Source: Flavobacteriaceae bacterium PS02337 (GTDB lineage Bacteria; Bacteroidota; Bacteroidia; Flavobacteriales; Flavobacteriaceae). Taken from it: a stretch of 64,000 nt of DNA. The position numbers were made by a program, and so were the translations under genes. The notes below the pieces were generated by a model, which searched no databases, had not been told where the DNA came from, and was given only the letters and a program-made list of their open reading frames with translations. Positions 1 to 64,000 of the stretch are shown piece after piece (position 1 is the first letter of the stretch; each line of letters begins with the position of its first letter). The DNA is taken from assembly GCA_029959285.1 (NCBI GenBank), contig JASCOE010000004.1, positions 186,001 through 250,000 of the forward strand, given 5' to 3'.

Positions 1-705
1 ACTTTAGCCTTATATAATGCAGTTGCAAATGATGGAGTGATGGTAAAACCACAGTTTGTATCTGAAATTAAAGAATGGAATAAAACCATCAAGAAATTTG
101 ATGTTGAAGTTATAAATCCGAAAGTATGTTCGCCAGAAACATTAAAGAAAGTGAAAGCGGTTTTACAAAATGTGGTAAAAAAAGGAACAGGTTCTAAACT
201 GTATTCGAAAGATTTTTCGATGGCAGGAAAAACTGGAACGGCTCAGATGAATTATGGAGGAAAAGAAGGAAAATCAGCATTGTATTATGCGTCTTCATTC
301 GTAGGATATTTTCCTGCTGATCATCCAAAATATTCTTGTATTGTAGTGGTTCATAAACCGAATACATCAAAAAATAATTATTTCGGAGCTGATGTTGCGG
401 GGCCGGTTTTTAAAAGGATTGCTCAAAAAATATTTACAGATGCGCCTTCAACAAATAAAATAAAACAACTGGATTCTAAAATTCAAAAACAAGAAATCAG
501 TTATGATAAGTTTGATAAAGAATCAAACAAAAAATTAAATCAAATTCCGAATTTAAAAGGAATGCCAGGAATGGACGCTGTTGCTTTACTTGAAAATTTA
601 GGGTTGAAAGTAAAAGTAAACGGATTTGGAAAAGTTAAGAATCAATCGATTCAGGCGGGACAAAGCATAATTAAAAACACAACAATAGTATTAGAATTAT
701 CGTGA
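1..705 (+). CDS. ftsI: Penicillin-binding protein (FtsI/PBP2-type transpeptidase), C-terminal part
   Basis: The reading frame is open from the first base, so the 5' end of the gene lies outside the window. It encodes the end of a class B penicillin-binding protein, the periplasmic D,D-transpeptidase that cross-links septal peptidoglycan. The KTGTAQ box, the third conserved transpeptidase motif, is encoded at 229-246. The last 55 or so residues (starting IPNLKGM) look like one PASTA domain, usual for FtsI of Bacteroidota. The stop codon overlaps the murE start in GTGA, so translation is probably coupled. Its place directly before murE-mraY-murD-ftsW is the standard dcw position of ftsI. The SxxK and SxN motifs would lie upstream and are not visible. 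Confidence 0.93.
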   Translation, partial: TLALYNAVANDGVMVKPQFVSEIKEWNKTIKKFDVEVINPKVCSPETLKKVKAVLQNVVKKGTGSKLYSKDFSMAGKTGTAQMNYGGKEGKSALYYASSFVGYFPADHPKYSCIVVVHKPNTSKNNYFGADVAGPVFKRIAQKIFTDAPSTNKIKQLDSKIQKQEISYDKFDKESNKKLNQIPNLKGMPGMDAVALLENLGLKVKVNGFGKVKNQSIQAGQSIIKNTTIVLELS

Positions 706-2165
706 AAATACTAAAAGACATATTATATAAAGTGGCGATTGAATCTGTAAAAGGTTCAACAGATGTTGCTGTTCAAAAAATTGAATTTGATTCACGTAAA
801 GTTGAAGCAAATGATGTTTTTGTGGCAATTCGCGGTTCACTTTCAGACGGACATGATTACATCGAAAAAGCAATTCAGCTTGGAGCAAAAGCAATTATTT
901 GTGATACGCTTCCTGAAAACACAGCGAGTGAAGTAACTTATATTCAGGTAAAAGACACGAATACGGCTTTGGCTTTTATGGCGGCTAATTATTTTGAAGA
1001 TCCTTCTACAAAATTAAAATTAGTTGGTGTAACAGGTACAAACGGTAAAACAACAATTGCATCATTATTATTTCAGTTGTTTCAAAAAGCAGGTTTTAAA
1101 GTTAGTTTATTATCAACTGTAAAAATTGTTGTTGATCAAACGGAATATCCTGCAACGCATACAACGCCAGATTCTTTGACAATTAATCATTATTTAAATG
1201 AAATGATTGAAGCTGGAGTGACGCATTGTTTTATGGAAGTTAGTTCGCACGGAATTCACCAAAAACGTACAGAAGCTTTGCATTTTGTGGGCGGAATTTT
1301 CACGAATCTTTCACACGATCATTTAGATTATCATCCAACATTTGCTGAATATAGAGATGTTAAAAAGTCATTTTTTGACTCGCTTCCAAAATCAGCTTTT
1401 GTTTTATCAAATATTGATGATAAAAATGGTTCTGTAATGCTTCAGAATACTGTTGCTAAAAAACGAACTTATGCTTTAAAATCGTATGCAGATTATAGAG
1501 CTCAGATTTTAGAAAGCCAATTATCTGGTTTATTATTGAAGGTAAATGATAATGAAGTTTGGGTAAAATTAATTGGTACTTTCAACGCTTACAATGTTTT
1601 AGCGATTTACGGAACAGCAGTAGAGCTAGGAATTGATAGTCTTGAAGCGTTGCGCTTATTGTCTGATTTAGAAAGTGTTTCGGGTCGTTTTCAATATATT
1701 GTTTCAGATACTGGAATCACGGCTGTTGTAGATTATGCACATACGCCAGATGCACTTGAAAATGTTTTGAAAACAATCAATGACATTCGTACAAAAAATG
1801 AACAGTTGCTTACTGTTGTTGGATGCGGCGGAAATAGAGATAAAACAAAACGTCCGATTATGGCAAAAATCGCCTCAGATTTAAGTGATAAAGCGGTGTT
1901 GACTTCTGATAATCCGAGAAATGAAGATCCAGAAGTTATTTTGGATGAAATGGAGCAAGGAGTTGAGCCTCAGAATTATAAAAAAATGCTGCGAATTACA
2001 GATAGAAAGCAAGCTATAAAAACCGCTTGTCAATTGGCTCAGCCTAAAGATATCATTTTAATTGCAGGAAAAGGACACGAAACATATCAAGAGATCAATG
2101 GTGTTCGTCATCATTTTGATGATATGGAAACCGTAAAAGAGATTTTAGAGCAACTAAATAAATAA
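702..2165 (+). CDS. murE: UDP-N-acetylmuramoyl-L-alanyl-D-glutamate--2,6-diaminopimelate ligase
   Basis: Cytoplasmic Mur ligase that adds the third amino acid to the peptidoglycan stem peptide using ATP. The P-loop GTNGKTT is at residues 112-118. The substrate-specificity motif DNPR is at about residues 403-406; in this family DNPR marks enzymes that add meso-diaminopimelate rather than lysine, so the wall is predicted to be of mDAP type. The length of 487 residues is normal. The start is GTG, overlapping the ftsI stop by 4 bp; the next in-frame Met lies far inside the N-terminal domain, so GTG at 702 is the best start. It belongs to the dcw operon. Confidence 0.96.
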   Translation: MKILKDILYKVAIESVKGSTDVAVQKIEFDSRKVEANDVFVAIRGSLSDGHDYIEKAIQLGAKAIICDTLPENTASEVTYIQVKDTNTALAFMAANYFEDPSTKLKLVGVTGTNGKTTIASLLFQLFQKAGFKVSLLSTVKIVVDQTEYPATHTTPDSLTINHYLNEMIEAGVTHCFMEVSSHGIHQKRTEALHFVGGIFTNLSHDHLDYHPTFAEYRDVKKSFFDSLPKSAFVLSNIDDKNGSVMLQNTVAKKRTYALKSYADYRAQILESQLSGLLLKVNDNEVWVKLIGTFNAYNVLAIYGTAVELGIDSLEALRLLSDLESVSGRFQYIVSDTGITAVVDYAHTPDALENVLKTINDIRTKNEQLLTVVGCGGNRDKTKRPIMAKIASDLSDKAVLTSDNPRNEDPEVILDEMEQGVEPQNYKKMLRITDRKQAIKTACQLAQPKDIILIAGKGHETYQEINGVRHHFDDMETVKEILEQLNK

Positions 2166-2240
2166 TAATAAAATTTTAAGTTCAAATACCACAGAATTGG
2201 AGTTTGAAATTTCAAAATTGGAATTTAAAAAATAAAAAAT

Positions 2241-3473
2241 ATGCTGTACTATTTATTCGAATATTTTGATAAAACATTGGATCTTCCTGGGACGGGAGTT
2301 TTCCAGTACATCACATTTAGATCAGCTTTGGCATTTATGCTTTCATTGCTTTTGTCGACAATTTATGGAAAAAGGATCATTAACTTTTTACGTCGTCAGC
2401 AAGTAGGAGAAACCGTTAGAGAACTTGGTCTTGCAGGTCAAAATGAAAAAGCAGGTACACCAACAATGGGTGGATTGATTATCATTTTTGCAACATTGTT
2501 ACCAGTTTTATTATTTGCTAGGCTACATAATATTTATATCGTTTTATTGATTGTAACTACACTGTGGATGGGTACAATTGGTTTTGTTGACGATTATATC
2601 AAAATATTCAAAAAAGATAAACAAGGACTTAAAGGTATTTTTAAAGTTATCGGACAAGTTGGTTTAGGGATTATTGTGGGAGCAGTTCTTTATTTTAATC
2701 CAGCTGTAACAGTAAGAACAGATACTGGTCGTACAGATGTTTTTAAAACAAGTACAAATACAACTGTTGTATTGCCAGCGCCTGTAGAAGAAAAATCTAC
2801 AGCAACGACAATTCCTTTCGTTAAAAACAATGAATTTGATTATGCTGAAGTGCTTTCTTTTATGGGAGACGGTTATGAAAAATGGGCTTGGTTGATTTTT
2901 ATTCCAGTTGTAATTTTTATCATCACAGCAGTTTCAAACGGAGCAAATTTAACAGATGGAATTGATGGTCTCGCCGCGGGAACTTCTGCAATATCGGTCC
3001 TCGCGCTCGGAATATTTACGTTTGTTTCTGGAAATATCATTTTTTCAAATTATCTGAATATTATGTATATCCCAAATTCGGGAGAAATGACGGTCTTTAT
3101 TTCTGCATTTGTTGGAGCGCTTATCGGGTTTCTTTGGTATAATTCTTATCCCGCATCTGTTTTTATGGGAGATACAGGAAGTTTGACAATTGGAGGAATT
3201 ATCGCGGTATTGGCAATTGCAGTTCGTAAAGAGATATTAATTGTTTTATTCTGCGGAATCTTCTTGGCAGAAAGTGCTTCAGTCGTAATACAAGTTTTTT
3301 ATTTTAAATATACAAAGAAACGTTTTGGTGAAGGAAGAAGAATCTTTTTGATGGCGCCTCTTCATCATCATTACCAGAAAAAAGGATATCACGAAAGTAA
3401 AATCGTAACTCGTTTTTGGATTGTTGCCGTAATGTTAGCCATTTTATCAATCATTACCCTAAAATTAAGATAA
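2241..3473 (+). CDS. mraY: Phospho-N-acetylmuramoyl-pentapeptide-transferase
   Basis: Polytopic inner-membrane enzyme that transfers phospho-MurNAc-pentapeptide to undecaprenyl phosphate, giving lipid I. The Asp pair in GFVDDYIK is at residues 117-118, the active-site loop [10 protein letters not shown] at 236-245, and the His-rich motif [10 protein letters not shown] near residue 375. At 410 residues it is about 50 longer than the E. coli enzyme. The extra length is a polar Thr/Val-rich segment at about 155-215 between membrane helices, a feature of Bacteroidota MraY. The 75-bp gap after murE holds short AT-rich repeated words but no terminator, and the stop codon directly abuts the murD ATG. 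Confidence 0.96.
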
Positions 3474-4805
3474 ATGAGATTAGTAGTTTTAGGAGGAGGA
3501 GAAAGTGGTGTAGGAACCGCAATCCTCGGTAAAAAACAAGGATATGAGGTTTTTGTATCTGATTTTGGAAAGATAAAAGAGAGTTACAAAGAAGTTCTTA
3601 TTATTAATAAAATTGCTTGGGAAGAAGAGCAGCATACAGAAGATTTGATTCTAAATGCTGATGTGGTGATGAAAAGCCCAGGAATTCCAGAGAAATCTCC
3701 AATAGTAAAAAAGCTAATTGCTGCAGGAGTAAAAGTGATTTCAGAAATCGAATTTGCGATTCCTTTTACAGAAGCAATGACGATCGGAATCACGGGAAGT
3801 AATGGTAAAACAACCACAACTATGCTAACACATCATTTGCTGAAATACGCAGGATTGAATGTTGGACTTGGAGGAAATATCGGAAAGAGTTTCGCCTGGC
3901 AGGTAGCCGAGAATAAATATGATGTATACGTTCTTGAATTAAGCAGTTTTCAGTTAGACGGAATTATAGATTACAGGCCAGATATCGCCATCATAACGAA
4001 TATTAGTCCAGATCATTTAGATCGATACGATTATAAATATGAAAATTATATCAATTCGAAATTTCGAATAACGATGAACCAAACAGAAAGCGATTATCTT
4101 ATTTACGATGCAGATGATGAAGCGAGTACAGAATGGTTAAAAAAGAACAAAACAAAAGCAAAATTAATTCCTTTTTCATTGACAAAATCATTCGATGAAG
4201 GGGCTTCTATAAATAACAACAAAATGGAAATTAAGATCAACCAAGAAGAGTTTACAATGGACACGGAACACATTGCGTTAGAAGGAAAACATAACATGAA
4301 AAACGCAATGGCAGCAAGCTCTGTAGCAAAATTGATGCAAATTAGAAATGCAACAATTCGCGAAAGTTTATCTAATTTTCAAGGTGTTGAGCACCGTTTA
4401 GAAAAAGTATTAAAAATTCAAAATGTTCAATATATCAACGATTCAAAAGCAACAAACGTTAATGCGACTTTCTTTGCTTTAGATAGTATGAATGTTCCAA
4501 CAGTTTGGATTGTTGGAGGTGTTGACAAAGGAAATGATTACAACGAATTAATGTCATTAGTTCGTGAAAAAGTAAAAGCCATTATCTGTTTAGGAGTTGA
4601 TAATCGTAAAATTATCGATGCTTTCGGAAACGTAGTTGATATTATGGTTGAAGTGAACAATATGAATGATGCTGTAAAAACAGCCCAAAGATTAACAGAA
4701 AAAGGTGATGCCGTTTTATTATCTCCAGCTTGTGCAAGTTTCGATTTATTCGAAAACTACGAGGATCGTGGAAAACAATTCAAACAAGCTGTTCACAACT
4801 TGTAG
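3474..4805 (+). CDS. murD: UDP-N-acetylmuramoyl-L-alanine--D-glutamate ligase
   Basis: Cytoplasmic Mur ligase that adds D-glutamate to UDP-MurNAc-L-Ala. The N-terminal nucleotide-binding fold starts with LVVLGGGESG, the ATP P-loop GSNGKTT is at residues 108-114, and the C-terminal domain carries the expected NDSKATN segment. Its 443 residues match the family. The ATG follows the mraY stop with no spacer, which fixes the start and implies translational coupling. Confidence 0.96.
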   Translation: MRLVVLGGGESGVGTAILGKKQGYEVFVSDFGKIKESYKEVLIINKIAWEEEQHTEDLILNADVVMKSPGIPEKSPIVKKLIAAGVKVISEIEFAIPFTEAMTIGITGSNGKTTTTMLTHHLLKYAGLNVGLGGNIGKSFAWQVAENKYDVYVLELSSFQLDGIIDYRPDIAIITNISPDHLDRYDYKYENYINSKFRITMNQTESDYLIYDADDEASTEWLKKNKTKAKLIPFSLTKSFDEGASINNNKMEIKINQEEFTMDTEHIALEGKHNMKNAMAASSVAKLMQIRNATIRESLSNFQGVEHRLEKVLKIQNVQYINDSKATNVNATFFALDSMNVPTVWIVGGVDKGNDYNELMSLVREKVKAIICLGVDNRKIIDAFGNVVDIMVEVNNMNDAVKTAQRLTEKGDAVLLSPACASFDLFENYEDRGKQFKQAVHNL

Positions 4806-4883
4806 AAAAATAAGTTTAAAGTTTCAAATTTCACATTAAGCGGACTTGAAACCTGAAACAAAATAAAACCTGAAACAAAAAAT

Positions 4884-6194
4884 ATGAAAGAACTAGTAAA
4901 CAAACTTAAAGGAGATAGAGTAATATGGTCATTCGTGGCTTTATTAGCGCTATTTTCGTTTATGCCTGTTTTTAGTGCGAGTAGTAATTTGGCATACATT
5001 GGTCATGGAACAGGAAACACTTTAGGGTATTTGCTAAAACACTTGGCGCATATTTGCATCGGTTTTCTGATTATTTATTGGGTTCACAAAGTGCCGTATC
5101 ATTATTTTAGAGCTATTTCTAAAATTGCGCTGCCTATCGTTTGGTTCTTATTGCTTTATACCTTGTTAAAAGGAACTGTAATTGCAGGCGCAAATGCAAG
5201 TCGTTGGATTCAGGTTCCTTTTATCGGAATCACGTTTCAGACTTCAACTCTTGCATCAATTGTTTTGTTTATTTATGTGGCACGATATTTATCAAAAACT
5301 AAAGAAGAAAATGAACCGTTTCAAACTTCATTAATTCAGCTTTGGATTCCGGTATTTGTCACATTGATATTGATTTTACCAGCGAACTTTTCAACCACAG
5401 CGTTGATTTTTGCAATGGTTTTAATGCTAACGTTCATTGGGAAATATCCTTTAAAATATATCGGATTTATTATTGGTTCGGGAATCGCGATGTTAGCGTT
5501 TTTCCTTTTGGTTGCAAAAGCATTTCCAGATTCGAGATTCTTTAGCAGGGTTTCAACTTGGGAAAGTCGTATTACAAACTTTACCACAGATAAACCAGAC
5601 GAAGACGATTATCAAATCGAAAAAGCAAAAATTGCAATTGCATCAGGAAGATTAGGCGGATTAGGACCTGGAAAAAGCGTTCAGAAAAACTTTTTACCAC
5701 AATCTTCTTCCGATTTTATTTATGCGATTATTGTTGAAGAATATGGTTTGGTTGGCGGAGTTTCGATTGTAATTCTTTATTTATTGCTTTTATTCCGATT
5801 TGTAGTAGCTTCTCATAAAGCGCCAACATTATTTGGAAAATTAGTAGTCGTTGGAGTTGGGTTTCCAATGATATTTCAAGCCATGATTAATATGGCGGTT
5901 GCGGTTGAATTATTGCCAGTAACCGGACAAACATTGCCATTGATAAGTAGTGGGGGAAGTTCGATTTGGATGACTTGTTTAGGACTAGGAATTATAATCA
6001 GTGTAACGAAAAAAGAAGAAGAAATCGCTGAAGAAAAACTAGAAAAAGAAAAAAGAAAAGAAGCTTTACAGCGATTGATCGATAAAGAATTGGCAGAAGA
6101 CGATGTTATTCCTCAAGAAATATATGATGAAGAGCCAGCTTATTCAATAGAAGACAATTCAAGAAATCCGATGAATGCGGTTTTAAACAAATAA
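4884..6194 (+). CDS. ftsW: Lipid II polymerase / division protein FtsW
   Basis: SEDS-family polytopic membrane glycosyltransferase that works with FtsI at the septum. About ten hydrophobic segments are visible, and the signature PLISSGGSS lies near residue 355. Family members of this length usually end soon after the last helix; here a charged tail of about 65 residues, rich in Glu and Lys, follows and probably lies in the cytoplasm. The gap of 78 bp after murD contains a direct repeat of the word acctgaaacaaaa. The gene is in its usual dcw place between murD and murG. Confidence 0.94.
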   Translation: MKELVNKLKGDRVIWSFVALLALFSFMPVFSASSNLAYIGHGTGNTLGYLLKHLAHICIGFLIIYWVHKVPYHYFRAISKIALPIVWFLLLYTLLKGTVIAGANASRWIQVPFIGITFQTSTLASIVLFIYVARYLSKTKEENEPFQTSLIQLWIPVFVTLILILPANFSTTALIFAMVLMLTFIGKYPLKYIGFIIGSGIAMLAFFLLVAKAFPDSRFFSRVSTWESRITNFTTDKPDEDDYQIEKAKIAIASGRLGGLGPGKSVQKNFLPQSSSDFIYAIIVEEYGLVGGVSIVILYLLLLFRFVVASHKAPTLFGKLVVVGVGFPMIFQAMINMAVAVELLPVTGQTLPLISSGGSSIWMTCLGLGIIISVTKKEEEIAEEKLEKEKRKEALQRLIDKELAEDDVIPQEIYDEEPAYSIEDNSRNPMNAVLNK

Positions 6195-6239
6195 AGTTAA
6201 AATATAAAATTTTTTAAAAAAGTTGTAATTTTTAGAAAG

Positions 6240-7334
6240 ATGACAAAGTATAAATTCATACTTAGTGGAGGAGGAACAGGAGGACATATATATCCTGCAA
6301 TTGCTATTGCAAATGAGTTAAAATTGCAATTTCCTGATGCAGAATTTCTTTTTGTAGGCGCCAAAGATAAAATGGAAATGCAGAAAGTGCCTCAAGCAGG
6401 TTACGAAATAAAAGGTCTTTGGATTGCTGGTTTACAACGAAAATTGACTTTACAAAACTTAATGTTTCCACTAAAATTGGCAAGCAGTTTATTAGAGTCA
6501 AAAAGAATAATTAAAAAATTCAAGCCAAATGTGGTAATTGGAACTGGTGGTTTTGCTAGCGGACCATTATTGCAGGCGGCAGGTTCGGCAGGAATTCCAA
6601 CTGTGGTTCAAGAACAGAATTCTTATCCAGGAATTACCAATAAATTGTTAAGCAAAAAAGCAAATGCAATTTGTGTGGCGTATCAGAATTTGGAGCGTTT
6701 TTTTCCAAAAGAAAAAATTGTTTTGACTGGGAATCCAGTTCGTCAAGATTTGATTGATATTGAAAGCAAGCGTGAAGAAGCCATTGCTTTTTACAATTTA
6801 GATTCAAATAAAAAAACATTATTGGTTTTAGGAGGAAGTTTAGGAGCAAGAAGAATCAATCAGTTAATTGAAAAAGAATTGCAAAATTTTCTTTCGCAAG
6901 ACGTTCAGGTAATCTGGCAATGCGGAAAATTATATTTTGAAGATTATAAAAAATACAATCAGCCGAATGTAAAAGTGGTTGATTTTATTGAAAGAATGGA
7001 TTTTGTTTATGCAGCATCAGATGTGATAATTTCACGAGCAGGAGCCTCATCAGTATCAGAATTATGTATTGTGGGAAAACCAGTGATTTTTATTCCATCT
7101 CCAAATGTGGCCGAAGATCATCAAACCAAAAATGCACAAGCAATTGTTGATGCGAAAGGCGCGATTTTGTTGAAAGAATCTGAATTGGAAAGTCAATTTA
7201 GCATTGTTTTTGAAGCGCTGCTAAAAGATTCTGGAAAACAAAAACAACTAAGTGATAATATTAAAAAACTAGCAAGACCAAAAGCAACACAAGATATTGT
7301 AGCGCAGATTGTGAAGTTAATTAATAGGCAGTAA
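6240..7334 (+). CDS. murG: UDP-GlcNAc:lipid I N-acetylglucosaminyltransferase
   Basis: Peripheral membrane GT28 enzyme that converts lipid I to lipid II. The N-terminal glycine loop GGGTGGH is at residues 10-16, a second Gly-rich loop (LGGSLGA) near 200, and the donor-binding motif [11 protein letters not shown] near 265. At 364 residues it has normal length. It lies 45 bp after ftsW in the dcw operon. Confidence 0.96.
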
Positions 7335-7453
7335 GCTATAGGCAATAAGCTTTAAGCTTGATGCGCTGTCTAAAGGAATATAATAGAATTAGAAAATAAA
7401 GACAAAAGTTAAAGGCTTAAAGTCTAAAGCTTAAGGCATAAAGCAAGAAAAAA
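7335..7453. repeat. Intergenic array of short AT-rich words
   Basis: The 119-bp murG-murC gap has no open frame. It is made of near-repeats of the words aagctt, ttaaag and ggcataaagc, including the palindrome aagctttaagctt and a later run aaggcttaaagtctaaagct. No clear terminator is present, so the operon probably reads through. Similar but unrelated-looking word arrays occupy the gaps before mraY and ftsW. Confidence 0.5.
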
Positions 7454-8803
7454 ATGAATTTAAATCAAATACAAAACGTTTATTTTATTGGTATCGGAGG
7501 AATCGGAATGAGTGCTCTGGCTCGTTATTTCAAGTTTATTGGAAAACAAGTTTCAGGTTACGACAAAACGCCTTCTATGTTAACTAATGAATTGATTGAA
7601 AGCGGTATTGATATTCATTTTGAAGATAATATTAGTTTAATTCCAGAAGATTATTATGTAGAGAATACGTTGGTGATTTACACGCCGGCTGTTCCAAAAA
7701 CACATTCAGAATGGAATTATTTTATAGAAAGACATTACGAGGTTAAAAAACGTGCTGAAGTTCTTGGAATTATAAGTAAAGATACTTTTTGTTTTGCAGT
7801 TGCAGGAACACACGGGAAAACCACAACATCTAGTATTTTGGGGCATATTTTGTTTCAGAGTGGCGCCGATGTAACAGCTTTCATTGGTGGAATTGTAGAA
7901 AATTATAATTCAAACTTAATCGGAAGCGGAAAAACCGTAACGGTTGTAGAAGCAGACGAATTTGACAGATCGTTTTTGCATTTACGTCCAGATATCGCTT
8001 GTGTGACTTCTATGGATGCAGATCATTTGGATATTTACGGAACAAGTGATGCAATTGAGGCTTCTTTTAGAGAATTTGCTTCGAAAGTTGAAGATAAGAA
8101 TAATCTCTTCATTACAAAAGAATTGTCTTTAGAGGGAGTTCAATGTGCTGTAAATGAAGATGCTGTTTATAAGGCTTTTAATGTACGCATTGAGGATGGG
8201 GCTTATGTTTTTGATGTGCAGACGCCATCAGAAATAATGAAGGATTTGCGTTTCGGATTGCCTGGAAGACACAATTTAATGAATGGATTGATGGCTATTG
8301 CAATGGCTAAGACATTCGGCACCCCGACCGATTCTATTGCAAAAGCCATTGCTTCATTCAACGGAATTAGAAGACGTTTCTCTTATCAAATTAAGAGTGA
8401 AAATTTAGTATATATTGATGATTATGCACATCATCCAACAGAAATAAATGCTGTTCATCAGGCTGTTAGAGAATTATATCCAGGACGTAAAGTTTTGGCC
8501 ATTTTTCAGCCGCATTTATTTAGCAGAACAAGAGATTTTGTTGACAGTTTTGCGGCAAGTTTATCGCAGTTTGATGAAGTGTTTTTGATGGATATTTACC
8601 CTGCAAGAGAGCTTCCGATGGAAGGAGTGACTTCTGAGTGGCTTTTGGGTAAAATGACAAATTCGAACAAAAAAATTGTTTCAAAAGAAGATTTATTAGG
8701 TGAAATCAAAGCCAGTGATGCGCCTATTATTGTAACAATTGGAGCTGGTGATCTTGGAGAGATGGTTCCGTCAATTAAAAAGATTTTAAATGAAAATATT
8801 TAA
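7454..8803 (+). CDS. murC: UDP-N-acetylmuramate--L-alanine ligase
   Basis: First Mur ligase of peptidoglycan precursor synthesis, joining L-Ala to UDP-MurNAc in the cytoplasm. The N-terminal Gly-rich motif FIGIGGIGMS is at residues 11-20, the P-loop GTHGKTT at 118-124, and the YAHHPTE motif near residue 325. The length of 449 residues is typical. Its 3' end overlaps ftsQ by 14 bp. As in other Bacteroidota dcw clusters, murC follows murG and no murB or ddl gene is interposed here. Confidence 0.96.
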   Translation: MNLNQIQNVYFIGIGGIGMSALARYFKFIGKQVSGYDKTPSMLTNELIESGIDIHFEDNISLIPEDYYVENTLVIYTPAVPKTHSEWNYFIERHYEVKKRAEVLGIISKDTFCFAVAGTHGKTTTSSILGHILFQSGADVTAFIGGIVENYNSNLIGSGKTVTVVEADEFDRSFLHLRPDIACVTSMDADHLDIYGTSDAIEASFREFASKVEDKNNLFITKELSLEGVQCAVNEDAVYKAFNVRIEDGAYVFDVQTPSEIMKDLRFGLPGRHNLMNGLMAIAMAKTFGTPTDSIAKAIASFNGIRRRFSYQIKSENLVYIDDYAHHPTEINAVHQAVRELYPGRKVLAIFQPHLFSRTRDFVDSFAASLSQFDEVFLMDIYPARELPMEGVTSEWLLGKMTNSNKKIVSKEDLLGEIKASDAPIIVTIGAGDLGEMVPSIKKILNENI

Positions 8804-9512
8804 TTGGACAAATATTCGATTAGTACTCATTTTAGGACTTGTTCTTTTTCTATATTCTTTCGCACAACATCGAAATGGAGATAGAAAATTGAAAAAATCT
8901 ATGGTAGTTTTTGTAGGAGAAAATACGCTTTTTGTAAAACCAGAAACGGTTAATAAATTGTTGATAGAAAATAAAAGAGACGCTTCCAGTATTAGAAAAG
9001 ATGAACTAGATTTGAATAAGATTGAGAAAACCCTCGACACACAAGACATGATTGAGAAGTCAAATGTTTTTGTAAGTATCGATGGAGTTCTAAAAGCAGA
9101 AGTAAAACAGAAGACGCCCATAGCAAGAGTTTATGACGGCGCCACTTCTTTTTATATTGACTATGAGGGAAATAAAATGCCCTTATCGGACAATTTCACT
9201 GCGAGAGTTCCTCTTGTTTCAGGGGCAATTAATGAAAAAAATAACGAAGATTTAGCAGCTTTATTTCGCACAATTTATGACGATGCGTTTTTGAAAAAAA
9301 ACATCATTGCTGTAGAGATTATGCCGAATGGAAGCTTAAAAATGTTTAACCGTAACTATGATTACTTCATAGATTTTGGAAGAACAATGAATGTTGATAA
9401 GAAATTTAGAAACTATAAAGCGTTTTTTCAAAAAGCAGTTTTAGATAGTTCGTTATACAAATACAAAAAAATTGACCTTAGGTTTACGGAACAAGTAGTT
9501 TGCACTAAATAA
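8790..9512 (+). CDS. ftsQ: Cell division protein FtsQ
   Basis: Bitopic inner-membrane divisome protein. A single N-terminal membrane helix lies at about residues 8-25 (LVLILGLVLFLY), followed by a periplasmic part of about 215 residues with a POTRA-like start (VVFVGENTLFV). FtsQ is poorly conserved, so the call rests on size, topology and its place between murC and ftsA. The start codon lies inside murC, 14 bp before its stop, and the stop is 6 bp before ftsA. Confidence 0.86.
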   Translation: MKIFNWTNIRLVLILGLVLFLYSFAQHRNGDRKLKKSMVVFVGENTLFVKPETVNKLLIENKRDASSIRKDELDLNKIEKTLDTQDMIEKSNVFVSIDGVLKAEVKQKTPIARVYDGATSFYIDYEGNKMPLSDNFTARVPLVSGAINEKNNEDLAALFRTIYDDAFLKKNIIAVEIMPNGSLKMFNRNYDYFIDFGRTMNVDKKFRNYKAFFQKAVLDSSLYKYKKIDLRFTEQVVCTK

Positions 9513-9518
9513 TAGAAA

Positions 9519-10928
9519 ATGGAAAAAGATAATATTGCAGTAGGTCTAGATATTGGAACAACCAAAATCGTTGCCATGATCGGCAAGAAAAATGAGTATG
9601 GTAAGTTGGAGATTTTGGGCATTGGTAAATCCAAAAGTTTGGGTGTTGCCAGAGGAGTAGTAAACAACATTACGCAGACGATTCAATCGATTCAGCAAGC
9701 GATAATCGAAGCAGAAAATAATTCAGGTTACAAAATAAAAGATGTTGTTGTGGGTATTGCCGGACAGCACATCAGAAGTATTCAACATACAGATTACATC
9801 AGCAGAAATAATCCTGAAGAAGTAATTGGCGAAAATGATATTCAACTTCTAATCGATCAGGTTAATAAACTGGCGATGTTACCAGGAGAAGAAATTATTC
9901 ACGTTTTGCCACAAGAATTTAAAATCGACGGGCAGTCTGAAATTAAAGAGCCAATCGGAATGTACGGTGGAAGATTAGAATCTAGTTTTCACGTTGTAGT
10001 TGGGCAGGCTTCTTCAATCAGAAATGTTGGAAGATGTATTCAAAGTTCAGGAATTGAATTGTCTGGATTGACATTAGAGCCATTAGCTTCGGCAGATGCT
10101 GTTTTAAGTCAAGAAGAAAAAGAAGCTGGTGTGGCGCTTATCGATATTGGAGGCGGTACAACAGATTTGGCTATTTTTAAAGATGGTATTATTCGTCATA
10201 CAGCAGTAATTCCTTTCGGTGGAAATGTAATTACAGACGATATTAAAGAAGGATGTTCGATTATAGAAAAACAAGCTGAACTTCTAAAAATAAAATTTGG
10301 ATCGGCTTGGCCAGGTGAAAATAAAGACAATGAAATTGTTTCTATTCCAGGTTTAAGAGGAAGAGAGCCAAAAGAGATTTCATTAAAAAATCTTTCTAAA
10401 ATTATCCATGCAAGAGTTGTGGAAATTATAGAGCAGGTTTTTGCAGAAATTAAAGCTTATGGTCACGAAGATCCTCGCAAAAAATTAATTGCTGGAATTG
10501 TTTTAACAGGCGGTGGCGCTCAATTAAAACACATTAAACAATTAGTTGAATACATTACAGGAATGGATACTAGAATTGGATATCCAAACGAACATTTGGC
10601 TGGAAATTCTAGTGAAGAAATCTCTAGTCCATTGTTTGCAACAGCAGTAGGATTAGTAATGAATAGTATTGAGAACAGTTCTCAAAGCGCTGTAAGATTA
10701 GAATTAGTTAATGAACAGCCAAAAGTTGTTTATAAAAACGTTCCAACTCCAGTGCAGCGATACGAAGTTGAAGAAAACTACGTTGAGAAAGTAGAAACTA
10801 TCGAAGAAGAAAGAGAAGTTGTAAGTCAAAAAGCTTCTAGAGAAGAATCTACTGAAAATAAAATAAGAAGATCATTTTTTGATCGTTATGTCGATAAAAT
10901 CAAAGAATTTTTAGACAACGCAGAATAA
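9519..10928 (+). CDS. ftsA: Cell division protein FtsA
   Basis: Actin-fold ATPase that anchors FtsZ to the membrane. The phosphate-1 motif VGLDIGTTKI is at residues 8-17, the phosphate-2 region ALIDIGGGTTDLAIF near 205-220, and the adenosine motif LTGGGAQL near 330. After the actin core, a charged linker of about 60 residues leads to a C-terminal segment starting near RRSFFDRYVDKIKEFL that looks like the amphipathic membrane-targeting helix. At 469 residues it is longer than the E. coli protein because of this linker. Confidence 0.95.
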   Translation: MEKDNIAVGLDIGTTKIVAMIGKKNEYGKLEILGIGKSKSLGVARGVVNNITQTIQSIQQAIIEAENNSGYKIKDVVVGIAGQHIRSIQHTDYISRNNPEEVIGENDIQLLIDQVNKLAMLPGEEIIHVLPQEFKIDGQSEIKEPIGMYGGRLESSFHVVVGQASSIRNVGRCIQSSGIELSGLTLEPLASADAVLSQEEKEAGVALIDIGGGTTDLAIFKDGIIRHTAVIPFGGNVITDDIKEGCSIIEKQAELLKIKFGSAWPGENKDNEIVSIPGLRGREPKEISLKNLSKIIHARVVEIIEQVFAEIKAYGHEDPRKKLIAGIVLTGGGAQLKHIKQLVEYITGMDTRIGYPNEHLAGNSSEEISSPLFATAVGLVMNSIENSSQSAVRLELVNEQPKVVYKNVPTPVQRYEVEENYVEKVETIEEEREVVSQKASREESTENKIRRSFFDRYVDKIKEFLDNAE

Positions 10929-11016
10929 TTAGAATAACAAGAAGAAGGAAATTACTTTCTGGCCCCAAGTCAAGAAGTAAAAAATGTACTAAATAAGAAT
11001 TTCAAAAACCAAAAAG

Positions 11017-12990
11017 ATGATGAGCAACTCAGAATTTGGAAGTATATCATTTGATTTACCAAAAAATCAATCAAATGTAATCAAAGTAATAGGTGTTGGT
11101 GGAGGCGGAAGTAACGCAATCAACCACATGTTTAAACAAGGTATTAAAGGCGTAGATTTTATCGTTTGTAATACCGATTCGCAAGCGCTTCAAAATAGTT
11201 CAGTGCCAAATAAAATCCAATTAGGGGTTAATTTGACTGAAGGATTAGGAGCAGGAGCAAACCCAGATGTAGGACAACAGTCTGCTATCGAAAGTATTTC
11301 TGATATCGAAAAAATGTTAGATAGAAATACTAAGATGGTATTTATTACAGCGGGTATGGGTGGAGGTACCGGAACAGGTGCTGCACCAGTAATTGCTCAA
11401 TTAGCAAAAGAAAGAGAAATATTAACTGTTGGTATCGTGACGATTCCGTTTCAATTTGAAGGGAAAGTTCGTCAGGAGCAAGCGATTATTGGAATCGAAA
11501 AATTGCGTAAGCAAGTAGATTCTTTGATCGTAATCAACAATAATAAATTAAGAGAAGTATACGGAAATCTTGGTTTTAAAGCTGGATTCTCTAAAGCGGA
11601 CGAAGTTTTAGCAACTGCCTCTAGAGGTATTGCTGAAGTAATTACGCACCACTATACTCAAAATATCGATTTACGTGACGCAAAAACTGTTCTATCAAAC
11701 AGCGGAACTGCGATCATGGGATCTTCTGTGGCAACAGGTGAAAGTAGAGCAAAAGAAGCCATTGTTTCGGCTTTAGATTCTCCGTTGTTAAACGATAATA
11801 AAATTACAGGTGCCAAAAACGTATTGTTGCTTATCGTTTCTGGAACTAACGAAATTACTCTTGACGAAATTGGAGAAATCAACGATCACATTCAAGCTGA
11901 AGCTGGTTACAACGCAAATATTATCATGGGAGTTGGTGAAGACGAAACTCTTGGTGAGGCAATTGCTGTAACTATTATTGCAACAGGTTTTGATGTTGAA
12001 CAACAAAATGAAATTGTAAATACAGAACCTAAAAAAATCATTCATACGTTAGAAGATGAGCAAAGAAGTGTTCATAATTTGACAAACAAACCGCTTACTT
12101 CTTTTGATTTAACTGTTGATACACCAACGGCAAAAGCTGAGGATAAAGTTGTTTTTGATTTGATGGATGACGAAGAGGAGAAATTTACTCCAACTGCTCC
12201 AACTGCTGTTGCTCCAGCAATTAATCAGGAAGAATTGGTTGTAATGTCTGAGTTTATCAAAAATCTAGATGTAACTTTCGAAATTGTTTCGCCAATTACA
12301 GATATTGATTTTACAATTTCTGCACCAGAAGTACCTGTTCAGCAAATTCAACAGCCTGTGCAACAACAAAGAGTATTTGAAAAAGAAGAACAAACAACTT
12401 TTTCTTTTGATCTTCCTTTGTTCAAACAAGAGCCTGTAAGAAGAGAGCCAGTTGTTGAAGATAATAGAGTTTTATTCGAATTGACAAATGAAACTCGCGA
12501 AATCAAAGTTAATGATCCAGTACAATTTGTACCAGTAACTGAGGTTTCGGATAACGGAATTATCAAATATTCTCTAGAAGAATATATGGAAGTAGAAAAC
12601 GATTTGATGGCTTCTAAACCAGTTGAAAAAGTGGTTGATGTTGTTCCAGAAGAATTAAACATCACTTTGAAACCAAGAGTTGATTTTGCTAGCCAACCTG
12701 ATATTTCTACAACTTCTGAAGTTTCTCCTTTAGAATTAACTATCGAAGAAACATTGCGTTTGAGAGCAGAAGAAAGAAGAAAGAAACTAAAAGAATTTAA
12801 CTATAAATTCCATAATAATGTTTCTAGAATTGACGAGTTGGAAAAAGAACCAGCTTACAAAAGATTAGGGATTGATTTGTCTAATTCTCAATCTAATAAC
12901 ACAAATTCTAGAATTTCTGTTGGAACAGATAGTAACAACGATTTACAATTGCGTTCAAATAATTCATTTTTGCACGATAACGTAGATTAG
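11017..12990 (+). CDS. ftsZ: Cell division protein FtsZ, long-tailed form
   Basis: Tubulin-like GTPase that forms the Z ring. The GTPase signature GGGTGTG is at residues 115-121, the N-terminal GVGGGGSNA at 26-34, and the catalytic T7 region (near GFKAGFSKADEV) follows. The globular core ends near residue 335. About 320 further residues form an acidic, Gln/Val/Glu-rich, probably disordered tail, which makes the protein 657 residues against about 380 in E. coli; long tails are usual in Flavobacteriia. A conserved-looking peptide EPAYKRLGIDL sits about 35-45 residues before the end and is probably the FtsA-binding peptide. Two ATG codons are in tandem at the start. A strong terminator follows. 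Confidence 0.96.
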   Translation: MMSNSEFGSISFDLPKNQSNVIKVIGVGGGGSNAINHMFKQGIKGVDFIVCNTDSQALQNSSVPNKIQLGVNLTEGLGAGANPDVGQQSAIESISDIEKMLDRNTKMVFITAGMGGGTGTGAAPVIAQLAKEREILTVGIVTIPFQFEGKVRQEQAIIGIEKLRKQVDSLIVINNNKLREVYGNLGFKAGFSKADEVLATASRGIAEVITHHYTQNIDLRDAKTVLSNSGTAIMGSSVATGESRAKEAIVSALDSPLLNDNKITGAKNVLLLIVSGTNEITLDEIGEINDHIQAEAGYNANIIMGVGEDETLGEAIAVTIIATGFDVEQQNEIVNTEPKKIIHTLEDEQRSVHNLTNKPLTSFDLTVDTPTAKAEDKVVFDLMDDEEEKFTPTAPTAVAPAINQEELVVMSEFIKNLDVTFEIVSPITDIDFTISAPEVPVQQIQQPVQQQRVFEKEEQTTFSFDLPLFKQEPVRREPVVEDNRVLFELTNETREIKVNDPVQFVPVTEVSDNGIIKYSLEEYMEVENDLMASKPVEKVVDVVPEELNITLKPRVDFASQPDISTTSEVSPLELTIEETLRLRAEERRKKLKEFNYKFHNNVSRIDELEKEPAYKRLGIDLSNSQSNNTNSRISVGTDSNNDLQLRSNNSFLHDNVD

Positions 12991-13013
12991 TTTTAAAATC
13001 AATATATTAGGAT

Positions 13014-13052
13014 AGCCCGAAAATTGGATTTAATTTTCGGGTTATTTTTTTT
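13014..13052 (+). terminator. Rho-independent terminator after ftsZ
   Basis: A 12-bp stem (agcccgaaaatt / aattttcgggtt, one G-U pair) with a 6-nt loop is followed by a run of eight T. It lies about 25 bp past the ftsZ stop and closes the dcw cluster. The word tatcttcg (13052-13059) follows at once and resembles the -7 box TAnnTTTG, so a new promoter for the next gene may start here. Confidence 0.85.
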
Positions 13053-13109
13053 ATCTTCGCACAGAATTTCAAAATTTGACTTTTAAAATAGTATTTTAAA
13101 AATAATATT

Positions 13110-13172
13110 GTCACTCTGAGCGAAGTCGAAGGGCTTTTTATCGTAAAGGGCTTCGACTTCGCTCAGCCTGAC
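13110..13172. repeat. REP-like inverted repeat (family A)
   Basis: Arms of about 22 nt (gtcactctgagcgaagtcga and its partner tcgacttcgctcagcctgac) pair almost fully and face each other across about 18 nt. A second copy of the same family is at 30632-30696, so this is a dispersed palindromic repeat rather than a gene-specific site. Confidence 0.85.
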
Positions 13173-13247
13173 AAACTATGATATTAGTTAAAAAAACAAA
13201 TTAATATATCAATTAATAAGCATTGCTTATTCAAATAAAACATAAAC

Positions 13248-13697
13248 ATGAGTTTACAAGTACAAATCATGGACGAAATCAAAACGGCCATGAAAGCAAA
13301 AGATACTGTTGCTTTAGAATCATTAAGAGCAATTAAATCTGAATTGTTATTAGCTTCAACTGCTTCAGGTTCTAAAGAAGAATTAACAGAAGATGAAGAA
13401 ATTAAATTACTTCAAAGATTGGTTAAAACTCGTAAAGAAAGCGCAAGAATCTTTACAGAACAAAACCGTCCAGACTTAGCTGAACCAGAATTGGCTCAAG
13501 TTGCGGTAATAGAGAAGTTTTTACCAGCTCAATTAAGCGAAGAAGAAGTAGAAGCTGTAATCGCAAAAATCATTGCTGAAACAGGAGCTTCTGGAATTGC
13601 TTCAATGGGAAAAGTTATGGGATTAGCATCTGCACAATTAGGTGGAACTGCTGAAGGAAAAACTATTTCTACAATTGTAAAGAAATTACTTTCGTAA
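13248..13697 (+). CDS. GatB/YqeY domain-containing protein
   Basis: A 149-residue, all-helical, charged protein of the YqeY family, which shares a domain with the tail of the GatB subunit of tRNA amidotransferase. Visible family features are the N-terminal DEIKTAMKAKD, the central LAQVAVIEKFLPAQLSEEE and the C-terminal MGKVMGLASAQLGG. The family is probably linked to tRNA or aminoacylation, but its biochemical role is not settled. It follows the ftsZ terminator and a REP-like repeat, so it is likely its own transcription unit. Confidence 0.93.
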   Translation: MSLQVQIMDEIKTAMKAKDTVALESLRAIKSELLLASTASGSKEELTEDEEIKLLQRLVKTRKESARIFTEQNRPDLAEPELAQVAVIEKFLPAQLSEEEVEAVIAKIIAETGASGIASMGKVMGLASAQLGGTAEGKTISTIVKKLLS

Positions 13698-13704
13698 ATA
13701 AATA

Positions 13705-13768
13705 ATTTTAGATTTTAGAATGTAGATTTTAGATTCCAATAAATAATCTACATTCTAAAATCTAAAAT
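13705..13768. repeat. Perfect 23-bp inverted repeat
   Basis: The 23-nt arms at 13705-13727 and 13746-13768 (core ttagattttagaatgtagat) are exact reverse complements with an 18-bp spacer. It starts 7 bp after the YqeY-like stop and ends 11 bp before tRNA-Arg. It could act as a terminator-like hairpin, but it lacks a T-tract directly after the stem. Confidence 0.85.
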
Positions 13769-13779
13769 CATCAATAACT

Positions 13780-13853
13780 GACCTCGTAGTTCAACTGGAT
13801 AGAATATCAGATTTCGGCTCTGAGGGTTGGGGGTTCGAACCCCTCCGGGGTCA
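13780..13853 (+). tRNA. tRNA-Arg (anticodon UCG)
   Basis: A complete cloverleaf of 74 nt is seen. The acceptor stem gacctcg/cggggtc pairs over 7 bp with one U-G. The D arm is gttc/gaat, the anticodon stem tcaga/tctga carries loop tttcggc (anticodon UCG, reading CGN/CGA), and the T arm has the ttcgaac loop. The 3' CCA is not encoded. A hairpin terminator follows within 5 bp. Confidence 0.95.
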
Positions 13854-13855
13854 CT

Positions 13856-13895
13856 AAAAAAGCGCATTTCTTTAAATAAGATTTGCGCTTTTTTT
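13856..13895. terminator. Bidirectional hairpin terminator after tRNA-Arg
   Basis: Stem aaaaaagcgca / tgcgctttttt with T-runs on both strands. It can end the tRNA transcript on the + strand and the unknown gene at 13925-14521 on the - strand. Confidence 0.8.
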
Positions 13896-13924
13896 ATTTG
13901 CATCTTTCACAAAAGATACTTTTT

Positions 13925-14521
13925 TTATTTTATTATTCTGCAATCTATTTCATATGGCTCTTTTGGAAAACCATACAAAATTATCTTTTCCTTGTCTACG
14001 TATTTTATTGGAATTAGTTTATCGATATCATTATTTGAATAAAGCGAAAGAAACAATGTTTCATCTAGTTTTTCTAGTAAAATTATGTTTCCTTTCCTAT
14101 TCATACGTTCATTCATTTCTCTTACAGCTTGTGAATCTAATATTTCATTGAACCTGAGATTTCTTTTTTCGCCATTCCAATTAAATTCAAATTTTAATTG
14201 CTGGATTTCATCTGCTGTAAGATCTGTAATGGTAGGTTTTAATTTCTCATAATCATTTTCATATATAAAATCTTCAGTAGTCGACTCTTCGTCGCTTAAA
14301 ACGGTACGGATTTTTCCTTTTTCGAAAAACCGAACTCGATCTGGATTTACAAATTTATATTCGATGAATTCTCGATTGATATCTTCTTTTATTATTTCAA
14401 ATGAAGAAGATTCATCATTTTTTTCAACTGTAAAATAATTAATTTTATGATCATCAAACTGAATTATCTCAGGCCTTCCATAGTGATCTGGAGTTTTTAT
14501 AAATAGCCAATTTTCTATCAT
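13925..14521 (-). CDS. Hypothetical protein, 198 aa
   Basis: I do not recognise this protein. It is soluble, acidic, with alternating charged and beta-prone stretches (for example KINYFTVEKND and KIIKED) and no signal peptide or membrane segment. It ends just before the bidirectional terminator next to tRNA-Arg and is followed upstream (on its own strand) by a small membrane protein and a lipoprotein, all on the - strand with gaps of about 50-60 bp, so the three may be co-transcribed. Confidence 0.7.
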   Translation of the reverse strand: MIENWLFIKTPDHYGRPEIIQFDDHKINYFTVEKNDESSSFEIIKEDINREFIEYKFVNPDRVRFFEKGKIRTVLSDEESTTEDFIYENDYEKLKPTITDLTADEIQQLKFEFNWNGEKRNLRFNEILDSQAVREMNERMNRKGNIILLEKLDETLFLSLYSNNDIDKLIPIKYVDKEKIILYGFPKEPYEIDCRIIK

Positions 14522-14580
14522 ATTTTATTTTAATTATTTTAAGTCTAGTAAATGATTTCCTTTTTTATAACAGAACAGTT

Positions 14581-14775
14581 TTATTTTTTAGCTCGTTTTA
14601 GGAAGTGTTTAATTAGAACAAAAACCGAAAACACAAAAACTATTATATAAACAATTGCAAGAGCTGGTTTCTCGAATGTTAACGTGTTAAAGTCGAATTG
14701 TTTATACAGCACCACGCCTAAAATGATTGCTACAATACTAAAAGTAAATACTGGGACATTATTTTTATTCTCCAT
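14581..14775 (-). CDS. Small two-helix membrane protein, 64 aa
   Basis: Two hydrophobic segments are visible, at about residues 8-24 (VFTFSIVAIILGVVLY) and 38-55 (LAIVYIIVFVFSVFVLI), separated by a short polar loop, with a Lys/Arg-rich end (KRAKK). No family is recognised. It lies between the 198-aa unknown protein and the lipoprotein on the same strand. Confidence 0.6.
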   Translation of the reverse strand: MENKNNVPVFTFSIVAIILGVVLYKQFDFNTLTFEKPALAIVYIIVFVFSVFVLIKHFLKRAKK

Positions 14776-14827
14776 GTTATAAATGTTTTTATAAAATTAA
14801 AGGATTTTGAAAATCGTTATATTAAAA

Positions 14828-15688
14828 TTACAATTTGTCTTGCGCAGCGCGTAGCATTTCTGCAATATTTTCGTTCTTGAAATTTTCCATGAAAAGATGA
14901 ATCAGCGGTACAGTTGGACTCTTTGGATATTTTTTTAAGAAACGGTTAAATTCCTCAATATTTTCAGGATAAATATATTTTTCATCTGCCGGTCTTTCAT
15001 AAGTTGGAGTATTATCTTCACCTATTAAATAATCCATCTGATACATTTTGTACTCGTCTTTTACAGATTTCATCAGTTTTGAATTGGGATATTTATTCAT
15101 GAAATTCTCCCAAGAAACTACTCGGTCACCTAAATCTTTAAACGAAATTATTAATCCAGCGTCTACAGAATAGGGCACTTTGTTTTCTTCACTTTGCAAA
15201 AACAAATAATCTTTGTAATCGCTCGTTACATAATTTTTAAAAATAGCATAATAGAAATCAGGTTTTGTGGTGATTTCAACATAACCTTCTCCAATTTCGT
15301 CGTATTGTAGTTGATGCTTCAAAAGTTTCTCGCCCAAAAGCTTGATTTCTTTTTTATCATTTTCTTTTTCACTGTAAAAATTCTGTATTATACCGTCTTC
15401 TTTTTCTTCAATTTGATGTACTAAATAACCATTCTCTTCATGATATTTTTCATATAATGCATTGGCTTGTTCTGCAGAAATAGATTTTAATTTTAAGAGA
15501 ACTTCTTCTTTTCTTTTAGTAAATAAATTTAAAAGCGATTCTGAATCTGAAGTAGCAATTGAGGTAGAATGATCAGCTTTTACAGTATCATTTTTTATTG
15601 GTTTGGAATTGGAAACTGGTATAGATTCAGATTTTTTACAGGCAGAGATTAAGATGCCAATTATTATCAATGCAAAAAGTTTTCTCAT
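14828..15688 (-). CDS. Putative lipoprotein of unknown function
   Basis: The start chosen at 15688 gives a compact lipoprotein signal, MRKLFALIIIGILISAC, with the lipobox ISAC at residues 14-17. An upstream in-frame ATG at 15727 would add 13 charged residues before the signal and is less likely. After a Ser/Lys-rich linker the protein is charged and mostly helical, with no recognised domain. It is probably lipid-anchored in the outer or inner membrane. Confidence 0.72.
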   Translation of the reverse strand: MRKLFALIIIGILISACKKSESIPVSNSKPIKNDTVKADHSTSIATSDSESLLNLFTKRKEEVLLKLKSISAEQANALYEKYHEENGYLVHQIEEKEDGIIQNFYSEKENDKKEIKLLGEKLLKHQLQYDEIGEGYVEITTKPDFYYAIFKNYVTSDYKDYLFLQSEENKVPYSVDAGLIISFKDLGDRVVSWENFMNKYPNSKLMKSVKDEYKMYQMDYLIGEDNTPTYERPADEKYIYPENIEEFNRFLKKYPKSPTVPLIHLFMENFKNENIAEMLRAAQDKL

Positions 15689-15786
15689 TTGATTTTTAAT
15701 TCTGGTTTGTTTATTCATTTTTGGCATATAAAGATTTGGATTTATATTTTTTCAATTATAAAAATATTCAAGGTTTGGGTTAATAA

Positions 15787-15822
15787 AAAAGGACAAAAAA
15801 GATTGAATTCTTCCTTGTCCTT
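15787..15822 (-). terminator. Terminator of the methyltransferase/Mpo1-like pair
   Basis: Stem aaggacaa/ttgtcctt with a loop of 18 nt; on the - strand it is followed by a T-run (complement of taataaaaaa). It lies about 130 bp past the methyltransferase stop. Confidence 0.55.
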
Positions 15823-15952
15823 AATTTGTTGTATCATAATTTTATTTTTGATATATCAAAAATACATTTTTTATTTAATATAAGATTATACTTATTTTAA
15901 TTATTATTCGATAACGGCTCCAAAATCGGATAGCTTAAAAAAAACACCAAGA

Positions 15953-16828
15953 TTAATCTCGTTTTACTCCAACGGCAGTTCTATAAAATTCATATCCTTT
16001 CTCGGAACGAGAAGGAAGAAATTTTTTGCGATATTCATCTGCGCCTAGATCTTCTAAAAGGCGAATATTGAAATCGTTTAAATAATTTGGCAATTCTTCT
16101 GGAAAAAATCCAAAAGTCCAATGTTCTTCTAGTTTTTCTAGATCTTCTAAAAGTTTTTTACCGCCTAAAAAAGAATCAGGATTTTTGAGAATATTTTTAT
16201 GTACATAAGTAAAAATAATGTGACTATTGGCAGCAAATTTGGAGATAAAAGAAAAGGTACTTTTAACGGCTTCTTCGGTTAAATAATTGGTTACGCCTTC
16301 CCATATAACTGCTGTAGGTTTAGAAAAATCTAAATTATTTTCTAATGCTAATTGATCGAGATTTTGTCTGTTGAAATCGATTTGAAGAAAAGTAACATTT
16401 TTTGGAATTTTACCAATCCGTTTTTTATAGATTTCGGCTTTAAAATTTGAAGTATTCGGATGATCAATTTCTATTATCGGAATAGTTTTTAGAAAATCTA
16501 AACGAACGGCTCGAGTGTCAAAACCTGCGCCTAAAATTACAACTTGCTTTATGCCTTCTGAAACTGCTTTTTTAAGCAATTCGTCAATATACTTTGTTCT
16601 GGCAATACCCGATGAAAGTGCGCCTGGAATCTTTTTATTGATGATATTATGAATGTATTGGGCAACAAATGGAAATTTAGATAAACCTACAGCAAATCTT
16701 AATTTTGAATCTACAAAATGTGCGGCATAAGGATCTGAAAACAATCTGTCATTTTCATTTCGCTTGGTTTCCAATGCTCTAAAGAACGCCATGTATTGAG
16801 CTGTTCTACTTGTTTTTTCGGTTTTCAT
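15953..16828 (-). CDS. Class I SAM-dependent methyltransferase (TIGR00027/LCMT-like)
   Basis: A 291-residue methyltransferase of the leucine-carboxyl-methyltransferase-like family. The N-terminal family hallmark RTAQYMAFFRALET is at residues 8-21, the SAM-binding motif VVILGAGFDTRA at 96-107, an acidic residue for the ribose in IPIIEIDHP, and an AVIWEGVTNYL motif follows. The substrate is not known; related enzymes often act on small molecules. The start codon overlaps the stop of the upstream DUF962 gene by 1 bp, so the two are translationally coupled. Confidence 0.88.
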   Translation of the reverse strand: MKTEKTSRTAQYMAFFRALETKRNENDRLFSDPYAAHFVDSKLRFAVGLSKFPFVAQYIHNIINKKIPGALSSGIARTKYIDELLKKAVSEGIKQVVILGAGFDTRAVRLDFLKTIPIIEIDHPNTSNFKAEIYKKRIGKIPKNVTFLQIDFNRQNLDQLALENNLDFSKPTAVIWEGVTNYLTEEAVKSTFSFISKFAANSHIIFTYVHKNILKNPDSFLGGKKLLEDLEKLEEHWTFGFFPEELPNYLNDFNIRLLEDLGADEYRKKFLPSRSEKGYEFYRTAVGVKRD

Positions 16829-17292
16829 TATTTCTTAGAAAATAAATTTTCTACAACCCACGCCGGACCAATTAATAAAAACTGAAGGTCTTTTAAAAAA
16901 GATGGTTTTTTGCCTTCAATATTATGGCCATAAAATTGACCGATCCAAGCTAAAGCGAAAACACCAATAGAAAACATCCACAACGGAACAAATTGACTGA
17001 TGTAGTAATTTACAACAAGACAAAGAAGAGAAAAAATAGCAATTTTAATCGCCATTACAACAGATAGTCTAATGTAAAAAACAAGTACAAAAAGCAGTAT
17101 GATAAAAGCCCAATTTTCAATAATTGGAGCATTTAATTTTAAAGTTTGCGAAATTATCGAACTCGGAATACTCATAAGTAAACCAACAATCGAAAAGTAA
17201 ATAGCTGGCACACAAATATAATGTATTGCCTTGTTTTTAGGATTTTGATGACTTACAGCATATTCTGCAAACCATTGGTCTAATGTTCTCAT
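16828..17292 (-). CDS. DUF962/Mpo1-like membrane protein
   Basis: A 154-residue protein with four hydrophobic segments and the family pattern of His residues: HQNPKNKAIHY at residues 15-25 (H15, H24) and GHNIEGKKPS at 122-131 (H123). The yeast member Mpo1 is an Fe-dependent dioxygenase that shortens 2-hydroxy fatty acids; activity in this bacterium is inferred only from the family. It is first in a two-gene unit with the methyltransferase. Confidence 0.88.
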   Translation of the reverse strand: MRTLDQWFAEYAVSHQNPKNKAIHYICVPAIYFSIVGLLMSIPSSIISQTLKLNAPIIENWAFIILLFVLVFYIRLSVVMAIKIAIFSLLCLVVNYYISQFVPLWMFSIGVFALAWIGQFYGHNIEGKKPSFLKDLQFLLIGPAWVVENLFSKK

Positions 17293-17395
17293 TTGGGTGG
17301 TTTTATAGTTAGTTGCGTAAATCTAATGAAATTTCTGATAACTTTTACGGTGAAAAATTTTCGTTGATTCGATGGGGAAAAGTTATTTCTGAAAA

Positions 17396-17430
17396 TAAAA
17401 AAAAACGCAATTCTTTTAAAATTGCGTTTC
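17396..17430 (-). terminator. Terminator of the T9SS cargo gene
   Basis: On the - strand the stem aacgcaat/attgcgtt is followed by a T-run of nine (the A-run at 17397-17405 on the + strand). It lies about 20 bp past the stop of the gene at 17452-18999. Confidence 0.8.
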
Positions 17431-17451
17431 TCATGACTAATAATTCGAATG

Positions 17452-18999
17452 TTAATTTTTTATAATTTTGAAAGAAGAATCAAAAACTTTTAAGAAGTAA
17501 ATACCATTTGGAATATCACTTATTTGTATAGTTGAATTTTCCGAATCTAATTTTCCATATTTAATTAATTTTGAAGATGAATCATAAAGTTGATACGAAG
17601 AATCAACTACAGCAGAATCGATTTTTAGATTGATAAAATCTTTTGTAGGATTAGGATAAAAACTAAAATTCTTATTTATTGTGTTTTTTGGTACGGTAAG
17701 ATTGTTTCCTATATTTACTAACCAAATATCTTCTCTTCCGTAATTATTTGTCACATCTCCATCGTTAGATGAGGACCTTCCAATAAATAAAAAGTTTTCA
17801 TTGCCAATTTCGAGTATTGTAGTAGCTGTATCGTCTTGAGATCCGCCAAAGGATTTACTCCATTCAATATTTCCATTGGTAGACAATTTAATTACCCAAG
17901 CATCTAAAAAATATTCAGAATGGTTTCCTGTAACGTCTCCATCATTTGAAGTCGTGTCACCTGCAAGAGCATAACCTCCATCAATGGTTTCAATAACAGT
18001 ATATAAAAAGTCTCCTCCTGATCCCCCAAATGATTTTTTCCAAATAAGATTCCCACTAGAGTTTAGTTTAATAACCCAGGCATCTCCATTACCTTTAGAA
18101 TCGGTAATATCTCCACTGTTTCCCGATCCAGCGTAACCCGTAACAATATAATCACCAGTAGAAGTTTGTATGGCGTCTGTACCTAGATCCATATCTTTTC
18201 CGCCAAAAGATTTTTGCCATTCTATTTCCCCGATGCTATTTAACTTTACAATCCAATAATCTTGCTCACCTTCATTTTTAGTAACATTTCCATTTTTTGA
18301 TCGTGAACTTCCATTAAGTATAAAACCACTATCAGAAGTTAATTTTATAGAATTTAAAACTTCATCATCGCTGCCTCCATAGCATTTCTCCCAGATAATA
18401 TCTCCTGTCTTATTTATTTTAAGAACCCAGTAGTCGTATGAACTAGATAGAGAATTAGTATGATTTTTAACATCTCCATTAGTAGAACTAGTAGATCCTC
18501 CAATAATGTAACCATCTGAAATTTCTATAATTCCATTAGCTTGATCGTAATTTGAACCGCCTAAACATTTTTGCCATTCTATTTTTCCATTAGAGGCAAT
18601 TTTAAGAATCCACATATCACGAGAATTTGAATTATGATTGCCAATAACGTCTCCGTCTGTAGAACCAGTTTGCCCAGCAATAATATAACCGCCGTCTTTA
18701 GTTTGTATAATTGATGAAGCTCCATCATAATTACTTCCGCCATAGCATTTTTGCCATTCGACAGTTCCGTTATTTTTAAATTTTATTACTAAAATATCAT
18801 AACTTCCGTGATTATCCGACATATCACCATCAGTTGAAGTAGTACTGGTTGTTGTGATGTAGCCTCCATCAGAAGTTTTAATTATTGTGTTGCCTGAATC
18901 AGTTTCTTTACCTCCAATAGATTTTTGCCACTGAATAGAAGTCTGACCATAGAAGCAGAAACTAAGAAAGAAAAGTAAATAAGGTAAAGTTTTTTTCAT
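17452..18999 (-). CDS. Secreted repeat protein with T9SS type A sorting domain
   Basis: A Sec signal peptide (residues 1-18, ending FCFYGQ) is followed by about seven repeats of roughly 55-60 residues with the consensus WQKSxGGSxxD...TxDGGYIxxG...SxDGDV...DxWVxKL, most likely a beta-propeller or beta-sandwich array. The last 70 residues, from FSFYPNPTKDF, match the type IX secretion C-terminal sorting signal: YPNP, a middle LYDSS strand and a final GIYFLKV. It is therefore predicted to be exported across the outer membrane by the machinery whose core (gldK-N) lies in this window. Its function is unknown. A 14-bp palindrome covers the start codon. Confidence 0.88.
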   Translation of the reverse strand: MKKTLPYLLFFLSFCFYGQTSIQWQKSIGGKETDSGNTIIKTSDGGYITTTSTTSTDGDMSDNHGSYDILVIKFKNNGTVEWQKCYGGSNYDGASSIIQTKDGGYIIAGQTGSTDGDVIGNHNSNSRDMWILKIASNGKIEWQKCLGGSNYDQANGIIEISDGYIIGGSTSSTNGDVKNHTNSLSSSYDYWVLKINKTGDIIWEKCYGGSDDEVLNSIKLTSDSGFILNGSSRSKNGNVTKNEGEQDYWIVKLNSIGEIEWQKSFGGKDMDLGTDAIQTSTGDYIVTGYAGSGNSGDITDSKGNGDAWVIKLNSSGNLIWKKSFGGSGGDFLYTVIETIDGGYALAGDTTSNDGDVTGNHSEYFLDAWVIKLSTNGNIEWSKSFGGSQDDTATTILEIGNENFLFIGRSSSNDGDVTNNYGREDIWLVNIGNNLTVPKNTINKNFSFYPNPTKDFINLKIDSAVVDSSYQLYDSSSKLIKYGKLDSENSTIQISDIPNGIYFLKVFDSSFKIIKN

Positions 19000-19027
19000 A
19001 TATTTTTGTTTTCAACAAAAATATATG
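18997..19027. promoter_or_regulatory. Perfect 14-bp palindrome over the start codon of the T9SS cargo gene
   Basis: Arms 18997-19010 (catatatttttgtt) and 19014-19027 (aacaaaaatatatg) are exact reverse complements with a 3-bp spacer. The inner arm includes the start codon (CAT at 18997-18999). The opposite arm contains TATTTTTG on the - strand, a match to the -7 box TAnnTTTG, so this may be a promoter with a symmetric operator or, if transcribed in full, a start-codon hairpin. Confidence 0.5.
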
Positions 19028-19099
19028 TTTGAGAAATATATTGGTTACGGAAAACCACATTTTTAGTAATTCTTTAATTTAAAAGCATGCTTTTATAGT

Positions 19100-20335
19100 C
19101 TATCTTTTTTCCAAATTATACTGAAACACATTATCCCACAATTCATCAATTTTTACAAGCGCATCGTGTAGCGGAATCACTTTCCATTTTCCATCGGTTT
19201 CAATTCCAATTCCGATACTTTTTAATTTTAGTAAAGCGTCGTTTACATCAAAATCAAGATCAGTATTTAGTTTTGTTTGAAACCAAGATTCGATCTCATT
19301 ATCAAGTTCTTCTGCTGTTAATGGTTTTTCACTTTCGTGTAAAAATGTATAAGCCAAAATCGTTTCTTTTAAAGCTTCTTCTTCAGAAGAATTTAATAAA
19401 GAATAAAATGCACCGCTATTATTTCCAATATTCTTAAAATATAAACTGTCTGAAAGTGTTTTAGAATATCGAATTTTCTTGTTTATGAAATTATTATACT
19501 GACGAAAGCAATATGCTGCCAAAATTCCCAAAGCAATTAAACCTTGATTCAAGGAAGTTTTGCTGTTTAATAAATCGATAGTTTCGCCAGTTTGATAAGC
19601 GTCATACATATTAATTAGCGCCGGAATCACTTTTGCACTTAATAATGAAAGCCCACCAAAAACACACGGAACCCAAAGCAACATTTTATCTTTCAAAGAC
19701 ATTTTTGGAATCGCATTCGGAAAAATAGTTTCAATATCGTTTTTAGGAACACGCTTGAAAATCTTTAAAGCAATAGAACCTGGATCAATTGGCATTTTTC
19801 CTAGTTTGACTTTTTTAGCTTTTAGATGATCTGCTTCACTATAATTGAGGTAAATTAAAACACGATCATAGTATTCAATTTCGACTTCTTTTGTCCAGAA
19901 AAAGTATTTTTTGACTTTCTCTTTACTTTTATGATGACCACGCGCGTAGAGTTCAAAATCTTTAAAAGCATTAAAATCTATAAACAAATTTAAACCAATC
20001 AAATCAGATTCTTTGAAGGCGTGGTCTAAAGCTTCTTGGTCAATTCTATAATAATTTCCACGTTCTAAAACCTTTAAAAGAGTTTCCTTAAAAATCGGAA
20101 AATCACTTTTATTAATAAACTGTTCACGCTCTTTTTCGCTCAAATCCGGATCGTAAAGCGCATAATTTTGCTTTAGATTTCTATTAAGATTAAAAGATTC
20201 ATAATGATAATAATGTTCGACAATATCGAAAAGTTTTTTAAAATTATCTGCCTTTTGAGGGTCTTCAGCGAAAGCTGCAATTTGCTGTTCTAATAAAAAT
20301 TCTTTGTTGAACGGAATATAATGTTCTCGTGTCAT
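19100..20335 (-). CDS. DUF3754/TMEM143-like membrane protein
   Basis: Starting at Met 20335 (MTREHYIPFNKEF) gives a 411-residue protein; an upstream in-frame ATG at 20377 would add 14 residues that do not look family-like. Family features include IALKIFKRVPKNDIE, the following two membrane segments (about residues 215-235 and 265-280) and DSLYFKNIGNNSGAFYSLL. The family includes the mitochondrial protein TMEM143 and has no established function. It stands alone, divergent from the GIY-YIG gene. Confidence 0.82.
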   Translation of the reverse strand: MTREHYIPFNKEFLLEQQIAAFAEDPQKADNFKKLFDIVEHYYHYESFNLNRNLKQNYALYDPDLSEKEREQFINKSDFPIFKETLLKVLERGNYYRIDQEALDHAFKESDLIGLNLFIDFNAFKDFELYARGHHKSKEKVKKYFFWTKEVEIEYYDRVLIYLNYSEADHLKAKKVKLGKMPIDPGSIALKIFKRVPKNDIETIFPNAIPKMSLKDKMLLWVPCVFGGLSLLSAKVIPALINMYDAYQTGETIDLLNSKTSLNQGLIALGILAAYCFRQYNNFINKKIRYSKTLSDSLYFKNIGNNSGAFYSLLNSSEEEALKETILAYTFLHESEKPLTAEELDNEIESWFQTKLNTDLDFDVNDALLKLKSIGIGIETDGKWKVIPLHDALVKIDELWDNVFQYNLEKR

Positions 20336-20456
20336 ACTGATTTTGGGCTTTAATTTCGTGGCGTTTACAGAACGCAAAAATAATGCTTTTTTGAGAGACT
20401 TAATAATTTAGAGAGAAACATGTTGAATGTGTATATTCGTACAAAAAAACAAAGAA

Positions 20457-20723
20457 ATGTTCAATCCACAAAGAGGCTATCACACTTATTACGTATACAT
20501 TATTACAAATATACACCGATCTAGTTTTTACATTGGTGTTACAAATGATTTAAAAGAAAGACTTAGGCAACATACAGAAAATATTGAAAACAATGCAAAG
20601 ACGTTTGCATATAGATACAATATAAAATTTCTAGTTTATTATGAAAAGTTTATTTGGATACAAGAGGCGATTGCGAGAGAAAAGGAATTAAAAGGATGGA
20701 TTAGAATGAGAAAATTGAACTAA
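20457..20723 (+). CDS. Single-domain GIY-YIG nuclease
   Basis: Starting at 20457, the protein has 88 residues. The motif pair YVYIIT (residues 12-17) and FYIGVTNDLKERLRQH (24-39) gives the GIY-YIG active site with the catalytic Arg in LKERL, and a Glu-rich segment QEAIAREKELKGW follows, as in the UPF0213-like stand-alone members. An in-frame ATG at 20427 is less likely because a -7-like box (tatattcg, 20432-20439) lies downstream of it. Stand-alone proteins of this kind are common in Flavobacterium; their DNA substrate is not known. A long palindromic repeat starts 60 bp downstream. Confidence 0.88.
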   Translation: MFNPQRGYHTYYVYIITNIHRSSFYIGVTNDLKERLRQHTENIENNAKTFAYRYNIKFLVYYEKFIWIQEAIAREKELKGWIRMRKLN

Positions 20724-20782
20724 TTAAAGGTTTTAACCCAACTTTTGAAACTTTAAATCATCATTTTGAATAATACATTTAG

Positions 20783-20896
20783 TTTTGTCATCCTGAGGGA
20801 CGAAGGATCACACAAGTAACTCCGCAAAGTAGAAAAATAAAAAGTCAATCTTTGTCGATTCTCTAGTGTGATCCTTCGTCCCTCAGGATGACAAAA
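20783..20896. repeat. Perfect 31-bp inverted repeat, REP-like (family B)
   Basis: The 31-nt arms 20783-20813 and 20866-20896 (core gtcatcctgagggacgaagg) are exact reverse complements, separated by 52 bp. It sits between the convergent GIY-YIG and S74 genes. The perfect pairing suggests recent spread or active maintenance. No open frame of an IS transposase is near. Confidence 0.88.
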
Positions 20897-20931
20897 ATGT
20901 GTCTCAGAATGAAAAAAATATAATAGAAAAC

Positions 20932-20958
20932 AAAAAAGGAAGCTAAATGCTTCCTTTT
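20932..20958 (-). terminator. Terminator of the S74 repeat-protein gene
   Basis: On the - strand, stem aaggaagc/gcttcctt with a loop of about 4 nt is followed by a T-rich tract (complement of aaaacaaaaaa). It ends 6 bp before the stop codon of the gene at 20964. Confidence 0.78.
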
Positions 20959-20963
20959 CTATA

Positions 20964-23126
20964 CTATTTAAGTTTTTGCTCAAGTTTTAGCAGACGATTT
21001 TCAAATTCTGCATTTTTAGCATCTTTTTCTTGTAATTGTTTTTGTAGATCCTCTATTGTTTTTTGTTGTTCTTGAACTGCTTTTACCAATGGCACAACAA
21101 AATATGAATAACGTAAACTATAAAAATCAGCATCAGATTGTGGTTTTACAATACCGCTAAATTTGTAACCAATACTATTTGCGGCAGTTTCTACTTCCTG
21201 AGCAATAAATCCTGATTGTATTTCTGTAGTTCCTGTTTTCATATTGTAAAGAACAGGACGCAATTTATTTATAAAATCTAAACCGTAAGTACTGCTAACA
21301 ATATTCTTTTTTAAACGAGAATCTGAGTAATTTGTCCAAGAAGAATAACCTCCAATACTAGTTATATCACTGTTTCCTATTGTTACTGTATTTGAACCTC
21401 TTCCTTTTGCATCATATCCAATAACAATTTCATTTTGTGAATTATTTAGTAAAGCTCGAGTTTCAGCTCCGATGAAAATGCTTTTAGCGCTATTGGTGAA
21501 AAAATTTTCGGAACTATTTCCAAAATAACTTCCACTGTCAAAGCCTAGAGAAATATTATTATCTCCTGTCAAAAGAAAGTTAAGTGCAACTTCTCCTAGG
21601 GCAACATTTCTATTTCCAGTTCTGTTTTTTGCCAATGCAGCAACTCCAACGGCTGTATTTTTTTTACCTGTAGTATTATCTGCAAGTGTTGTAGATCCTA
21701 ATGCTGTATTGTTGTCGCCTGTTGTATTGGAGAGCAAAGCTCCTCTCCCAAATGCTGAATTTTGCTCTCCAGTAGTGTTAGAAGATAGAGTGCCATTCCC
21801 TAAAGCGATATTCCAATAGGCTATACGACCAAATATAGCACCATTTCTTTTAAAAACCAAATCTTGGTCATCGGTGGTGCCAATAAAATTATACGCTGCA
21901 TTTGTCCCCGAATTTCCTCTGATGGTCCATAAATTGTTAATTTGTAGATTTCTTAAAACACCATTACCATCTGTAGTTACTAATTGATCTGTTATTACGC
22001 CAGCTTTCAGTCCCTCAATTCTAATAGGATCATCTGTTCCAATTGGTTTAACATGAAAAGCATTAGATGGAATTCTGGTGTTAACACCAATTTTTGCAGA
22101 ACCAATTGTTGAGTTATTTATTCCTGTACCAAATATTGCATTCCCAATATTCATTTCGTTATTTGCATCAGCAGATGAGACCTGTAGACCATTACCTGAA
22201 CCATATTGATTATCTATTCCAATAATGATATTTTTTGTGCCGCTTGTCAAATCACTACCAGCCAAATTTCCAATTCCAATATTCATTAATCCATTACTAT
22301 TTCTACTTAAAGCGCTATGTCCTATTGCAATATTGTCTGACCCGTCAATATTAGATTGGAGATTTCCAACACCAACACCAATATTATAGCGCCCCGTTGT
22401 ATTATTTGAAAAAGAAAAATTACCTAATGTAATATTTTGGCTTCCTGAAGTATTATTAAACAAACTTCGTTCACCTAAAGCTATATTGCTGCCACCATCA
22501 ATATTTTGAGACAATGCGTTACGTCCAATTGCTAAATTTTGAATACCGGTTGTGTTTGCCAATAAAGCCTGATGGCCTAATGCAATATTACCTCCTCCTG
22601 TTGTATTTTTTTTTAGAGCTCCGCTTCCAAATGCTACGTTATTATTCCCTGTAGATAAAGGGTTTAAAGCTTCATACCCTACAGCTGTTGAAGTTAATGA
22701 GATTTTACCAGCATTTGTATTATTAATTTTTAATTGTAACGGCTGGTTGTCAATTGTGCCAATAAAATTATTTAAAGGATTTGTTCCTGTATTTCCCAAT
22801 AAACTCCAGTTATTTGTAAAAGCAGTAGAATTAATAGTTTTTAGAATACCATTCTCATCAGTAAGCACAAGATTGTCAGTAATTAAACCAGTCTGCAAAC
22901 CTTTTATGGCTAAAGTAAAAACAGAAGTTGTAGTTAGAGTAGAAGCTTTGGTTAGCGGACCTTCTAATTGTACATTTCCACTTGTAACTGTTAATCCGTT
23001 ATTTGCAGTAACAATGGGATTGGTATAAACGCTTACCTTTTTACCATTTGGTGTTACTACAGTTTCAGTCTGAGCCATTATAAATCCGCTTTGGATTAAT
23101 AATAACATTAGAGTAATTTTCCTCAT
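20964..23126 (-). CDS. Surface repeat protein with C-terminal S74 chaperone domain
   Basis: A 720-residue protein with a signal peptide (residues 1-18, ending GFIMAQ). From about 150 to 310 and again 420 to 540 there are about two dozen short repeats of the form NTTGxxNxALGxxAL, like the left-handed parallel beta-roll of YadA and Hep/Hag adhesin heads. From about residue 598 the sequence SDSRLKKNIVSSTYGLDFI and QSGFIAQEVE mark an intramolecular S74 chaperone (endosialidase type), which usually trimerises and then cleaves itself off. The protein ends in a coiled coil (EQQKTIEDLQKQLQEK). It is likely a trimeric extracellular fibre; the ligand is unknown. No T9SS sorting tail is seen. Confidence 0.85.
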   Translation of the reverse strand: MRKITLMLLLIQSGFIMAQTETVVTPNGKKVSVYTNPIVTANNGLTVTSGNVQLEGPLTKASTLTTTSVFTLAIKGLQTGLITDNLVLTDENGILKTINSTAFTNNWSLLGNTGTNPLNNFIGTIDNQPLQLKINNTNAGKISLTSTAVGYEALNPLSTGNNNVAFGSGALKKNTTGGGNIALGHQALLANTTGIQNLAIGRNALSQNIDGGSNIALGERSLFNNTSGSQNITLGNFSFSNNTTGRYNIGVGVGNLQSNIDGSDNIAIGHSALSRNSNGLMNIGIGNLAGSDLTSGTKNIIIGIDNQYGSGNGLQVSSADANNEMNIGNAIFGTGINNSTIGSAKIGVNTRIPSNAFHVKPIGTDDPIRIEGLKAGVITDQLVTTDGNGVLRNLQINNLWTIRGNSGTNAAYNFIGTTDDQDLVFKRNGAIFGRIAYWNIALGNGTLSSNTTGEQNSAFGRGALLSNTTGDNNTALGSTTLADNTTGKKNTAVGVAALAKNRTGNRNVALGEVALNFLLTGDNNISLGFDSGSYFGNSSENFFTNSAKSIFIGAETRALLNNSQNEIVIGYDAKGRGSNTVTIGNSDITSIGGYSSWTNYSDSRLKKNIVSSTYGLDFINKLRPVLYNMKTGTTEIQSGFIAQEVETAANSIGYKFSGIVKPQSDADFYSLRYSYFVVPLVKAVQEQQKTIEDLQKQLQEKDAKNAEFENRLLKLEQKLK

Positions 23127-23579
23127 TTTAATAGTTTTAAATTTTTCTCGTTTAGATGTTTTAGTCTGTTGTTAAAAATCCGAGTAAAAATATACTTATG
23201 TTAAATTTTGGATGATCTCTAAAAGTTTAATTAGTTGTAGAATAAGACTAATCTTTAGACCAATTTAATGTGCAAAATGTTAATTGAAATTCTAAAAAAT
23301 ATCCTTGATAGAATGTTGTTAAAACGAGAAGTGGAAAAAATGAGAAACCTATAGAATAAAAAAAAGTGAAATTTCCAATCGGTACCAGCGATTTGAAATC
23401 CCACTTCTGTGTTCCAAAAAAAAAGTGACAAAAAATTAAAAAGCTCTCTAGAAGAAAACCTTATTCTAAACTAAAAATTATTCACAGCAAGTTTACCACA
23501 AAATAAAATTCTGGCTATACGTATTTATACCTGTTTTTTAAAAAGGTTCAAAGTTGCAAAGATGAAGAGGTTCAGAGAT
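23127..23579. other. 453-bp intergenic region, no gene seen
   Basis: AT-rich region upstream of the S74 protein gene (- strand) and downstream of the zinc-finger-like gene's neighbourhood. It has no open frame of coding quality, no tRNA and no strong hairpin. It probably contains the S74 promoter, but no convincing -7/-33 pair could be picked out by eye. Confidence 0.5.
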
Positions 23580-24044
23580 TTAATTTAATGCCGATTTTTT
23601 TAATTCGATTACACCTTGAATGTATTTTATTAATTCTTCGCGTGTTACGGCAAAAGGTGCATTTTCGGCTTCGGTGCTTAAGTATAAGTTTGCAATACTT
23701 TCGGCATCCATGTTTTGAGTTAAATAATGATGCTCTGCGTATTGAATTAGAGCATCTACAAAAAGTTCGCGTTTTTTTCCTTTTTCAATTGTTTCTGGAT
23801 CGCCTTCTCTTATTTTTTCGATTACAGTTTCAGGCAAATCGATGGTAAGATACATGCAATCTACGGCAACTTTAGAAAGTATTTCTTTTTCGACTCTTCC
23901 TGTTGCATCACAATACGCGCAGGGAGCAGGAACCCATTTTAGCTGTCTGTTTAAACGATGAATATCTTCCCAATCGACAAATCCTTTTCCAAGACATCTC
24001 GGACATTTAATATTTGATTTTTTGAAAAAATTAAAAAGGTTCAT
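23580..24044 (-). CDS. Small protein with DnaJ-like CxxCxGxG zinc motif
   Basis: A 154-residue soluble protein. Two cysteine pairs, C14-C17 in KCPRCLGKGF and C42-C45 in PCAYCDATGR, match the CxxCxGxG zinc-binding style of DnaJ central domains. The rest is helical and acidic, with no J domain. It could be a zinc-ribbon-like adaptor or chaperone-related factor; no family name can be given with confidence. Confidence 0.75.
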   Translation of the reverse strand: MNLFNFFKKSNIKCPRCLGKGFVDWEDIHRLNRQLKWVPAPCAYCDATGRVEKEILSKVAVDCMYLTIDLPETVIEKIREGDPETIEKGKKRELFVDALIQYAEHHYLTQNMDAESIANLYLSTEAENAPFAVTREELIKYIQGVIELKKSALN

Positions 24045-24426
24045 TGGTTTAAGAAAAGCTAGTGGTTTGGTTCCAACTGCGAATTTAAATAATTAAGTAA
24101 GAAAAGTTATTCATGAAAGTATATTTTTTAACAAAAAAATCAATAAAATTGCGAATTTGTATATTTTAGTTTCATTCAGAATAAATAAATATAACGTTTT
24201 CGGAAAATTAAAATGCCTGTAATTGTTGGGGTTCGCTGTTATTGAGATTGTATTAGATTTAGTACAAAAATAAATTGCATTAGTTATTTTTAATTGTACG
24301 AAAAATAGTTCTTTTGTTTTGATGGAATAAATACAAAAGTCATTTTGTTTAATGTTGGTTAAACAAAAAATAAACAAAAAAAAAATGAAAATAACCAAAA
24401 CGTGAGTTTTAAAAAACTATGTCAAA
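24045..24426. other. 382-bp intergenic region, no gene supported
   Basis: AT-rich gap between the zinc-motif gene and the LytTR regulator. A 95-codon open frame exists on the - strand (24111-24398) but is rich in Phe, Ile, Asn and Lys as expected from AT-rich noncoding DNA, and has no recognisable domain. Confidence 0.45.
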
Positions 24427-25140
24427 TTACCGAATAGGCAAATTGTCCAACAAAATCTGATATTTCCTTCCCACAGGAATAACTTCACCATTACGCATTG
24501 TTAAAGTTTTATTGACAACCGAAGTAATTTCGCGGGTATTTACAATATACGAACGATGTACTTGTACAAAATGCGCGCAATCAATTTCTGTGCTTATGCT
24601 GGCAAGTGAACCGTAAATAACAATTGGAGATTTTAATTTTCGGCTGTACAATTTCATGTAATTACCTAGACTTTCAATGTATAAAATATCAGTCAGTTGT
24701 GTTTCAATTATTTGACCGTTTGAACGACATGAAAGTATTTTTTCGTTGTTATGATCTTCTTTCTTAAGGTTGTTTCCAGAATGAAATGTTTTGGCTTTTT
24801 CTATCGCTTTGGCAAATTTATCTGGCGAAATTGGTTTCAAAAGATAATCAATTGCATCATTTTGGTACGCCGAAAGCGCAAAATCTGAATAAGCCGTCGT
24901 AACAATCGTAAGCGGTCGATTGGGTTGCAGTTCCATCAATTCGACACCCGAAATTACGGGCATATTGATGTCGAGAAAAATAATATCATATTGGTTTTCA
25001 TTGAGCATTTTTATGGCTTCCATACCATTAAAAGCGCTTCCAGAATGTTCCAGTTCATCATATTTAGAAATATGCGAAATCAAGGCTTTGTGCGCCGGAG
25101 ATTCGTCGTCAATTATAAGACAGCGGTAGGTAAGTGCCAT
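24427..25140 (-). CDS. LytTR-type response regulator
   Basis: Receiver domain at residues 1-115 with the acidic pair in CLIIDDE, the phosphoacceptor Asp in IIFLDINMP (about residue 57) and the conserved Thr/Lys in VTTAYS and YLLKPIS. The C-terminal LytTR DNA-binding domain (about 135-237) carries YIESLGNYMKLY and HRSYIVN. LytTR regulators bind direct repeats in promoters as dimers. Met at 25146 is an alternative start two residues upstream. It overlaps the end of the sensor kinase gene by about 28 bp, so the two are coupled and form a two-component pair. Confidence 0.93.
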   Translation of the reverse strand: MALTYRCLIIDDESPAHKALISHISKYDELEHSGSAFNGMEAIKMLNENQYDIIFLDINMPVISGVELMELQPNRPLTIVTTAYSDFALSAYQNDAIDYLLKPISPDKFAKAIEKAKTFHSGNNLKKEDHNNEKILSCRSNGQIIETQLTDILYIESLGNYMKLYSRKLKSPIVIYGSLASISTEIDCAHFVQVHRSYIVNTREITSVVNKTLTMRNGEVIPVGRKYQILLDNLPIR

Positions 25141-26111
25141 ATGCATAATTTTACGGTAAACATATTTTTCTCTTTTTTACAGCTCAAACGGTGTTTTAGT
25201 CCGTAAACTTCTAAACGTCTTTTTAGGTTTTCAATTCCAATTCCGGTGCTCGAAAGACGCGATTCAGAATCCAGACAATTGTTTTTTATTGTAAAAATAA
25301 TTCCTCGGCATTTTACTTTTAAATCTAAATTGATGAAAGGTTCGGCGGTTTCGGCAGAAAATTTAACGGCATTTTCGACCAAAGGTAAAAAGAACAAAGG
25401 CGGAATTTCGATTTCGTCATCAAGACCTTCAAATTTTTGCGTTACCACAAGTCTTTCATTTCTAAAGGTATAATATTCGATGTATTTTTTAATAAATGCA
25501 ATTTCTTCTTCCAATAAAACATAATCTTTTTTTGAAGCTTCGATCTGATAACGCAACATATCCGAAAGATTTAGAATACGATCTGGAACTTTGTCGGGTT
25601 CTGCCAATGCTTCTCCATAAAGATTATTCATGGCATTCAACAAAAAATGCGGATTCAATTGCTGTTTTAAAAACGAAAGTTCCGATTTGAAATTCATAAT
25701 ATCTTTATCGGCATCCATGATTTTTTTCGTAATCACAACATGAATAAAATAGAAAAACATTCCGTTAATAAGAAGTGATAAAATCTGCAGTGTTTTGAAA
25801 TTTCCGAAACCAACCAAAGGAAAAAACCAATTGATGAAAAAATAAAATGAAGTCCAGTAAGTTAAAAACAGCAGAAAAAATACTTTTACCTTTCTTTTAA
25901 ATAGTAACTTTTTAATTATAAATAGATTAAAAACAGTGATCCAGAGAATACACGGAAAATATCCTATTGCAATTTTACTAATCATATAACAAAAGTCATG
26001 ACCAGCCAAACGAAGTTCATCATAAACACAGGCAAAAATCACCAATAATATAAAGGTGTGTACGATGAGATTTCTGAGAAAGAAATTTTGATAAATTTTA
26101 AGAATTTTCAT
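25113..26111 (-). CDS. LytS/YehU-type sensor histidine kinase
   Basis: A 332-residue membrane kinase. Four hydrophobic segments occupy the first 130 residues. The His_kinase domain follows with the H-box QQLNPHFLLNAMNNLY (phosphoacceptor His155) and an ATP-binding region with PLVENAVKFS and GIGIENLKRRL. No extracellular sensing domain beyond the short loops is present. It is the first gene of a pair with the LytTR regulator and has a dyad 52-96 bp upstream of its start. Confidence 0.92.
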   Translation of the reverse strand: MKILKIYQNFFLRNLIVHTFILLVIFACVYDELRLAGHDFCYMISKIAIGYFPCILWITVFNLFIIKKLLFKRKVKVFFLLFLTYWTSFYFFINWFFPLVGFGNFKTLQILSLLINGMFFYFIHVVITKKIMDADKDIMNFKSELSFLKQQLNPHFLLNAMNNLYGEALAEPDKVPDRILNLSDMLRYQIEASKKDYVLLEEEIAFIKKYIEYYTFRNERLVVTQKFEGLDDEIEIPPLFFLPLVENAVKFSAETAEPFINLDLKVKCRGIIFTIKNNCLDSESRLSSTGIGIENLKRRLEVYGLKHRLSCKKEKNMFTVKLCIWHLPTAVL

Positions 26112-26162
26112 GACGGCAAAAATAATATAATAGTATAGTTTTTAATCATTTGTAACTCACAA

Positions 26163-26207
26163 TTTATACCAACGCCATTCGTATAAATCATACGCCGTTG
26201 GTATAAA
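26163..26207. promoter_or_regulatory. Dyad upstream of the LytS-type kinase gene
   Basis: Arms tttataccaacg (26163-26174) and cgttggtataaa (26196-26207) are exact 12-nt reverse complements, 21 bp apart. The inner part (cgtataaatcatacg) is itself partly symmetric. It lies in the 340-bp gap (26112-26451) between the divergent kinase and 81-aa genes, with nothing else recognised in the gap. It could be a binding site for a dimeric regulator of either gene or a degenerate dispersed repeat. Confidence 0.5.
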
Positions 26208-26451
26208 AGTACTGTTGAAATAGCAGTTTGTAGATTATTTTTGAACTGAGTTTTCGATTGTAATTCAGATGTAAAAAATCATTTTTTGGTTTTAAATAAA
26301 AGAAGAATTTACTTTAATTAATAATTTAAGATTGAAAGTTTTTACTTAATTTTAAGTGCCAAATCAAAGCAGAATTTACGATCAAAAAGAAAACGCAGTA
26401 AGGTATTTTTAGACTAATAAATATCCGTATAATCTTTTTAATCAAAGTAAT

Positions 26452-26697
26452 ATGTACCAGTTTAAAGAATTAAAAGAAGCAGATATGATTGTGGAGATTT
26501 TTAAAACAAATGTTCAGAAAGAATCTGATAAAAATTATGTCATCGCCGTTATTCAAACTCAGTTTCCAGATTATAAAATTAATTTTGATTTGGAAGATTG
26601 CGATAAAATACTGCGCGTTGAAGGCATTGACTTAGAATGCGATAATATTATGGATTATGTGCATTGTTTGGGTTATACTTGCGAAAGAATAGATTAG
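26452..26697 (+). CDS. Hypothetical protein, 81 aa
   Basis: A small, acidic, soluble protein with several Cys residues in its second half (EDCDKIL, DLECDNIM, VHCLGYTCERID). The pattern of a helix followed by beta strands (YVIAVIQTQFPDYKINFDLED) resembles small ferredoxin-like folds, but no family is recognised. It stands alone, divergent from the sensor kinase gene. Confidence 0.68.
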   Translation: MYQFKELKEADMIVEIFKTNVQKESDKNYVIAVIQTQFPDYKINFDLEDCDKILRVEGIDLECDNIMDYVHCLGYTCERID

Positions 26698-26927
26698 TTT
26701 GAGGATTAAAAATCAGGTGTAAATACGCTACTTTATTTGCTTTATTTGTAAGTATTTTGTGTAAAATTTTAATCCAAAATTAAATCATAAAAATGATCCA
26801 TCTTATTCTTTCAATTATCCTTTTTGTTTTAGAACAGTTAAACTAAAATCACTGTTTTATTTTTTTCTTCATTAATTTTACTTTTTCATTACGAAAAGGT
26901 TTGTCCTTTTTTTGCATATTATTTTTC

Positions 26928-26935
26928 TAATTTTG
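26928..26935 (+). promoter_or_regulatory. Putative -7 promoter box of the SulP gene
   Basis: The word taattttg matches TAnnTTTG, the -7 box of Bacteroidota housekeeping promoters. A ttg at 26901-26903 lies 24 bp upstream, slightly beyond the usual distance of the -33 element. The box ends 6 bp before the ATG at 26942, which argues against the earlier in-frame ATG at 26912 and suggests a leaderless or nearly leaderless mRNA. Confidence 0.45.
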
Positions 26936-26941
26936 TGCAGT

Positions 26942-28471
26942 ATGAAAAAAACATTCCAACTCTTCGATTTCAGCCAGAAAGTCAATTACAAAAATGAAAT
27001 TTTAGCAGGTTTAACTGTTGCCATGACGATGATTCCAGAATCTTTGTCGTTTGCCATTTTAGCTGGATTTCCGCCTTTAGTAGGTTTGTATGCGGCTTTT
27101 ATTGCAGGTTTAGTAACGGCTATTTTTGGAGGAAGACCCGGAATGATTTCGGGTGGAGCAGGAGCAACTGTGATCGTTTTAATTGCTTTAATGAAATCGC
27201 ACGGAATTGAATATGTTTTTGCAGCCGTCGCGCTTGGCGGCGTTGTTCAGATTTGCATCGGACTTTTTAAACTCGGAAAATTTATAAGGCTCGTTCCACA
27301 GCCCGTTATGTTTGGTTTCGTAAACGGATTGGCGGTTGTGATTTTTATGTCGCAATTAGAACAATTTAAAACCGTAATAAATGGACAGGTTTCTTGGCTT
27401 CAAGGGGCACCGTTGTATATTATGTTGGCTTTGGTCGCTTTGACAATTGCAATTGTTTTGATTTTTCCTAAAATCACAAAAGCGGTTCCGGCATCTTTGG
27501 TAGCGATTATGGTCGTTTTTGCTTTGGTGATTGTTTTTAATATTGAAACCAAAACTGTTGAAGATATCGCTTCGGTTCAAGGCGGATTTCCACCATTTCA
27601 TATTCCGAATATTCCATTTTCTTTTGAAACTTTAAAAGTGATTTTTCCCTATTCAGTAATTGTTGCGGCTGTTGGTTTGACTGAAGGTTTATTGACGCTC
27701 AATTTGGTTGATGAAATTACGGGAACTAGAGGAAATAGTAACCGTGAATGTATTGCGCAAGGAAGTTCGAATATCTTAAACGGTTTTTTTTACGGAATGG
27801 GCGGCTGCCCGATGATTGCACAAACGTTAGTAAATCTTGGTGCGGGATCAAGAGCAAGACTTTCTGGAATTATTGGTGCTTTGACAATCTTGATTATTAT
27901 TCTTTTCGGAGCTCCTGTAATTGGTAAATTGCCAATGGCAGCACTAGTTGGAGTAATGATGATGGTGGCCATTACCACTTTTGAATGGGCGAGTTTTAAA
28001 GTCATCAATAAAATGCCAAGACACGATATTTTTGTTGGAATTCTAGTGGCGTTAATTACAATTGTATTGCACAATCTAGCTTTGGCAGTTTTAATTGGCG
28101 TAATTATTTCTGCTTTGGTTTTTGCTTGGGAAAGTGCCAAAAGAATTCGTGCAAGACATTATATAGATGAAAACGGAATTAAAAATTATGAAATTTATGG
28201 ACCGTTATTCTTTGGTTCTACGGCTGCTTTTATAGAGAAATTTGATATTCAAAACGATCCAAATCATATTATAATTGATTTTAAAGAAAGCCGAGTTTCG
28301 GATATGTCAGCCATTGAAGCACTAAATAATTTGACTAAAAAATACAATCAATTGAATAAAGTGGTTGAATTAAAACATTTAAGCGAAGACTGCCGTCAGT
28401 TACTCAAAAATGCTGATGCCGTTATTAAAGTAAATGTAATTGATGACCCGACTTATAAAGTGGTTTCTTGA
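26942..28471 (+). CDS. SulP-family inorganic anion transporter with STAS domain
   Basis: A 509-residue inner-membrane transporter of the SLC26/SulP family (sulfate, bicarbonate or other anions). About ten to twelve hydrophobic segments fill residues 15-395; the N-terminal signature is VAMTMIPESLSFAILAGFPP. The C-terminal STAS domain (about 410-505) includes IIIDFKESRVSDMSAIEAL. Anion specificity cannot be told from the sequence; bicarbonate and sulfate are the commonest roles. The start at 26942 is preferred to 26912 because of the promoter box between them. A palindromic repeat that may act as a terminator follows. Confidence 0.93.
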   Translation: MKKTFQLFDFSQKVNYKNEILAGLTVAMTMIPESLSFAILAGFPPLVGLYAAFIAGLVTAIFGGRPGMISGGAGATVIVLIALMKSHGIEYVFAAVALGGVVQICIGLFKLGKFIRLVPQPVMFGFVNGLAVVIFMSQLEQFKTVINGQVSWLQGAPLYIMLALVALTIAIVLIFPKITKAVPASLVAIMVVFALVIVFNIETKTVEDIASVQGGFPPFHIPNIPFSFETLKVIFPYSVIVAAVGLTEGLLTLNLVDEITGTRGNSNRECIAQGSSNILNGFFYGMGGCPMIAQTLVNLGAGSRARLSGIIGALTILIIILFGAPVIGKLPMAALVGVMMMVAITTFEWASFKVINKMPRHDIFVGILVALITIVLHNLALAVLIGVIISALVFAWESAKRIRARHYIDENGIKNYEIYGPLFFGSTAAFIEKFDIQNDPNHIIIDFKESRVSDMSAIEALNNLTKKYNQLNKVVELKHLSEDCRQLLKNADAVIKVNVIDDPTYKVVS

Positions 28472-28530
28472 TAATGGTTAATTATAAATTATTAATTGTG
28501 AATTAATTTCCACACTGATTTACGTTGTGT

Positions 28531-28563
28531 AGACCCGACAGGTTTTTAAAACCTGTCGGGTCT
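28531..28563. repeat. Near-continuous palindrome, REP-like (family C), possible terminator
   Basis: Arms agacccgacaggtttt (28531-28546) and aaaacctgtcgggtct (28548-28563) are exact reverse complements with a 1-bp centre. It lies 60 bp past the SulP stop. A diverged relative (core acccgacagattttagaatc) occurs at 30574-30607. Confidence 0.85.
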
Positions 28564-28622
28564 AATGAACAATCTTGTATCGATTATTTATCTCATTTGT
28601 TTGATTTTTGTAACTTTACAAA

Positions 28623-29531
28623 ATGAAACTAACAGAAACCTTAGAAGATTTTTATACAATTAAAATCAACGGAATGCCCGAAAATCTAAAAAAAGAAATC
28701 GGACATTTTAATGTTTTTAAATTGGATGATTATATTGGAAGCACTTGCAATCCATTGCCTTATACTAGAAAAGATTTTTATAAGATAAGCTTAATCATTG
28801 GCAGAAATAAAGTTCATTATGCTGATAAAGTTGTAGCCATAGAAGATCAGGCTTTGTTCTTTGCAAATCCGCAAATTCCATATAGTTGGGAACATATTGA
28901 TGAAAATCAAACCGGTTTTTTCTGCATTTTTACTGATGCTTTTTTTAGTCAATTTGGGAATTTAAAAGAATATCCTTTATTTCAACCAGGCGGAAATCCT
29001 GTTGTTCCAGTTTCTAGAGAATTGGCAGAATCTCTAAAAACAGTTTATCTAAAAATGCTCGATGAAATTAATTCAGATTATGCTTTTAAATATGATGTGA
29101 TTCGAAATCTGGTTTTTGAAATTATTCATTTAGCATTAAAAACACAAACTGTAACTACTTCATTATACAGTAAATCAAACGCTACAATTCGAATTTCTTC
29201 TTTGTTTTTGGAATTGCTTGAAAGACAATTTCCTGTTGAATCTATTTCACAACAAATCAATTTTCGTTCACCATCTGAATATGCAAGTCAATTAAATGTG
29301 CATGTGAATCATTTGAATAAAGCTTTAAAAGAAACAACCGGAAAAACAACTTCTCAGATTATTTCAGAAAGAATTGTTCAGGAATCGATGATTCTTTTAA
29401 AACAAACCAATTGGAATATCAATGAAATTGCTTGGTGTTTAGGTTTCGAAGAATTATCTCATTTTATTAATTTCTTCAAGAAAAATGTTCAGGTTTCTCC
29501 AAAAAACTATCGTTTAGCAGAAATTGATTGA
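28623..29531 (+). CDS. AraC-family transcriptional regulator
   Basis: A 302-residue regulator. The N-terminal half looks like a cupin-type sensing domain (KISLIIGRNKVHYADK, then ALFFANPQIPYSWEH). The C-terminal double helix-turn-helix (about 200-300) has the typical second-helix pattern NWNINEIAWCLGFEELSHFINFF, written here in part as IAWCLGFEELSHFINFF. The inducer is unknown. It is followed 91 bp downstream by an SDR gene on the same strand, its probable target. The sequence taacttta just before the start is one base off the -7 box. Confidence 0.92.
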   Translation: MKLTETLEDFYTIKINGMPENLKKEIGHFNVFKLDDYIGSTCNPLPYTRKDFYKISLIIGRNKVHYADKVVAIEDQALFFANPQIPYSWEHIDENQTGFFCIFTDAFFSQFGNLKEYPLFQPGGNPVVPVSRELAESLKTVYLKMLDEINSDYAFKYDVIRNLVFEIIHLALKTQTVTTSLYSKSNATIRISSLFLELLERQFPVESISQQINFRSPSEYASQLNVHVNHLNKALKETTGKTTSQIISERIVQESMILLKQTNWNINEIAWCLGFEELSHFINFFKKNVQVSPKNYRLAEID

Positions 29532-29583
29532 TTTTTGTAACTTATTGCTTGATTGCTTTAATTCTTATGAAGCACTTCGCCAA

Positions 29584-29591
29584 TACCTTTG
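29584..29591 (+). promoter_or_regulatory. Putative -7 promoter box of the SDR gene
   Basis: The word taccttt followed by g (taccttt-g) matches TAnnTTTG exactly and lies 31 bp before the SDR start. No TTG at the usual 17-23 bp spacing is found, so the call is weak; binding by the AraC regulator could compensate for a poor -33 element. Confidence 0.4.
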
Positions 29592-29622
29592 CCCTGTAAT
29601 TTAAACGTAAAAAATTAAAATC

Positions 29623-30462
29623 ATGGAAAATAACAAAGTTTGGTTTATCACAGGTGCGTCAAAAGGACTTGGATTAGAATTAGCTAAAAAATTATTAGCA
29701 GAAGGTTTTAAAGTTGCCGCAACTTCAAGAAGTGAAGCATCTTTAATTGCAGTATTAGGAAATGCATCAGAAAATTTTCTTCCGCTTGAAATGGATTTAG
29801 TGAACGAAAATAGTGTAAAAACTGCCATTGAAAAAACAGTAAATCATTTTAAAACTATCGACGTTCTGGTAAATAATGCCGGTTACGGATTGTTAGGAGC
29901 ATTAGAAGAATTAACGGATGCAGAGTCTAGAAAAAACTACGAGGTAAATGTTTTTGGATTATTGAATGTAATCAGAAATACAATGCCGATTCTTCGCAAA
30001 AATAAATCGGGACATGTTTTTAATATTTCTTCTGTTGGAGGATATTATGGAGAATTTCCGGGTTGGGGAATTTATTGCTCTACAAAATTTGCGGTTGCAG
30101 GTTTAACAGAATCTTTGGCGGCAGAAATTAAACCATTTGGACTTCATGCAACAATTGTTTATCCAGGTTATTTTAGAACAGATTTCTTAAAAGACAGTTC
30201 GCTTTTATTGCCTCAAAACCCGATTGCAGATTATAAAGAAGTAAGACAATCTGAAAGCGCACACAAAGATGATATTAACGAAAATCAGCCTGGAGATCCT
30301 GTAAAACTTGCAGAAGCTTTAATAAAAGTGAGTCAAGATCAAAATCCGCCTTTGCATTTGTTTTTAGGCGAAGATGCTTTTAATATGGCAAATCAGAAAA
30401 TTGCAAGTGTTCAGAATGAATTGGGACAATGGAAAGAAGTTTCTGTTTCGACTGGGTTTTAA
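29623..30462 (+). CDS. SDR-family NAD(P)-dependent oxidoreductase
   Basis: Classical short-chain dehydrogenase/reductase of 279 residues. The cofactor loop TGASKGLG is at residues 10-17, NNAG at 84-87, and the catalytic set is Ser136/137 with Tyr151 and Lys155 in YCSTK. The R/S pattern after beta-2 (TSRSEAS) fits NADP(H). The substrate is unknown. The upstream AraC-type gene on the same strand is the likely regulator. Confidence 0.94.
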   Translation: MENNKVWFITGASKGLGLELAKKLLAEGFKVAATSRSEASLIAVLGNASENFLPLEMDLVNENSVKTAIEKTVNHFKTIDVLVNNAGYGLLGALEELTDAESRKNYEVNVFGLLNVIRNTMPILRKNKSGHVFNISSVGGYYGEFPGWGIYCSTKFAVAGLTESLAAEIKPFGLHATIVYPGYFRTDFLKDSSLLLPQNPIADYKEVRQSESAHKDDINENQPGDPVKLAEALIKVSQDQNPPLHLFLGEDAFNMANQKIASVQNELGQWKEVSVSTGF

Positions 30463-30505
30463 TGTTGTGAATTAGAAAATGATTTGAAGTCAAGCATATC
30501 TGTAG

Positions 30506-30525
30506 AGACGTACTGCAGTGCGTCT
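30506..30525. repeat. Short palindrome, first of a cluster of three
   Basis: The 20-bp word agacgtactgcagtgcgtct is a palindrome apart from one mismatched pair. It opens a cluster of three different palindromes (30506-30696) between the convergent SDR and phosphodiesterase genes. It could contribute to termination in both directions. Confidence 0.6.
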
Positions 30526-30573
30526 AACACAACGTAACCACAATATTAAATTCTCGCATTGTATCTGATGTAA

Positions 30574-30607
30574 CAAACCCGACAGATTTTAGAATCTGCC
30601 GGGTTTG
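30574..30607. repeat. Palindromic repeat related to family C
   Basis: Inverted arms caaacccgacagat / atctgccgggtttg are separated by 6 bp, with one mismatch. The core acccgacag with inverted cctgtcgggt-like partner is shared with 28531-28563, so both belong to one dispersed family. Confidence 0.75.
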
Positions 30608-30631
30608 CTTTTGTTTAGTTACATCTAGTTT

Positions 30632-30696
30632 GTCAGGCTGAGCGAAATCGAAGCCTGTGTACCAATTGGAACGCCTTCGACTTCGCTCAGGGTGAC
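30632..30696. repeat. REP-like inverted repeat (family A, second copy)
   Basis: Arms gtcaggctgagcgaaatcga and tcgacttcgctcagggtgac pair with few mismatches across about 25 bp. It is the same family as 13110-13172 (shared cgaagtcgaag core) but with a different spacer. It ends 18 bp before the stop of the phosphodiesterase gene on the - strand. Confidence 0.85.
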
Positions 30697-30714
30697 ACTC
30701 AATTCATTATCTAA

Positions 30715-31914
30715 TTAGCGAAGCATCGATTTTACATCACTTAATTTTCCATCAATTTCACCAATTTGCAACCCTAGAATATTTGCTATTAAAGGATAAA
30801 CCGAAACATTTTGAAATGTTTTTACTCTTTTATTTACTTTAAAAGCTGGACCTTTTGCATAAAAAATAGCATGCATATCTTTTTCGTTATTGTCATAACC
30901 GTGAGTTCCGCCTTTTATGTGTGTACTCTCTTTGCTTACCAAACTCCAGCCTTTTTCAGCTTCAATAACAAAATCATGTACACGCGGATTTGTTCCATAA
31001 TGCAGTCTTTTAGGAACTTCGGTTGCTTTCCAGAATTTAATATGCGGTACTTTTTTCAAGGCATTGGCAATCGAATCTTGAAATCCAGTTTTGGCTTGCA
31101 GACTCATAATTGGATTTACAACGTCTTTATAACCCAGCCATTCGGGTTTTAAATAATCTAAAACAGCGATTTTTTTATCATTAGAAATATCCGCCATTCC
31201 GTGATCTGAAACAATAATCAAATTGATTTGTTTTCCGATTGGTAATTGCTCTAATTTTCGAGATATTTCTCCAATAATAGAATCCATTTTGATGACTGTT
31301 TTTTCGGTTTTTGGCGAAAGTGGTCCAAAATTATGTCCTGTATGATCTGGCTCGTCAAAATATAAAGTAACTAAATGTGGGCGTTGTTTTTCTGGAAGCT
31401 GAAGCCATTTCATAACCGTATCAATTCGAGCTCCGTATGGAATTTTCCCATTATAATTTTTGAAATAACTTGGGTTTCTTTTATCAATATCTGAACCTGG
31501 CCAAAAGAAAGAAGCTGTTTTGACGCCTTGTTCTTCAGCTAAATTCCAAATTGGATTTCCGCCATAAAATCTTGAATCATTTTTTGCATCGCTTGATAAG
31601 GAAAACGATTGGTTTAGTGAAGCATCATAAAAAACATTATTGATAATTCCGTGATGATCTGGATAAAGTCCCTTTACAATAGAATAATGATTCGGGAAAG
31701 TTTTACTAGGATAAGAAGGTTTCATTGACTTTGCGTGAACGCCTTCTTTTTCAATTTGTTTTAAGTTTGGAAGATTGAAATGTTTGCCATAATCCCAGCG
31801 AAATCCATCCATCGAAACTAAAACAACATAATTGTCTTTAGAATTTTGTGCATTTAAAGTGACTGAAAGTGCGAAAAAAGATAATGAAAGGAGTAGAGCG
31901 AAATGTTTTTTCAT
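30715..31914 (-). CDS. Alkaline-phosphatase-superfamily phosphodiesterase (NPP-like), exported
   Basis: A signal peptide (residues 1-22, ending TLNAQ) is followed by a nucleotide pyrophosphatase/phosphodiesterase fold. Predicted zinc ligands and nucleophile are visible: Asp36 in SMDGFRWDY, Thr72 in PSKTFPN, Asp190 and His194 in EPDHTGHNFGP, Asp237-His238 in VSDHGM, and the final His in GGTHGYDN. The enzyme probably cleaves nucleotide or phospholipid phosphodiester bonds in the periplasm. It stands alone, with palindromic repeats on both sides. Confidence 0.9.
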   Translation of the reverse strand: MKKHFALLLSLSFFALSVTLNAQNSKDNYVVLVSMDGFRWDYGKHFNLPNLKQIEKEGVHAKSMKPSYPSKTFPNHYSIVKGLYPDHHGIINNVFYDASLNQSFSLSSDAKNDSRFYGGNPIWNLAEEQGVKTASFFWPGSDIDKRNPSYFKNYNGKIPYGARIDTVMKWLQLPEKQRPHLVTLYFDEPDHTGHNFGPLSPKTEKTVIKMDSIIGEISRKLEQLPIGKQINLIIVSDHGMADISNDKKIAVLDYLKPEWLGYKDVVNPIMSLQAKTGFQDSIANALKKVPHIKFWKATEVPKRLHYGTNPRVHDFVIEAEKGWSLVSKESTHIKGGTHGYDNNEKDMHAIFYAKGPAFKVNKRVKTFQNVSVYPLIANILGLQIGEIDGKLSDVKSMLR

Positions 31915-31989
31915 TTTTGAAATTTATTATAAATGCAAAAATAGAGATAACAGATTTTTTAAAGAAAAAGAGAATGTTAAATAAAAAAG

Positions 31990-32153
31990 ATAGCCACGAA
32001 TTCACGAATTATTTATTCCATTCTTTACGCATATTTATTAGCCACAGATTACACAGATTAAAAGGATTATAATCTGTGGAAATCATTTTAATCTGTGGCA
32101 AGAAAAAATAAAATATTAAGAATGGAATAAATAATTCGTGAATTCGTGGCTAT
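31990..32153. repeat. Nested inverted repeat with perfect 36-bp outer arms
   Basis: The outer arms 31990-32025 and 32118-32153 (start atagccacgaattcacgaat) are exact 36-nt reverse complements. Inside them a second inverted repeat, gccacagatt (32041-32050) and aatctgtggc (32090-32099), contains further copies of atctgtgg. The 164-bp unit fills the gap between the phosphodiesterase gene start and the groL terminator. It has no coding capacity and looks like a non-autonomous palindromic element. Confidence 0.9.
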
Positions 32154-32186
32154 AAAAAAAACGCCAGACATTCATCTGGCGTTTTA
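32154..32186 (-). terminator. groL terminator
   Basis: On the - strand, stem acgccaga/tctggcgt with a 6-nt loop is followed by a T-run of seven (the A-run at 32154-32160 of the + strand). It lies about 20 bp past the groL stop. Confidence 0.9.
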
Positions 32187-32206
32187 AATTTTAAGAAGAT
32201 GATGAA

Positions 32207-33850
<1,644 letters not shown>

Positions 33851-33921
33851 TTAAAGTTTGATTTGTTTCAAGTTAATGAAGTTCTTAATTCTTAATACTT
33901 CGTACTTAATACAATATTTTT

Positions 33922-34197
33922 TTAGATAATCGCTAAAATGTCGTCTTCACGCATAATCAAATAATCAGTACCTTCTAATTTTAATTCAGTACCTGCATAT
34001 TTTCCGTAAAGAACAGTATCTCCAACTTTTACAGTCATAGTATGATCTTTAGATCCGTTTCCTACTGCAACTACAGTTCCTTTTTGTGGTTTTTCTTTGG
34101 CAGTATCAGGAATGAAAATACCCGAAGCAGTTTTAGTTTCAGCTGCAACAGGCTCAATTAGTACGCGGTCTGAAAGCGGTTTTATGTTTAAAGCCAT
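33922..34197 (-). CDS. groS: Co-chaperonin GroES
   Basis: 91-residue lid of the GroEL chamber. The N-terminal [11 protein letters not shown] and the mobile loop [10 protein letters not shown] are clear, as is the C-terminal [12 protein letters not shown]. It is first in the groS-groL operon. The 90 bp upstream of it contain no CIRCE-type inverted repeat that I could see, so heat control is probably through another factor. Confidence 0.97.
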
Positions 34198-34286
34198 GAT
34201 TTTATATTATTATAAGTTATACGTTTTTTTATGTTCTATAAACTTTCAGAAATTATGCCATGCTATAAAAACTGACATTATTTCTT

Positions 34287-34318
34287 AAAAAAAATGCCAG
34301 CTTTGACAGGCTGGCATT
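34287..34318 (-). terminator. secG terminator
   Basis: On the - strand, stem aatgccagc/gctggcatt with a 7-nt loop is followed by eight T. It separates secG from groS, so the groSL operon has its own promoter. Confidence 0.88.
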
Positions 34319-34339
34319 AGATTTTATATCGAGCTGAAA

Positions 34340-34681
34340 TTATTTAGCTGCAGGTGCTACTGGAGCAGGAGTGTTTCCTTGTGATGGAACAGCTGGTGTA
34401 TTTGCAGGAGCTTCAGTTTTGTCAATGATTTTAGAATCAGTATCGCTTAAAGATCCAGAGAAGCTTAAGCTAGAAAGTAAAATTAACACAATTAAAGCAG
34501 TAGCTAAAGTCCAAGTACTTTTATCTAAAAAGTCAGTTGTTTTTTGTACTCCGCCTAACATTTGCGTTCCGCTGATAGTAGAAGACAATCCGCCTCCTTT
34601 AGGGTTTTGTACCATAATAACTACGATCAATAGAAAACAAACTATTGTGATTAAAACTAAAAAAATTGAAAATGTGCTCAT
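34340..34681 (-). CDS. secG: Preprotein translocase subunit SecG
   Basis: Small partner of SecYE in the inner membrane. Two hydrophobic segments are seen at about residues 3-22 and 52-72, with the conserved loop VQNPKGGGLSS (24-34) and GGVQKTTDFLDKSTW between. A Pro/Ala-rich tail (residues 90-113) is usual in Bacteroidota. It starts 3 bp after the upstream TPR gene stop, so the two are tightly coupled. Confidence 0.95.
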   Translation of the reverse strand: MSTFSIFLVLITIVCFLLIVVIMVQNPKGGGLSSTISGTQMLGGVQKTTDFLDKSTWTLATALIVLILLSSLSFSGSLSDTDSKIIDKTEAPANTPAVPSQGNTPAPVAPAAK

Positions 34682-34684
34682 TAC

Positions 34685-36337
34685 TTAATTATTGTTATTG
34701 TTATTTTGTTGTAAAATCTTTATATCCGATATGCGGTCTGCAAAGAAAGTAATTTTTTCTGGATATTTCAAAATTAATATTTCATAAGCTTGAATTGCTT
34801 TTGTATATTTCTTTTGTTCCAGATAAACTCTGGCCAAAGTCTCTGTCATCAGATAAGAATTGTCCTCAGAATTGCTTTCAATTTGAACAACTGGAGCGCT
34901 TGTTCCGGGTTTAATTGGAGAGATTTTCGGATTAGTTTCTATAAATTTATCTATAATTTCAGCCTTTTTTTGTCTCTCTTCGTTTAATTGTTCTTCTTTT
35001 TCAGCTTCAATTTTAGCTTTTTCTTCTGGTGAAATTTCATTAGAACGATCAATTGGTTCTGTTCTAGATAATTGCAGCCACTCTTGAAAAGAATGTTTTT
35101 CGCTAAGAGAAAAATCTAAAGGTTTTCCAATTTCTAAATGTTCTGCAGCTATTTTTGCAGATTCATTTATTTCTTCTTCGAATTGCTCATTGGTTTCTTC
35201 TTGAATTTCTTCTTCCGTTTTCTCTTCAACTTCCTCTTGAATTTCTTCTAAAGGTGCTGTTTCAATTACTTCTTGAACTTCTTCTTTTGGTTGTTCTTGA
35301 ATAACAGTTTCTGCTACTTTAATTGAAGATAGAATAGATTGTTCAACGGGATTCATTTTAAATTCCGGAATAATCATTTCTTCAATAACACTATCGTCTT
35401 CGTCTTCTTCGATTGAATTTAAAATTGGTTGCTCATCAATTTCGATTTTCGATTCTTCAATTTTTGCTGATTCTTCAGAATTTGCAATTTCAGATTCTTT
35501 AATTGAATTTAAAATTGAACGTTCAATAGCTGCATCAATCTTAGGTTCTTCAGTTTTTACTTTCTCTTGTATTGAAGGAGTTTCTGCGACTTTTATAGAA
35601 CTTAAAATAGAATTTTCAATACGATCAATTTTAGGTTCTTCCGTTTTTACTGTTTCTGTAAGAGATGAAATTTCAGGTTTTATTATGGTTTCAGAAACGC
35701 TTTGTTCAATTTTATTTTCTTCTTCAGCAACCGGTTTTTCATAAGTTACTGACTGTGCTTCTTTAATCGCTGTGAAAATTGATTCATCAATTATTGGAAG
35801 CGTTTTAGGTTCTTCAATTGTTACTGGTTTTTCGTAAGTTACAGATTGTGCATCTTTAATAGCAGTAAAAATTGCTGGATCTATTTCTAGAATATTTTTA
35901 AGTTCCTCTGTTTTAACTGGTTCTTCAGCAACAGGAATTGGAGTTGCTTTAGGAGTTTCTAAAACGGGTTGTTCTTCAGTTTCAGTTTTTACTTCAATCG
36001 CTTTTCTAATTTGTTCGGGTGAAATTATTTCGCTGTCAAAAACAGTAATTTCAAGCAGATCTCTTAGTTTTTGTTCGTAGAAATCGTTCTGAATAGAAGT
36101 AAAATCTTCTGAAGTTATAAAATCAAATAAAATGGAACGATCTGAAGTATACGCTGCCGTAACTTTTAAAGCATAATTATACTTAAAGCTATTTTGATTA
36201 TAAAGTCCTTTTAATCGCAACGCACGCGCACTTTGAAAATACGGAAACTCATTCAAAACACTTCCTAATGCGTCCGCCTGCTTTTCTGTAATAGCACTTG
36301 GTTTATTCATTAAGTAGGTATAATCGGTAACGTTCAT
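34685..36337 (-). CDS. Repeat-rich acidic protein with C-terminal TPR
   Basis: A 550-residue protein without a signal peptide. The N-terminal 120 residues are helical (MNKPSAITEKQADALGSVL, then YFQSARALRLKGLY) and TPR-like. The middle (about 120-370) is very acidic and holds at least six degenerate units of the form SI[LF]xSIKxAE (IFTAIKDAQS, IFTAIKEAQS, ILSSIKVAET, ILNSIKESEI, ILNSIEEDED, ILSSIKVAET). A conserved-looking block (SLSEKHSFQEWLQLSRTEPI) and a final TPR (VYLEQKKYTKAIQAYEIL) follow, and then a short Asn run. Its place between lptE and secG suggests envelope assembly, but no function is known. Confidence 0.82.
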   Translation of the reverse strand: MNVTDYTYLMNKPSAITEKQADALGSVLNEFPYFQSARALRLKGLYNQNSFKYNYALKVTAAYTSDRSILFDFITSEDFTSIQNDFYEQKLRDLLEITVFDSEIISPEQIRKAIEVKTETEEQPVLETPKATPIPVAEEPVKTEELKNILEIDPAIFTAIKDAQSVTYEKPVTIEEPKTLPIIDESIFTAIKEAQSVTYEKPVAEEENKIEQSVSETIIKPEISSLTETVKTEEPKIDRIENSILSSIKVAETPSIQEKVKTEEPKIDAAIERSILNSIKESEIANSEESAKIEESKIEIDEQPILNSIEEDEDDSVIEEMIIPEFKMNPVEQSILSSIKVAETVIQEQPKEEVQEVIETAPLEEIQEEVEEKTEEEIQEETNEQFEEEINESAKIAAEHLEIGKPLDFSLSEKHSFQEWLQLSRTEPIDRSNEISPEEKAKIEAEKEEQLNEERQKKAEIIDKFIETNPKISPIKPGTSAPVVQIESNSEDNSYLMTETLARVYLEQKKYTKAIQAYEILILKYPEKITFFADRISDIKILQQNNNNNN

Positions 36338-36427
36338 TCTTTTTTTTGTTTAAGCGTTTAATTGTTTATTTGTTTAACTGTTTTTGAAAATCGATTAAAC
36401 AGTTAACCGATTCAACAAATAAACATT

Positions 36428-36946
36428 TTACCATTTTGCTAATGATTCATTAAATATATCTTGCGTAATTCTTTCATAAATTACTCTAATTGCTTCATTC
36501 AAAGTTGATCCTGTAGGTAAATCTTGTCCAGGAAAATCATAATAAAATTCGAATGATTTTTCAAAATCATCAGCTTCTTTCTTCTTATTGGTAAATCTTA
36601 CCTGTACACGAATTGATAAACGGTTTTGTGCAGCTCCGACTTCACCATTAGCTCCAACAGCTGTTGCTGACATTGGAGTTATTCGGTAATCTGTAATTTC
36701 TCCTTCATAAATTAATTCTCCTCCATTTGGAACCAAGTTTAAGTTGGTCTGATTCATAATCAAATCCTGTAAAGTCAAAGTGAAAGTTCTATCAATTCCA
36801 GGTTCAACTAAATCGGCATTATTATTAAAGAAGTTGACTTGAAATGTTTTAGCATCAACTGGTTTTGCTCCTGTAAAGTTGTAAACTCCACAACCGCTAA
36901 AAGTTGTTGCAATTAAAAGAATAAGAAGATATTTTATGTGTTTCAT
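36428..36946 (-). CDS. lptE: LPS assembly lipoprotein LptE
   Basis: Starting at 36946 gives MKHIKYLLILLIATTFSGC, a lipoprotein signal with Cys at residue 19; an upstream in-frame ATG at 37003 would add 19 polar residues and hide the signal. The mature part has the Bacteroidota LptE pattern: FQVNFFNNNADLVEPGIDRTF, then GELIYEGEITDYRITPM, then RLSIRVQVRFTNKK. It should plug the outer-membrane LptD channel for LPS. It sits between the sigma-54 activator and the TPR gene. Confidence 0.88.
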   Translation of the reverse strand: MKHIKYLLILLIATTFSGCGVYNFTGAKPVDAKTFQVNFFNNNADLVEPGIDRTFTLTLQDLIMNQTNLNLVPNGGELIYEGEITDYRITPMSATAVGANGEVGAAQNRLSIRVQVRFTNKKKEADDFEKSFEFYYDFPGQDLPTGSTLNEAIRVIYERITQDIFNESLAKW

Positions 36947-37045
36947 TTTATTTGATAAAAGATTGCTTTGCCAATTTGTTGACGTTTGGTCAAAGATATT
37001 CATTTCGTTTAAAACATTTTTGTGTTTTTAACTTCTATGCAAGAA

Positions 37046-38302
37046 TTACAAATCGAATTGCTTTATTTTACGATATAACGTTCTTTCAGAAATTCCTAAT
37101 TCGTCTGCAGCAGCTTTACGTTTTCCTTTATTTTTTTCTAATGATTTTTTGATCATTTCGATTTCTTTTTGTTCTAAACGTAAAATTTCTTCTTCTTCAA
37201 TTGTTTCGGCAAACAAATAATTATCTTCGGGAATTTGATAGTTTTCTTCACGAACTGTTGGTGTCATAACAGCAGTTCTTGGTTCTTCTTCAAAATCAAT
37301 TTCGCTGTCATTTTGTTGATTGCCGTATATTTTCTGAATTAGGTTCGGATTAATATCTTGAACTTTAGAAGTTCCATTTTTCATCAATTCTAAAGTCAGT
37401 TTTTTCAAGTCATTTAAGTCACTTTTCATATCAAAAAGCACCTTATATAATATGTCTCTTTCTGTACTGAAATCACTTTCTTTTTTACTGTCGCTAATTA
37501 CAGAAGGCAAGTTGCTTCCTTCAGCAGGTAAATAAGATTGTAAAGTTGCCAATGTAATATCGCGATTGGTTTCTAAAACAGAAATCTGTTCGGCAACATT
37601 TCGAAGCTGACGAATATTTCCGCTCCATCTAAATTTCTGTAAAAGCTGAACAGCGTCGTCGTCTAGTTTTAAAGGCGGCATTTTGTATTTATGAGCAAAA
37701 TCGGCTACAAATTTTCTAAACAATAAATGAATATCGTCGTTTCTTTCGCGTAAAGGTGGTAAAGTAATTTCGACTGTGCTTAAACGATAGTACAAATCTT
37801 CACGGAATTTTCCTTTTTCAATTGCATTAAATAAGTTTACGTTGGTTGCCGCAACAATTCTCACATTTGTTTTTTGAACCTGAGACGAACCTACTTTTAT
37901 AAACTCACCGTTTTCTAAAACACGAAGCAAACGTACTTGAGTTGTTAATGGCAATTCACCAACTTCATCAAGAAAAATGGTTCCGCCGTCAGCCACTTCA
38001 AAATAACCTTCACGTGTACTTGTTGCACCTGTAAAAGCACCTTTTTCGTGACCAAAAAGTTCACTATCAATAGTTCCCTCTGGAATCGCCCCACAGTTTA
38101 CTGCAATATATTTTCCGTGCTTTCTGTGCGAAAGCGAATGTATAATTCTAGGAATATTTTCTTTACCAACACCACTTTCCCCAGTTACCATAACCGAAAT
38201 ATCAGTTGGAGCAACCTGAATGGCTTTTTCGATAGCACGATTTAATTTCGGATCATTTCCAATAATCTCAAATCGTTGTTTTATTGCTTGAACTGTTTCC
38301 AT
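37046..38302 (-). CDS. Sigma-54-dependent AAA+ transcriptional activator without receiver domain
   Basis: A 418-residue activator starting almost directly with the AAA+ domain. Walker A GESGVGKE is at 41-48, the sigma-54 contact loop GAFTGA at 88-93, Walker B TIFLDE at 108-113, and an Arg finger region (FREDLYYRL) near 165. A linker of about 110 residues leads to a Fis-type helix-turn-helix, KRKAAADELGISERTLYRKI. No N-terminal receiver, GAF or PAS domain is present, so activity is probably controlled by a partner or by expression level. Its operon partners are envelope genes. It is also known in the phylum next to lptE. Confidence 0.93.
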   Translation of the reverse strand: METVQAIKQRFEIIGNDPKLNRAIEKAIQVAPTDISVMVTGESGVGKENIPRIIHSLSHRKHGKYIAVNCGAIPEGTIDSELFGHEKGAFTGATSTREGYFEVADGGTIFLDEVGELPLTTQVRLLRVLENGEFIKVGSSQVQKTNVRIVAATNVNLFNAIEKGKFREDLYYRLSTVEITLPPLRERNDDIHLLFRKFVADFAHKYKMPPLKLDDDAVQLLQKFRWSGNIRQLRNVAEQISVLETNRDITLATLQSYLPAEGSNLPSVISDSKKESDFSTERDILYKVLFDMKSDLNDLKKLTLELMKNGTSKVQDINPNLIQKIYGNQQNDSEIDFEEEPRTAVMTPTVREENYQIPEDNYLFAETIEEEEILRLEQKEIEMIKKSLEKNKGKRKAAADELGISERTLYRKIKQFDL

Positions 38303-38325
38303 AAAATAGTTATTTCTTGGATTGA

Positions 38326-39279
38326 TTATTTAACAGAATAATTAAAAGTCAGACTTCCGTATTCTTTATTGTCTTCGGTTGAAATTCTGGACATTTTTAG
38401 AGGCAAGTTATTCAACTGATAACTGTAAGTGTTTTTGTATATATTGTCGATTGGAATGCCTCCAAACTCAGGGACTGGATAAGTGGTTTTTATTAAATTA
38501 TTTTTTCCTGTGCCTGCAACAAAATCCTGAATACTTCCTCTTTCCAAAACAAAAGGATAATCATTGCTTAAAATGTAGTTCATATAATGATTCATATAAA
38601 CCTGATGTACTGGGTTTATTTTATTATCATATTCGTAGGTAACAGATCCGGCGTACAGATTTGCAGGACTGTCTGGTAAATCGTGCGTACCACCTGTCGA
38701 TATTTTTAATGAAATCAAATTTTTGTTTTGGTCATATTTCAAAGATGCATAAGAGGTTGTTCTTATAGGTCTGTTTTCTTTAACAGGATAATCAACATAA
38801 TTGTGTTTAGAAATAAGTAACCCTTCATCGTTAAATGTGTACTGAACTTTTACGTGATTAAAACTTGGATTATCCGCAGAAATCAATTCGCCTGTCACAA
38901 CATTTTTATTGTGAGTAAATAACCAAACAAAAAGTTTTCCTGCAGTCCCGGCTTTTCTGGAATCCTTCTCCATTTTAATAATTTGGCCATTACTATTATA
39001 AGTAAAAGTAGTTGTCACAGGAGCACTATCAGGACTTATAACTATTTCAGACATTCTGTTATTAGAGTCGTACGAAAAATCTATAAATATTTCTCCTTTT
39101 GAACGCGTTATTTTATCGTATCGGGTGCCCTCATTATCAAATAGATGTATATTTCCATATTCACCATGTTCTTTATAGTTTTTTAAAATAGTACCTTCTG
39201 CTGTATCACCAGTAGGAGAGTCATTGCTTGAACATGATACCACAAGTAAAGAAAAGAATATAGTAATGAAATTTTTCAT
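38326..39279 (-). CDS. Hypothetical lipoprotein with YD/RHS-like repeats
   Basis: The start at 39279 gives MKNFITIFFSLLVVSCSS, with the lipobox VVSC at 13-16; an upstream in-frame ATG at 39324 is less likely. The body is rich in beta-strand units of the form FSYDSNNRMSEI, FTYNSNGQIIKM and TFNDEGLLISKHNY, similar to YD repeats of surface proteins. The function is unknown. It is inserted between miaB and the sigma-54 activator on the same strand, 23 bp from the activator. Confidence 0.8.
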   Translation of the reverse strand: MKNFITIFFSLLVVSCSSNDSPTGDTAEGTILKNYKEHGEYGNIHLFDNEGTRYDKITRSKGEIFIDFSYDSNNRMSEIVISPDSAPVTTTFTYNSNGQIIKMEKDSRKAGTAGKLFVWLFTHNKNVVTGELISADNPSFNHVKVQYTFNDEGLLISKHNYVDYPVKENRPIRTTSYASLKYDQNKNLISLKISTGGTHDLPDSPANLYAGSVTYEYDNKINPVHQVYMNHYMNYILSNDYPFVLERGSIQDFVAGTGKNNLIKTTYPVPEFGGIPIDNIYKNTYSYQLNNLPLKMSRISTEDNKEYGSLTFNYSVK

Positions 39280-39360
39280 AAAAGAAAACAGATAAAAAAA
39301 GTTATACATTTTTTCAATTTTCAAGCTACGGAAATAACTTGGAAATTGAGCACTTAAGCA

Positions 39361-40806
39361 TTAATTCATTTCAGAATATCCAACAGCTTCACCTTTAAGA
39401 GTTCCACTTGTACAGCTTGTGATTTTTACATTTACGAAATCTCCAATTTTGTAATTTTCTTTTGGAAAAACGACCGTAATACTTTGAGAATTTCTTCCAG
39501 AAAATTCGTCTTTAGATTTTTTAGAAACTTTCTCAACTAAAACTTCAACTGTTTTTCCAACAAACTCTTTGCTTCTAAACCAAGCATGTTTTTGCTGTAA
39601 ATCGACAATTTCTTGTAATCTTCTGGCTTTGGTTTCTTCTTCAACATCATCTTTCATTTTTCTTCCAGCCAAAGTTCCAGGACGTTCAGAATACGAATAC
39701 ATATAACCGAAATTATATTTCACGTATTCCATTAAACTCATTGTATCTTGGTGATCTTGTTCAGTTTCTGTTGGAAAACCAGCAATCATATCTTGCGAAA
39801 TCGAAGCATCTGGAACAATTGCTCTAATTTTATCAATCAAAGCCATGTATTCTTCGCGAGAATGCAAACGATTCATTTCTTTTAAAATTCTATTGCTTCC
39901 AGATTGAACTGGCAAGTGAATGTGTTTGCAGATATTTGGATATTTCGCAATAACATGCAAAATACTTTCGTGCATATCCTGAGGGTTCGAAGTTGAAAAA
40001 CGAATTCTCATTTTAGGAAAACCAACAGCAACCATTTCAAGCAATTGATCAAAATCTACAGCAGTTGCTTTTTGCATTTCAGAAGCATTTACGAAATCTT
40101 TTTTCAATCCGCCGCCGTACCAAAGGTAACTGTCAACGTTTTGTCCAAGAAGTGTAATTTCTTTAAAACCTTTATTCCATAAATCCTGAATCTCAGCCAT
40201 AATACTTTGTGGCTCACGGCTACGTTCACGTCCGCGTGTGAAAGGCACAACGCAAAACGTACACATATTATCACATCCACGAGTGATGGAAACCAAAGCG
40301 GTAATTCCGTTGCTCATTAAACGAACAGGCGAAATATCTCCGTATGTTTCTTCTTTCGATAAAATTACATTGATAGCGTCACGTCCTTCTTCAACTTCCG
40401 CCAATAAATTCGGAAGATCTTTATAAGCATCAGGACCAACAACAAGGTCAACTATTTTTTCTTCTTCCAAAAACTGACTTTTCAAACGTTCGGCCATGCA
40501 GCCCAAAACGCCGACTTTCATTTTCGGATTCGTACGTTTTACAGCGTTGTATTTTTCAAGACGTTTACGAATTGTTTGTTCCGCTTTATCGCGAATCGAA
40601 CAAGTATTCACCAAAACCAAATCGGCTTCTTCTAAAATCGAAGTTGTGTTATATCCTCCGTCAGATAAAATGGAAGCTACGACTTCACTGTCCGAAAAAT
40701 TCATTGCACAGCCGTAACTTTCTATAAATAGTTTTTTAGTATTCTCAGGTTTATTTTCTAAAACAAGACTTTCGCCCTGTTTGCTTTCTTCAATAATCTT
40801 TTCCAT
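39361..40806 (-). CDS. miaB: tRNA-2-methylthio-N6-dimethylallyladenosine synthase MiaB
   Basis: Radical-SAM methylthiotransferase that modifies A37 of tRNAs reading UNN codons. The N-terminal cluster ligands are Cys33, Cys69 and Cys103; the radical-SAM motif CDNMCTFC gives Cys178, Cys182 and Cys185. A TRAM-like domain closes the protein near residue 410-475. Length 481 is typical. A good promoter (-7 tatctttg) lies about 18 bp before the start. It opens the - strand series that runs to secG. Confidence 0.96.
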   Translation of the reverse strand: MEKIIEESKQGESLVLENKPENTKKLFIESYGCAMNFSDSEVVASILSDGGYNTTSILEEADLVLVNTCSIRDKAEQTIRKRLEKYNAVKRTNPKMKVGVLGCMAERLKSQFLEEEKIVDLVVGPDAYKDLPNLLAEVEEGRDAINVILSKEETYGDISPVRLMSNGITALVSITRGCDNMCTFCVVPFTRGRERSREPQSIMAEIQDLWNKGFKEITLLGQNVDSYLWYGGGLKKDFVNASEMQKATAVDFDQLLEMVAVGFPKMRIRFSTSNPQDMHESILHVIAKYPNICKHIHLPVQSGSNRILKEMNRLHSREEYMALIDKIRAIVPDASISQDMIAGFPTETEQDHQDTMSLMEYVKYNFGYMYSYSERPGTLAGRKMKDDVEEETKARRLQEIVDLQQKHAWFRSKEFVGKTVEVLVEKVSKKSKDEFSGRNSQSITVVFPKENYKIGDFVNVKITSCTSGTLKGEAVGYSEMN

Positions 40807-40823
40807 TGTAAAATTTCAAAGTG

Positions 40824-40855
40824 CAAAGATAGGTTAATTGATGTGAATATGACAA
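40824..40855 (-). promoter_or_regulatory. miaB promoter
   Basis: On the - strand, -7 box tatctttg (complement of 40831-40824) and a -33 TTG (complement of 40855-40853) are 21 bp apart, within the known spacing for TTG-N19-TAnnTTTG promoters of Flavobacterium. The box ends 17 bp before the miaB start. The rest of the 358-bp gap up to topA has no gene. Confidence 0.6.
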
Positions 40856-41138
40856 GATGTCAGATAAAGAATTAACAATGTTTTAAAAAAAATAAATTTT
40901 AGATTTATGCCTTATGAAAAACCTAAAACTTTTTTTCTTCGTAAGTAGTTAGTCTAAATAGATACCGAAGTTTCGATATTAAAACCTAAAATAAAGTGAT
41001 ATCTCTGTTATAAATCATCTAAAAGTTATACCTATATATATAATAGATAATAATACAGATAAATATGCAATTTTAAGTTTCATAATATCAAAATACTTCA
41101 AAAATGCATTCGTAAGGTTAATATTTAAAAAAAATAGA

Positions 41139-41146
41139 TACTTTTG
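41139..41146 (+). promoter_or_regulatory. topA -7 promoter box
   Basis: The word tacttttg matches TAnnTTTG exactly and ends 18 bp before the ATG at 41165. No clear TTG lies 17-23 bp upstream. The box overlaps an in-frame TTG start at 41144, which rules that earlier start out and fixes the gene start at 41165. Confidence 0.5.
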
Positions 41147-41164
41147 TTGCAGAAAAATAGAGCA

Positions 41165-43681
41165 ATGGCAAAGAATTTAGTAATAGTGGAGTCACCTGCA
41201 AAGGCGAAAACGATCGAGAAATTTCTTGGGAGTGATTTTCAGGTGGAGTCAAGTTATGGTCACATAGCAGACTTACCATCAAAGGAAATAGGAGTAGATG
41301 TTGAGAATGGTTTTAAACCTAAATATGAAGTATCTCCGGATAAAAAAGCCTTGGTAACAAAACTAAAATCACTTTCTAAGAATGCCGAAATGGTTTGGTT
41401 AGCATCCGATGAGGACCGCGAGGGAGAGGCTATTTCTTGGCACTTGGCGGAAGAATTAAAACTGGATACAAAAAAAACCAAAAGAATTGTTTTTCACGAG
41501 ATTACAAAAACTGCGATTCTTAAAGCAATTGATAATCCAAGAGAAATTGATTATAATTTAGTAAATGCACAACAGGCTAGACGTGTTTTAGATCGTTTAG
41601 TAGGTTACGAATTATCTCCAGTTTTATGGAGAAAAATCAAAGGCGGACTTTCTGCAGGTCGTGTACAATCTGTTTCTGTACGTTTAATTGTTGAAAGAGA
41701 ACGCGAAATCCAAAGTTTTAATGCAGTTGCAACGTATTCAATTGTTGCAGAATTTGTGAATGAAGCTGGAAAAGCTTTCAAAGCAAAACTGCCAAAAAAT
41801 TTCAATACTAAAAAAGAAGCCGAAGATTTCTTAAATCAAAATATCGGTTCTAAATATAAGGTAGCTGATTTAGAAACTAAACCTACCAAAAAATCTCCAA
41901 CAGCACCTTTTACAACTTCTACATTGCAACAAGAAGCAGCAAGAAAATTGTATTTGCCAGTTGGAATCACGATGCAGTTAGCGCAGCGTTTATACGAAGC
42001 TGGACTTATTACTTATATGAGAACAGATTCTGTGAATCTTTCTAAAGAAGCAATGGACGCGGCTGAAGCGGAAATTATTAAATCTTACGGTAAAGAATTC
42101 TCAAAACCGAGAGTTTTTGCTAATAAAAATAAAGGAGCACAAGAAGCGCACGAAGCAATTCGTCCGACAGATATGTCGCGTCACACAGTAAATATTGACC
42201 GTGACCAAGCTCGTTTATACGATTTGATCTGGAAAAGAACTTTGGCTTCGCAAATGAGCGACGCGCAGTTAGAAAGAACAAACGTAAAAATTGAAGCAGA
42301 TAATCACAGCGAGCTTTTTACAGCTTCTGGTGAAGTTTTACTTTTTGAAGGTTTCTTGAAAGTTTACTTAGAAGGACATGATGATGATGAAGAAGAACAA
42401 GAAGGAATGCTTCCAGCATTAAAAGTTAATGAAAAACTAGCGAATAACTATATTACAGCTACAGAACGATATTCTAGACCGCCGGCACGTTACACAGAGG
42501 CATCTCTAGTTAAAAAATTAGAGGAACTTGGAATTGGACGTCCGTCAACTTATGCGCCAACTATTTCAACTATTATCAATAGAAATTATGTTGAAAAAGG
42601 AACTTTAGAAGGTCAAGAACGTAATTACACTCAATTGACTTTACAAAACAGTAAAGTAGGAGAGAAGCTATTAAAAGAAAATACAGGTTCTGATAAAGGG
42701 AAATTAGTTCCAACAGACATCGGAACAATTGTTACTGATTTCTTAGTGAAGAATTTCGGGAACATTCTAGATTATAATTTCACAGCAAAAGTAGAGCAGG
42801 ATTTTGACGAAATTGCCGAAGGAAATATTGACTGGGCAAAAATGATGCAGGATTTCTACAATCAATTTCACCCAAATGTAAAAGAAGTTGAAGCAAATGC
42901 TGAACGCGAAAGTGGTGAAAGAATTTTAGGAAAAGATGCAGACGGAAGACAAGTTTCTGTTCGTTTAGGAAAATTTGGTCCAATGGCTCAAATTGGAGAA
43001 GCAGACGACGAAGACAAAAAATTTGCCAGCTTAATGGCAGATCAAAATATTGGAAACATTACGCTTGAAGAGGCTTTGAATTTATTTTTACTTCCGAAAA
43101 GTTTAGGTGAATATAAAGGAGAAGAAGTTGAAGTAAATAATGGTCGTTACGGTCCTTATGTACGTCACGGAAGTGTGTTTATTTCTTTGCCAAGAGGAGA
43201 AGATCCTTTAGGAGTTTCTAAAGAAAGAGCTCAAGAGTTAATTGACGAAAAAGCACTTGCTGATGCGCCAATTGCTGTTTATAAAGGAGAAGGAGTTCAA
43301 AAAGGAGTGGGTCGTTTTGGTCCATTCATTAAATGGAACGGACTTTTTGTGAATGTAAGTAAGAAATATAACTTCGATAATTTGTCACAAGCAGATGTTG
43401 AAGAACTTATAGAAGATAAACTTCAGAAAAACATTGATAAAGTTCTTCACAATTGGGAAGAAGAGGGAATTGTAGTAGAAAAAGCCCGTTGGGGACGTTC
43501 TGTGATTCTGAAAGGAAAAATTAAAATTGAATTGAGCAAAGATGTCGATGCAACGCAGTTGACTCTGGCTCAGGTTCAAGAAATGATTGCGGCAAAAACA
43601 CCTGCAAAGAAAACTGCAGCTAAAAAAACAACAACGGCTAAAAAAGCTCCAGCTAAAAAAACAGCTGCTAAAAAGAAATAA
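41165..43681 (+). CDS. topA: DNA topoisomerase I
   Basis: Type IA topoisomerase that relaxes negative supercoils. From 41165 it has 838 residues. The Toprim domain opens with NLVIVESPAKAKTIEKFLG and has the acidic triad in SDEDREGE (about D82, D84, E86). The catalytic Tyr lies in GLITYMRTDSVNLS (about Y284). Zinc fingers of the E. coli type are absent; instead the C-terminus has a run of topo C-repeat modules with Gly-rich RFGPFIKWNG and a final Lys/Ala-rich tail (AKKTAAKKTT), as in other Bacteroidota. The start was chosen from the promoter box and the family N-terminus. Confidence 0.97.
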   Translation: MAKNLVIVESPAKAKTIEKFLGSDFQVESSYGHIADLPSKEIGVDVENGFKPKYEVSPDKKALVTKLKSLSKNAEMVWLASDEDREGEAISWHLAEELKLDTKKTKRIVFHEITKTAILKAIDNPREIDYNLVNAQQARRVLDRLVGYELSPVLWRKIKGGLSAGRVQSVSVRLIVEREREIQSFNAVATYSIVAEFVNEAGKAFKAKLPKNFNTKKEAEDFLNQNIGSKYKVADLETKPTKKSPTAPFTTSTLQQEAARKLYLPVGITMQLAQRLYEAGLITYMRTDSVNLSKEAMDAAEAEIIKSYGKEFSKPRVFANKNKGAQEAHEAIRPTDMSRHTVNIDRDQARLYDLIWKRTLASQMSDAQLERTNVKIEADNHSELFTASGEVLLFEGFLKVYLEGHDDDEEEQEGMLPALKVNEKLANNYITATERYSRPPARYTEASLVKKLEELGIGRPSTYAPTISTIINRNYVEKGTLEGQERNYTQLTLQNSKVGEKLLKENTGSDKGKLVPTDIGTIVTDFLVKNFGNILDYNFTAKVEQDFDEIAEGNIDWAKMMQDFYNQFHPNVKEVEANAERESGERILGKDADGRQVSVRLGKFGPMAQIGEADDEDKKFASLMADQNIGNITLEEALNLFLLPKSLGEYKGEEVEVNNGRYGPYVRHGSVFISLPRGEDPLGVSKERAQELIDEKALADAPIAVYKGEGVQKGVGRFGPFIKWNGLFVNVSKKYNFDNLSQADVEELIEDKLQKNIDKVLHNWEEEGIVVEKARWGRSVILKGKIKIELSKDVDATQLTLAQVQEMIAAKTPAKKTAAKKTTTAKKAPAKKTAAKKK

Positions 43682-43686
43682 GATAG

Positions 43687-44838
43687 ATGGAATTTGATTT
43701 TCTAGAACCAGTTAACGATGCGATTGTAAAATTCGTCGGAGGACTGTCTTCACAAGAGTTTGGAAGCAAAATTGTTTTTCATACGCAAGATCAGTTTCCT
43801 GATATTGAGCAAATTAATATTGCTATTATTGGTGTTTTAGAAGATCGTACAAACATCAATATGATTAATGAAGTTAATCTTACTGCTGTTCGTAAAAAGC
43901 TATATGGTATGTTTCCTGGTAATTGGGATGCTTCGATTGCAGACCTTGGAGATATTCTTGCTGGCGACTCAGTAGAAGATACTTATTTTGCTTTAAAGAA
44001 AGTTACAGCCGCATTAATCAAGAATAAAGTTATTCCTATAGTCCTGGGAGGTTCTCAGGATTTGACCTATGCTTTGTATCGTGCTTACGATGACTTAGAG
44101 CAAATGGTAAATTTGGTTGCTGTTGATAATAAATTTGATTTTGGAAAAGAAAATGAATCGGTTTCGGCAAATTCATATTTAACAAAAATCATTATTGATG
44201 AACCTAATAACCTGTTCAATTACTGTAATATAGGTTATCAAACATATTATAATTCGCAAGAAGAAATTGATCTAATTGAAAAATTATTTTTTGATGCTTA
44301 TCGATTGGGCGAAATATCAAATAAAATTACTTTGGCTGAGCCAGTTTTCAGAGATGCAGATTTAGTAAGTATAGATTTGAACTCTGTAAAATCTTCTGCA
44401 TCAGGAAATACGGTAACTTTTGAGCCAAATGGATTTAATGGAAAAGAAATTTGTGCTTTAGCAAGATATGCTGGAATTAGTGATAAAGTGACTTCATTCG
44501 GAGTTTTTAATCACAATAGTACAATGGCAGAATCTGTTATAATTGCTCAGATCGTGTGGTATTTTATTGAAGGATTTCATTATCGTTCGAAAGAATATCC
44601 ATTTGGAAGCCGTGCTAACTATTTGAAGTATATTGTACCACTTGAAGATGAAGAACTTATTTTTTATAAAAGTGATAAAACCGATCGTTGGTGGATTGAA
44701 ATTCCATTTGAATCAAATGGCAGCAATAAATTAAAAAGAAATACGTTATTACCCTGTTCTTATGACGAATATTTGTCTGCTTGCAATCAAGAATTGCCAG
44801 AAAGATGGTGGAAAGCACAACGTAAAAACGCTCTGTAA
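43687..44838 (+). CDS. Arginase/formimidoylglutamase-fold protein lacking metal ligands
   Basis: A 383-residue member of the ureohydrolase fold. Where active arginases have GGDHS, this protein has GGSQD (LGGSQDLTYALYRAYDD, near residue 120). Where they have DAHxD it has VAVDNKFD, losing the His, and where they have DxDxxDP it has SIDLNSVKSSASG, losing the second Asp and the DP. At least three of six Mn ligands are gone, so it is probably not a hydrolase. It starts 5 bp after topA and lies just upstream of gldK. It may be a scaffold or regulatory pseudoenzyme tied to gliding or secretion. Confidence 0.8.
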   Translation: MEFDFLEPVNDAIVKFVGGLSSQEFGSKIVFHTQDQFPDIEQINIAIIGVLEDRTNINMINEVNLTAVRKKLYGMFPGNWDASIADLGDILAGDSVEDTYFALKKVTAALIKNKVIPIVLGGSQDLTYALYRAYDDLEQMVNLVAVDNKFDFGKENESVSANSYLTKIIIDEPNNLFNYCNIGYQTYYNSQEEIDLIEKLFFDAYRLGEISNKITLAEPVFRDADLVSIDLNSVKSSASGNTVTFEPNGFNGKEICALARYAGISDKVTSFGVFNHNSTMAESVIIAQIVWYFIEGFHYRSKEYPFGSRANYLKYIVPLEDEELIFYKSDKTDRWWIEIPFESNGSNKLKRNTLLPCSYDEYLSACNQELPERWWKAQRKNAL

Positions 44839-44997
44839 TAAGAAAAGTTAAGGTAAATCTTAATTTTTTGTAAAAAGAAAAAAAGAGTTAAAATAAATTA
44901 GTAAGAAAATAACCATATATTATAAAAATTAACGTTTTACATCGATTTTTTGACACAGTTTATCGATAAAATATTTTTTTTTTATTTTATTTAACAT

Positions 44998-45005
44998 TAT
45001 TTTTG
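44998..45005 (+). promoter_or_regulatory. Possible -7 box in the gldK upstream region
   Basis: The word tatttttg at 44998-45005 fits TAnnTTTG, about 95 bp before the gldK start, but no TTG lies at the right distance. The 262-bp gap (44839-45100) is otherwise AT-rich, contains an ATCGAT pair at 44941-44966 and no gene. A promoter for the gld operon is expected here. Confidence 0.3.
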
Positions 45006-45100
45006 AACGGTAAAATAAATTTCGCAAGTAGTATTGTTTTTTAGATAAATAATAAATACGTTTACGGACTTTTAATAATGAATAGATAATCCAAATTTAT

Positions 45101-46507
45101 ATGAAGAAGTTTATTGCATTTGCAGCAATGTTAACACTGGTAATTGGCTGTGGTAAGTCAGGTGACAAAGGTGAATTAGTTGGTGTTACAGGAGGGAAAT
45201 GGCATCCTGAAAAGCCTTATGGAATGACTTTGGTTCCAGGTGGATCTTTTATTATGGGTAAATCTGATGCGGATTTAGCTAACGTGGAAGACGCTCCTAC
45301 TAAAACTGTAACTGTTCGTTCATTTTACATGGATGAAACTGAAATTACAAATAGTGAGTATCGTCAATTCGTAGAATGGGTAAAAGATTCTACAATGAGA
45401 GTACGTTTGGCAATCTTAGCTGATGAAACTGGACAAAAAAGTACTGGTGACAAAGGAAAAAAAGGTGGAAGTATTGCTGACTACGCTTTTAATGATTCTG
45501 ATCCAGAGAAAATGACAGCTTATGATAAATATATGTACGATAACTATTATAGTGTTGGTACAAAAGATGATCCGTATGCTGGAAGAAAATTAAACAAAAA
45601 AGTAAAATTAATTAAAGATACAAAAGCTTATCCAGATGAGTATTACGCTGAAGTAATGGATTCTATGTATTTGCCAATTGAAGAATCATACAATGGTTTA
45701 AGAACAATTGATGTAAATAAATTGAAATTCCGTTATTCTTGGATGGACATTCAGGCTGCTGCAAAAGCTAAAGTTGGAAAAAGAAGTGATTTCGTAAAAA
45801 CAGAACAGGTAAATGTTTATCCTGATACTGCAGTTTGGATTAAAGATTTCGCTTATTCATATAATGAACCAATGCATAATGATTATTTCTGGCACAAAGC
45901 TTATGGAGAATATCCTGTAGTTGGTGTAACTTGGAAACAAGCAAAAGCATTCTGTGCTTGGAGAACATTAAACAAAAACAGTTATATTAAATCTAAGAAA
46001 AAAGGTCGTGACCTAGTAAATGCTTTCAGATTACCAACTGAGGCAGAATGGGAATATGCGGCTAGAGGTGGTCTAGAATCTGCAACTTACCCTTGGGGAG
46101 GTCCTTATACTAAAAGTGATAGAGGTTGTTTCTTAGCAAACTTTAAACCAAGTAGAGGAGATTATGCTGCTGACGAAGCTTTATATACTGTTGAAGCAAA
46201 ATCATACGAAGTAAACGGTTACGGATTATACAACATGGCAGGAAACGTTTCAGAGTGGACAGATTCAGCTTACAATCCAAATGCTTACGAATATGTTTCA
46301 ACAATGAATCCAAACGTAATTGATGGTAAAAACCAAAGAAAAGTTGTTCGTGGAGGTTCTTGGAAAGACGTTGCTTATTTCCTACAGGTAAGTACTCGTG
46401 ACCACGAATATGCTGATTCAGCTAGAAGTTATATCGGATTCAGAACGGTACAAGATTACATGGGAACTCAAGTAACTGGTAACGGTAACGGAAGCAAAAG
46501 AAAGTAA
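45101..46507 (+). CDS. gldK: Gliding motility / T9SS lipoprotein GldK
   Basis: Outer-membrane-associated lipoprotein that, with GldN, forms the periplasmic ring of the type IX secretion system. The signal MKKFIAFAAMLTLVIGC ends in the lipidated Cys17. The mature part has a formylglycine-generating-enzyme-like (FGE) fold with GMTLVPGGSFIMGKSD, LYNMAGNVSEWTD and KVVRGGSWKDV. The order gldK-L-M-N on one strand confirms the call. Confidence 0.96.
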   Translation: MKKFIAFAAMLTLVIGCGKSGDKGELVGVTGGKWHPEKPYGMTLVPGGSFIMGKSDADLANVEDAPTKTVTVRSFYMDETEITNSEYRQFVEWVKDSTMRVRLAILADETGQKSTGDKGKKGGSIADYAFNDSDPEKMTAYDKYMYDNYYSVGTKDDPYAGRKLNKKVKLIKDTKAYPDEYYAEVMDSMYLPIEESYNGLRTIDVNKLKFRYSWMDIQAAAKAKVGKRSDFVKTEQVNVYPDTAVWIKDFAYSYNEPMHNDYFWHKAYGEYPVVGVTWKQAKAFCAWRTLNKNSYIKSKKKGRDLVNAFRLPTEAEWEYAARGGLESATYPWGGPYTKSDRGCFLANFKPSRGDYAADEALYTVEAKSYEVNGYGLYNMAGNVSEWTDSAYNPNAYEYVSTMNPNVIDGKNQRKVVRGGSWKDVAYFLQVSTRDHEYADSARSYIGFRTVQDYMGTQVTGNGNGSKRK

Positions 46508-46563
46508 TTTATAATTTTATCAATATCCAACAAATCTATTTTAAAACCTAAAAAAAAAGTATT

Positions 46564-47211
46564 ATGGCATTATTAAGTAAAAAAGCAATGAATTTCGCTT
46601 ATGGTATGGGAGCGGCAGTGGTAATCGTTGGAGCTTTATTCAAAATTACTCACTTTGAAATTGGACCATTAACAGGGACAGTTATGCTATCTGTAGGGTT
46701 GTTAACTGAGGCGTTAATTTTTGCGCTTTCTGCTTTCGAACCAGTTGAAGACGAGTTAGATTGGACTCTTGTTTATCCAGAATTAGCTAACGGACAAGCT
46801 AGAACAAAAACAACTAAAGCTGAAAACCCAACTGAGGCTCAGGGATTATTGTCTCAAAAATTAGATACATTATTGAAAGAAGCTAAAATTGACGGTGAAT
46901 TAATGTCAAGTTTAGGGAACAGTATCAAAAACTTCGAATCTGCTGCTAAAGGAATTGCTCCAACTGTAGATTCAATTGCAGGACAAAAGAAATATTCTGA
47001 AGAATTATCTGTTGCTGCTGCTCAAATGGAATCATTAAACAGTTTATATAAAGTACAGTTAGAGAGCGCTTCTAGAAACGCTGAAGCTAACAAAGAAATC
47101 GCTGAAAACGCTTCTAAATTAAAAGAGCAAATGCAATCTATGACTGCAAATATTGCTTCTTTAAACAGTGTTTATGGTGGTATGCTTTCTGCAATGAGTA
47201 ACAAAGGATAA
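46564..47211 (+). CDS. gldL: T9SS inner-membrane motor protein GldL
   Basis: A 215-residue protein with two membrane helices near its N-terminus (about residues 8-27 and 35-58), including the buried Glu in LLTEALIFALSAF that is thought to take part in proton flow. A cytoplasmic coiled-coil part follows (from about 95). Together with GldM it makes the proton-driven motor that powers secretion and gliding. It lies 56 bp after gldK. Confidence 0.95.
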   Translation: MALLSKKAMNFAYGMGAAVVIVGALFKITHFEIGPLTGTVMLSVGLLTEALIFALSAFEPVEDELDWTLVYPELANGQARTKTTKAENPTEAQGLLSQKLDTLLKEAKIDGELMSSLGNSIKNFESAAKGIAPTVDSIAGQKKYSEELSVAAAQMESLNSLYKVQLESASRNAEANKEIAENASKLKEQMQSMTANIASLNSVYGGMLSAMSNKG

Positions 47212-47263
47212 TTAGTTTTTAACTAATATTAAATTTATTAATAAAAAAACTAATTAGAAAAAA

Positions 47264-48805
47264 ATGGCAGGAGGAAAATTAACCCCTAGACAGAAGATGA
47301 TTAACCTGATGTATCTGGTTTTCATCGCAATGTTAGCAATGAACGTATCAAAAGAAGTTATTTCTGCTTTTGGTTTGATGAACGAAAAATTTGAAGGTGC
47401 AAATACTAGTTCTACAGAAACAAATGCTAGTTTGTTAACGTCTTTAGATCAAAAAGCAGCTGAGGCAAAAGGAGAATTTGCTACTGCAGCTGTAACAGCT
47501 CACAAAGTTGAAGCAATAACAAAAGATTTCTATGATTATATAGCTACTCTAAAAGCTCAGTCTATTAAAGGCTTTGAGGTTGAAAAAGAAACTGGGAAAT
47601 TACCTTACGAGGCGATGGACAGAGGTGATAATATCGACGACTGGTTTACAGGAGACGGTTACACTAAAAAAGGTAACGAAATTATCGCTAAAATTGAAAA
47701 ATACAAAGCTGATATTAAAGCTGCTTTAGGTACAGATAAAAAATACGCTGTAATTATTTCTGAAGTAGAAAGAAAATTTGATGTTTCTGATGTTAAAAAC
47801 AAAGAAGGTATCAAAGAAAAATATTTAGCTTACCACTTTAAAGGTTTCCCTGCAATTGCATCTGCTGCTAAACTTTCAGCTTGGCAAAATGACGTTAAGA
47901 AAACTGAAGCTGACGTTTACAACAGTGCTTTAGGAAAAGCTGCGGTTGCTGCTGCTTCTTACAGCAATTATCAAGCGATCGTTGTTTTAGATAAAAATGC
48001 ATATTTCCAAGGAGAAAAAGTTACAGGTAAAGTTGTTTTAGGTCGTTACGATGAAAACACGAAACCTACTTCATTCCAAGGTCCTGGGCAAATCGTTAAC
48101 GGACAAGCTGTTATCTCATTAACTGCTGGTGGAGTTGGAGAACAAAATATCAACGGACAGTTTACATTCTTAGAGGATGGAAAGACTATTCCTTTGAAAT
48201 TTGCTGGAAAATATGTTGTAGTTCCAAGACCAAACTCTGCTACAATTTCTGCTGATAAAATGAATGTAGTGTATAGAGGTGTTGTTAACCCAATCTCTGT
48301 ATCATTCGCTGGTGTTGCTGACAACAAAGTTGTTGCAAGTGCTCCAGGATTATCTTCGGCTGGAAAACCAGGAAAATATAACATGAGCCCAGGTTCAGGT
48401 AACGAGGCTACAATCTCTGTAACTGGTACATTGCCAAACGGTGATAAAGTAACAGATAAGAGAACATTCAGAATTAAAGGTATTCCAGGACCAGCAGGTA
48501 CAATTAGAGGAGAACAAGGGATTGTTAAAGGTCCTAAATCTAACTTAGAAATTGCTACTATCGGTGCTAAATTAAATGATTTTGATTTTGAAGTTGGTTT
48601 AGATGTTGTTGGATTTAATTTAAAAATCGCTGGACAACCTACAGTTGTTGTTACAGGAAACAAATTGAATGCACAATGCAAACAAGTACTTTCAAGAGCA
48701 GGTAAAGGAGACCAAGTTACTATTTCTGAAATTAAAACTAAACTTGTTGGAGCTGGTAGTTATTTATTACCAAGAACTGCTCCGGTAATTTACGAAATCC
48801 TATAA
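47264..48805 (+). CDS. gldM: T9SS motor/shaft protein GldM
   Basis: A 513-residue protein with one N-terminal membrane helix (MINLMYLVFIAMLAMNV) and a large periplasmic part made of four beta-rich domains; the shaft spans the periplasm from GldL to the GldK/GldN ring. The Gly-rich region RIKGIPGPAGTIRGEQG marks the start of the last domains. It lies 52 bp after gldL and 44 bp before gldN. Confidence 0.95.
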   Translation: MAGGKLTPRQKMINLMYLVFIAMLAMNVSKEVISAFGLMNEKFEGANTSSTETNASLLTSLDQKAAEAKGEFATAAVTAHKVEAITKDFYDYIATLKAQSIKGFEVEKETGKLPYEAMDRGDNIDDWFTGDGYTKKGNEIIAKIEKYKADIKAALGTDKKYAVIISEVERKFDVSDVKNKEGIKEKYLAYHFKGFPAIASAAKLSAWQNDVKKTEADVYNSALGKAAVAAASYSNYQAIVVLDKNAYFQGEKVTGKVVLGRYDENTKPTSFQGPGQIVNGQAVISLTAGGVGEQNINGQFTFLEDGKTIPLKFAGKYVVVPRPNSATISADKMNVVYRGVVNPISVSFAGVADNKVVASAPGLSSAGKPGKYNMSPGSGNEATISVTGTLPNGDKVTDKRTFRIKGIPGPAGTIRGEQGIVKGPKSNLEIATIGAKLNDFDFEVGLDVVGFNLKIAGQPTVVVTGNKLNAQCKQVLSRAGKGDQVTISEIKTKLVGAGSYLLPRTAPVIYEIL

Positions 48806-48849
48806 TAAAGTAGTGCAAACTACGTTCAATATCTTATAATGATACCACG

Positions 48850-49839
48850 ATGAAAGTAAAAATTTTTTTAATAGCTATTGTTTCTATTGCTGGAGGTTTT
48901 GCTTCTAATGCACAATCTAATTTGCTTAACGCAAAAACACCAGATCAGATTGGACTTAAAACTCCTGCTCAATTGATATCTGATAATGATAAGCCTTTGG
49001 CTTACGGTTATGTAGATGATAGAGATATTTTGATGGGTAAAACAACATGGGAAATTATTGATTTAAATGAAAAAATCAACTTTCCATTATACTTTCCGGT
49101 AGATACAGCTAATATTGGTGCTAACAGACGTTCTTTATACGACGTTTTGACTAAAGCTATTAAAGGTGGAAAAATAACTGAAGTGTATACTGATAGTTAT
49201 TTTAATACTAAAAAATCTATGAAAGACATCGAAGGATCATTATCTCGTGTTGATACAACAGATGCAGGTAGAGAGTTGATTAACCAATATCCAGATGACT
49301 ATAAATCACGTGTTGTGAAGAAAAAAGTTGTTACTGGTACTGGTAAAAACAAAAAAGTAAATTATGTTGAAGAAACAGTTGGGCCATCAAGAACGGTTCC
49401 TGCTGAATATATTTTGAAACAAGATTTAACTGCTGCAGATGTTACTCAGTATAAAGTAAAAGGATACTGGTATTTTGATAAACGTCAAAGTGAATTGAAA
49501 TATCGTTTACTAGGAATTTGTCCTGTAACTCCAGACGTTTATACTATGAATAGTGATGAAAAGGATTATATCGAGTTATTTTGGGTATTCTTCCCAAATG
49601 CCAGAGAAGCATTGCATGAAGCAAAAGCTTTCAATGACAACAACTCGGCTCTTCCAATTTCATTTGATCAGATCTTAAATTCAAGACGTTTTAATGCTGT
49701 TGTTTACAAAGAGGAAAATCTTTATGGAGATAGAGCAATTAGCGATTACATGAAAGACAACGCACAAAATCAGTTGTTAGAATCTGAAAGAGTGAAAGAA
49801 AAAATTCGCAACTTCGAACAAGATATGTGGAACTACTAA
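48850..49839 (+). CDS. gldN: T9SS ring protein GldN
   Basis: A 329-residue periplasmic protein with a signal peptide (residues 1-21, ending GGFASNAQ). It partners GldK in the ring under the outer membrane. Conserved segments are KPLAYGYVDDRDILMGKT, INFPLYFPVDTANIG and YWYFDKRQSELKYRLLGICP. It is followed by a strong hairpin and by the close paralogue gldO. Confidence 0.95.
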   Translation: MKVKIFLIAIVSIAGGFASNAQSNLLNAKTPDQIGLKTPAQLISDNDKPLAYGYVDDRDILMGKTTWEIIDLNEKINFPLYFPVDTANIGANRRSLYDVLTKAIKGGKITEVYTDSYFNTKKSMKDIEGSLSRVDTTDAGRELINQYPDDYKSRVVKKKVVTGTGKNKKVNYVEETVGPSRTVPAEYILKQDLTAADVTQYKVKGYWYFDKRQSELKYRLLGICPVTPDVYTMNSDEKDYIELFWVFFPNAREALHEAKAFNDNNSALPISFDQILNSRRFNAVVYKEENLYGDRAISDYMKDNAQNQLLESERVKEKIRNFEQDMWNY

Positions 49840-49860
49840 GTAAAACATAATCAAATAATT

Positions 49861-49898
49861 AAAAAACTCTTACTACATTTGTAGTAAGAGTTTTTTTT
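49861..49898 (+). terminator. Terminator between gldN and gldO
   Basis: The stem aaaactcttactac/gtagtaagagtttt has at least 14 perfect bp, a 4-nt loop and a run of eight T. The loop and upper stem contain tacatttg (49874-49881), a match to the -7 box TAnnTTTG, so a gldO promoter may be embedded in the terminator. Confidence 0.88.
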
Positions 49899-50032
49899 AT
49901 ATAAATAAAATATCTTTTCCCAATCAAAGATCTTTTCTATACTGTTTCAGAGTTATTTTAATTCTTTTTATTTATGTAAGAAAAAATGCACAATATAATT
50001 TAAAAAGTGACGTTTAATTTCTTGTAATATTT

Positions 50033-51028
50033 ATGATGATGAAAGTAAGAGATTTTTTATTAGTTATTCTTGCTGTCGCAGGAAGTTTTGCTTCGTATGC
50101 ACAGTCTAATTTATTGAATGCCAAAACTGCTGACCAGATAGGAATTAAGACTGCGGCACAGATGATATCAGACAACGATAAGCCGTTAGCTTATGGTTAT
50201 GTAAATGATAGGGATATTTTGATGGGAAAAACGGTTTGGGAAATTATTGATTTGAATGAAAAAATCAACTTTCCTTTATATTTTCCAGTTGATACTGCCA
50301 ACATTGGTTCAGATAGACGTTCGATTTACAATGTTTTAACTAAGGCAATTAAAAATGGTAAAATAACTGAGGTTTATACGGATAGTTATTTCAATACTAA
50401 AAAGTCGATGAAAGATATCGAAGGATCTTTATCTCGAGTAGATACTACAGATGCGGGTAGAGAATTGATTAATCAATATCCAGATGACTATAGATCACGT
50501 GTCGTGAAGAAAAAAGTAGTTACTGGAAAAGGTAAAAATAAAAGCGTTTCTTATGTTGAAGAAACAGTTGGCCCAACAAGAACTGTTCCTGCGGAATATA
50601 TTTTAAAACAAGATTTAACAGCAGCAGATGTTAGTCAGTATAAAATTAAGGGGTTTTGGTATTTTGATAAACGCGAAAGCGAATTGAAATATCGTTTACT
50701 AGGAATCTGTCCTGTTACTCCAGACGTTTACACCATGAACAGTGATGAAAAAGATTATATCGAATTGTTTTGGGTTTTCTTTCCTAACGCTCGTGATGTT
50801 TTACATGAAGCAAAAGCTTTCAACGACCAAAATTCGGCACTTCCAATTTCATTTGATCAGATATTGAACTCAAGGAGATTTAATTCGATTATTTATAAAG
50901 AAGAAAACGTATATGGTGATCGTGAGATTAAAGATTATATTAGAGACAATGCACAAAGTCAATTGTTAGAATCGGAAAGAGTAAAAGAAAAGATTCGCAA
51001 CTTTGAAGAAGATATGTGGAATTACTAA
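50033..51028 (+). CDS. gldO: GldN paralogue GldO
   Basis: 331 residues, nearly collinear with GldN and sharing most of the sequence (for example KPLAYGYVNDRDILMGKT and FYFDKRESELKYRLLGICP-like region WYFDKRESELKYRLLG). The signal peptide ends GSFASYAQ. It is partly redundant with gldN in F. johnsoniae. The frame is intact. It is separated from gldN by 193 bp with a terminator and has its own related terminator after it, which supports a tandem segment duplication. Confidence 0.93.
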   Translation: MMMKVRDFLLVILAVAGSFASYAQSNLLNAKTADQIGIKTAAQMISDNDKPLAYGYVNDRDILMGKTVWEIIDLNEKINFPLYFPVDTANIGSDRRSIYNVLTKAIKNGKITEVYTDSYFNTKKSMKDIEGSLSRVDTTDAGRELINQYPDDYRSRVVKKKVVTGKGKNKSVSYVEETVGPTRTVPAEYILKQDLTAADVSQYKIKGFWYFDKRESELKYRLLGICPVTPDVYTMNSDEKDYIELFWVFFPNARDVLHEAKAFNDQNSALPISFDQILNSRRFNSIIYKEENVYGDREIKDYIRDNAQSQLLESERVKEKIRNFEEDMWNY

Positions 51029-51036
51029 GATTGTAA

Positions 51037-51068
51037 TTGAATTATAAACAAAACTCTTGCTACCTTTG
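51037..51068 (+). promoter_or_regulatory. Promoter embedded in the gldO terminator
   Basis: TTG (51037-51039), a 21-bp spacer and tacctttg (51061-51068) fit TTG-N19-TAnnTTTG within known spacing limits. The start of the FAD oxidoreductase gene is at 51106, giving a leader of about 30 nt. The -7 box lies inside the terminator stem-loop. Confidence 0.5.
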
Positions 51069-51082
51069 TAGTAAGAGTTTTT
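51050..51082 (+). terminator. Terminator after gldO
   Basis: The stem aaaactcttgctac/gtagtaagagtttt has one G-T mismatch, a 4-nt loop and a T-run. It closely resembles the hairpin after gldN. The word taccttt-g (51061-51068) in its centre matches the -7 box. Confidence 0.85.
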
Positions 51083-51105
51083 CTATTTTATTTATATACT
51101 TCAAA

Positions 51106-52179
51106 ATGCTTGATTATTTAATCGTCGGATCTGGATTGGCTGGGATTTCTTTTGCCGAATTTGCCTTAAAAAACAATAAAACTATTTTAGTTTTAGACAA
51201 CAAATCTCAAAATTCTTCGAGAGTTGCTGGAGGGTTGTATAATCCAGTTATTTTAAAGCGTTTTAGCGAAGTTTGGAATGCACAAGATCAATTGGTTTTG
51301 ATGAATGATTTTTATAATCAAATAGAAGATAAGCTAAAAGAGAAGTTTAATTTTAAAATGCCTGTTTTAAGAAAGTTCTTTTCTATTGAAGAGCAGAATA
51401 ATTGGTTTGCTGCTTCTGATAAAAAAAACTTAGCTCCTTTTTTATCGACAAAATTAATTTCTAAAAAATACGATAGTATTGATTCTCCTTATGATTATGG
51501 AGAAGTTTTGCATACAGGATATGTTGACACAGCTTTGTTGTTAGATACTTACAAAGCATATTTAATAGAAAATAACTTGTTATTAGAAGAATCTTTTCAT
51601 AGCAGTTATATCGAGTTTTTAGATTCGGGAATTCAATATAAAAATATTCAACCGCGTCATATTATTTTTGCAGAAGGATTCGGAATGCATAATAATCCTT
51701 TTTTTAATTATCTTCCGCTTGACGGCACAAAAGGAGAGTTGTTTATTATAAAAGCTCCAGGTTTAAATTTGGATGTAATTGTAAATACGAGTGTTTTTAT
51801 TTTGCCTCTTGGAGATGATTTATTTAAAGTGGGCGCAACTTACAATTGGCAGGATAAATCGGCTGAACCGACTGAAGAAGGAAAAACAGAACTTCTAGAA
51901 CGCATAAAAGAAATTATTACTTGCGATTTTGAAATTGTGAAACACTTTGCTGGAATTCGCCCAACAGTTTCAGATAGAAGACCTTTGCTTGGAACGCATG
52001 AAGTCTACAAATCCATTCATATTTTAAACGGATTAGGCACGCGTGGCGTTATGCTTGGGCCCGCAATGGCTAAAGCTTTATACGATCATATCGAAAATAA
52101 TATTCCGTTAGATCGAGAAGCAGATATTAAGCGATTTCATAAACGATATTTAAAAAGCCTTATTTCTGACCGGCTTTAG
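51106..52179 (+). CDS. FAD-dependent oxidoreductase (DAO family)
   Basis: Starting at 51106 gives 357 residues beginning MLDYLIVGSGLAGISFAEF, an FAD-binding dinucleotide fold (GSGLAG at 8-13). The earlier in-frame start at 51037 lies upstream of the promoter box and is rejected. Later motifs include GGLYNPVILKRF and, near the end, GIRPTVSDRRPLLG and LNGLGTRGVMLGP, typical of the glycine/D-amino acid oxidase family. The substrate is unknown. The gene follows gldO and overlaps the convergent DUF983 gene by 20 bp. Confidence 0.9.
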   Translation: MLDYLIVGSGLAGISFAEFALKNNKTILVLDNKSQNSSRVAGGLYNPVILKRFSEVWNAQDQLVLMNDFYNQIEDKLKEKFNFKMPVLRKFFSIEEQNNWFAASDKKNLAPFLSTKLISKKYDSIDSPYDYGEVLHTGYVDTALLLDTYKAYLIENNLLLEESFHSSYIEFLDSGIQYKNIQPRHIIFAEGFGMHNNPFFNYLPLDGTKGELFIIKAPGLNLDVIVNTSVFILPLGDDLFKVGATYNWQDKSAEPTEEGKTELLERIKEIITCDFEIVKHFAGIRPTVSDRRPLLGTHEVYKSIHILNGLGTRGVMLGPAMAKALYDHIENNIPLDREADIKRFHKRYLKSLISDRL

Positions 52180-52543
52180 GATCGTAAGAGATAAACATAT
52201 TAATGTATAAATTTCTCGAAAGTCTTAAAACAAAAGGAAATAAAATAATTAATGCAATTACTATCGCTATAAAGGATTGCTCGATTGTAGTTTGAAAAAA
52301 TACAAAAGAAACAATAAAAGCTGCAATTCCTACCGCTACATTTAGTCCGTAGCTAACATACATGGCGCCATAAAAAAACGAAGGTTCAATAAGATATTTT
52401 AAACCGCAATGGCTGCAATGATCATTCATTTTTAAAACCTTAGTCAAATGAAGCGGATTTTTGTCTTCGTACATGCTTTCCTTTTGGCATTTTGGACAAG
52501 TTCCCGTTACAATACTATATAATTTTGATCCTTTTGTAAACAT
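52160..52543 (-). CDS. DUF983 membrane protein with zinc ribbon
   Basis: A 127-residue protein with two cysteine pairs, C16-C19 (GTCPKCQKESMY) and C43-C46 (DHCSHCGLKY), followed by two membrane helices (about 58-80 and 88-108). The function is unknown. Its end overlaps the convergent oxidoreductase gene by 20 bp. Confidence 0.9.
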   Translation of the reverse strand: MFTKGSKLYSIVTGTCPKCQKESMYEDKNPLHLTKVLKMNDHCSHCGLKYLIEPSFFYGAMYVSYGLNVAVGIAAFIVSFVFFQTTIEQSFIAIVIALIILFPFVLRLSRNLYINMFISYDPKAGQK

Positions 52544-52875
52544 TTTTTATTGCTGTATATTTAAAATTATAGACTAATTCAATTGCTTTAATAGCTATTT
52601 TTCTAGAAAATTTTATGAAGAATAATAAAATGTAAATATAGCGATAATGTTTGTCTTTTTATTTTAATCATCAATTTGCATCAGTCAAAATGTAAGTGCT
52701 TCATTCTATTTATATTGGTAAATAATTTATTACATAAAAATTAAATTATTGCAATTTACCGATATTTTTTACTCATTTTATTGATATTTTTTTCCCTTTT
52801 ACGGCTTTCCTCATTCTATTGTGGTTTTCTTTTTTGTATTATTGTACAGGTTAATTTTAAATTTTAAATGTTATA
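52544..52875. other. 332-bp intergenic region before the Ter operon
   Basis: Very AT-rich, with no open frame of coding quality. It holds the promoters of the divergent DUF983 gene and Ter operon. Near the right end, tattattg (52837-52844) is one base off the -7 box and a ttg lies 15 bp upstream, about 32 bp before the first TerD start; this is a weak call. No strong hairpin or operator dyad was found. Confidence 0.45.
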
Positions 52876-53451
52876 ATGGCAATAAATTTACAAAAAGGGC
52901 AAAAGATTGATATTGGATTATCAAATATTACAGTTGGTTTAGGATGGGATCCAAATGAAGGAACTGGTCATGATTTTGATTTAGACGCATCAGCAATCAT
53001 GATTAATGCTAGCCGAAAACTTTTGGGCGAGAGTTATTTTGTTTTTTATAATAATTTATCATCTCCTGACGGAGCTTTATTGCATACAGGCGACGATCCT
53101 ACGGGAGGAAATAGTGACGGCGATGATGATGAAGCGATAAAAGTAGATTTAAGTAAAATTGATCCTGCAGTAGAAGAAATTCTTTTTGTGGTTACGATTG
53201 AAGATTTTGAGCGTAGAAAACAAAATTTTGGGCAAGTAAGAAATTCTTATATCAGAATTGTGGATGACGCAAATGGACAGGAAATTGCGAAGTACGAATT
53301 AGGAGAAGATTTTTCGATAGAAACTGGTGTAGAGTTCGGAAGACTTTACAAACGTAATGGAAATTGGAAATTTGAAGCTTCAGGTATTGGTTACAGAGCA
53401 GATTTAGGTTTCTTCTTGGAAAAATATTATTCAGGAGAAATAATTAAATAA
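52876..53451 (+). CDS. TerD-family protein, first gene of the Ter locus
   Basis: A 191-residue TerD domain of the cytoplasmic stress/tellurite family. The N-terminal AINLQKGQKI and the acidic metal-binding motifs HDFDLDASA (residues 32-40) and GDDPTGGNSDGDDDE (72-86) are the calcium-binding signature of the fold. It differs from the other TerD copies by the insertion RYRADLGFFLEKYYSGEIIK-like end (GYRADLGFFLEKYYSG). It opens the operon, 27 bp before the HAD gene. Confidence 0.93.
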   Translation: MAINLQKGQKIDIGLSNITVGLGWDPNEGTGHDFDLDASAIMINASRKLLGESYFVFYNNLSSPDGALLHTGDDPTGGNSDGDDDEAIKVDLSKIDPAVEEILFVVTIEDFERRKQNFGQVRNSYIRIVDDANGQEIAKYELGEDFSIETGVEFGRLYKRNGNWKFEASGIGYRADLGFFLEKYYSGEIIK

Positions 53452-53478
53452 TAGCTTAAGAATATTAAAAACTAGCCA

Positions 53479-54144
53479 TTGAATATAAATTATGAGAATT
53501 ACAGCCATCTTTCGTTTGATTTATGGCTGACATTGATAAAATCAAATCCAGAATTTAAACAAAAGAGAAATTTATTATTTAAAGACTTTTTTGAAATTGA
53601 ACACGGAATTGAAAAGGTAAATCAAGTTGTACGGCATTATGATGTTTTGTGTAATAATATTAACGAAAAAACAGGATTAAATATAGATACATACGAAATT
53701 TATTACTTAATTTTAGGCGCTTTAGATGTCAATTTTGATAAGAATGGAACCGATCGTCTAAAAGAGTTTTACGGTCATACAGAAGAGCTGTTTTTAAAAT
53801 TTAAACCAGTTTTGATTTATCCTGATATCGAAAAAATGTTTAAAGAAGTTACGAATCAAGGTAAGTCGATAAACATTTTGAGTAATACAGCATTTATAAA
53901 AGGAAAGGTTTTAAGAAAAATATTAGAACATTACGATCTGGCTGAATATTTAAAATTTCAGATTTATTCTGATGAAGTCGGATTTTCGAAACCAAATACT
54001 GAAATTTTTAAATTGGTATTTGACGAAGTAAACAAGTATAAAAAAATAGAAAAAAAAGATGTTTTGCACATCGGTGATAATAGTGTTGCTGATTACAATG
54101 GCGCATTAAAATTTGGTTTTGATGCACATCTATTAAAAATATAA
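53479..54144 (+). CDS. HAD-superfamily hydrolase in the Ter locus
   Basis: A 221-residue haloacid dehalogenase-type hydrolase, probably a phosphatase. Motif I is LSFDLWLTL (nucleophile Asp14), motif II ILSNT near 135, and motif IV HIGDNSVADYNGA near 196. The start is TTG at 53479, as no Met lies before motif I. Its stop is 2 bp before the phosphoribosyltransferase-like gene. HAD and PRTase genes are known partners in Ter neighbourhoods and are thought to make or alter a nucleoside-like metabolite. Confidence 0.88.
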   Translation: MNINYENYSHLSFDLWLTLIKSNPEFKQKRNLLFKDFFEIEHGIEKVNQVVRHYDVLCNNINEKTGLNIDTYEIYYLILGALDVNFDKNGTDRLKEFYGHTEELFLKFKPVLIYPDIEKMFKEVTNQGKSINILSNTAFIKGKVLRKILEHYDLAEYLKFQIYSDEVGFSKPNTEIFKLVFDEVNKYKKIEKKDVLHIGDNSVADYNGALKFGFDAHLLKI

Positions 54145-54146
54145 AA

Positions 54147-54953
54147 GTGAATATAAGTTACAGTTTACACAAAATTGCTGACCAAGAGATTTGTCCTTTT
54201 AAAGAGGCAGAATACAGCAGATTTAAGTTTGGAGACAAGTTCTATGCAGAGAAATTTGCAGAAGAACTCTTCGATGGATTTGTCGATCAGCATAAAGATC
54301 TGATTTTATCAGATAGAGAGATTGTTATCTTACCAAGTCCTTATTTGTCTATTCCGACAGCATCAAACTTTTTGTGTTACTATTTTAAAAAGGAGCTGAA
54401 CAGCTATTTATTTAAAAACGGAAAAAAGGCCTGTATAGAATCTAAAATTTACAGAAACCAAACTTACGTAACAGATTACGGAAATTTAGATTTTGAACAA
54501 AGAGTAAAATTAATTTCGAATGATACGTATTATATCGATCGTAATTTTATCGAAGGCAAACTATGCATTTTTGTTGATGACATCAAAATAACGGGAAGTC
54601 ACGAACATACCGTAAATAAAATTCTCGATCAATACGATGTTAAAGGAGATTTTCTGTTTGTGTACTATGCAGAATTGGCAAACAAAGAAATTCATCCGAA
54701 AATAGAAAATCACTACAATTATTTTGCGGTAAAAAATGTAGAAGATATCGTTTCGATTGTAAATAGTGAAGATTTTCAATACAATACAAGAATAGTAAAA
54801 TTTATATTAAGTCTTGATGATAAGCAGTTTGCTTACTTGATGTCGCATATTTCGATTAAAAAAAGCAACGAATTATTTCACTTGGCTATCAGTAATAATT
54901 ATCATCAGATTTTAGAATACAAAAACAATATTAACGTAATAAAAATAGATTAG
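54147..54953 (+). CDS. Phosphoribosyltransferase-like protein in the Ter locus
   Basis: A 268-residue protein. The segment LCIFVDDIKITGSHEHT (about 139-155) matches the PRPP-binding loop of type I phosphoribosyltransferases (VDDxxxTG). IVILPSPYLSIPTAS near 59-73 would be the PPi loop of the same fold. The last 70 residues form a helical tail of unknown role. The start is GTG at 54147, 2 bp after the HAD gene, so the pair is translationally coupled. It probably adds a ribosyl-phosphate to an unknown base. Confidence 0.8.
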   Translation: MNISYSLHKIADQEICPFKEAEYSRFKFGDKFYAEKFAEELFDGFVDQHKDLILSDREIVILPSPYLSIPTASNFLCYYFKKELNSYLFKNGKKACIESKIYRNQTYVTDYGNLDFEQRVKLISNDTYYIDRNFIEGKLCIFVDDIKITGSHEHTVNKILDQYDVKGDFLFVYYAELANKEIHPKIENHYNYFAVKNVEDIVSIVNSEDFQYNTRIVKFILSLDDKQFAYLMSHISIKKSNELFHLAISNNYHQILEYKNNINVIKID

Positions 54954-54956
54954 ATT

Positions 54957-55511
54957 ATGGCTATTAATTTGCAGAAAGGACAAAGAGAAAATATAAATGC
55001 GCCAAAATTTACAATTGGTTTAGGATGGGACACCAACAACAGCAGCACTGGAACTAGTTTTGATCTTGATGCTTCAGCTTTTATTGTGGGTGAAAACGGA
55101 AAAATATTATCTGATGCTCATTTTATCTTTTATAATAATCTAAAATCTCCAGACGAGTCTGTTATTCACACAGGAGATAACTTGACAGGAGACGGAGACG
55201 GCGACGATGAGCAAATAAAAATAGACTTAACTAAGATTAATTCGGCTGTAAAAGAAATCTGTATTGTGGTTACCATTCACGATGCTGAAGGAAGAAGACA
55301 AAATTTCGGACAAGTGCGTAATTCATTTATTCGTATTGTAGACGATTCTAATAATACAGAAATGGTTAAATACGAATTGGAAGAAGATTTCTCTATTGAA
55401 ACTGCAGTTGAATTTGGAAGAATTTACAACAAAGACGGGCAATGGAAATTTGAAGCAATGGGTGTGGGAATGAAAGGCGGTTTAGAAGATTATTTAAATA
55501 AATATAACTAA
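54957..55511 (+). CDS. terD: TerD-family protein
   Basis: A 184-residue canonical TerD protein: AINLQKGQRENI, SFDLDASAFI and GDNLTGDGDGDDE carry the calcium-binding acidic residues; QNFGQVRNSFIRI is conserved. It is close to the copy at 58222-58773. It starts 3 bp after the PRTase-like gene and 3 bp before the longer TerD-like gene. Confidence 0.95.
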   Translation: MAINLQKGQRENINAPKFTIGLGWDTNNSSTGTSFDLDASAFIVGENGKILSDAHFIFYNNLKSPDESVIHTGDNLTGDGDGDDEQIKIDLTKINSAVKEICIVVTIHDAEGRRQNFGQVRNSFIRIVDDSNNTEMVKYELEEDFSIETAVEFGRIYNKDGQWKFEAMGVGMKGGLEDYLNKYN

Positions 55512-55514
55512 GAT

Positions 55515-56123
55515 ATGGCAATTAATTTAGAAAAAGGACAACGTATTAATCTTGAAAAAAGTAACGGCTCAAAACTTGTAAACATCTGTGTTGGTGTAAA
55601 CTGGGGAGCAATCGAGAAAAAAGGATTTTTTGGCACTAAAAAAGAGCCAGTAGATTTAGATGCAAGCTGTGCTGTTTATGATGACAAGAAAAACCATATT
55701 GATTCGGTAAACTTTAGAAAATTAATTTCTAGCGATCGCGCTATTAAACATAGTGGAGATGATTTAACAGGAGATTTAAACGGTGATGACGGATTGGATA
55801 ATGAAGTTATTACTTTAGATTTTTCTCAATTAACGCCTTCTGCAAGTTATGTTGCATTTTTTATAAACAGTTTTAGAGGTCAGGATTTTAAAGACATTCC
55901 TTTCGCATCTATCAGAATATACGAAGGAACTCCAACAAGAGTAACGCAAGAGTTTGCACGTTATGACATTGCAAACGACGCTTCTTTTGCAGGAAATGTA
56001 TCTATGGTTTTGGGTGTTTTTTATAAAAGAAACGACGAATGGAAATTTAACGCAGTTGGAGTACCAACGAGCGATAAAAAATTAGAACAAACTATTCTAA
56101 CAATTCAACAGAATCATCTATAA
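55515..56123 (+). CDS. TerD-like protein, longer TerZ/TerA type
   Basis: 202 residues. The fold is that of TerD but with the insertion GAIEKKGFFGTKKEPVDLDA, the acidic GDDLTGDLNGDDGLDNE, and FASIRIYEGTPTR in place of the usual QVRNSFIRI strand. This form fits the TerZ/TerA-like branch. It forms a pair with the TerD just before it; the same pair recurs at 58222-59456. Confidence 0.9.
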   Translation: MAINLEKGQRINLEKSNGSKLVNICVGVNWGAIEKKGFFGTKKEPVDLDASCAVYDDKKNHIDSVNFRKLISSDRAIKHSGDDLTGDLNGDDGLDNEVITLDFSQLTPSASYVAFFINSFRGQDFKDIPFASIRIYEGTPTRVTQEFARYDIANDASFAGNVSMVLGVFYKRNDEWKFNAVGVPTSDKKLEQTILTIQQNHL

Positions 56124-56128
56124 TAATC

Positions 56129-57214
56129 ATGGAAAATCAATTAGTTACACAAGAGAATTCTGCTTTGATTGATAAAGATGGAAATGTAAACTTAGCTTCG
56201 ATTACAGAAGCAGAAGTAAATAATTATAAAAACATCTCCAATCAATTGAATGAAAATGACGCCAATTCGATTCTGAATTATGGTGCTGAGATTCAAAATT
56301 CTATAGCGAAGCAAAGTGATAATTTCTTAACAAATGTAAGAACTTATAATTCTGGTGAAGTTGGAGGATTGATTACTGATTTATTGACTGAATTGAATTA
56401 TATAGATGTTGATGAGTTAAATCAAGGTCCATTCAAGAGATTCTTATCAAAAATTCCATTATTGAATAAGCTTATCACTGACGTGAAAAAATTATTCCAA
56501 GAATACGACAGAATTACTGTAAATATTGATAAAATCAGTAATAAAGTAAAAGCTGGAATGATTAATTCTGTGAAAGATAACAGCGCACTTCAAACCATGT
56601 TTGACGGAAATGTGAATCTGATCAAAGAAATGGAAAAACACATTATTGCAGGACAAATTCGTTTTAAAGAATTAAACGAAGAACTTGCTGTGATGGAAGC
56701 CAATAGCGTACAATATCAAGATTATCAAATTTCAGATAAAAGAACTTTTATCAATCGTCTAGACAAACGTTTGGCCGATATGAAAATTGTACGTTTTATT
56801 ATGCTTCAATCTTTGGCGCAAATTAGAGTGGTGCAAAACAACAACACTTCTATTGCAGAAAAAGCACAGTCAATTTTGACTACGACAATGCCAGTTTGGA
56901 AAAACCAGCTGACTCTTGCTGTGGCGCTTCAAAGACAAAAACAAAATATAGAAGTACAAAGAAAAGTATCAGAAACTACCAATACTATTTTACAGAAAAA
57001 TGCAGAAATGCTGAAACAAAATAGTATTGAAGTAGCAAGAGAAAACGAAAACACAGTAGTTTCTTTGGAGACACTAAAAATGACAACAAAATCTCTGATC
57101 GATACTTTGACAGAAGTGAAACAAATTCATGAACAAGGTACAGAAACCAGAAGACAGCTTGATGCTGGTTTACAAAGTCTAGAACAAGAATTGAAAAAAG
57201 GCGTTGTGAGCTAA
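56129..57214 (+). CDS. telA: Toxic anion resistance protein TelA
   Basis: A 361-residue, almost wholly helical, cytoplasmic protein. The family region includes KRFLSKIPLLNKLITDVKK (about 103-121), a long coiled coil and QNSIEVARENENTVVSLETL (near 300). TelA/KlaA proteins accompany TerD genes and are tied to tellurite and peptide-antibiotic tolerance; the mechanism is not established. It starts 5 bp after the TerD-like gene. Confidence 0.92.
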   Translation: MENQLVTQENSALIDKDGNVNLASITEAEVNNYKNISNQLNENDANSILNYGAEIQNSIAKQSDNFLTNVRTYNSGEVGGLITDLLTELNYIDVDELNQGPFKRFLSKIPLLNKLITDVKKLFQEYDRITVNIDKISNKVKAGMINSVKDNSALQTMFDGNVNLIKEMEKHIIAGQIRFKELNEELAVMEANSVQYQDYQISDKRTFINRLDKRLADMKIVRFIMLQSLAQIRVVQNNNTSIAEKAQSILTTTMPVWKNQLTLAVALQRQKQNIEVQRKVSETTNTILQKNAEMLKQNSIEVARENENTVVSLETLKMTTKSLIDTLTEVKQIHEQGTETRRQLDAGLQSLEQELKKGVVS

Positions 57215-57248
57215 GAGGAATAAAAATTGATTGTTTGAAATTAGATAA

Positions 57249-58214
57249 ATGCAGGAGGAAGAGGAGAGATATCTTGAAATAATAAAAGAGAGTAATAGAA
57301 AATTAGTGATTTTAGAATTGTTGTCCAATTTCTTTAATCACAAGGATCTTGTTGGGGTTTTGGTACGAACAAAAATCATTCATAAACTCTTTGAAAAGAA
57401 TAGAATTTTAGATATTAATAAATTAGAACTATTTCATATTCAATATACTAACAGTTTGATTGATTTGTTTCAAAAACTAAAAAAATCGAAAGAACAGCAG
57501 TATGTTTTAATCTCAGACGAAAATTATATTAACGACGATATTTTGGCAAAATTAAAGTCAGAAATCGGAGAAACTAAGCTTTCAAAACAGTTGCAGCTGC
57601 ATGCACAAAATATGTCAAGAAAGATAGAAGAACTCTATCAATTGTTTGTGACAGAAAAAGATGTTTTTTTTAATTGGAATGATTTGCTGACATACTCGCA
57701 AAGTATACAAGCAGAATATTACAGAGAAATTACAATTGAACAATACGAAAAGCTTTCGCAGTTTAATAAAAGTGTTTATGAAAATACACACGCCAGATTT
57801 GAAAGAAAGCTTTTAGGAAGATTAAATATTTTAAATTTTAAAATCAAATTTTCTTGCGGACTCGTTTGCAATAATGAGATTATTGAGATTTATGAGTTTA
57901 GAGATTCTAATGACAGATTTGTTTTTGTTGCCAACGAAAAAGCATTCTATTTCCTGAATGAAGAAGCGGTAAAAGGAATTGATCTTTCTAAAAATGATTC
58001 TTCAAAACAAATTATTATAAAAGGGCTGAAGAATAAAAATGCAGAATTGCAAAAAGAACTCAGTACTATTAAAACAACACTTCCAGAAAGTGTTTTGGAA
58101 GTTCTTAACGAATATCTTGAGAAAATTTCATCAGTAGATTTTCTGGATGAATTACAGAATGTTGATGAGCAGACCAATATTTTAAAAACAATGTTGAATA
58201 TTAATATTAATTAA
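57249..58214 (+). CDS. Unknown protein between telA and terD, 321 aa
   Basis: I do not recognise this family. It is soluble, mostly helical and charged, with a coiled-coil-like stretch at about 250-275 (GLKNKNAELQKELSTIKTT). A short beta segment, FSCGLVCNNEIIEIYEFRDS, lies near 200-225. No signal or membrane segment is seen. It lies between telA and the second TerD pair, so it is probably a partner of TelA. Its codon use looks like that of its neighbours. Confidence 0.75.
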   Translation: MQEEEERYLEIIKESNRKLVILELLSNFFNHKDLVGVLVRTKIIHKLFEKNRILDINKLELFHIQYTNSLIDLFQKLKKSKEQQYVLISDENYINDDILAKLKSEIGETKLSKQLQLHAQNMSRKIEELYQLFVTEKDVFFNWNDLLTYSQSIQAEYYREITIEQYEKLSQFNKSVYENTHARFERKLLGRLNILNFKIKFSCGLVCNNEIIEIYEFRDSNDRFVFVANEKAFYFLNEEAVKGIDLSKNDSSKQIIIKGLKNKNAELQKELSTIKTTLPESVLEVLNEYLEKISSVDFLDELQNVDEQTNILKTMLNININ

Positions 58215-58221
58215 AAATAAA

Positions 58222-58773
58222 ATGGCAATTAACTTAGAAAAAGGACAAAGACAAAGTATCGATGCTCCAAAATTTACTGTTGGATTAGGATGGGATAGTA
58301 ATTCAAGCAACACAGGATCAAGTTTTGATTTGGATGCTTCAGTTTTTTTAGTTGGTGCAAATGGAAAAATTCCAAATGACAATCATTTTATTTATTACAA
58401 TAATTTAAAATCTCCAGATCAGGCAGTTACGCACGCTGGTGATAACTTAACAGGAGACGGCGATGGCGACGATGAAAAAGTATACATCGATTTGTCTAAA
58501 ATTTCTCCAGAAGTTCACGAAATCTGTTTTGTGGTTACTATTCACCATGCTGATACAAAAAGACAAAATTTTGGACAAGTTAGAAATTCATTCATTAGAA
58601 TTCTAGATCAGGCTAATGTTGAGTTAGTTAAATACGAACTTGATGAAGATTTTTCTATAGAAACTGCTGTTGAATTTGGCAGAATTTACAAAAGAAACGA
58701 AGAGTGGAAATTTGAAGCTGTTGGTATTGGAATGAAAGGTGGTTTACAAGATTACTTAAATAAATACAATTAA
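58222..58773 (+). CDS. terD: TerD-family protein (second copy)
   Basis: A 183-residue TerD protein very similar to the one at 54957-55511: AINLEKGQRQSI, FDLDASVFLVG, GDNLTGDGDGDDE and QNFGQVRNSFIRI are all kept. It starts 7 bp after the unknown gene and is followed 23 bp later by the longer TerD-like gene. Confidence 0.95.
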   Translation: MAINLEKGQRQSIDAPKFTVGLGWDSNSSNTGSSFDLDASVFLVGANGKIPNDNHFIYYNNLKSPDQAVTHAGDNLTGDGDGDDEKVYIDLSKISPEVHEICFVVTIHHADTKRQNFGQVRNSFIRILDQANVELVKYELDEDFSIETAVEFGRIYKRNEEWKFEAVGIGMKGGLQDYLNKYN

Positions 58774-58796
58774 TTAATTTAAAAACATTAACTCAA

Positions 58797-59456
58797 ATGG
58801 CAATTAACTTAACCAAAGGTCAAAAAATTGATTTAAGAAAAACAAGTGGTGAAACATTAACTAACTTCTGTGTTGGAGTAAACTGGGGAGCTATTGAAAC
58901 AAAAGGCTTTTTAGGATTATCAAAAAATGTAGTAGATATCGATTTAGATTTAAGCTGTATTTTAATTGATGATCAAAACAGACTTTGCGATCATTTATAT
59001 TCTCCATTATACCGAGTAGAAGTATTACAGCAATTTGGTTTGCCAAAAGGTAAATTATTAAGTGTTGATGGTGCTTTAAAACATACTGGAGATGATCTTG
59101 CCGGAGATACAGGCGGAGATGATGGTTTAGATAATGAAATTATTACAGTTGACCTTTCTAAAGTTGATGCTAAAGTAACTCAGATATTTTTCTTTTTGAA
59201 CAATGCTGGAAAAGAAGATTTCTCTCAAATTCCGTATGCAAAAATTAGAATGTACGAAGGAACTCCAACAAGAGTAGTTTCTGAATTCGCTTCTTATAAT
59301 GTAGCCGCAGACCGTCAATACGTAAACAAGCGTTCTATTATTATGGGTAAATTATACAAACGTAACGGAGAATGGAAATTCAGTGCAATTGGAGATCCAA
59401 CAGACGATACTTTTTTAGGACAAACTATTCATAAAATCGTTAAGTCTTACCTATAA
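58797..59456 (+). CDS. TerD-like protein, longest form (second copy of pair)
   Basis: A 219-residue relative of the 202-residue gene: NFCVGVNWGAIETKGFLG and IRMYEGTPTRVVSEFASY are shared. A region of about 20 residues, CDHLYSPLYRVEVLQQFG, is extra here. The acidic motif GDDLAGDTGGDDGLDNE keeps the metal-binding pattern. Its stop overlaps the next ATG by one base. Confidence 0.9.
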   Translation: MAINLTKGQKIDLRKTSGETLTNFCVGVNWGAIETKGFLGLSKNVVDIDLDLSCILIDDQNRLCDHLYSPLYRVEVLQQFGLPKGKLLSVDGALKHTGDDLAGDTGGDDGLDNEIITVDLSKVDAKVTQIFFFLNNAGKEDFSQIPYAKIRMYEGTPTRVVSEFASYNVAADRQYVNKRSIIMGKLYKRNGEWKFSAIGDPTDDTFLGQTIHKIVKSYL

Positions 59457-59869
59457 TGCAAATCAAAAATATCGATGGACTAAGAGTTTCTCAAGTGAGA
59501 GATTTAGTCGGACAAGGTGGAAAATTTGTTGTTTTTCCATACACAGTTTCATTTGTCATAATGACCTTAAAAAGAAGTTCAGATATCTATTTTATTAGAC
59601 CTGACGAAAATACTTTTAAATATTCATACGGATATGTTCTGCTAAACTTTTTCATTGGATGGTGGGGATTTCCGTGGGGACCAATCTATACAATCGGTTC
59701 TCTATATCATCATATTTGCGGTGGTAAAGATTTAACTTTTGAAGTAATGAATCATTTAGGACAGCACGATCCAGAAGCAAATACAAATACTTATAATATC
59801 GATGGAGTAGAAAGTTCTAACCAAGGAAATAGCGCTTCAGAAACTCCAACGTATAATATTCCTGTATAA
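59456..59869 (+). CDS. Unknown small protein with a Trp-rich hydrophobic segment, 137 aa
   Basis: A central segment (about 60-85), LNFFIGWWGFPWGPIYTIGSLYHHI, shown here only in part (FFIGWWGFPWGPIYTI), is strongly hydrophobic and may dip into the membrane. An N-terminal beta-rich part (KFVVFPYTVSFVIMTLKRSS) comes before it and a polar Asn/Thr-rich tail after it. No family name is known to me. It is tied to the TerD gene before it by overlapping stop/start (TAATG) and precedes the first TerY gene by 10 bp. Confidence 0.7.
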   Translation: MQIKNIDGLRVSQVRDLVGQGGKFVVFPYTVSFVIMTLKRSSDIYFIRPDENTFKYSYGYVLLNFFIGWWGFPWGPIYTIGSLYHHICGGKDLTFEVMNHLGQHDPEANTNTYNIDGVESSNQGNSASETPTYNIPV

Positions 59870-59879
59870 ATAGTATATC

Positions 59880-60518
59880 ATGAGAAGACTGCCTGTATAT
59901 TTACTTTTAGACACATCTGGTTCAATGACTGGCGAACCTATTGAAGCTGTTAAAAACGGCGTACAAATGATGATCAGTTCATTGCGACAAAATCCGCAAG
60001 CCATAGAAACTGCTTTTTTAAGTGTCATTACTTTTGACAGTACGGCGCAGCAGATTATTCCTTTGACCGATTTGGCTTCTTTTCAAATGGTTGATTTAAA
60101 GGCAACTGGAGTTACCGCTCTTGGCGATGCTCTAAGATTGACCGCACAGAAAATAGAAACTGAAGTTGCCAAAACAACAACAGAACAAAAAGGCGATTGG
60201 AAACCATTAGTTTTCATTATGACTGACGGAATTCCGACAGATAATTGGGAAAGCGGTCTTGCAGAATTTAAAAAAGTAAAAACAGCTTTTACAGTTGCTT
60301 GCGCAGCTGGAGGAGGAGCAGATACCAATGTTCTAAAACAAATTACAGATACAGTAGTGAGTTTAGAAAATGCAGATAGTGCTAGTATTGGCAAGTTTTT
60401 TCAATGGGTAACAGCTTCAATTGGAGTAACTTCTACAAAAATTGAAGATTTAGGCAGAGAATTTACCAATGTAAAAGAATTACCTCCGCCGCCATCTGAA
60501 TTAAATATTGTGGTTTAA
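59880..60518 (+). CDS. TerY-type von Willebrand A protein (copy 1)
   Basis: A 212-residue vWA domain. The MIDAS motif DTSGSM at residues 11-16 binds a divalent metal; the third MIDAS residue lies in VFIMTDGIPTD. The N-terminal RRLPVYLLLD and a C-terminal Pro-rich tail (LPPPPSELNIVV) are family marks. TerY proteins are thought to act with a PP2C phosphatase and a protein kinase, both associated with this kind of locus. Confidence 0.92.
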   Translation: MRRLPVYLLLDTSGSMTGEPIEAVKNGVQMMISSLRQNPQAIETAFLSVITFDSTAQQIIPLTDLASFQMVDLKATGVTALGDALRLTAQKIETEVAKTTTEQKGDWKPLVFIMTDGIPTDNWESGLAEFKKVKTAFTVACAAGGGADTNVLKQITDTVVSLENADSASIGKFFQWVTASIGVTSTKIEDLGREFTNVKELPPPPSELNIVV

Positions 60519-60594
60519 ATTCAGTAAAAGGCGGAGTTATACCGTCTAATTAATAGTTCGAAATTCATTGTTTTACTAGTTTTTAAAAATTATT

Positions 60595-61230
60595 ATGAGA
60601 AGACTACCAGTATATTTTTTGCTAGATACTTCGGGTTCAATGTACGGAGAACCAATTCAGGCTTTGAATAATGCATTGAGCGGTATGATTAATACATTGC
60701 GTTCAGACGCGCAGGCATTAGATTCTCTTTGGATTAGTATTATAACGTACGACAGAGAAGTAAAAGAAATTGTGCCGTTAACAGAATTGGTTCATTTTCA
60801 GCTTCCTGAAATAACTTGTCCGCAAAGTGGTCCAACCAATACGGGCGCAGGTTTAGATTTTGTAATTCAGAAAGTAAAAACAGAAGTTATAAAAGGATCT
60901 GCAACTTTAAAAGGCGATTGGAAACCATTATTGTTTGTTTTTACAGACGGAAAACCATCGGATATTCAATTCTACAGAGAAAAAATTCAAGAAATAAAAG
61001 CCTTGAATTTTGGTGCAGTTGTAGGTTGCGCGGCAGGACATATGGCAAACGACAGTATTTTAAAAGAACTTACAGATAATGTGGTGCATTTAGATTCTGC
61101 TGATAGTTCTACTTTGAAACAATTCTTTAAATGGGTTTCTGAAACCATCGAACAAGGAAATAAAAGCCAGGGTACTGGAGAAAGTGTAACACTGCCGCCA
61201 CCGCCAAGCGAAATAACAGTAGTAGTTTAA
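60595..61230 (+). CDS. TerY-type von Willebrand A protein (copy 2)
   Basis: A 211-residue paralogue of copy 1, with MIDAS DTSGSM, TDGKPSD and the same tail (LPPPPSEITVVV). The 76-bp gap before it is the longest in this part of the operon, but no terminator is visible in it. It is followed 2 bp later by an unknown gene. Confidence 0.92.
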   Translation: MRRLPVYFLLDTSGSMYGEPIQALNNALSGMINTLRSDAQALDSLWISIITYDREVKEIVPLTELVHFQLPEITCPQSGPTNTGAGLDFVIQKVKTEVIKGSATLKGDWKPLLFVFTDGKPSDIQFYREKIQEIKALNFGAVVGCAAGHMANDSILKELTDNVVHLDSADSSTLKQFFKWVSETIEQGNKSQGTGESVTLPPPPSEITVVV

Positions 61231-61232
61231 TT

Positions 61233-61724
61233 ATGGAAGTAATTTTAACAATAATATCTGTTGTATCCTTATTATATAAAGTAATTTCTTCAATAAGTGA
61301 AGCTTCAGATAGTGGCAGTTCGCATCGTCATGTGGACACAAGCAATCATTATTTAGATAATTATGAATTTAGCGAAGAGGAAAAATTAGACAATATGAAT
61401 ATTGATAATTTAGTTGTTTGCTATAATTCAATTACCGCTGCTAATCATTCAATAAAAAGCGCTGTGCAATCATTGACTTATAATATCCACCAAAGTGATC
61501 TGGTAATAAAAGATATCATTGTGCGAAGAAATTGTATTTATGTAAAAGTAATGCATGCAATACCATTCTCAGAATGGAATAAATGTTATGGAGCGGCATT
61601 CTCCATCAATTATATGGAGCCTAATAATAGTTTTTCTGTCTACGGAATGGATAAAATAAATAAAGAAGAAGTCGCAACTTTTAAAGCTATTTCAAGCGAA
61701 TTATTAGCCGCACTTTCAAGATGA
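61233..61724 (+). CDS. Unknown protein with N-terminal membrane helix, 163 aa
   Basis: A hydrophobic N-terminal helix (VILTIISVVSLLYKVISS) is followed by a Ser/His-rich linker and a soluble domain of about 110 residues (for example DLVIKDIIVRRNCIYVKVMH, partly shown as IIVRRNCIYVKVMH). No family is recognised. The last codons overlap the next gene by 4 bp (ATGA). It lies between TerY copies 2 and 3. Confidence 0.68.
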   Translation: MEVILTIISVVSLLYKVISSISEASDSGSSHRHVDTSNHYLDNYEFSEEEKLDNMNIDNLVVCYNSITAANHSIKSAVQSLTYNIHQSDLVIKDIIVRRNCIYVKVMHAIPFSEWNKCYGAAFSINYMEPNNSFSVYGMDKINKEEVATFKAISSELLAALSR

Positions 61725-61972
61725 TTTTATTTAAAGTATTTATCAACGTTTTAATTGTCGGTCTGTTTTTATATTCAAAATTATTGCCTTATAAAGACAA
61801 ATTGAACCCTCAATACAAAACAGTTTTTGATTTTTTCAATAGTATATTTTCTCCAATATTCAATTTCTTAAAAACCACAATTAAACCTTTTCAAGTAGGT
61901 GTAGGTCTTGCAGTTGATATGACACAAATTATACTTTTAATTATTTTTTTAATGCTATTAAAATTCCTTTAA
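61721..61972 (+). CDS. Small two-helix membrane protein, 83 aa
   Basis: Two hydrophobic segments, at about residues 2-19 (ILFKVFINVLIVGLFLYS) and 63-82 (DMTQIILLIIFLMLLKFL), flank a polar middle with several Phe. The start overlaps the previous stop by 4 bp and the stop is 1 bp before TerY copy 3. No family is known. Confidence 0.66.
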   Translation: MILFKVFINVLIVGLFLYSKLLPYKDKLNPQYKTVFDFFNSIFSPIFNFLKTTIKPFQVGVGLAVDMTQIILLIIFLMLLKFL

Positions 61973-61973
61973 A

Positions 61974-63026
61974 ATGAGAAGATTACCAATATATTTTTTA
62001 ATTGATATTTCAGAATCAATGGTTGGAGAACCGATTCAGCAAGTTGAAGAAGGTTTGGCAACTATTATTCAAGCATTAAAAACAGATCCGCATGCTTTAG
62101 AAACGGTTTATGTTTCTATCATCGTTTTTGCTGGACAGCCAAAAACCTTAGTGCCGTTGCAGGAAATAGTGAGTTTTTATCCGCCTAAATTTCCAATTGG
62201 AAGCGGTACATCATTAAGTAAAGGTTTAGGTCATTTGATGTACGAATTAAGAAATAATATTGTTAAAACGACTTATGAAGTAAAAGGAGACTGGAAACCA
62301 ATTGTTTTCTTATTTACCGACGGAGTTCCGACAGACGATACGCAGGCAGCAATAAACGAATGGAAAAATAATTGGCAACGTACAGCAAATTTGATTGCGG
62401 TTTCATTTGGAAACGAAACTGATACAAAATTATTAGGTCAGCTGACAGAAAATGTACTTCACTTTAAAAATACAAATGTACAATCGTACAAAGAGTTTTT
62501 TAAATGGGTTACAGATTCTATTAAAACCAGCAGTATCAGTGTAGAAAATAATTCATCTGGATTTGAATTGGCAAAATTAGACGGAGAAACGCTGTCTAAA
62601 ATTGACTTGACAAAAGAAGAACCAAACAAGCAATATGTAGATGATAACTATGTGGTTTTGAGCGGTAAATGTCAAAATACGAAAAGACCATATTTGATGA
62701 AATACCGCAAAAATATTGCGCCATCTATTTATGCGGGAATCGAATTGGCTTCAAAAAATTACAAATTAGTTGGCGCTTATCAAGTTGATAACAATTATTT
62801 TGAATTGGCTGATACTAGTAATTTCAATACAAAAGTAAATACAGAAGAATTGTTTGGTGCTCCAACTTGTCCATGTTGTGGAAACCAGATTGCGTTTGCA
62901 GTTTGCGTTTGCGAAAAAATACATTGCATTGGCGACGAGCAAATTAGTACGTGTCCGTGGTGTAATAATCAAGGTTCTTATGGTTATGGAGAAGGCGGTT
63001 TTGATGTAAACAGAACGCAAGGATAA
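61974..63026 (+). CDS. TerY-type von Willebrand A protein with Cys-rich tail (copy 3)
   Basis: A 350-residue protein. The vWA part has MIDAS DISESM (residues 11-16) and LFTDGVPTDD. The C-terminal 140 residues form an extra domain whose end has several cysteines, in CPCCGNQ, CVCEKIHC and CPWCNNQ, arranged as a zinc-ribbon-like motif known as the TerY-C domain. It probably binds partners such as the PP2C phosphatase encoded 5 bp downstream. Confidence 0.92.
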   Translation: MRRLPIYFLIDISESMVGEPIQQVEEGLATIIQALKTDPHALETVYVSIIVFAGQPKTLVPLQEIVSFYPPKFPIGSGTSLSKGLGHLMYELRNNIVKTTYEVKGDWKPIVFLFTDGVPTDDTQAAINEWKNNWQRTANLIAVSFGNETDTKLLGQLTENVLHFKNTNVQSYKEFFKWVTDSIKTSSISVENNSSGFELAKLDGETLSKIDLTKEEPNKQYVDDNYVVLSGKCQNTKRPYLMKYRKNIAPSIYAGIELASKNYKLVGAYQVDNNYFELADTSNFNTKVNTEELFGAPTCPCCGNQIAFAVCVCEKIHCIGDEQISTCPWCNNQGSYGYGEGGFDVNRTQG

Positions 63027-63031
63027 TACGT

Positions 63032-64000
63032 ATGGAAGAGACCAAAAGATATCTTCAGTCTTTTTTATTCCAGAATAAAATCGATATTCCAAAAGGCAAA
63101 CAATCGCTTTTTGAAGATTTTATTTCTAGTGAAAATAATATTACAGCAGTAAAAATAATAAAAGAAAAACAGCAGATCATTATGCAAAATTGGAACTTAA
63201 TAAATCGAATAGATGATATTACGAATCAATCTGTTTTTCTGCCAAACGGTACAGTAAATAAAGCATACCAAGCAAAAATTGATTTTATGCAATTGGGTTG
63301 GGATGATATTATTTCGTACGAAATTGAAAATTTAGAAGAAACCGGACTTTCATTTGATCGCGAAGAAGAAGTACTTTCTGGAAATCCGAAAATAAGTGGT
63401 GATTTAAAAATAAAAATGCTTTTTAAAATTGATGGCGAATCAGAAGAAACGCCTTTAAATGAAAAAGTTTTTACCATCATTGTAAATCCTGACCCAAAAT
63501 CACTTTGGAAAAATATAGAAAGCGATAAAAATGCGCCTTTCGCTAAAGAAGATAATGTTGCGGTTGCGAGTACTTTTTTAGATAAAAAAATTGTTGTCGC
63601 CTCAAAAAGAGGAAGAAGTCACGCAAATGTGGGCTCTTTTAGAGAAGACGATTTTGCATTCAAAAATTTTGGAAAAAATGGCTGGAGTGTTTTGGCTGTT
63701 TCAGACGGCGCAGGTTCTGCGGCTTTGTCTAGAAAAGGTTCAAAATTAGCTTGCGATACTTTAATTGAATATTTCGAAGAAAATCTCGATAAAGAAAATT
63801 TAAAAGAATTTGACGAAATTTTACTTCATCATTATAATAAAACAGATTCAGATTCATCAAAAAAAATAAGCTACTTTGGTTACAACACATTATCAAAAGC
63901 GGCTCATTTTGTCAATCAAAAAATTGAAGAATTTGCGACTGCAAATAACGAAGAGCTGAAAAAATTTCACGCGACTTTAATTTTCGCTTTAGTTAAAAAA
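63032..64000 (+). CDS. PP2C-family Ser/Thr phosphatase with novel N-terminal region, 3' end cut
   Basis: The frame is open from ATG 63032 to the window end (323 codons), so the gene is incomplete. The PP2C catalytic domain begins near residue 185: RGRSHANVGSFREDDFAF and, with metal-binding Asp225, VSDGAGSAALSRKG. The N-terminal 170 residues are polar and beta-prone, with no clear match. In the TerY-P triad a TerY, a PP2C phosphatase and a kinase are linked; the kinase is not in this window and is expected further right. Confidence 0.85.
   Translation, partial: MEETKRYLQSFLFQNKIDIPKGKQSLFEDFISSENNITAVKIIKEKQQIIMQNWNLINRIDDITNQSVFLPNGTVNKAYQAKIDFMQLGWDDIISYEIENLEETGLSFDREEEVLSGNPKISGDLKIKMLFKIDGESEETPLNEKVFTIIVNPDPKSLWKNIESDKNAPFAKEDNVAVASTFLDKKIVVASKRGRSHANVGSFREDDFAFKNFGKNGWSVLAVSDGAGSAALSRKGSKLACDTLIEYFEENLDKENLKEFDEILLHHYNKTDSDSSKKISYFGYNTLSKAAHFVNQKIEEFATANNEELKKFHATLIFALVKK

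Follow-up and report, generated by a model that had tools for sequence, protein, structure and literature searches.

An 18-gene Ter operon of the Bacteroidota type, with a TelA-linked protein and an allele-swapped gene

Gene content and extent of the locus

The window (the whole 64,000 nt stretch of DNA analysed) carries 16 genes between positions 52876 and 64000, all on the plus strand (Table 1), and the genome contigs showed that the locus continues beyond the window end to a total of 18 genes. The PP2C phosphatase gene is completed there, and is followed after 2 bp by a gene encoding a 503-aa protein kinase and, after a gap of 30 bp, by terC. The initial annotation had described a single operon-like Ter locus of 16 same-strand genes, which joined nucleotide-type enzymes to a TerY-PP2C module, and had suggested looking past position 64000 for a kinase; domains, gene order, small gaps and the kinase itself all bore this out. 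Five TerD domains and the HAD, PRTase_3, TelA, TerY_C/VWA and PP2C_2 domains scored above their Pfam cut-offs, with the other two TerY proteins passing VWA cut-offs. The intergenic gaps range from −4 to +34 bp, with the exception of the 76 bp separating TerY1 and TerY2. The locus is an 18-gene Ter operon, a Bacteroidota version of a composite that is already known. By eye, we take the flanking genes to encode an oxidoreductase ("DAO"), DUF983, ABC-F and DUF2183 proteins.

Table 1. Features of the Ter locus (window positions unless prefixed L006)
Feature	Position	Strand or placement	Evidence
Upstream region, promoter-like footprint TTTACGG .. CATT .. TTTTTGTATYATTGTA	52780..52849	+	aligned upstream regions, by eye
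TerD1, TerD family	52876..53451	+	PF02342 above cut-off
HAD hydrolase	53479..54144	+	PF00702, E 3e-12
PRTase_3 phosphoribosyltransferase	54147..54953	+	PF15610, E 1.5e-87
TerD2, TerD family	54957..55511	+	PF02342
TerDs3, divergent TerD family	55515..56123	+	PF02342, E 2.3e-30
TelA	56129..57214	+	PF05816, E 2.3e-91
U321, 321 aa, TelA companion	57249..58214	+	alignment; adjacency to TelA; structure model
TerD4, TerD family	58222..58773	+	PF02342
TerDs5, divergent TerD family	58797..59456	+	PF02342, E 3e-30
U137, GWWGxPWGPIYTIG motif and YNIP tail, optional	59456..59869	+	alignment; presence/absence across loci
TerY1, vWA domain with metal-site motif, C-terminal tail ELPPPPSELNIVV	59880..60518	+	VWA cut-offs passed
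TerY2, vWA domain, C-terminal tail TLPPPPSEITVVV	60595..61230	+	VWA cut-offs passed
U163, 163 aa, N-terminal hydrophobic helix and alpha/beta domain	61233..61724	+	comparison of loci; structure model
U83, small YggT-like protein linked to TerY1	61721..61972	+	PF02325 in family members
TerY-C, vWA and TerY_C metal-binding domain	61974..63026	+	PF15616, E 8.2e-50
PP2C phosphatase, cut by window end, 469 aa in full	63032..64000	+	PF13672 (PP2C_2)
Kinase, 503 aa, outside window	L006:12445-13956	follows PP2C	PF00069
TerC, outside window	L006:13987-14988	follows kinase	TIGR03718

The promoter-like footprint upstream of TerD1 was recognised by eye in 24 of the 32 aligned upstream regions. Over both strands of the locus, a scan limited to the E. 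coli-type σ70 consensus gave 72 promoter-like matches (67.9 ± 10.2 expected), and there were 6 terminator-like matches (6.4 ± 2.7 expected). Since both are at chance level, a division into separate transcription units by strong internal promoters or terminators, as the initial annotation had considered, was rejected within the reach of that consensus. The 3′ side of terC carries a 20-pair hairpin followed by a T tract (z −7.5, equally stable shuffles 0/200), which is predicted to be a strong terminator and was not among the matches of the terminator consensus scan. No Rfam family reached the gathering threshold within the locus, and a known RNA element was therefore rejected.

Conserved motifs in the core and the TerY cassette

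The five TerD genes are the only ones in the whole genome to exceed the PF02342 cut-off in a profile search. Both nucleotide-type enzymes of Ter systems, the PRTase and the HAD hydrolase, are present above Pfam cut-offs, and the PRTase_3 protein has a PRPP-type loop (DDIKITGSH). Motif I of the HAD protein reads FDLWLT in 55/59 sequences, with Trp for the second Asp, and the absence of this residue makes phosphatase activity uncertain. The sub-membrane component of Ter systems (TelA or TerF) is represented by TelA, above the PF05816 cut-off. Among the locus proteins scanned there was no match to TerB, or to a TerF-type vWA domain above cut-off, which are enterobacterial components that are not required.

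The TerY-P triad is complete, with three vWA TerY proteins, the PP2C phosphatase (PF13672, 97.6 bits) and a Ser/Thr kinase (PF00069, 33.7 bits against a cut-off of 31.7). By eye, the kinase C-terminus contains C..C pairs, a predicted zinc ribbon as is characteristic of the triad. The kinase motifs (HSDL...N and D[LI]DG) were found in 41/42 sequences, all five PP2C motifs in 35/42, and vWA motif I in 26/31 TerY1, 44/44 TerY2 and 44/44 TerY-C sequences. For these and for the independent-loss and tail/gap counts, 16 loci were left out as duplicates because the final 200 residues of their TerY-C (or HAD or TelA) were identical, although some of them are different genomes (e.g. L044 and L066). Both TerY1 and TerY2 terminate in a polyproline-hydrophobic tail that also occurs in Proteobacteria, a feature shared between phyla that is new here. 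PADLOC profiles gave weak kinase-fold matches only (E 1.9e-4 and above, 10/18 proteins scanned). TerC scored 348 bits with TIGR03718 (cut-off 246).

Four proteins had initially been listed as unrecognised, and for U137, U163 and U321 this stands, with no convincing match found, while U83 turned out to be YggT-like: PF02325 matches 9/15 family members (best E 2.5e-5), with the window copy (E 0.0043) failing the cut-off. U137, for which there was no Pfam match, is probably a membrane protein, as judged by eye.

U321 is a companion of TelA

U321 is modelled as a helical protein that forms a coiled coil and has a small beta domain (pLDDT 84.6, pTM 0.57), and conservation is strong in its C-terminal tail. 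Its Pfam search gave scattered weak matches, none convincing, and structure searches gave nothing above background. U321 was present in 15 of the 16 sampled TelA genomes (a count excluding 4/20 TelA-positive genomes that fell under the family cut-off), adjoining TelA in 15/15, and conversely the 15 genomes with U321 among 395 all have TelA adjacent to it. The one TelA genome without U321 (G151) was set apart because its TelA does not lie within a Ter locus, with no Ter genes seen by eye among the open reading frames listed at L174:4000-15000. Loci L043–L085 were retrieved with U321 as query, so its presence there is by construction; the fair set consists of 22 PRTase-anchored loci (23 genomes minus one cut contig), in which the PRTase is present by construction, and here TelA and U321 were both present in 17, both absent in 5, and never found one without the other. 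The U321-query and PRTase-query genome sets overlap. The gap between the two genes exceeded 150 bp in 6/70 loci, and one or two small genes separate them in L077, L079, L082 and L120.

No relative of U321 was found in 72,556 plasmid records, 50,697 phage records or among 110 pattern matches in viral contigs, and a phage or plasmid origin was therefore rejected. The linkage of U321 to TelA in Ter loci is new, and makes U321 a previously unrecognised partner of TelA.

Comparison with known systems

The initial annotation tentatively regarded this exact order of joined modules as no standard published system, which was too strong, because plasmids of Escherichia coli and Azospirillum carry the same joined modules. 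The E. coli IncHI2 plasmid pS38 (NZ_KX129782) shares TerD-family genes, TerC, a PRTase gene, TerY-C, PP2C and kinase, as well as two vWA-TerY genes with LPPPPPE tails; its kinase is 50% identical to ours and also follows TerY-C and PP2C. Unlike our locus, pS38 is arranged in two divergent blocks and carries TerB, TerW, StiP and HpcH together with additional genes of the TerD family and with vWA domains, which by position are presumably TerA, TerZ, TerE and TerF. TelA is not annotated there and U321 matches no plasmid record, whereas our locus has PRTase_3, TelA-U321, U137, U163 and U83, all in one direction. The Azospirillum ramasamyi plasmid (NZ_CP029830) has TerD genes, TerC and a nearby PRTase, and a vWA-vWA-TerY-C-PP2C-kinase series in the same order and direction as ours, with a kinase 54% identical to ours; it differs in its TerB, StiP and HpcH genes, the lack of an annotated TelA, and the position of TerC before the TerY block. 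TerY2 had matches in 2304 and the PP2C in 2211 of the 72,556 plasmid records.

A further relative is the Bacillus subtilis yceCDE-meeF operon (PMC10550928). In this operon TerD genes (yceCDE) occur together with TerC, as in our locus, yceG-yceH (TelA) being neighbours, and it is not known to have a TerY-P cassette. No YceG Pfam family was among the matches listed for U321. The TerY-P triad, as given in papers that cite Anantharaman et al. 2012 and, for Gao et al. 2020, in PMC7699616 and PMC11090510, likewise has a vWA TerY, PP2C and a Ser/Thr kinase in which cysteines cluster at the C-terminus (in our kinase, by eye), whereas ours is set inside a TerD/TelA/TerC operon without adjoining nuclease or restriction genes; the kinase of the 2020 defence version is there reported with an OB-fold (PMC11090510).

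Modular gain and loss at a fixed site

Comparison of 64 distinct loci resolved four modules, namely the HAD-PRTase-TerD core, the TelA-U321 pair, the TerY-PP2C-kinase cassette and TerC. Relatives keep the gene order, a point that the initial annotation had proposed to check. A Flavobacterium johnsoniae genome (L060) is among those that carry the locus. The TerY cassette is gained or lost as a block, as in the PRTase-anchored set 20 loci have kinase, PP2C and TerY-C and 2 have none; in L068 a kinase was labelled without TerY-C or PP2C. Genomes either have the whole operon or lack it at a single fixed site, which is new; the 16 sites scored as empty are those that matched best among 79 genomes carrying the flanking oxidoreductase. 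Independent losses were too few for significance: for TelA/U321 there were three well-supported pairs, all in the same direction (sign test p 0.25), with L119, on a contig of only 3,890 bases, wrongly scored TelA-negative in the PRTase tree, and for TerY1/U83 there were four pairs (median p 0.125), with TerY1 found without intact U83 in L049, L109, L111 and L115.

Such modularity could mean that the TerD/TelA and TerY-P units lie side by side incidentally and are uncoupled, and this agrees with three genomes in which TerY-P and the TelA core lie apart (L111–L113 versus L102–L104) and with several families that have the core without TerY-P. We consider it highly improbable, as every Flavobacterium locus that has both units and shows TerC places the TerY cassette between TerC and the TerD/TelA genes, gaps in the window's locus are small, and the Gamma- and Alphaproteobacteria have these modules joined too.

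U163 alleles are exchanged between species

No Pfam match was found for U163, its NCBIfam search gave one pair of matches under cut-off (best E 0.0017), and structure searches gave nothing above background. The mean identity of U163 between loci is 0.56, versus 0.89 for the core; the lowest TerC identity in this comparison (0.27) arises because the L063 entry is a different, 266-aa TerC-family protein, which slightly depresses the core identities of L063 pairs. The U163 tree conflicts with the core tree (p-AU <1e-60, with clades chosen after the identities were seen), and in L006/L048 the synonymous distance is 0.18 for U163 versus 0.71 for its flanks, so that these alleles are younger than their flanks and exchange is needed. 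U163 thus forms deep allele classes that are exchanged between species amid nearly unchanged neighbours, which is a new observation; L043 and L044, for example, have the core in common but carry U163 of different classes.

This diversity possibly, if somewhat doubtfully, stems from loose constraint instead of recognition of a varying partner, as the median dN/dS of U163 (0.19) is above that of the other nine genes tested (0.03–0.13) and, by eye, the neighbouring U83 is interrupted in two loci and survives as a relic in a third. The need for exchange speaks against this, as does the frame, kept at 151–163 aa in 21 loci chosen for having U163. Also against it, dN/dS within classes was 0.06–0.14 in 8/9 pairs picked from the top of the identity list, with 0.35 in one very close pair, and these ratios indicate purifying selection on U163 within classes. 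More speculatively still, Ter/TerY-P may act as an immune switch in which U163 is the membrane-anchored domain that determines recognition; its several deep classes would move between Flavobacterium species by recombination within an otherwise conserved operon, because each would meet its own signal from a phage, bacteriocin or competitor.

Proposed mechanism and significance

Most likely the locus serves in a response to stress or phage that is linked to the membrane and controlled by phosphorylation. Roles of Ter parts have been published (PMC7824862), as has a part for TerC in metal handling (PMC10550928), and in Klebsiella the loss of terC is reported to alter resistance to Te, Zn, Mn and phage (PMC12054061). 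A membrane-linked role in stress or phage response would agree with the Ter views in PMC7824862 and PMC11090510. Upon stress or phage attack, HAD and PRTase would make a nucleoside-like signal, sensed near the membrane by metal-binding TerD proteins, with TelA and U321 building a coiled-coil scaffold beneath the membrane. All three TerY proteins would bind metal, and two of them may dock via their polyproline tails onto the kinase/PP2C pair, which would determine how the complex is phosphorylated. As output, TerC would handle divalent metal in the membrane. U137, U163 and U83 may attach the TerY cassette to the membrane, U163 being the part that would meet a variable partner or trigger. We put the probability of a Bacteroidota-type operon working by this signal-sensing and phosphorylation mechanism at roughly 60%.

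The operon could instead serve mainly in divalent-metal and oxidative-stress homeostasis, with TerC supplying or exporting Mn/Zn, TerD buffering metal, the kinase and phosphatase tuning the process, and phage effects being secondary. Its TerC is a full TerC/Alx-type protein, and published work reports that exported enzymes of B. subtilis receive their metal through TerC proteins (PMC10550928), that Zn induces the ter genes of Klebsiella pneumoniae, and that terC there influences resistance to Zn and Mn (PMC12054061). We regard this as rather unlikely, as the same genome has a second TerC elsewhere, and the presence/absence flips at one site and swapped U163 alleles resemble conflict genes more than housekeeping genes.

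In the literature covered, neither what triggers Ter systems nor what their output is has been settled, and the locus offers three points of entry. U321, travelling with Ter-type TelA in Bacteroidota, is a handle on the role of TelA; the TerY tail is a short peptide found across phyla, the binding partner of which is directly testable; and U163, allele-swapped and otherwise constrained within a conserved Ter operon, is a concrete candidate for the recognition step.

Gene content and predicted transcription of the Ter operon

The gene listing of the window contains a same-strand run of 16 genes from position 52876 to the window end, which cuts the last gene, and the HAD, PRTase_3, TelA, TerY_C, VWA and PP2C domains passed their Pfam cut-offs, in agreement with the initial annotation of at least 16 one-strand genes with named domains. 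Five TerD-family genes scored above the Pfam cut-off, with no others found in the 5.7 Mb genome. The next contig stretch completes the PP2C phosphatase (469 aa), and the kinase anticipated past position 64000 is indeed present, together with TerC (see table). Intergenic gaps range from -4 to +34 bp, with TerY1-TerY2 (76 bp) as the sole exception. A hairpin of 20 base pairs and an accompanying T tract lie 3′ of TerC (minimum energy -23.9, versus -7.1 ± 2.2 in shuffles). A footprint 5′ of TerD1 was visible by eye in 24/32 aligned loci. The simplest reading of this gene layout is a single predicted operon of 18 genes.

Motif I of the HAD protein reads FDLWLT in 55/59 loci, with Trp at the place where ordinary HAD phosphatases carry their second catalytic Asp, so its chemistry may differ from theirs. 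The 137-aa protein U137 has a conserved GWWGxPWGPIYTIG motif and a C-terminal YNIP, and is present or absent even among close relatives.

Features of the window locus and of comparison loci (L numbers)
Feature	Position	Size or score	Remark
HAD	window 53479-54144
U137	window 59456-59869
Protein kinase	beyond window, 3′ of PP2C	503 aa	next contig stretch
TerC	beyond window, after kinase	TIGR03718, 348 bits
ABC-F-like gene	249 bp 3′ of the operon's TerC		named by eye
U83, disrupted in place	L049:14440-14720; L043:14190-14480		by eye
Macro-domain protein	L121:12955-13464	PF01661, E 1.2e-36	between U83 and TerY-C
PrsW-type membrane protease	L084:17887-18942	PF13367	between kinase and TerC
Two small genes	L082:9208-9899		between TelA and U321
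vWA-TerY and PP2C stretch	L177:14164-16406		Hymenobacter plasmid

Modular composition across loci

We compared 43 named loci carrying the 321-aa protein U321, plus further unnamed loci, with genes labelled by sequence search and profile. Within the set collected via the PRTase gene (22 uncut Flavobacterium loci, from 23/250 genomes), HAD accompanied PRTase in 22/22, TelA and U321 were both present in 17 and both absent in five, and kinase, PP2C and TerY-C occurred all together in 20 and not at all in two. Among the 20 with TerY-C, TerY1 and the YggT-like U83 were both present in 14 (counting L132, which matches L043, where U83 is disrupted) and both absent in six, and the 163-aa U163 was restricted to loci with TerY1 and U83 (9/20). 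In the wider set, TerY1 occurs without intact U83 in L049, L109, L111 and L115, and the kinase labelled in L068 is accompanied by neither TerY-C nor PP2C. Loci without the TerY cassette (L054-L056, L072-L074) pass directly from the last TerD to TerC, and a minimal form, HAD-PRTase-TerD-TelA-U321-TerD-TerC, is found in other families (L101, L103, L105). The Ter system is rare across Bacteroidota, with TerY_C in 10, U321 in 15 and above-cut-off TelA in 16 of 395 sampled genomes.

Where U83 is disrupted in L049 and L043, TerY1 and U163 are kept, and a U83 relic persists in L061, which lacks TerY1 (both by eye). Variable slots in other loci are filled by different genes. L121 has a macro-domain protein within its TerY cassette, which hints at an ADP-ribose-type metabolite; L122 has an RDD protein, one Bacteroidota locus (L084) a membrane protease, and L115 a protein with a weak resemblance to TerB (E 0.0013, under the cut-off). 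The gene labelled TerC in L063 encodes a different, 266-aa TerC-family protein, versus the 332-335-aa type.

U321 as a candidate TelA partner

By coordinates, TelA immediately adjoins U321 in all 15 U321 genomes, and the only above-cut-off TelA genome without U321 (G151) showed no Ter genes among the ORFs listed around its TelA. In the wider set the gap exceeds 150 bp in 6/70 loci with both genes, and one or two small genes intervene in L077, L079, L082 and L120; those of L082 resemble, by eye, a toxin-antitoxin pair (PIN-type and ribbon-helix-helix-type). On a PRTase tree, joint loss of TelA and U321 is backed by only three well-supported independent pairs, all in the same direction (p = 0.25). 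U321 gave no convincing match in Pfam or solved structures, and its model consists mostly of long helices plus a small beta domain (pLDDT 84.6, pTM 0.57). Across 25 aligned members the tail LQNVDEQTNILK.MLNINI hardly varies, although more distant members do differ there, and we infer that U321 is a partner of TelA, its tail docking to something conserved.

A TerY tail common to different phyla

The C-termini of 27/31 TerY1 and 36/44 TerY2 proteins read LPPPPSE, then one of I, L or V, then a short hydrophobic stretch. Most of the remaining tails differ little from this (LPPPPAE, LPPPPDE, LPTPPSE), and FPPPADLDIIL of L115 departs from it furthest. Tails were likewise found in TerY proteins of IncHI2 (LPPPPPEVNVVL, LPPPPPEIQLVL), Azospirillum (LPPPPPQITLV, LPPPPPEIQIVF) and Hymenobacter (LPPPPAELNIVT), and TerY-C proteins have their metal-binding domain in place of the tail. 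Through descent or transfer, the tail is common to different phyla; it probably serves as a docking peptide, and no title or abstract listed in the literature searches pointed to it. On the Hymenobacter plasmid, the vWA-TerY gene lies directly 5′ of a PP2C stretch 53% identical to the window's PP2C and annotated as two genes.

Exchange of U163 alleles and presence or absence of the operon

Mean identity was 0.555 for U163 versus 0.893 for the 14-gene core (21 loci, 210 pairs), and rank correlation with core identity was 0.10 for U163 and 0.12 for U83, versus 0.3-0.82 for other genes. Between L043 and L044, DNA identity is 0.59 in U163, 0.73 in U83 and 0.89-0.97 in every other gene, the fall starting at the TerY2 stop codon. 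Between the window locus (L006) and L048, identity is 0.95 in U163, 0.96 in U83 and 0.81-0.93 elsewhere. The core and U163 trees conflict: for groups named after identities had been seen, the core rejects a tree that keeps L006+L048 together (p-AU 1e-67), and U163 rejects one that keeps L006+L043-L045 together (p-AU 4e-77). The L006/L048 synonymous distance is 0.18 in U163 versus 0.71 in the core, which shows that the allele was moved recently. Within-class dN/dS was 0.06-0.14 in eight of nine chosen pairs and 0.35 in one, indicating that U163 is maintained, although its median over all pairs (0.19) exceeds those of the other nine of ten genes tested. U163 had nine matches in 250 Flavobacterium genomes, one each, all of them inside the Ter loci fetched from the nine carriers, and is modelled as a low-confidence N-terminal helix and an alpha/beta domain (pLDDT 70.9). 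Exchange of deep allele classes in a constrained gene is what would be expected if U163 interacts with a partner that varies, but is no proof of this.

In 16/16 fetched relatives, chosen from 79 genomes with the flanking oxidoreductase, the oxidoreductase, DUF983-like and ABC-F-like genes adjoin with no Ter gene between. On the oxidoreductase tree (38 genomes, 22 with and 16 without the operon, excluding the window's own copy, cut in L006), operon state changes at least nine times, at least seven forced by supported branches, so this single site has seen repeated gain or loss of the operon. The oxidoreductase was not shown upstream in L053-L056, L063, L070 and L071. Since inspection of the locus by eye revealed no integrase, our guess is that the operon moves by homologous recombination through its flanks.

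Relation to known systems and possible function

The initial annotation judged this exact order, with its four unrecognised genes, not to be a standard published system; the joining of the modules has precedents. In E. coli IncHI2 plasmid pS38 and in an Azospirillum plasmid, TerD/TerC and a PRTase gene occur together with a pair of vWA-TerY genes and with TerY-C, PP2C and kinase, and TerY2 has matches in 2304/72,556 plasmid records. Passages of published work describe signal synthesis, TerD/TerB sensing, TerC and TelA among Ter parts (PMC7824862), TerY-P as a metal-sensing phosphorylation switch (PMC11090510), and reported activity of a TerY-P triad against T7-like phages (PMC7699616). The kind is thus already known, and the window locus is a Bacteroidota variant of it; three of its features we did not find described in the literature searched: the pairing of TelA with U321, the exchange of U163 alleles, and the TerY tail that occurs across phyla.

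The locus most likely serves a response to stress or phage that is linked to the membrane and is switched through phosphorylation. We give this explanation a probability of roughly 0.60, which takes into account the loci with TerY1 but no intact U83 and those with a gap between TelA and U321. The part of TerC in metal handling (noted in PMC10550928) and the effects of Klebsiella terC loss on both phage and metal phenotypes (noted in PMC12054061) support an emphasis on metal as well as one on phage. The way in which the operon is present in some relatives and absent from others, together with the U163 alleles, tilts the balance towards a role in conflict, with modest confidence.
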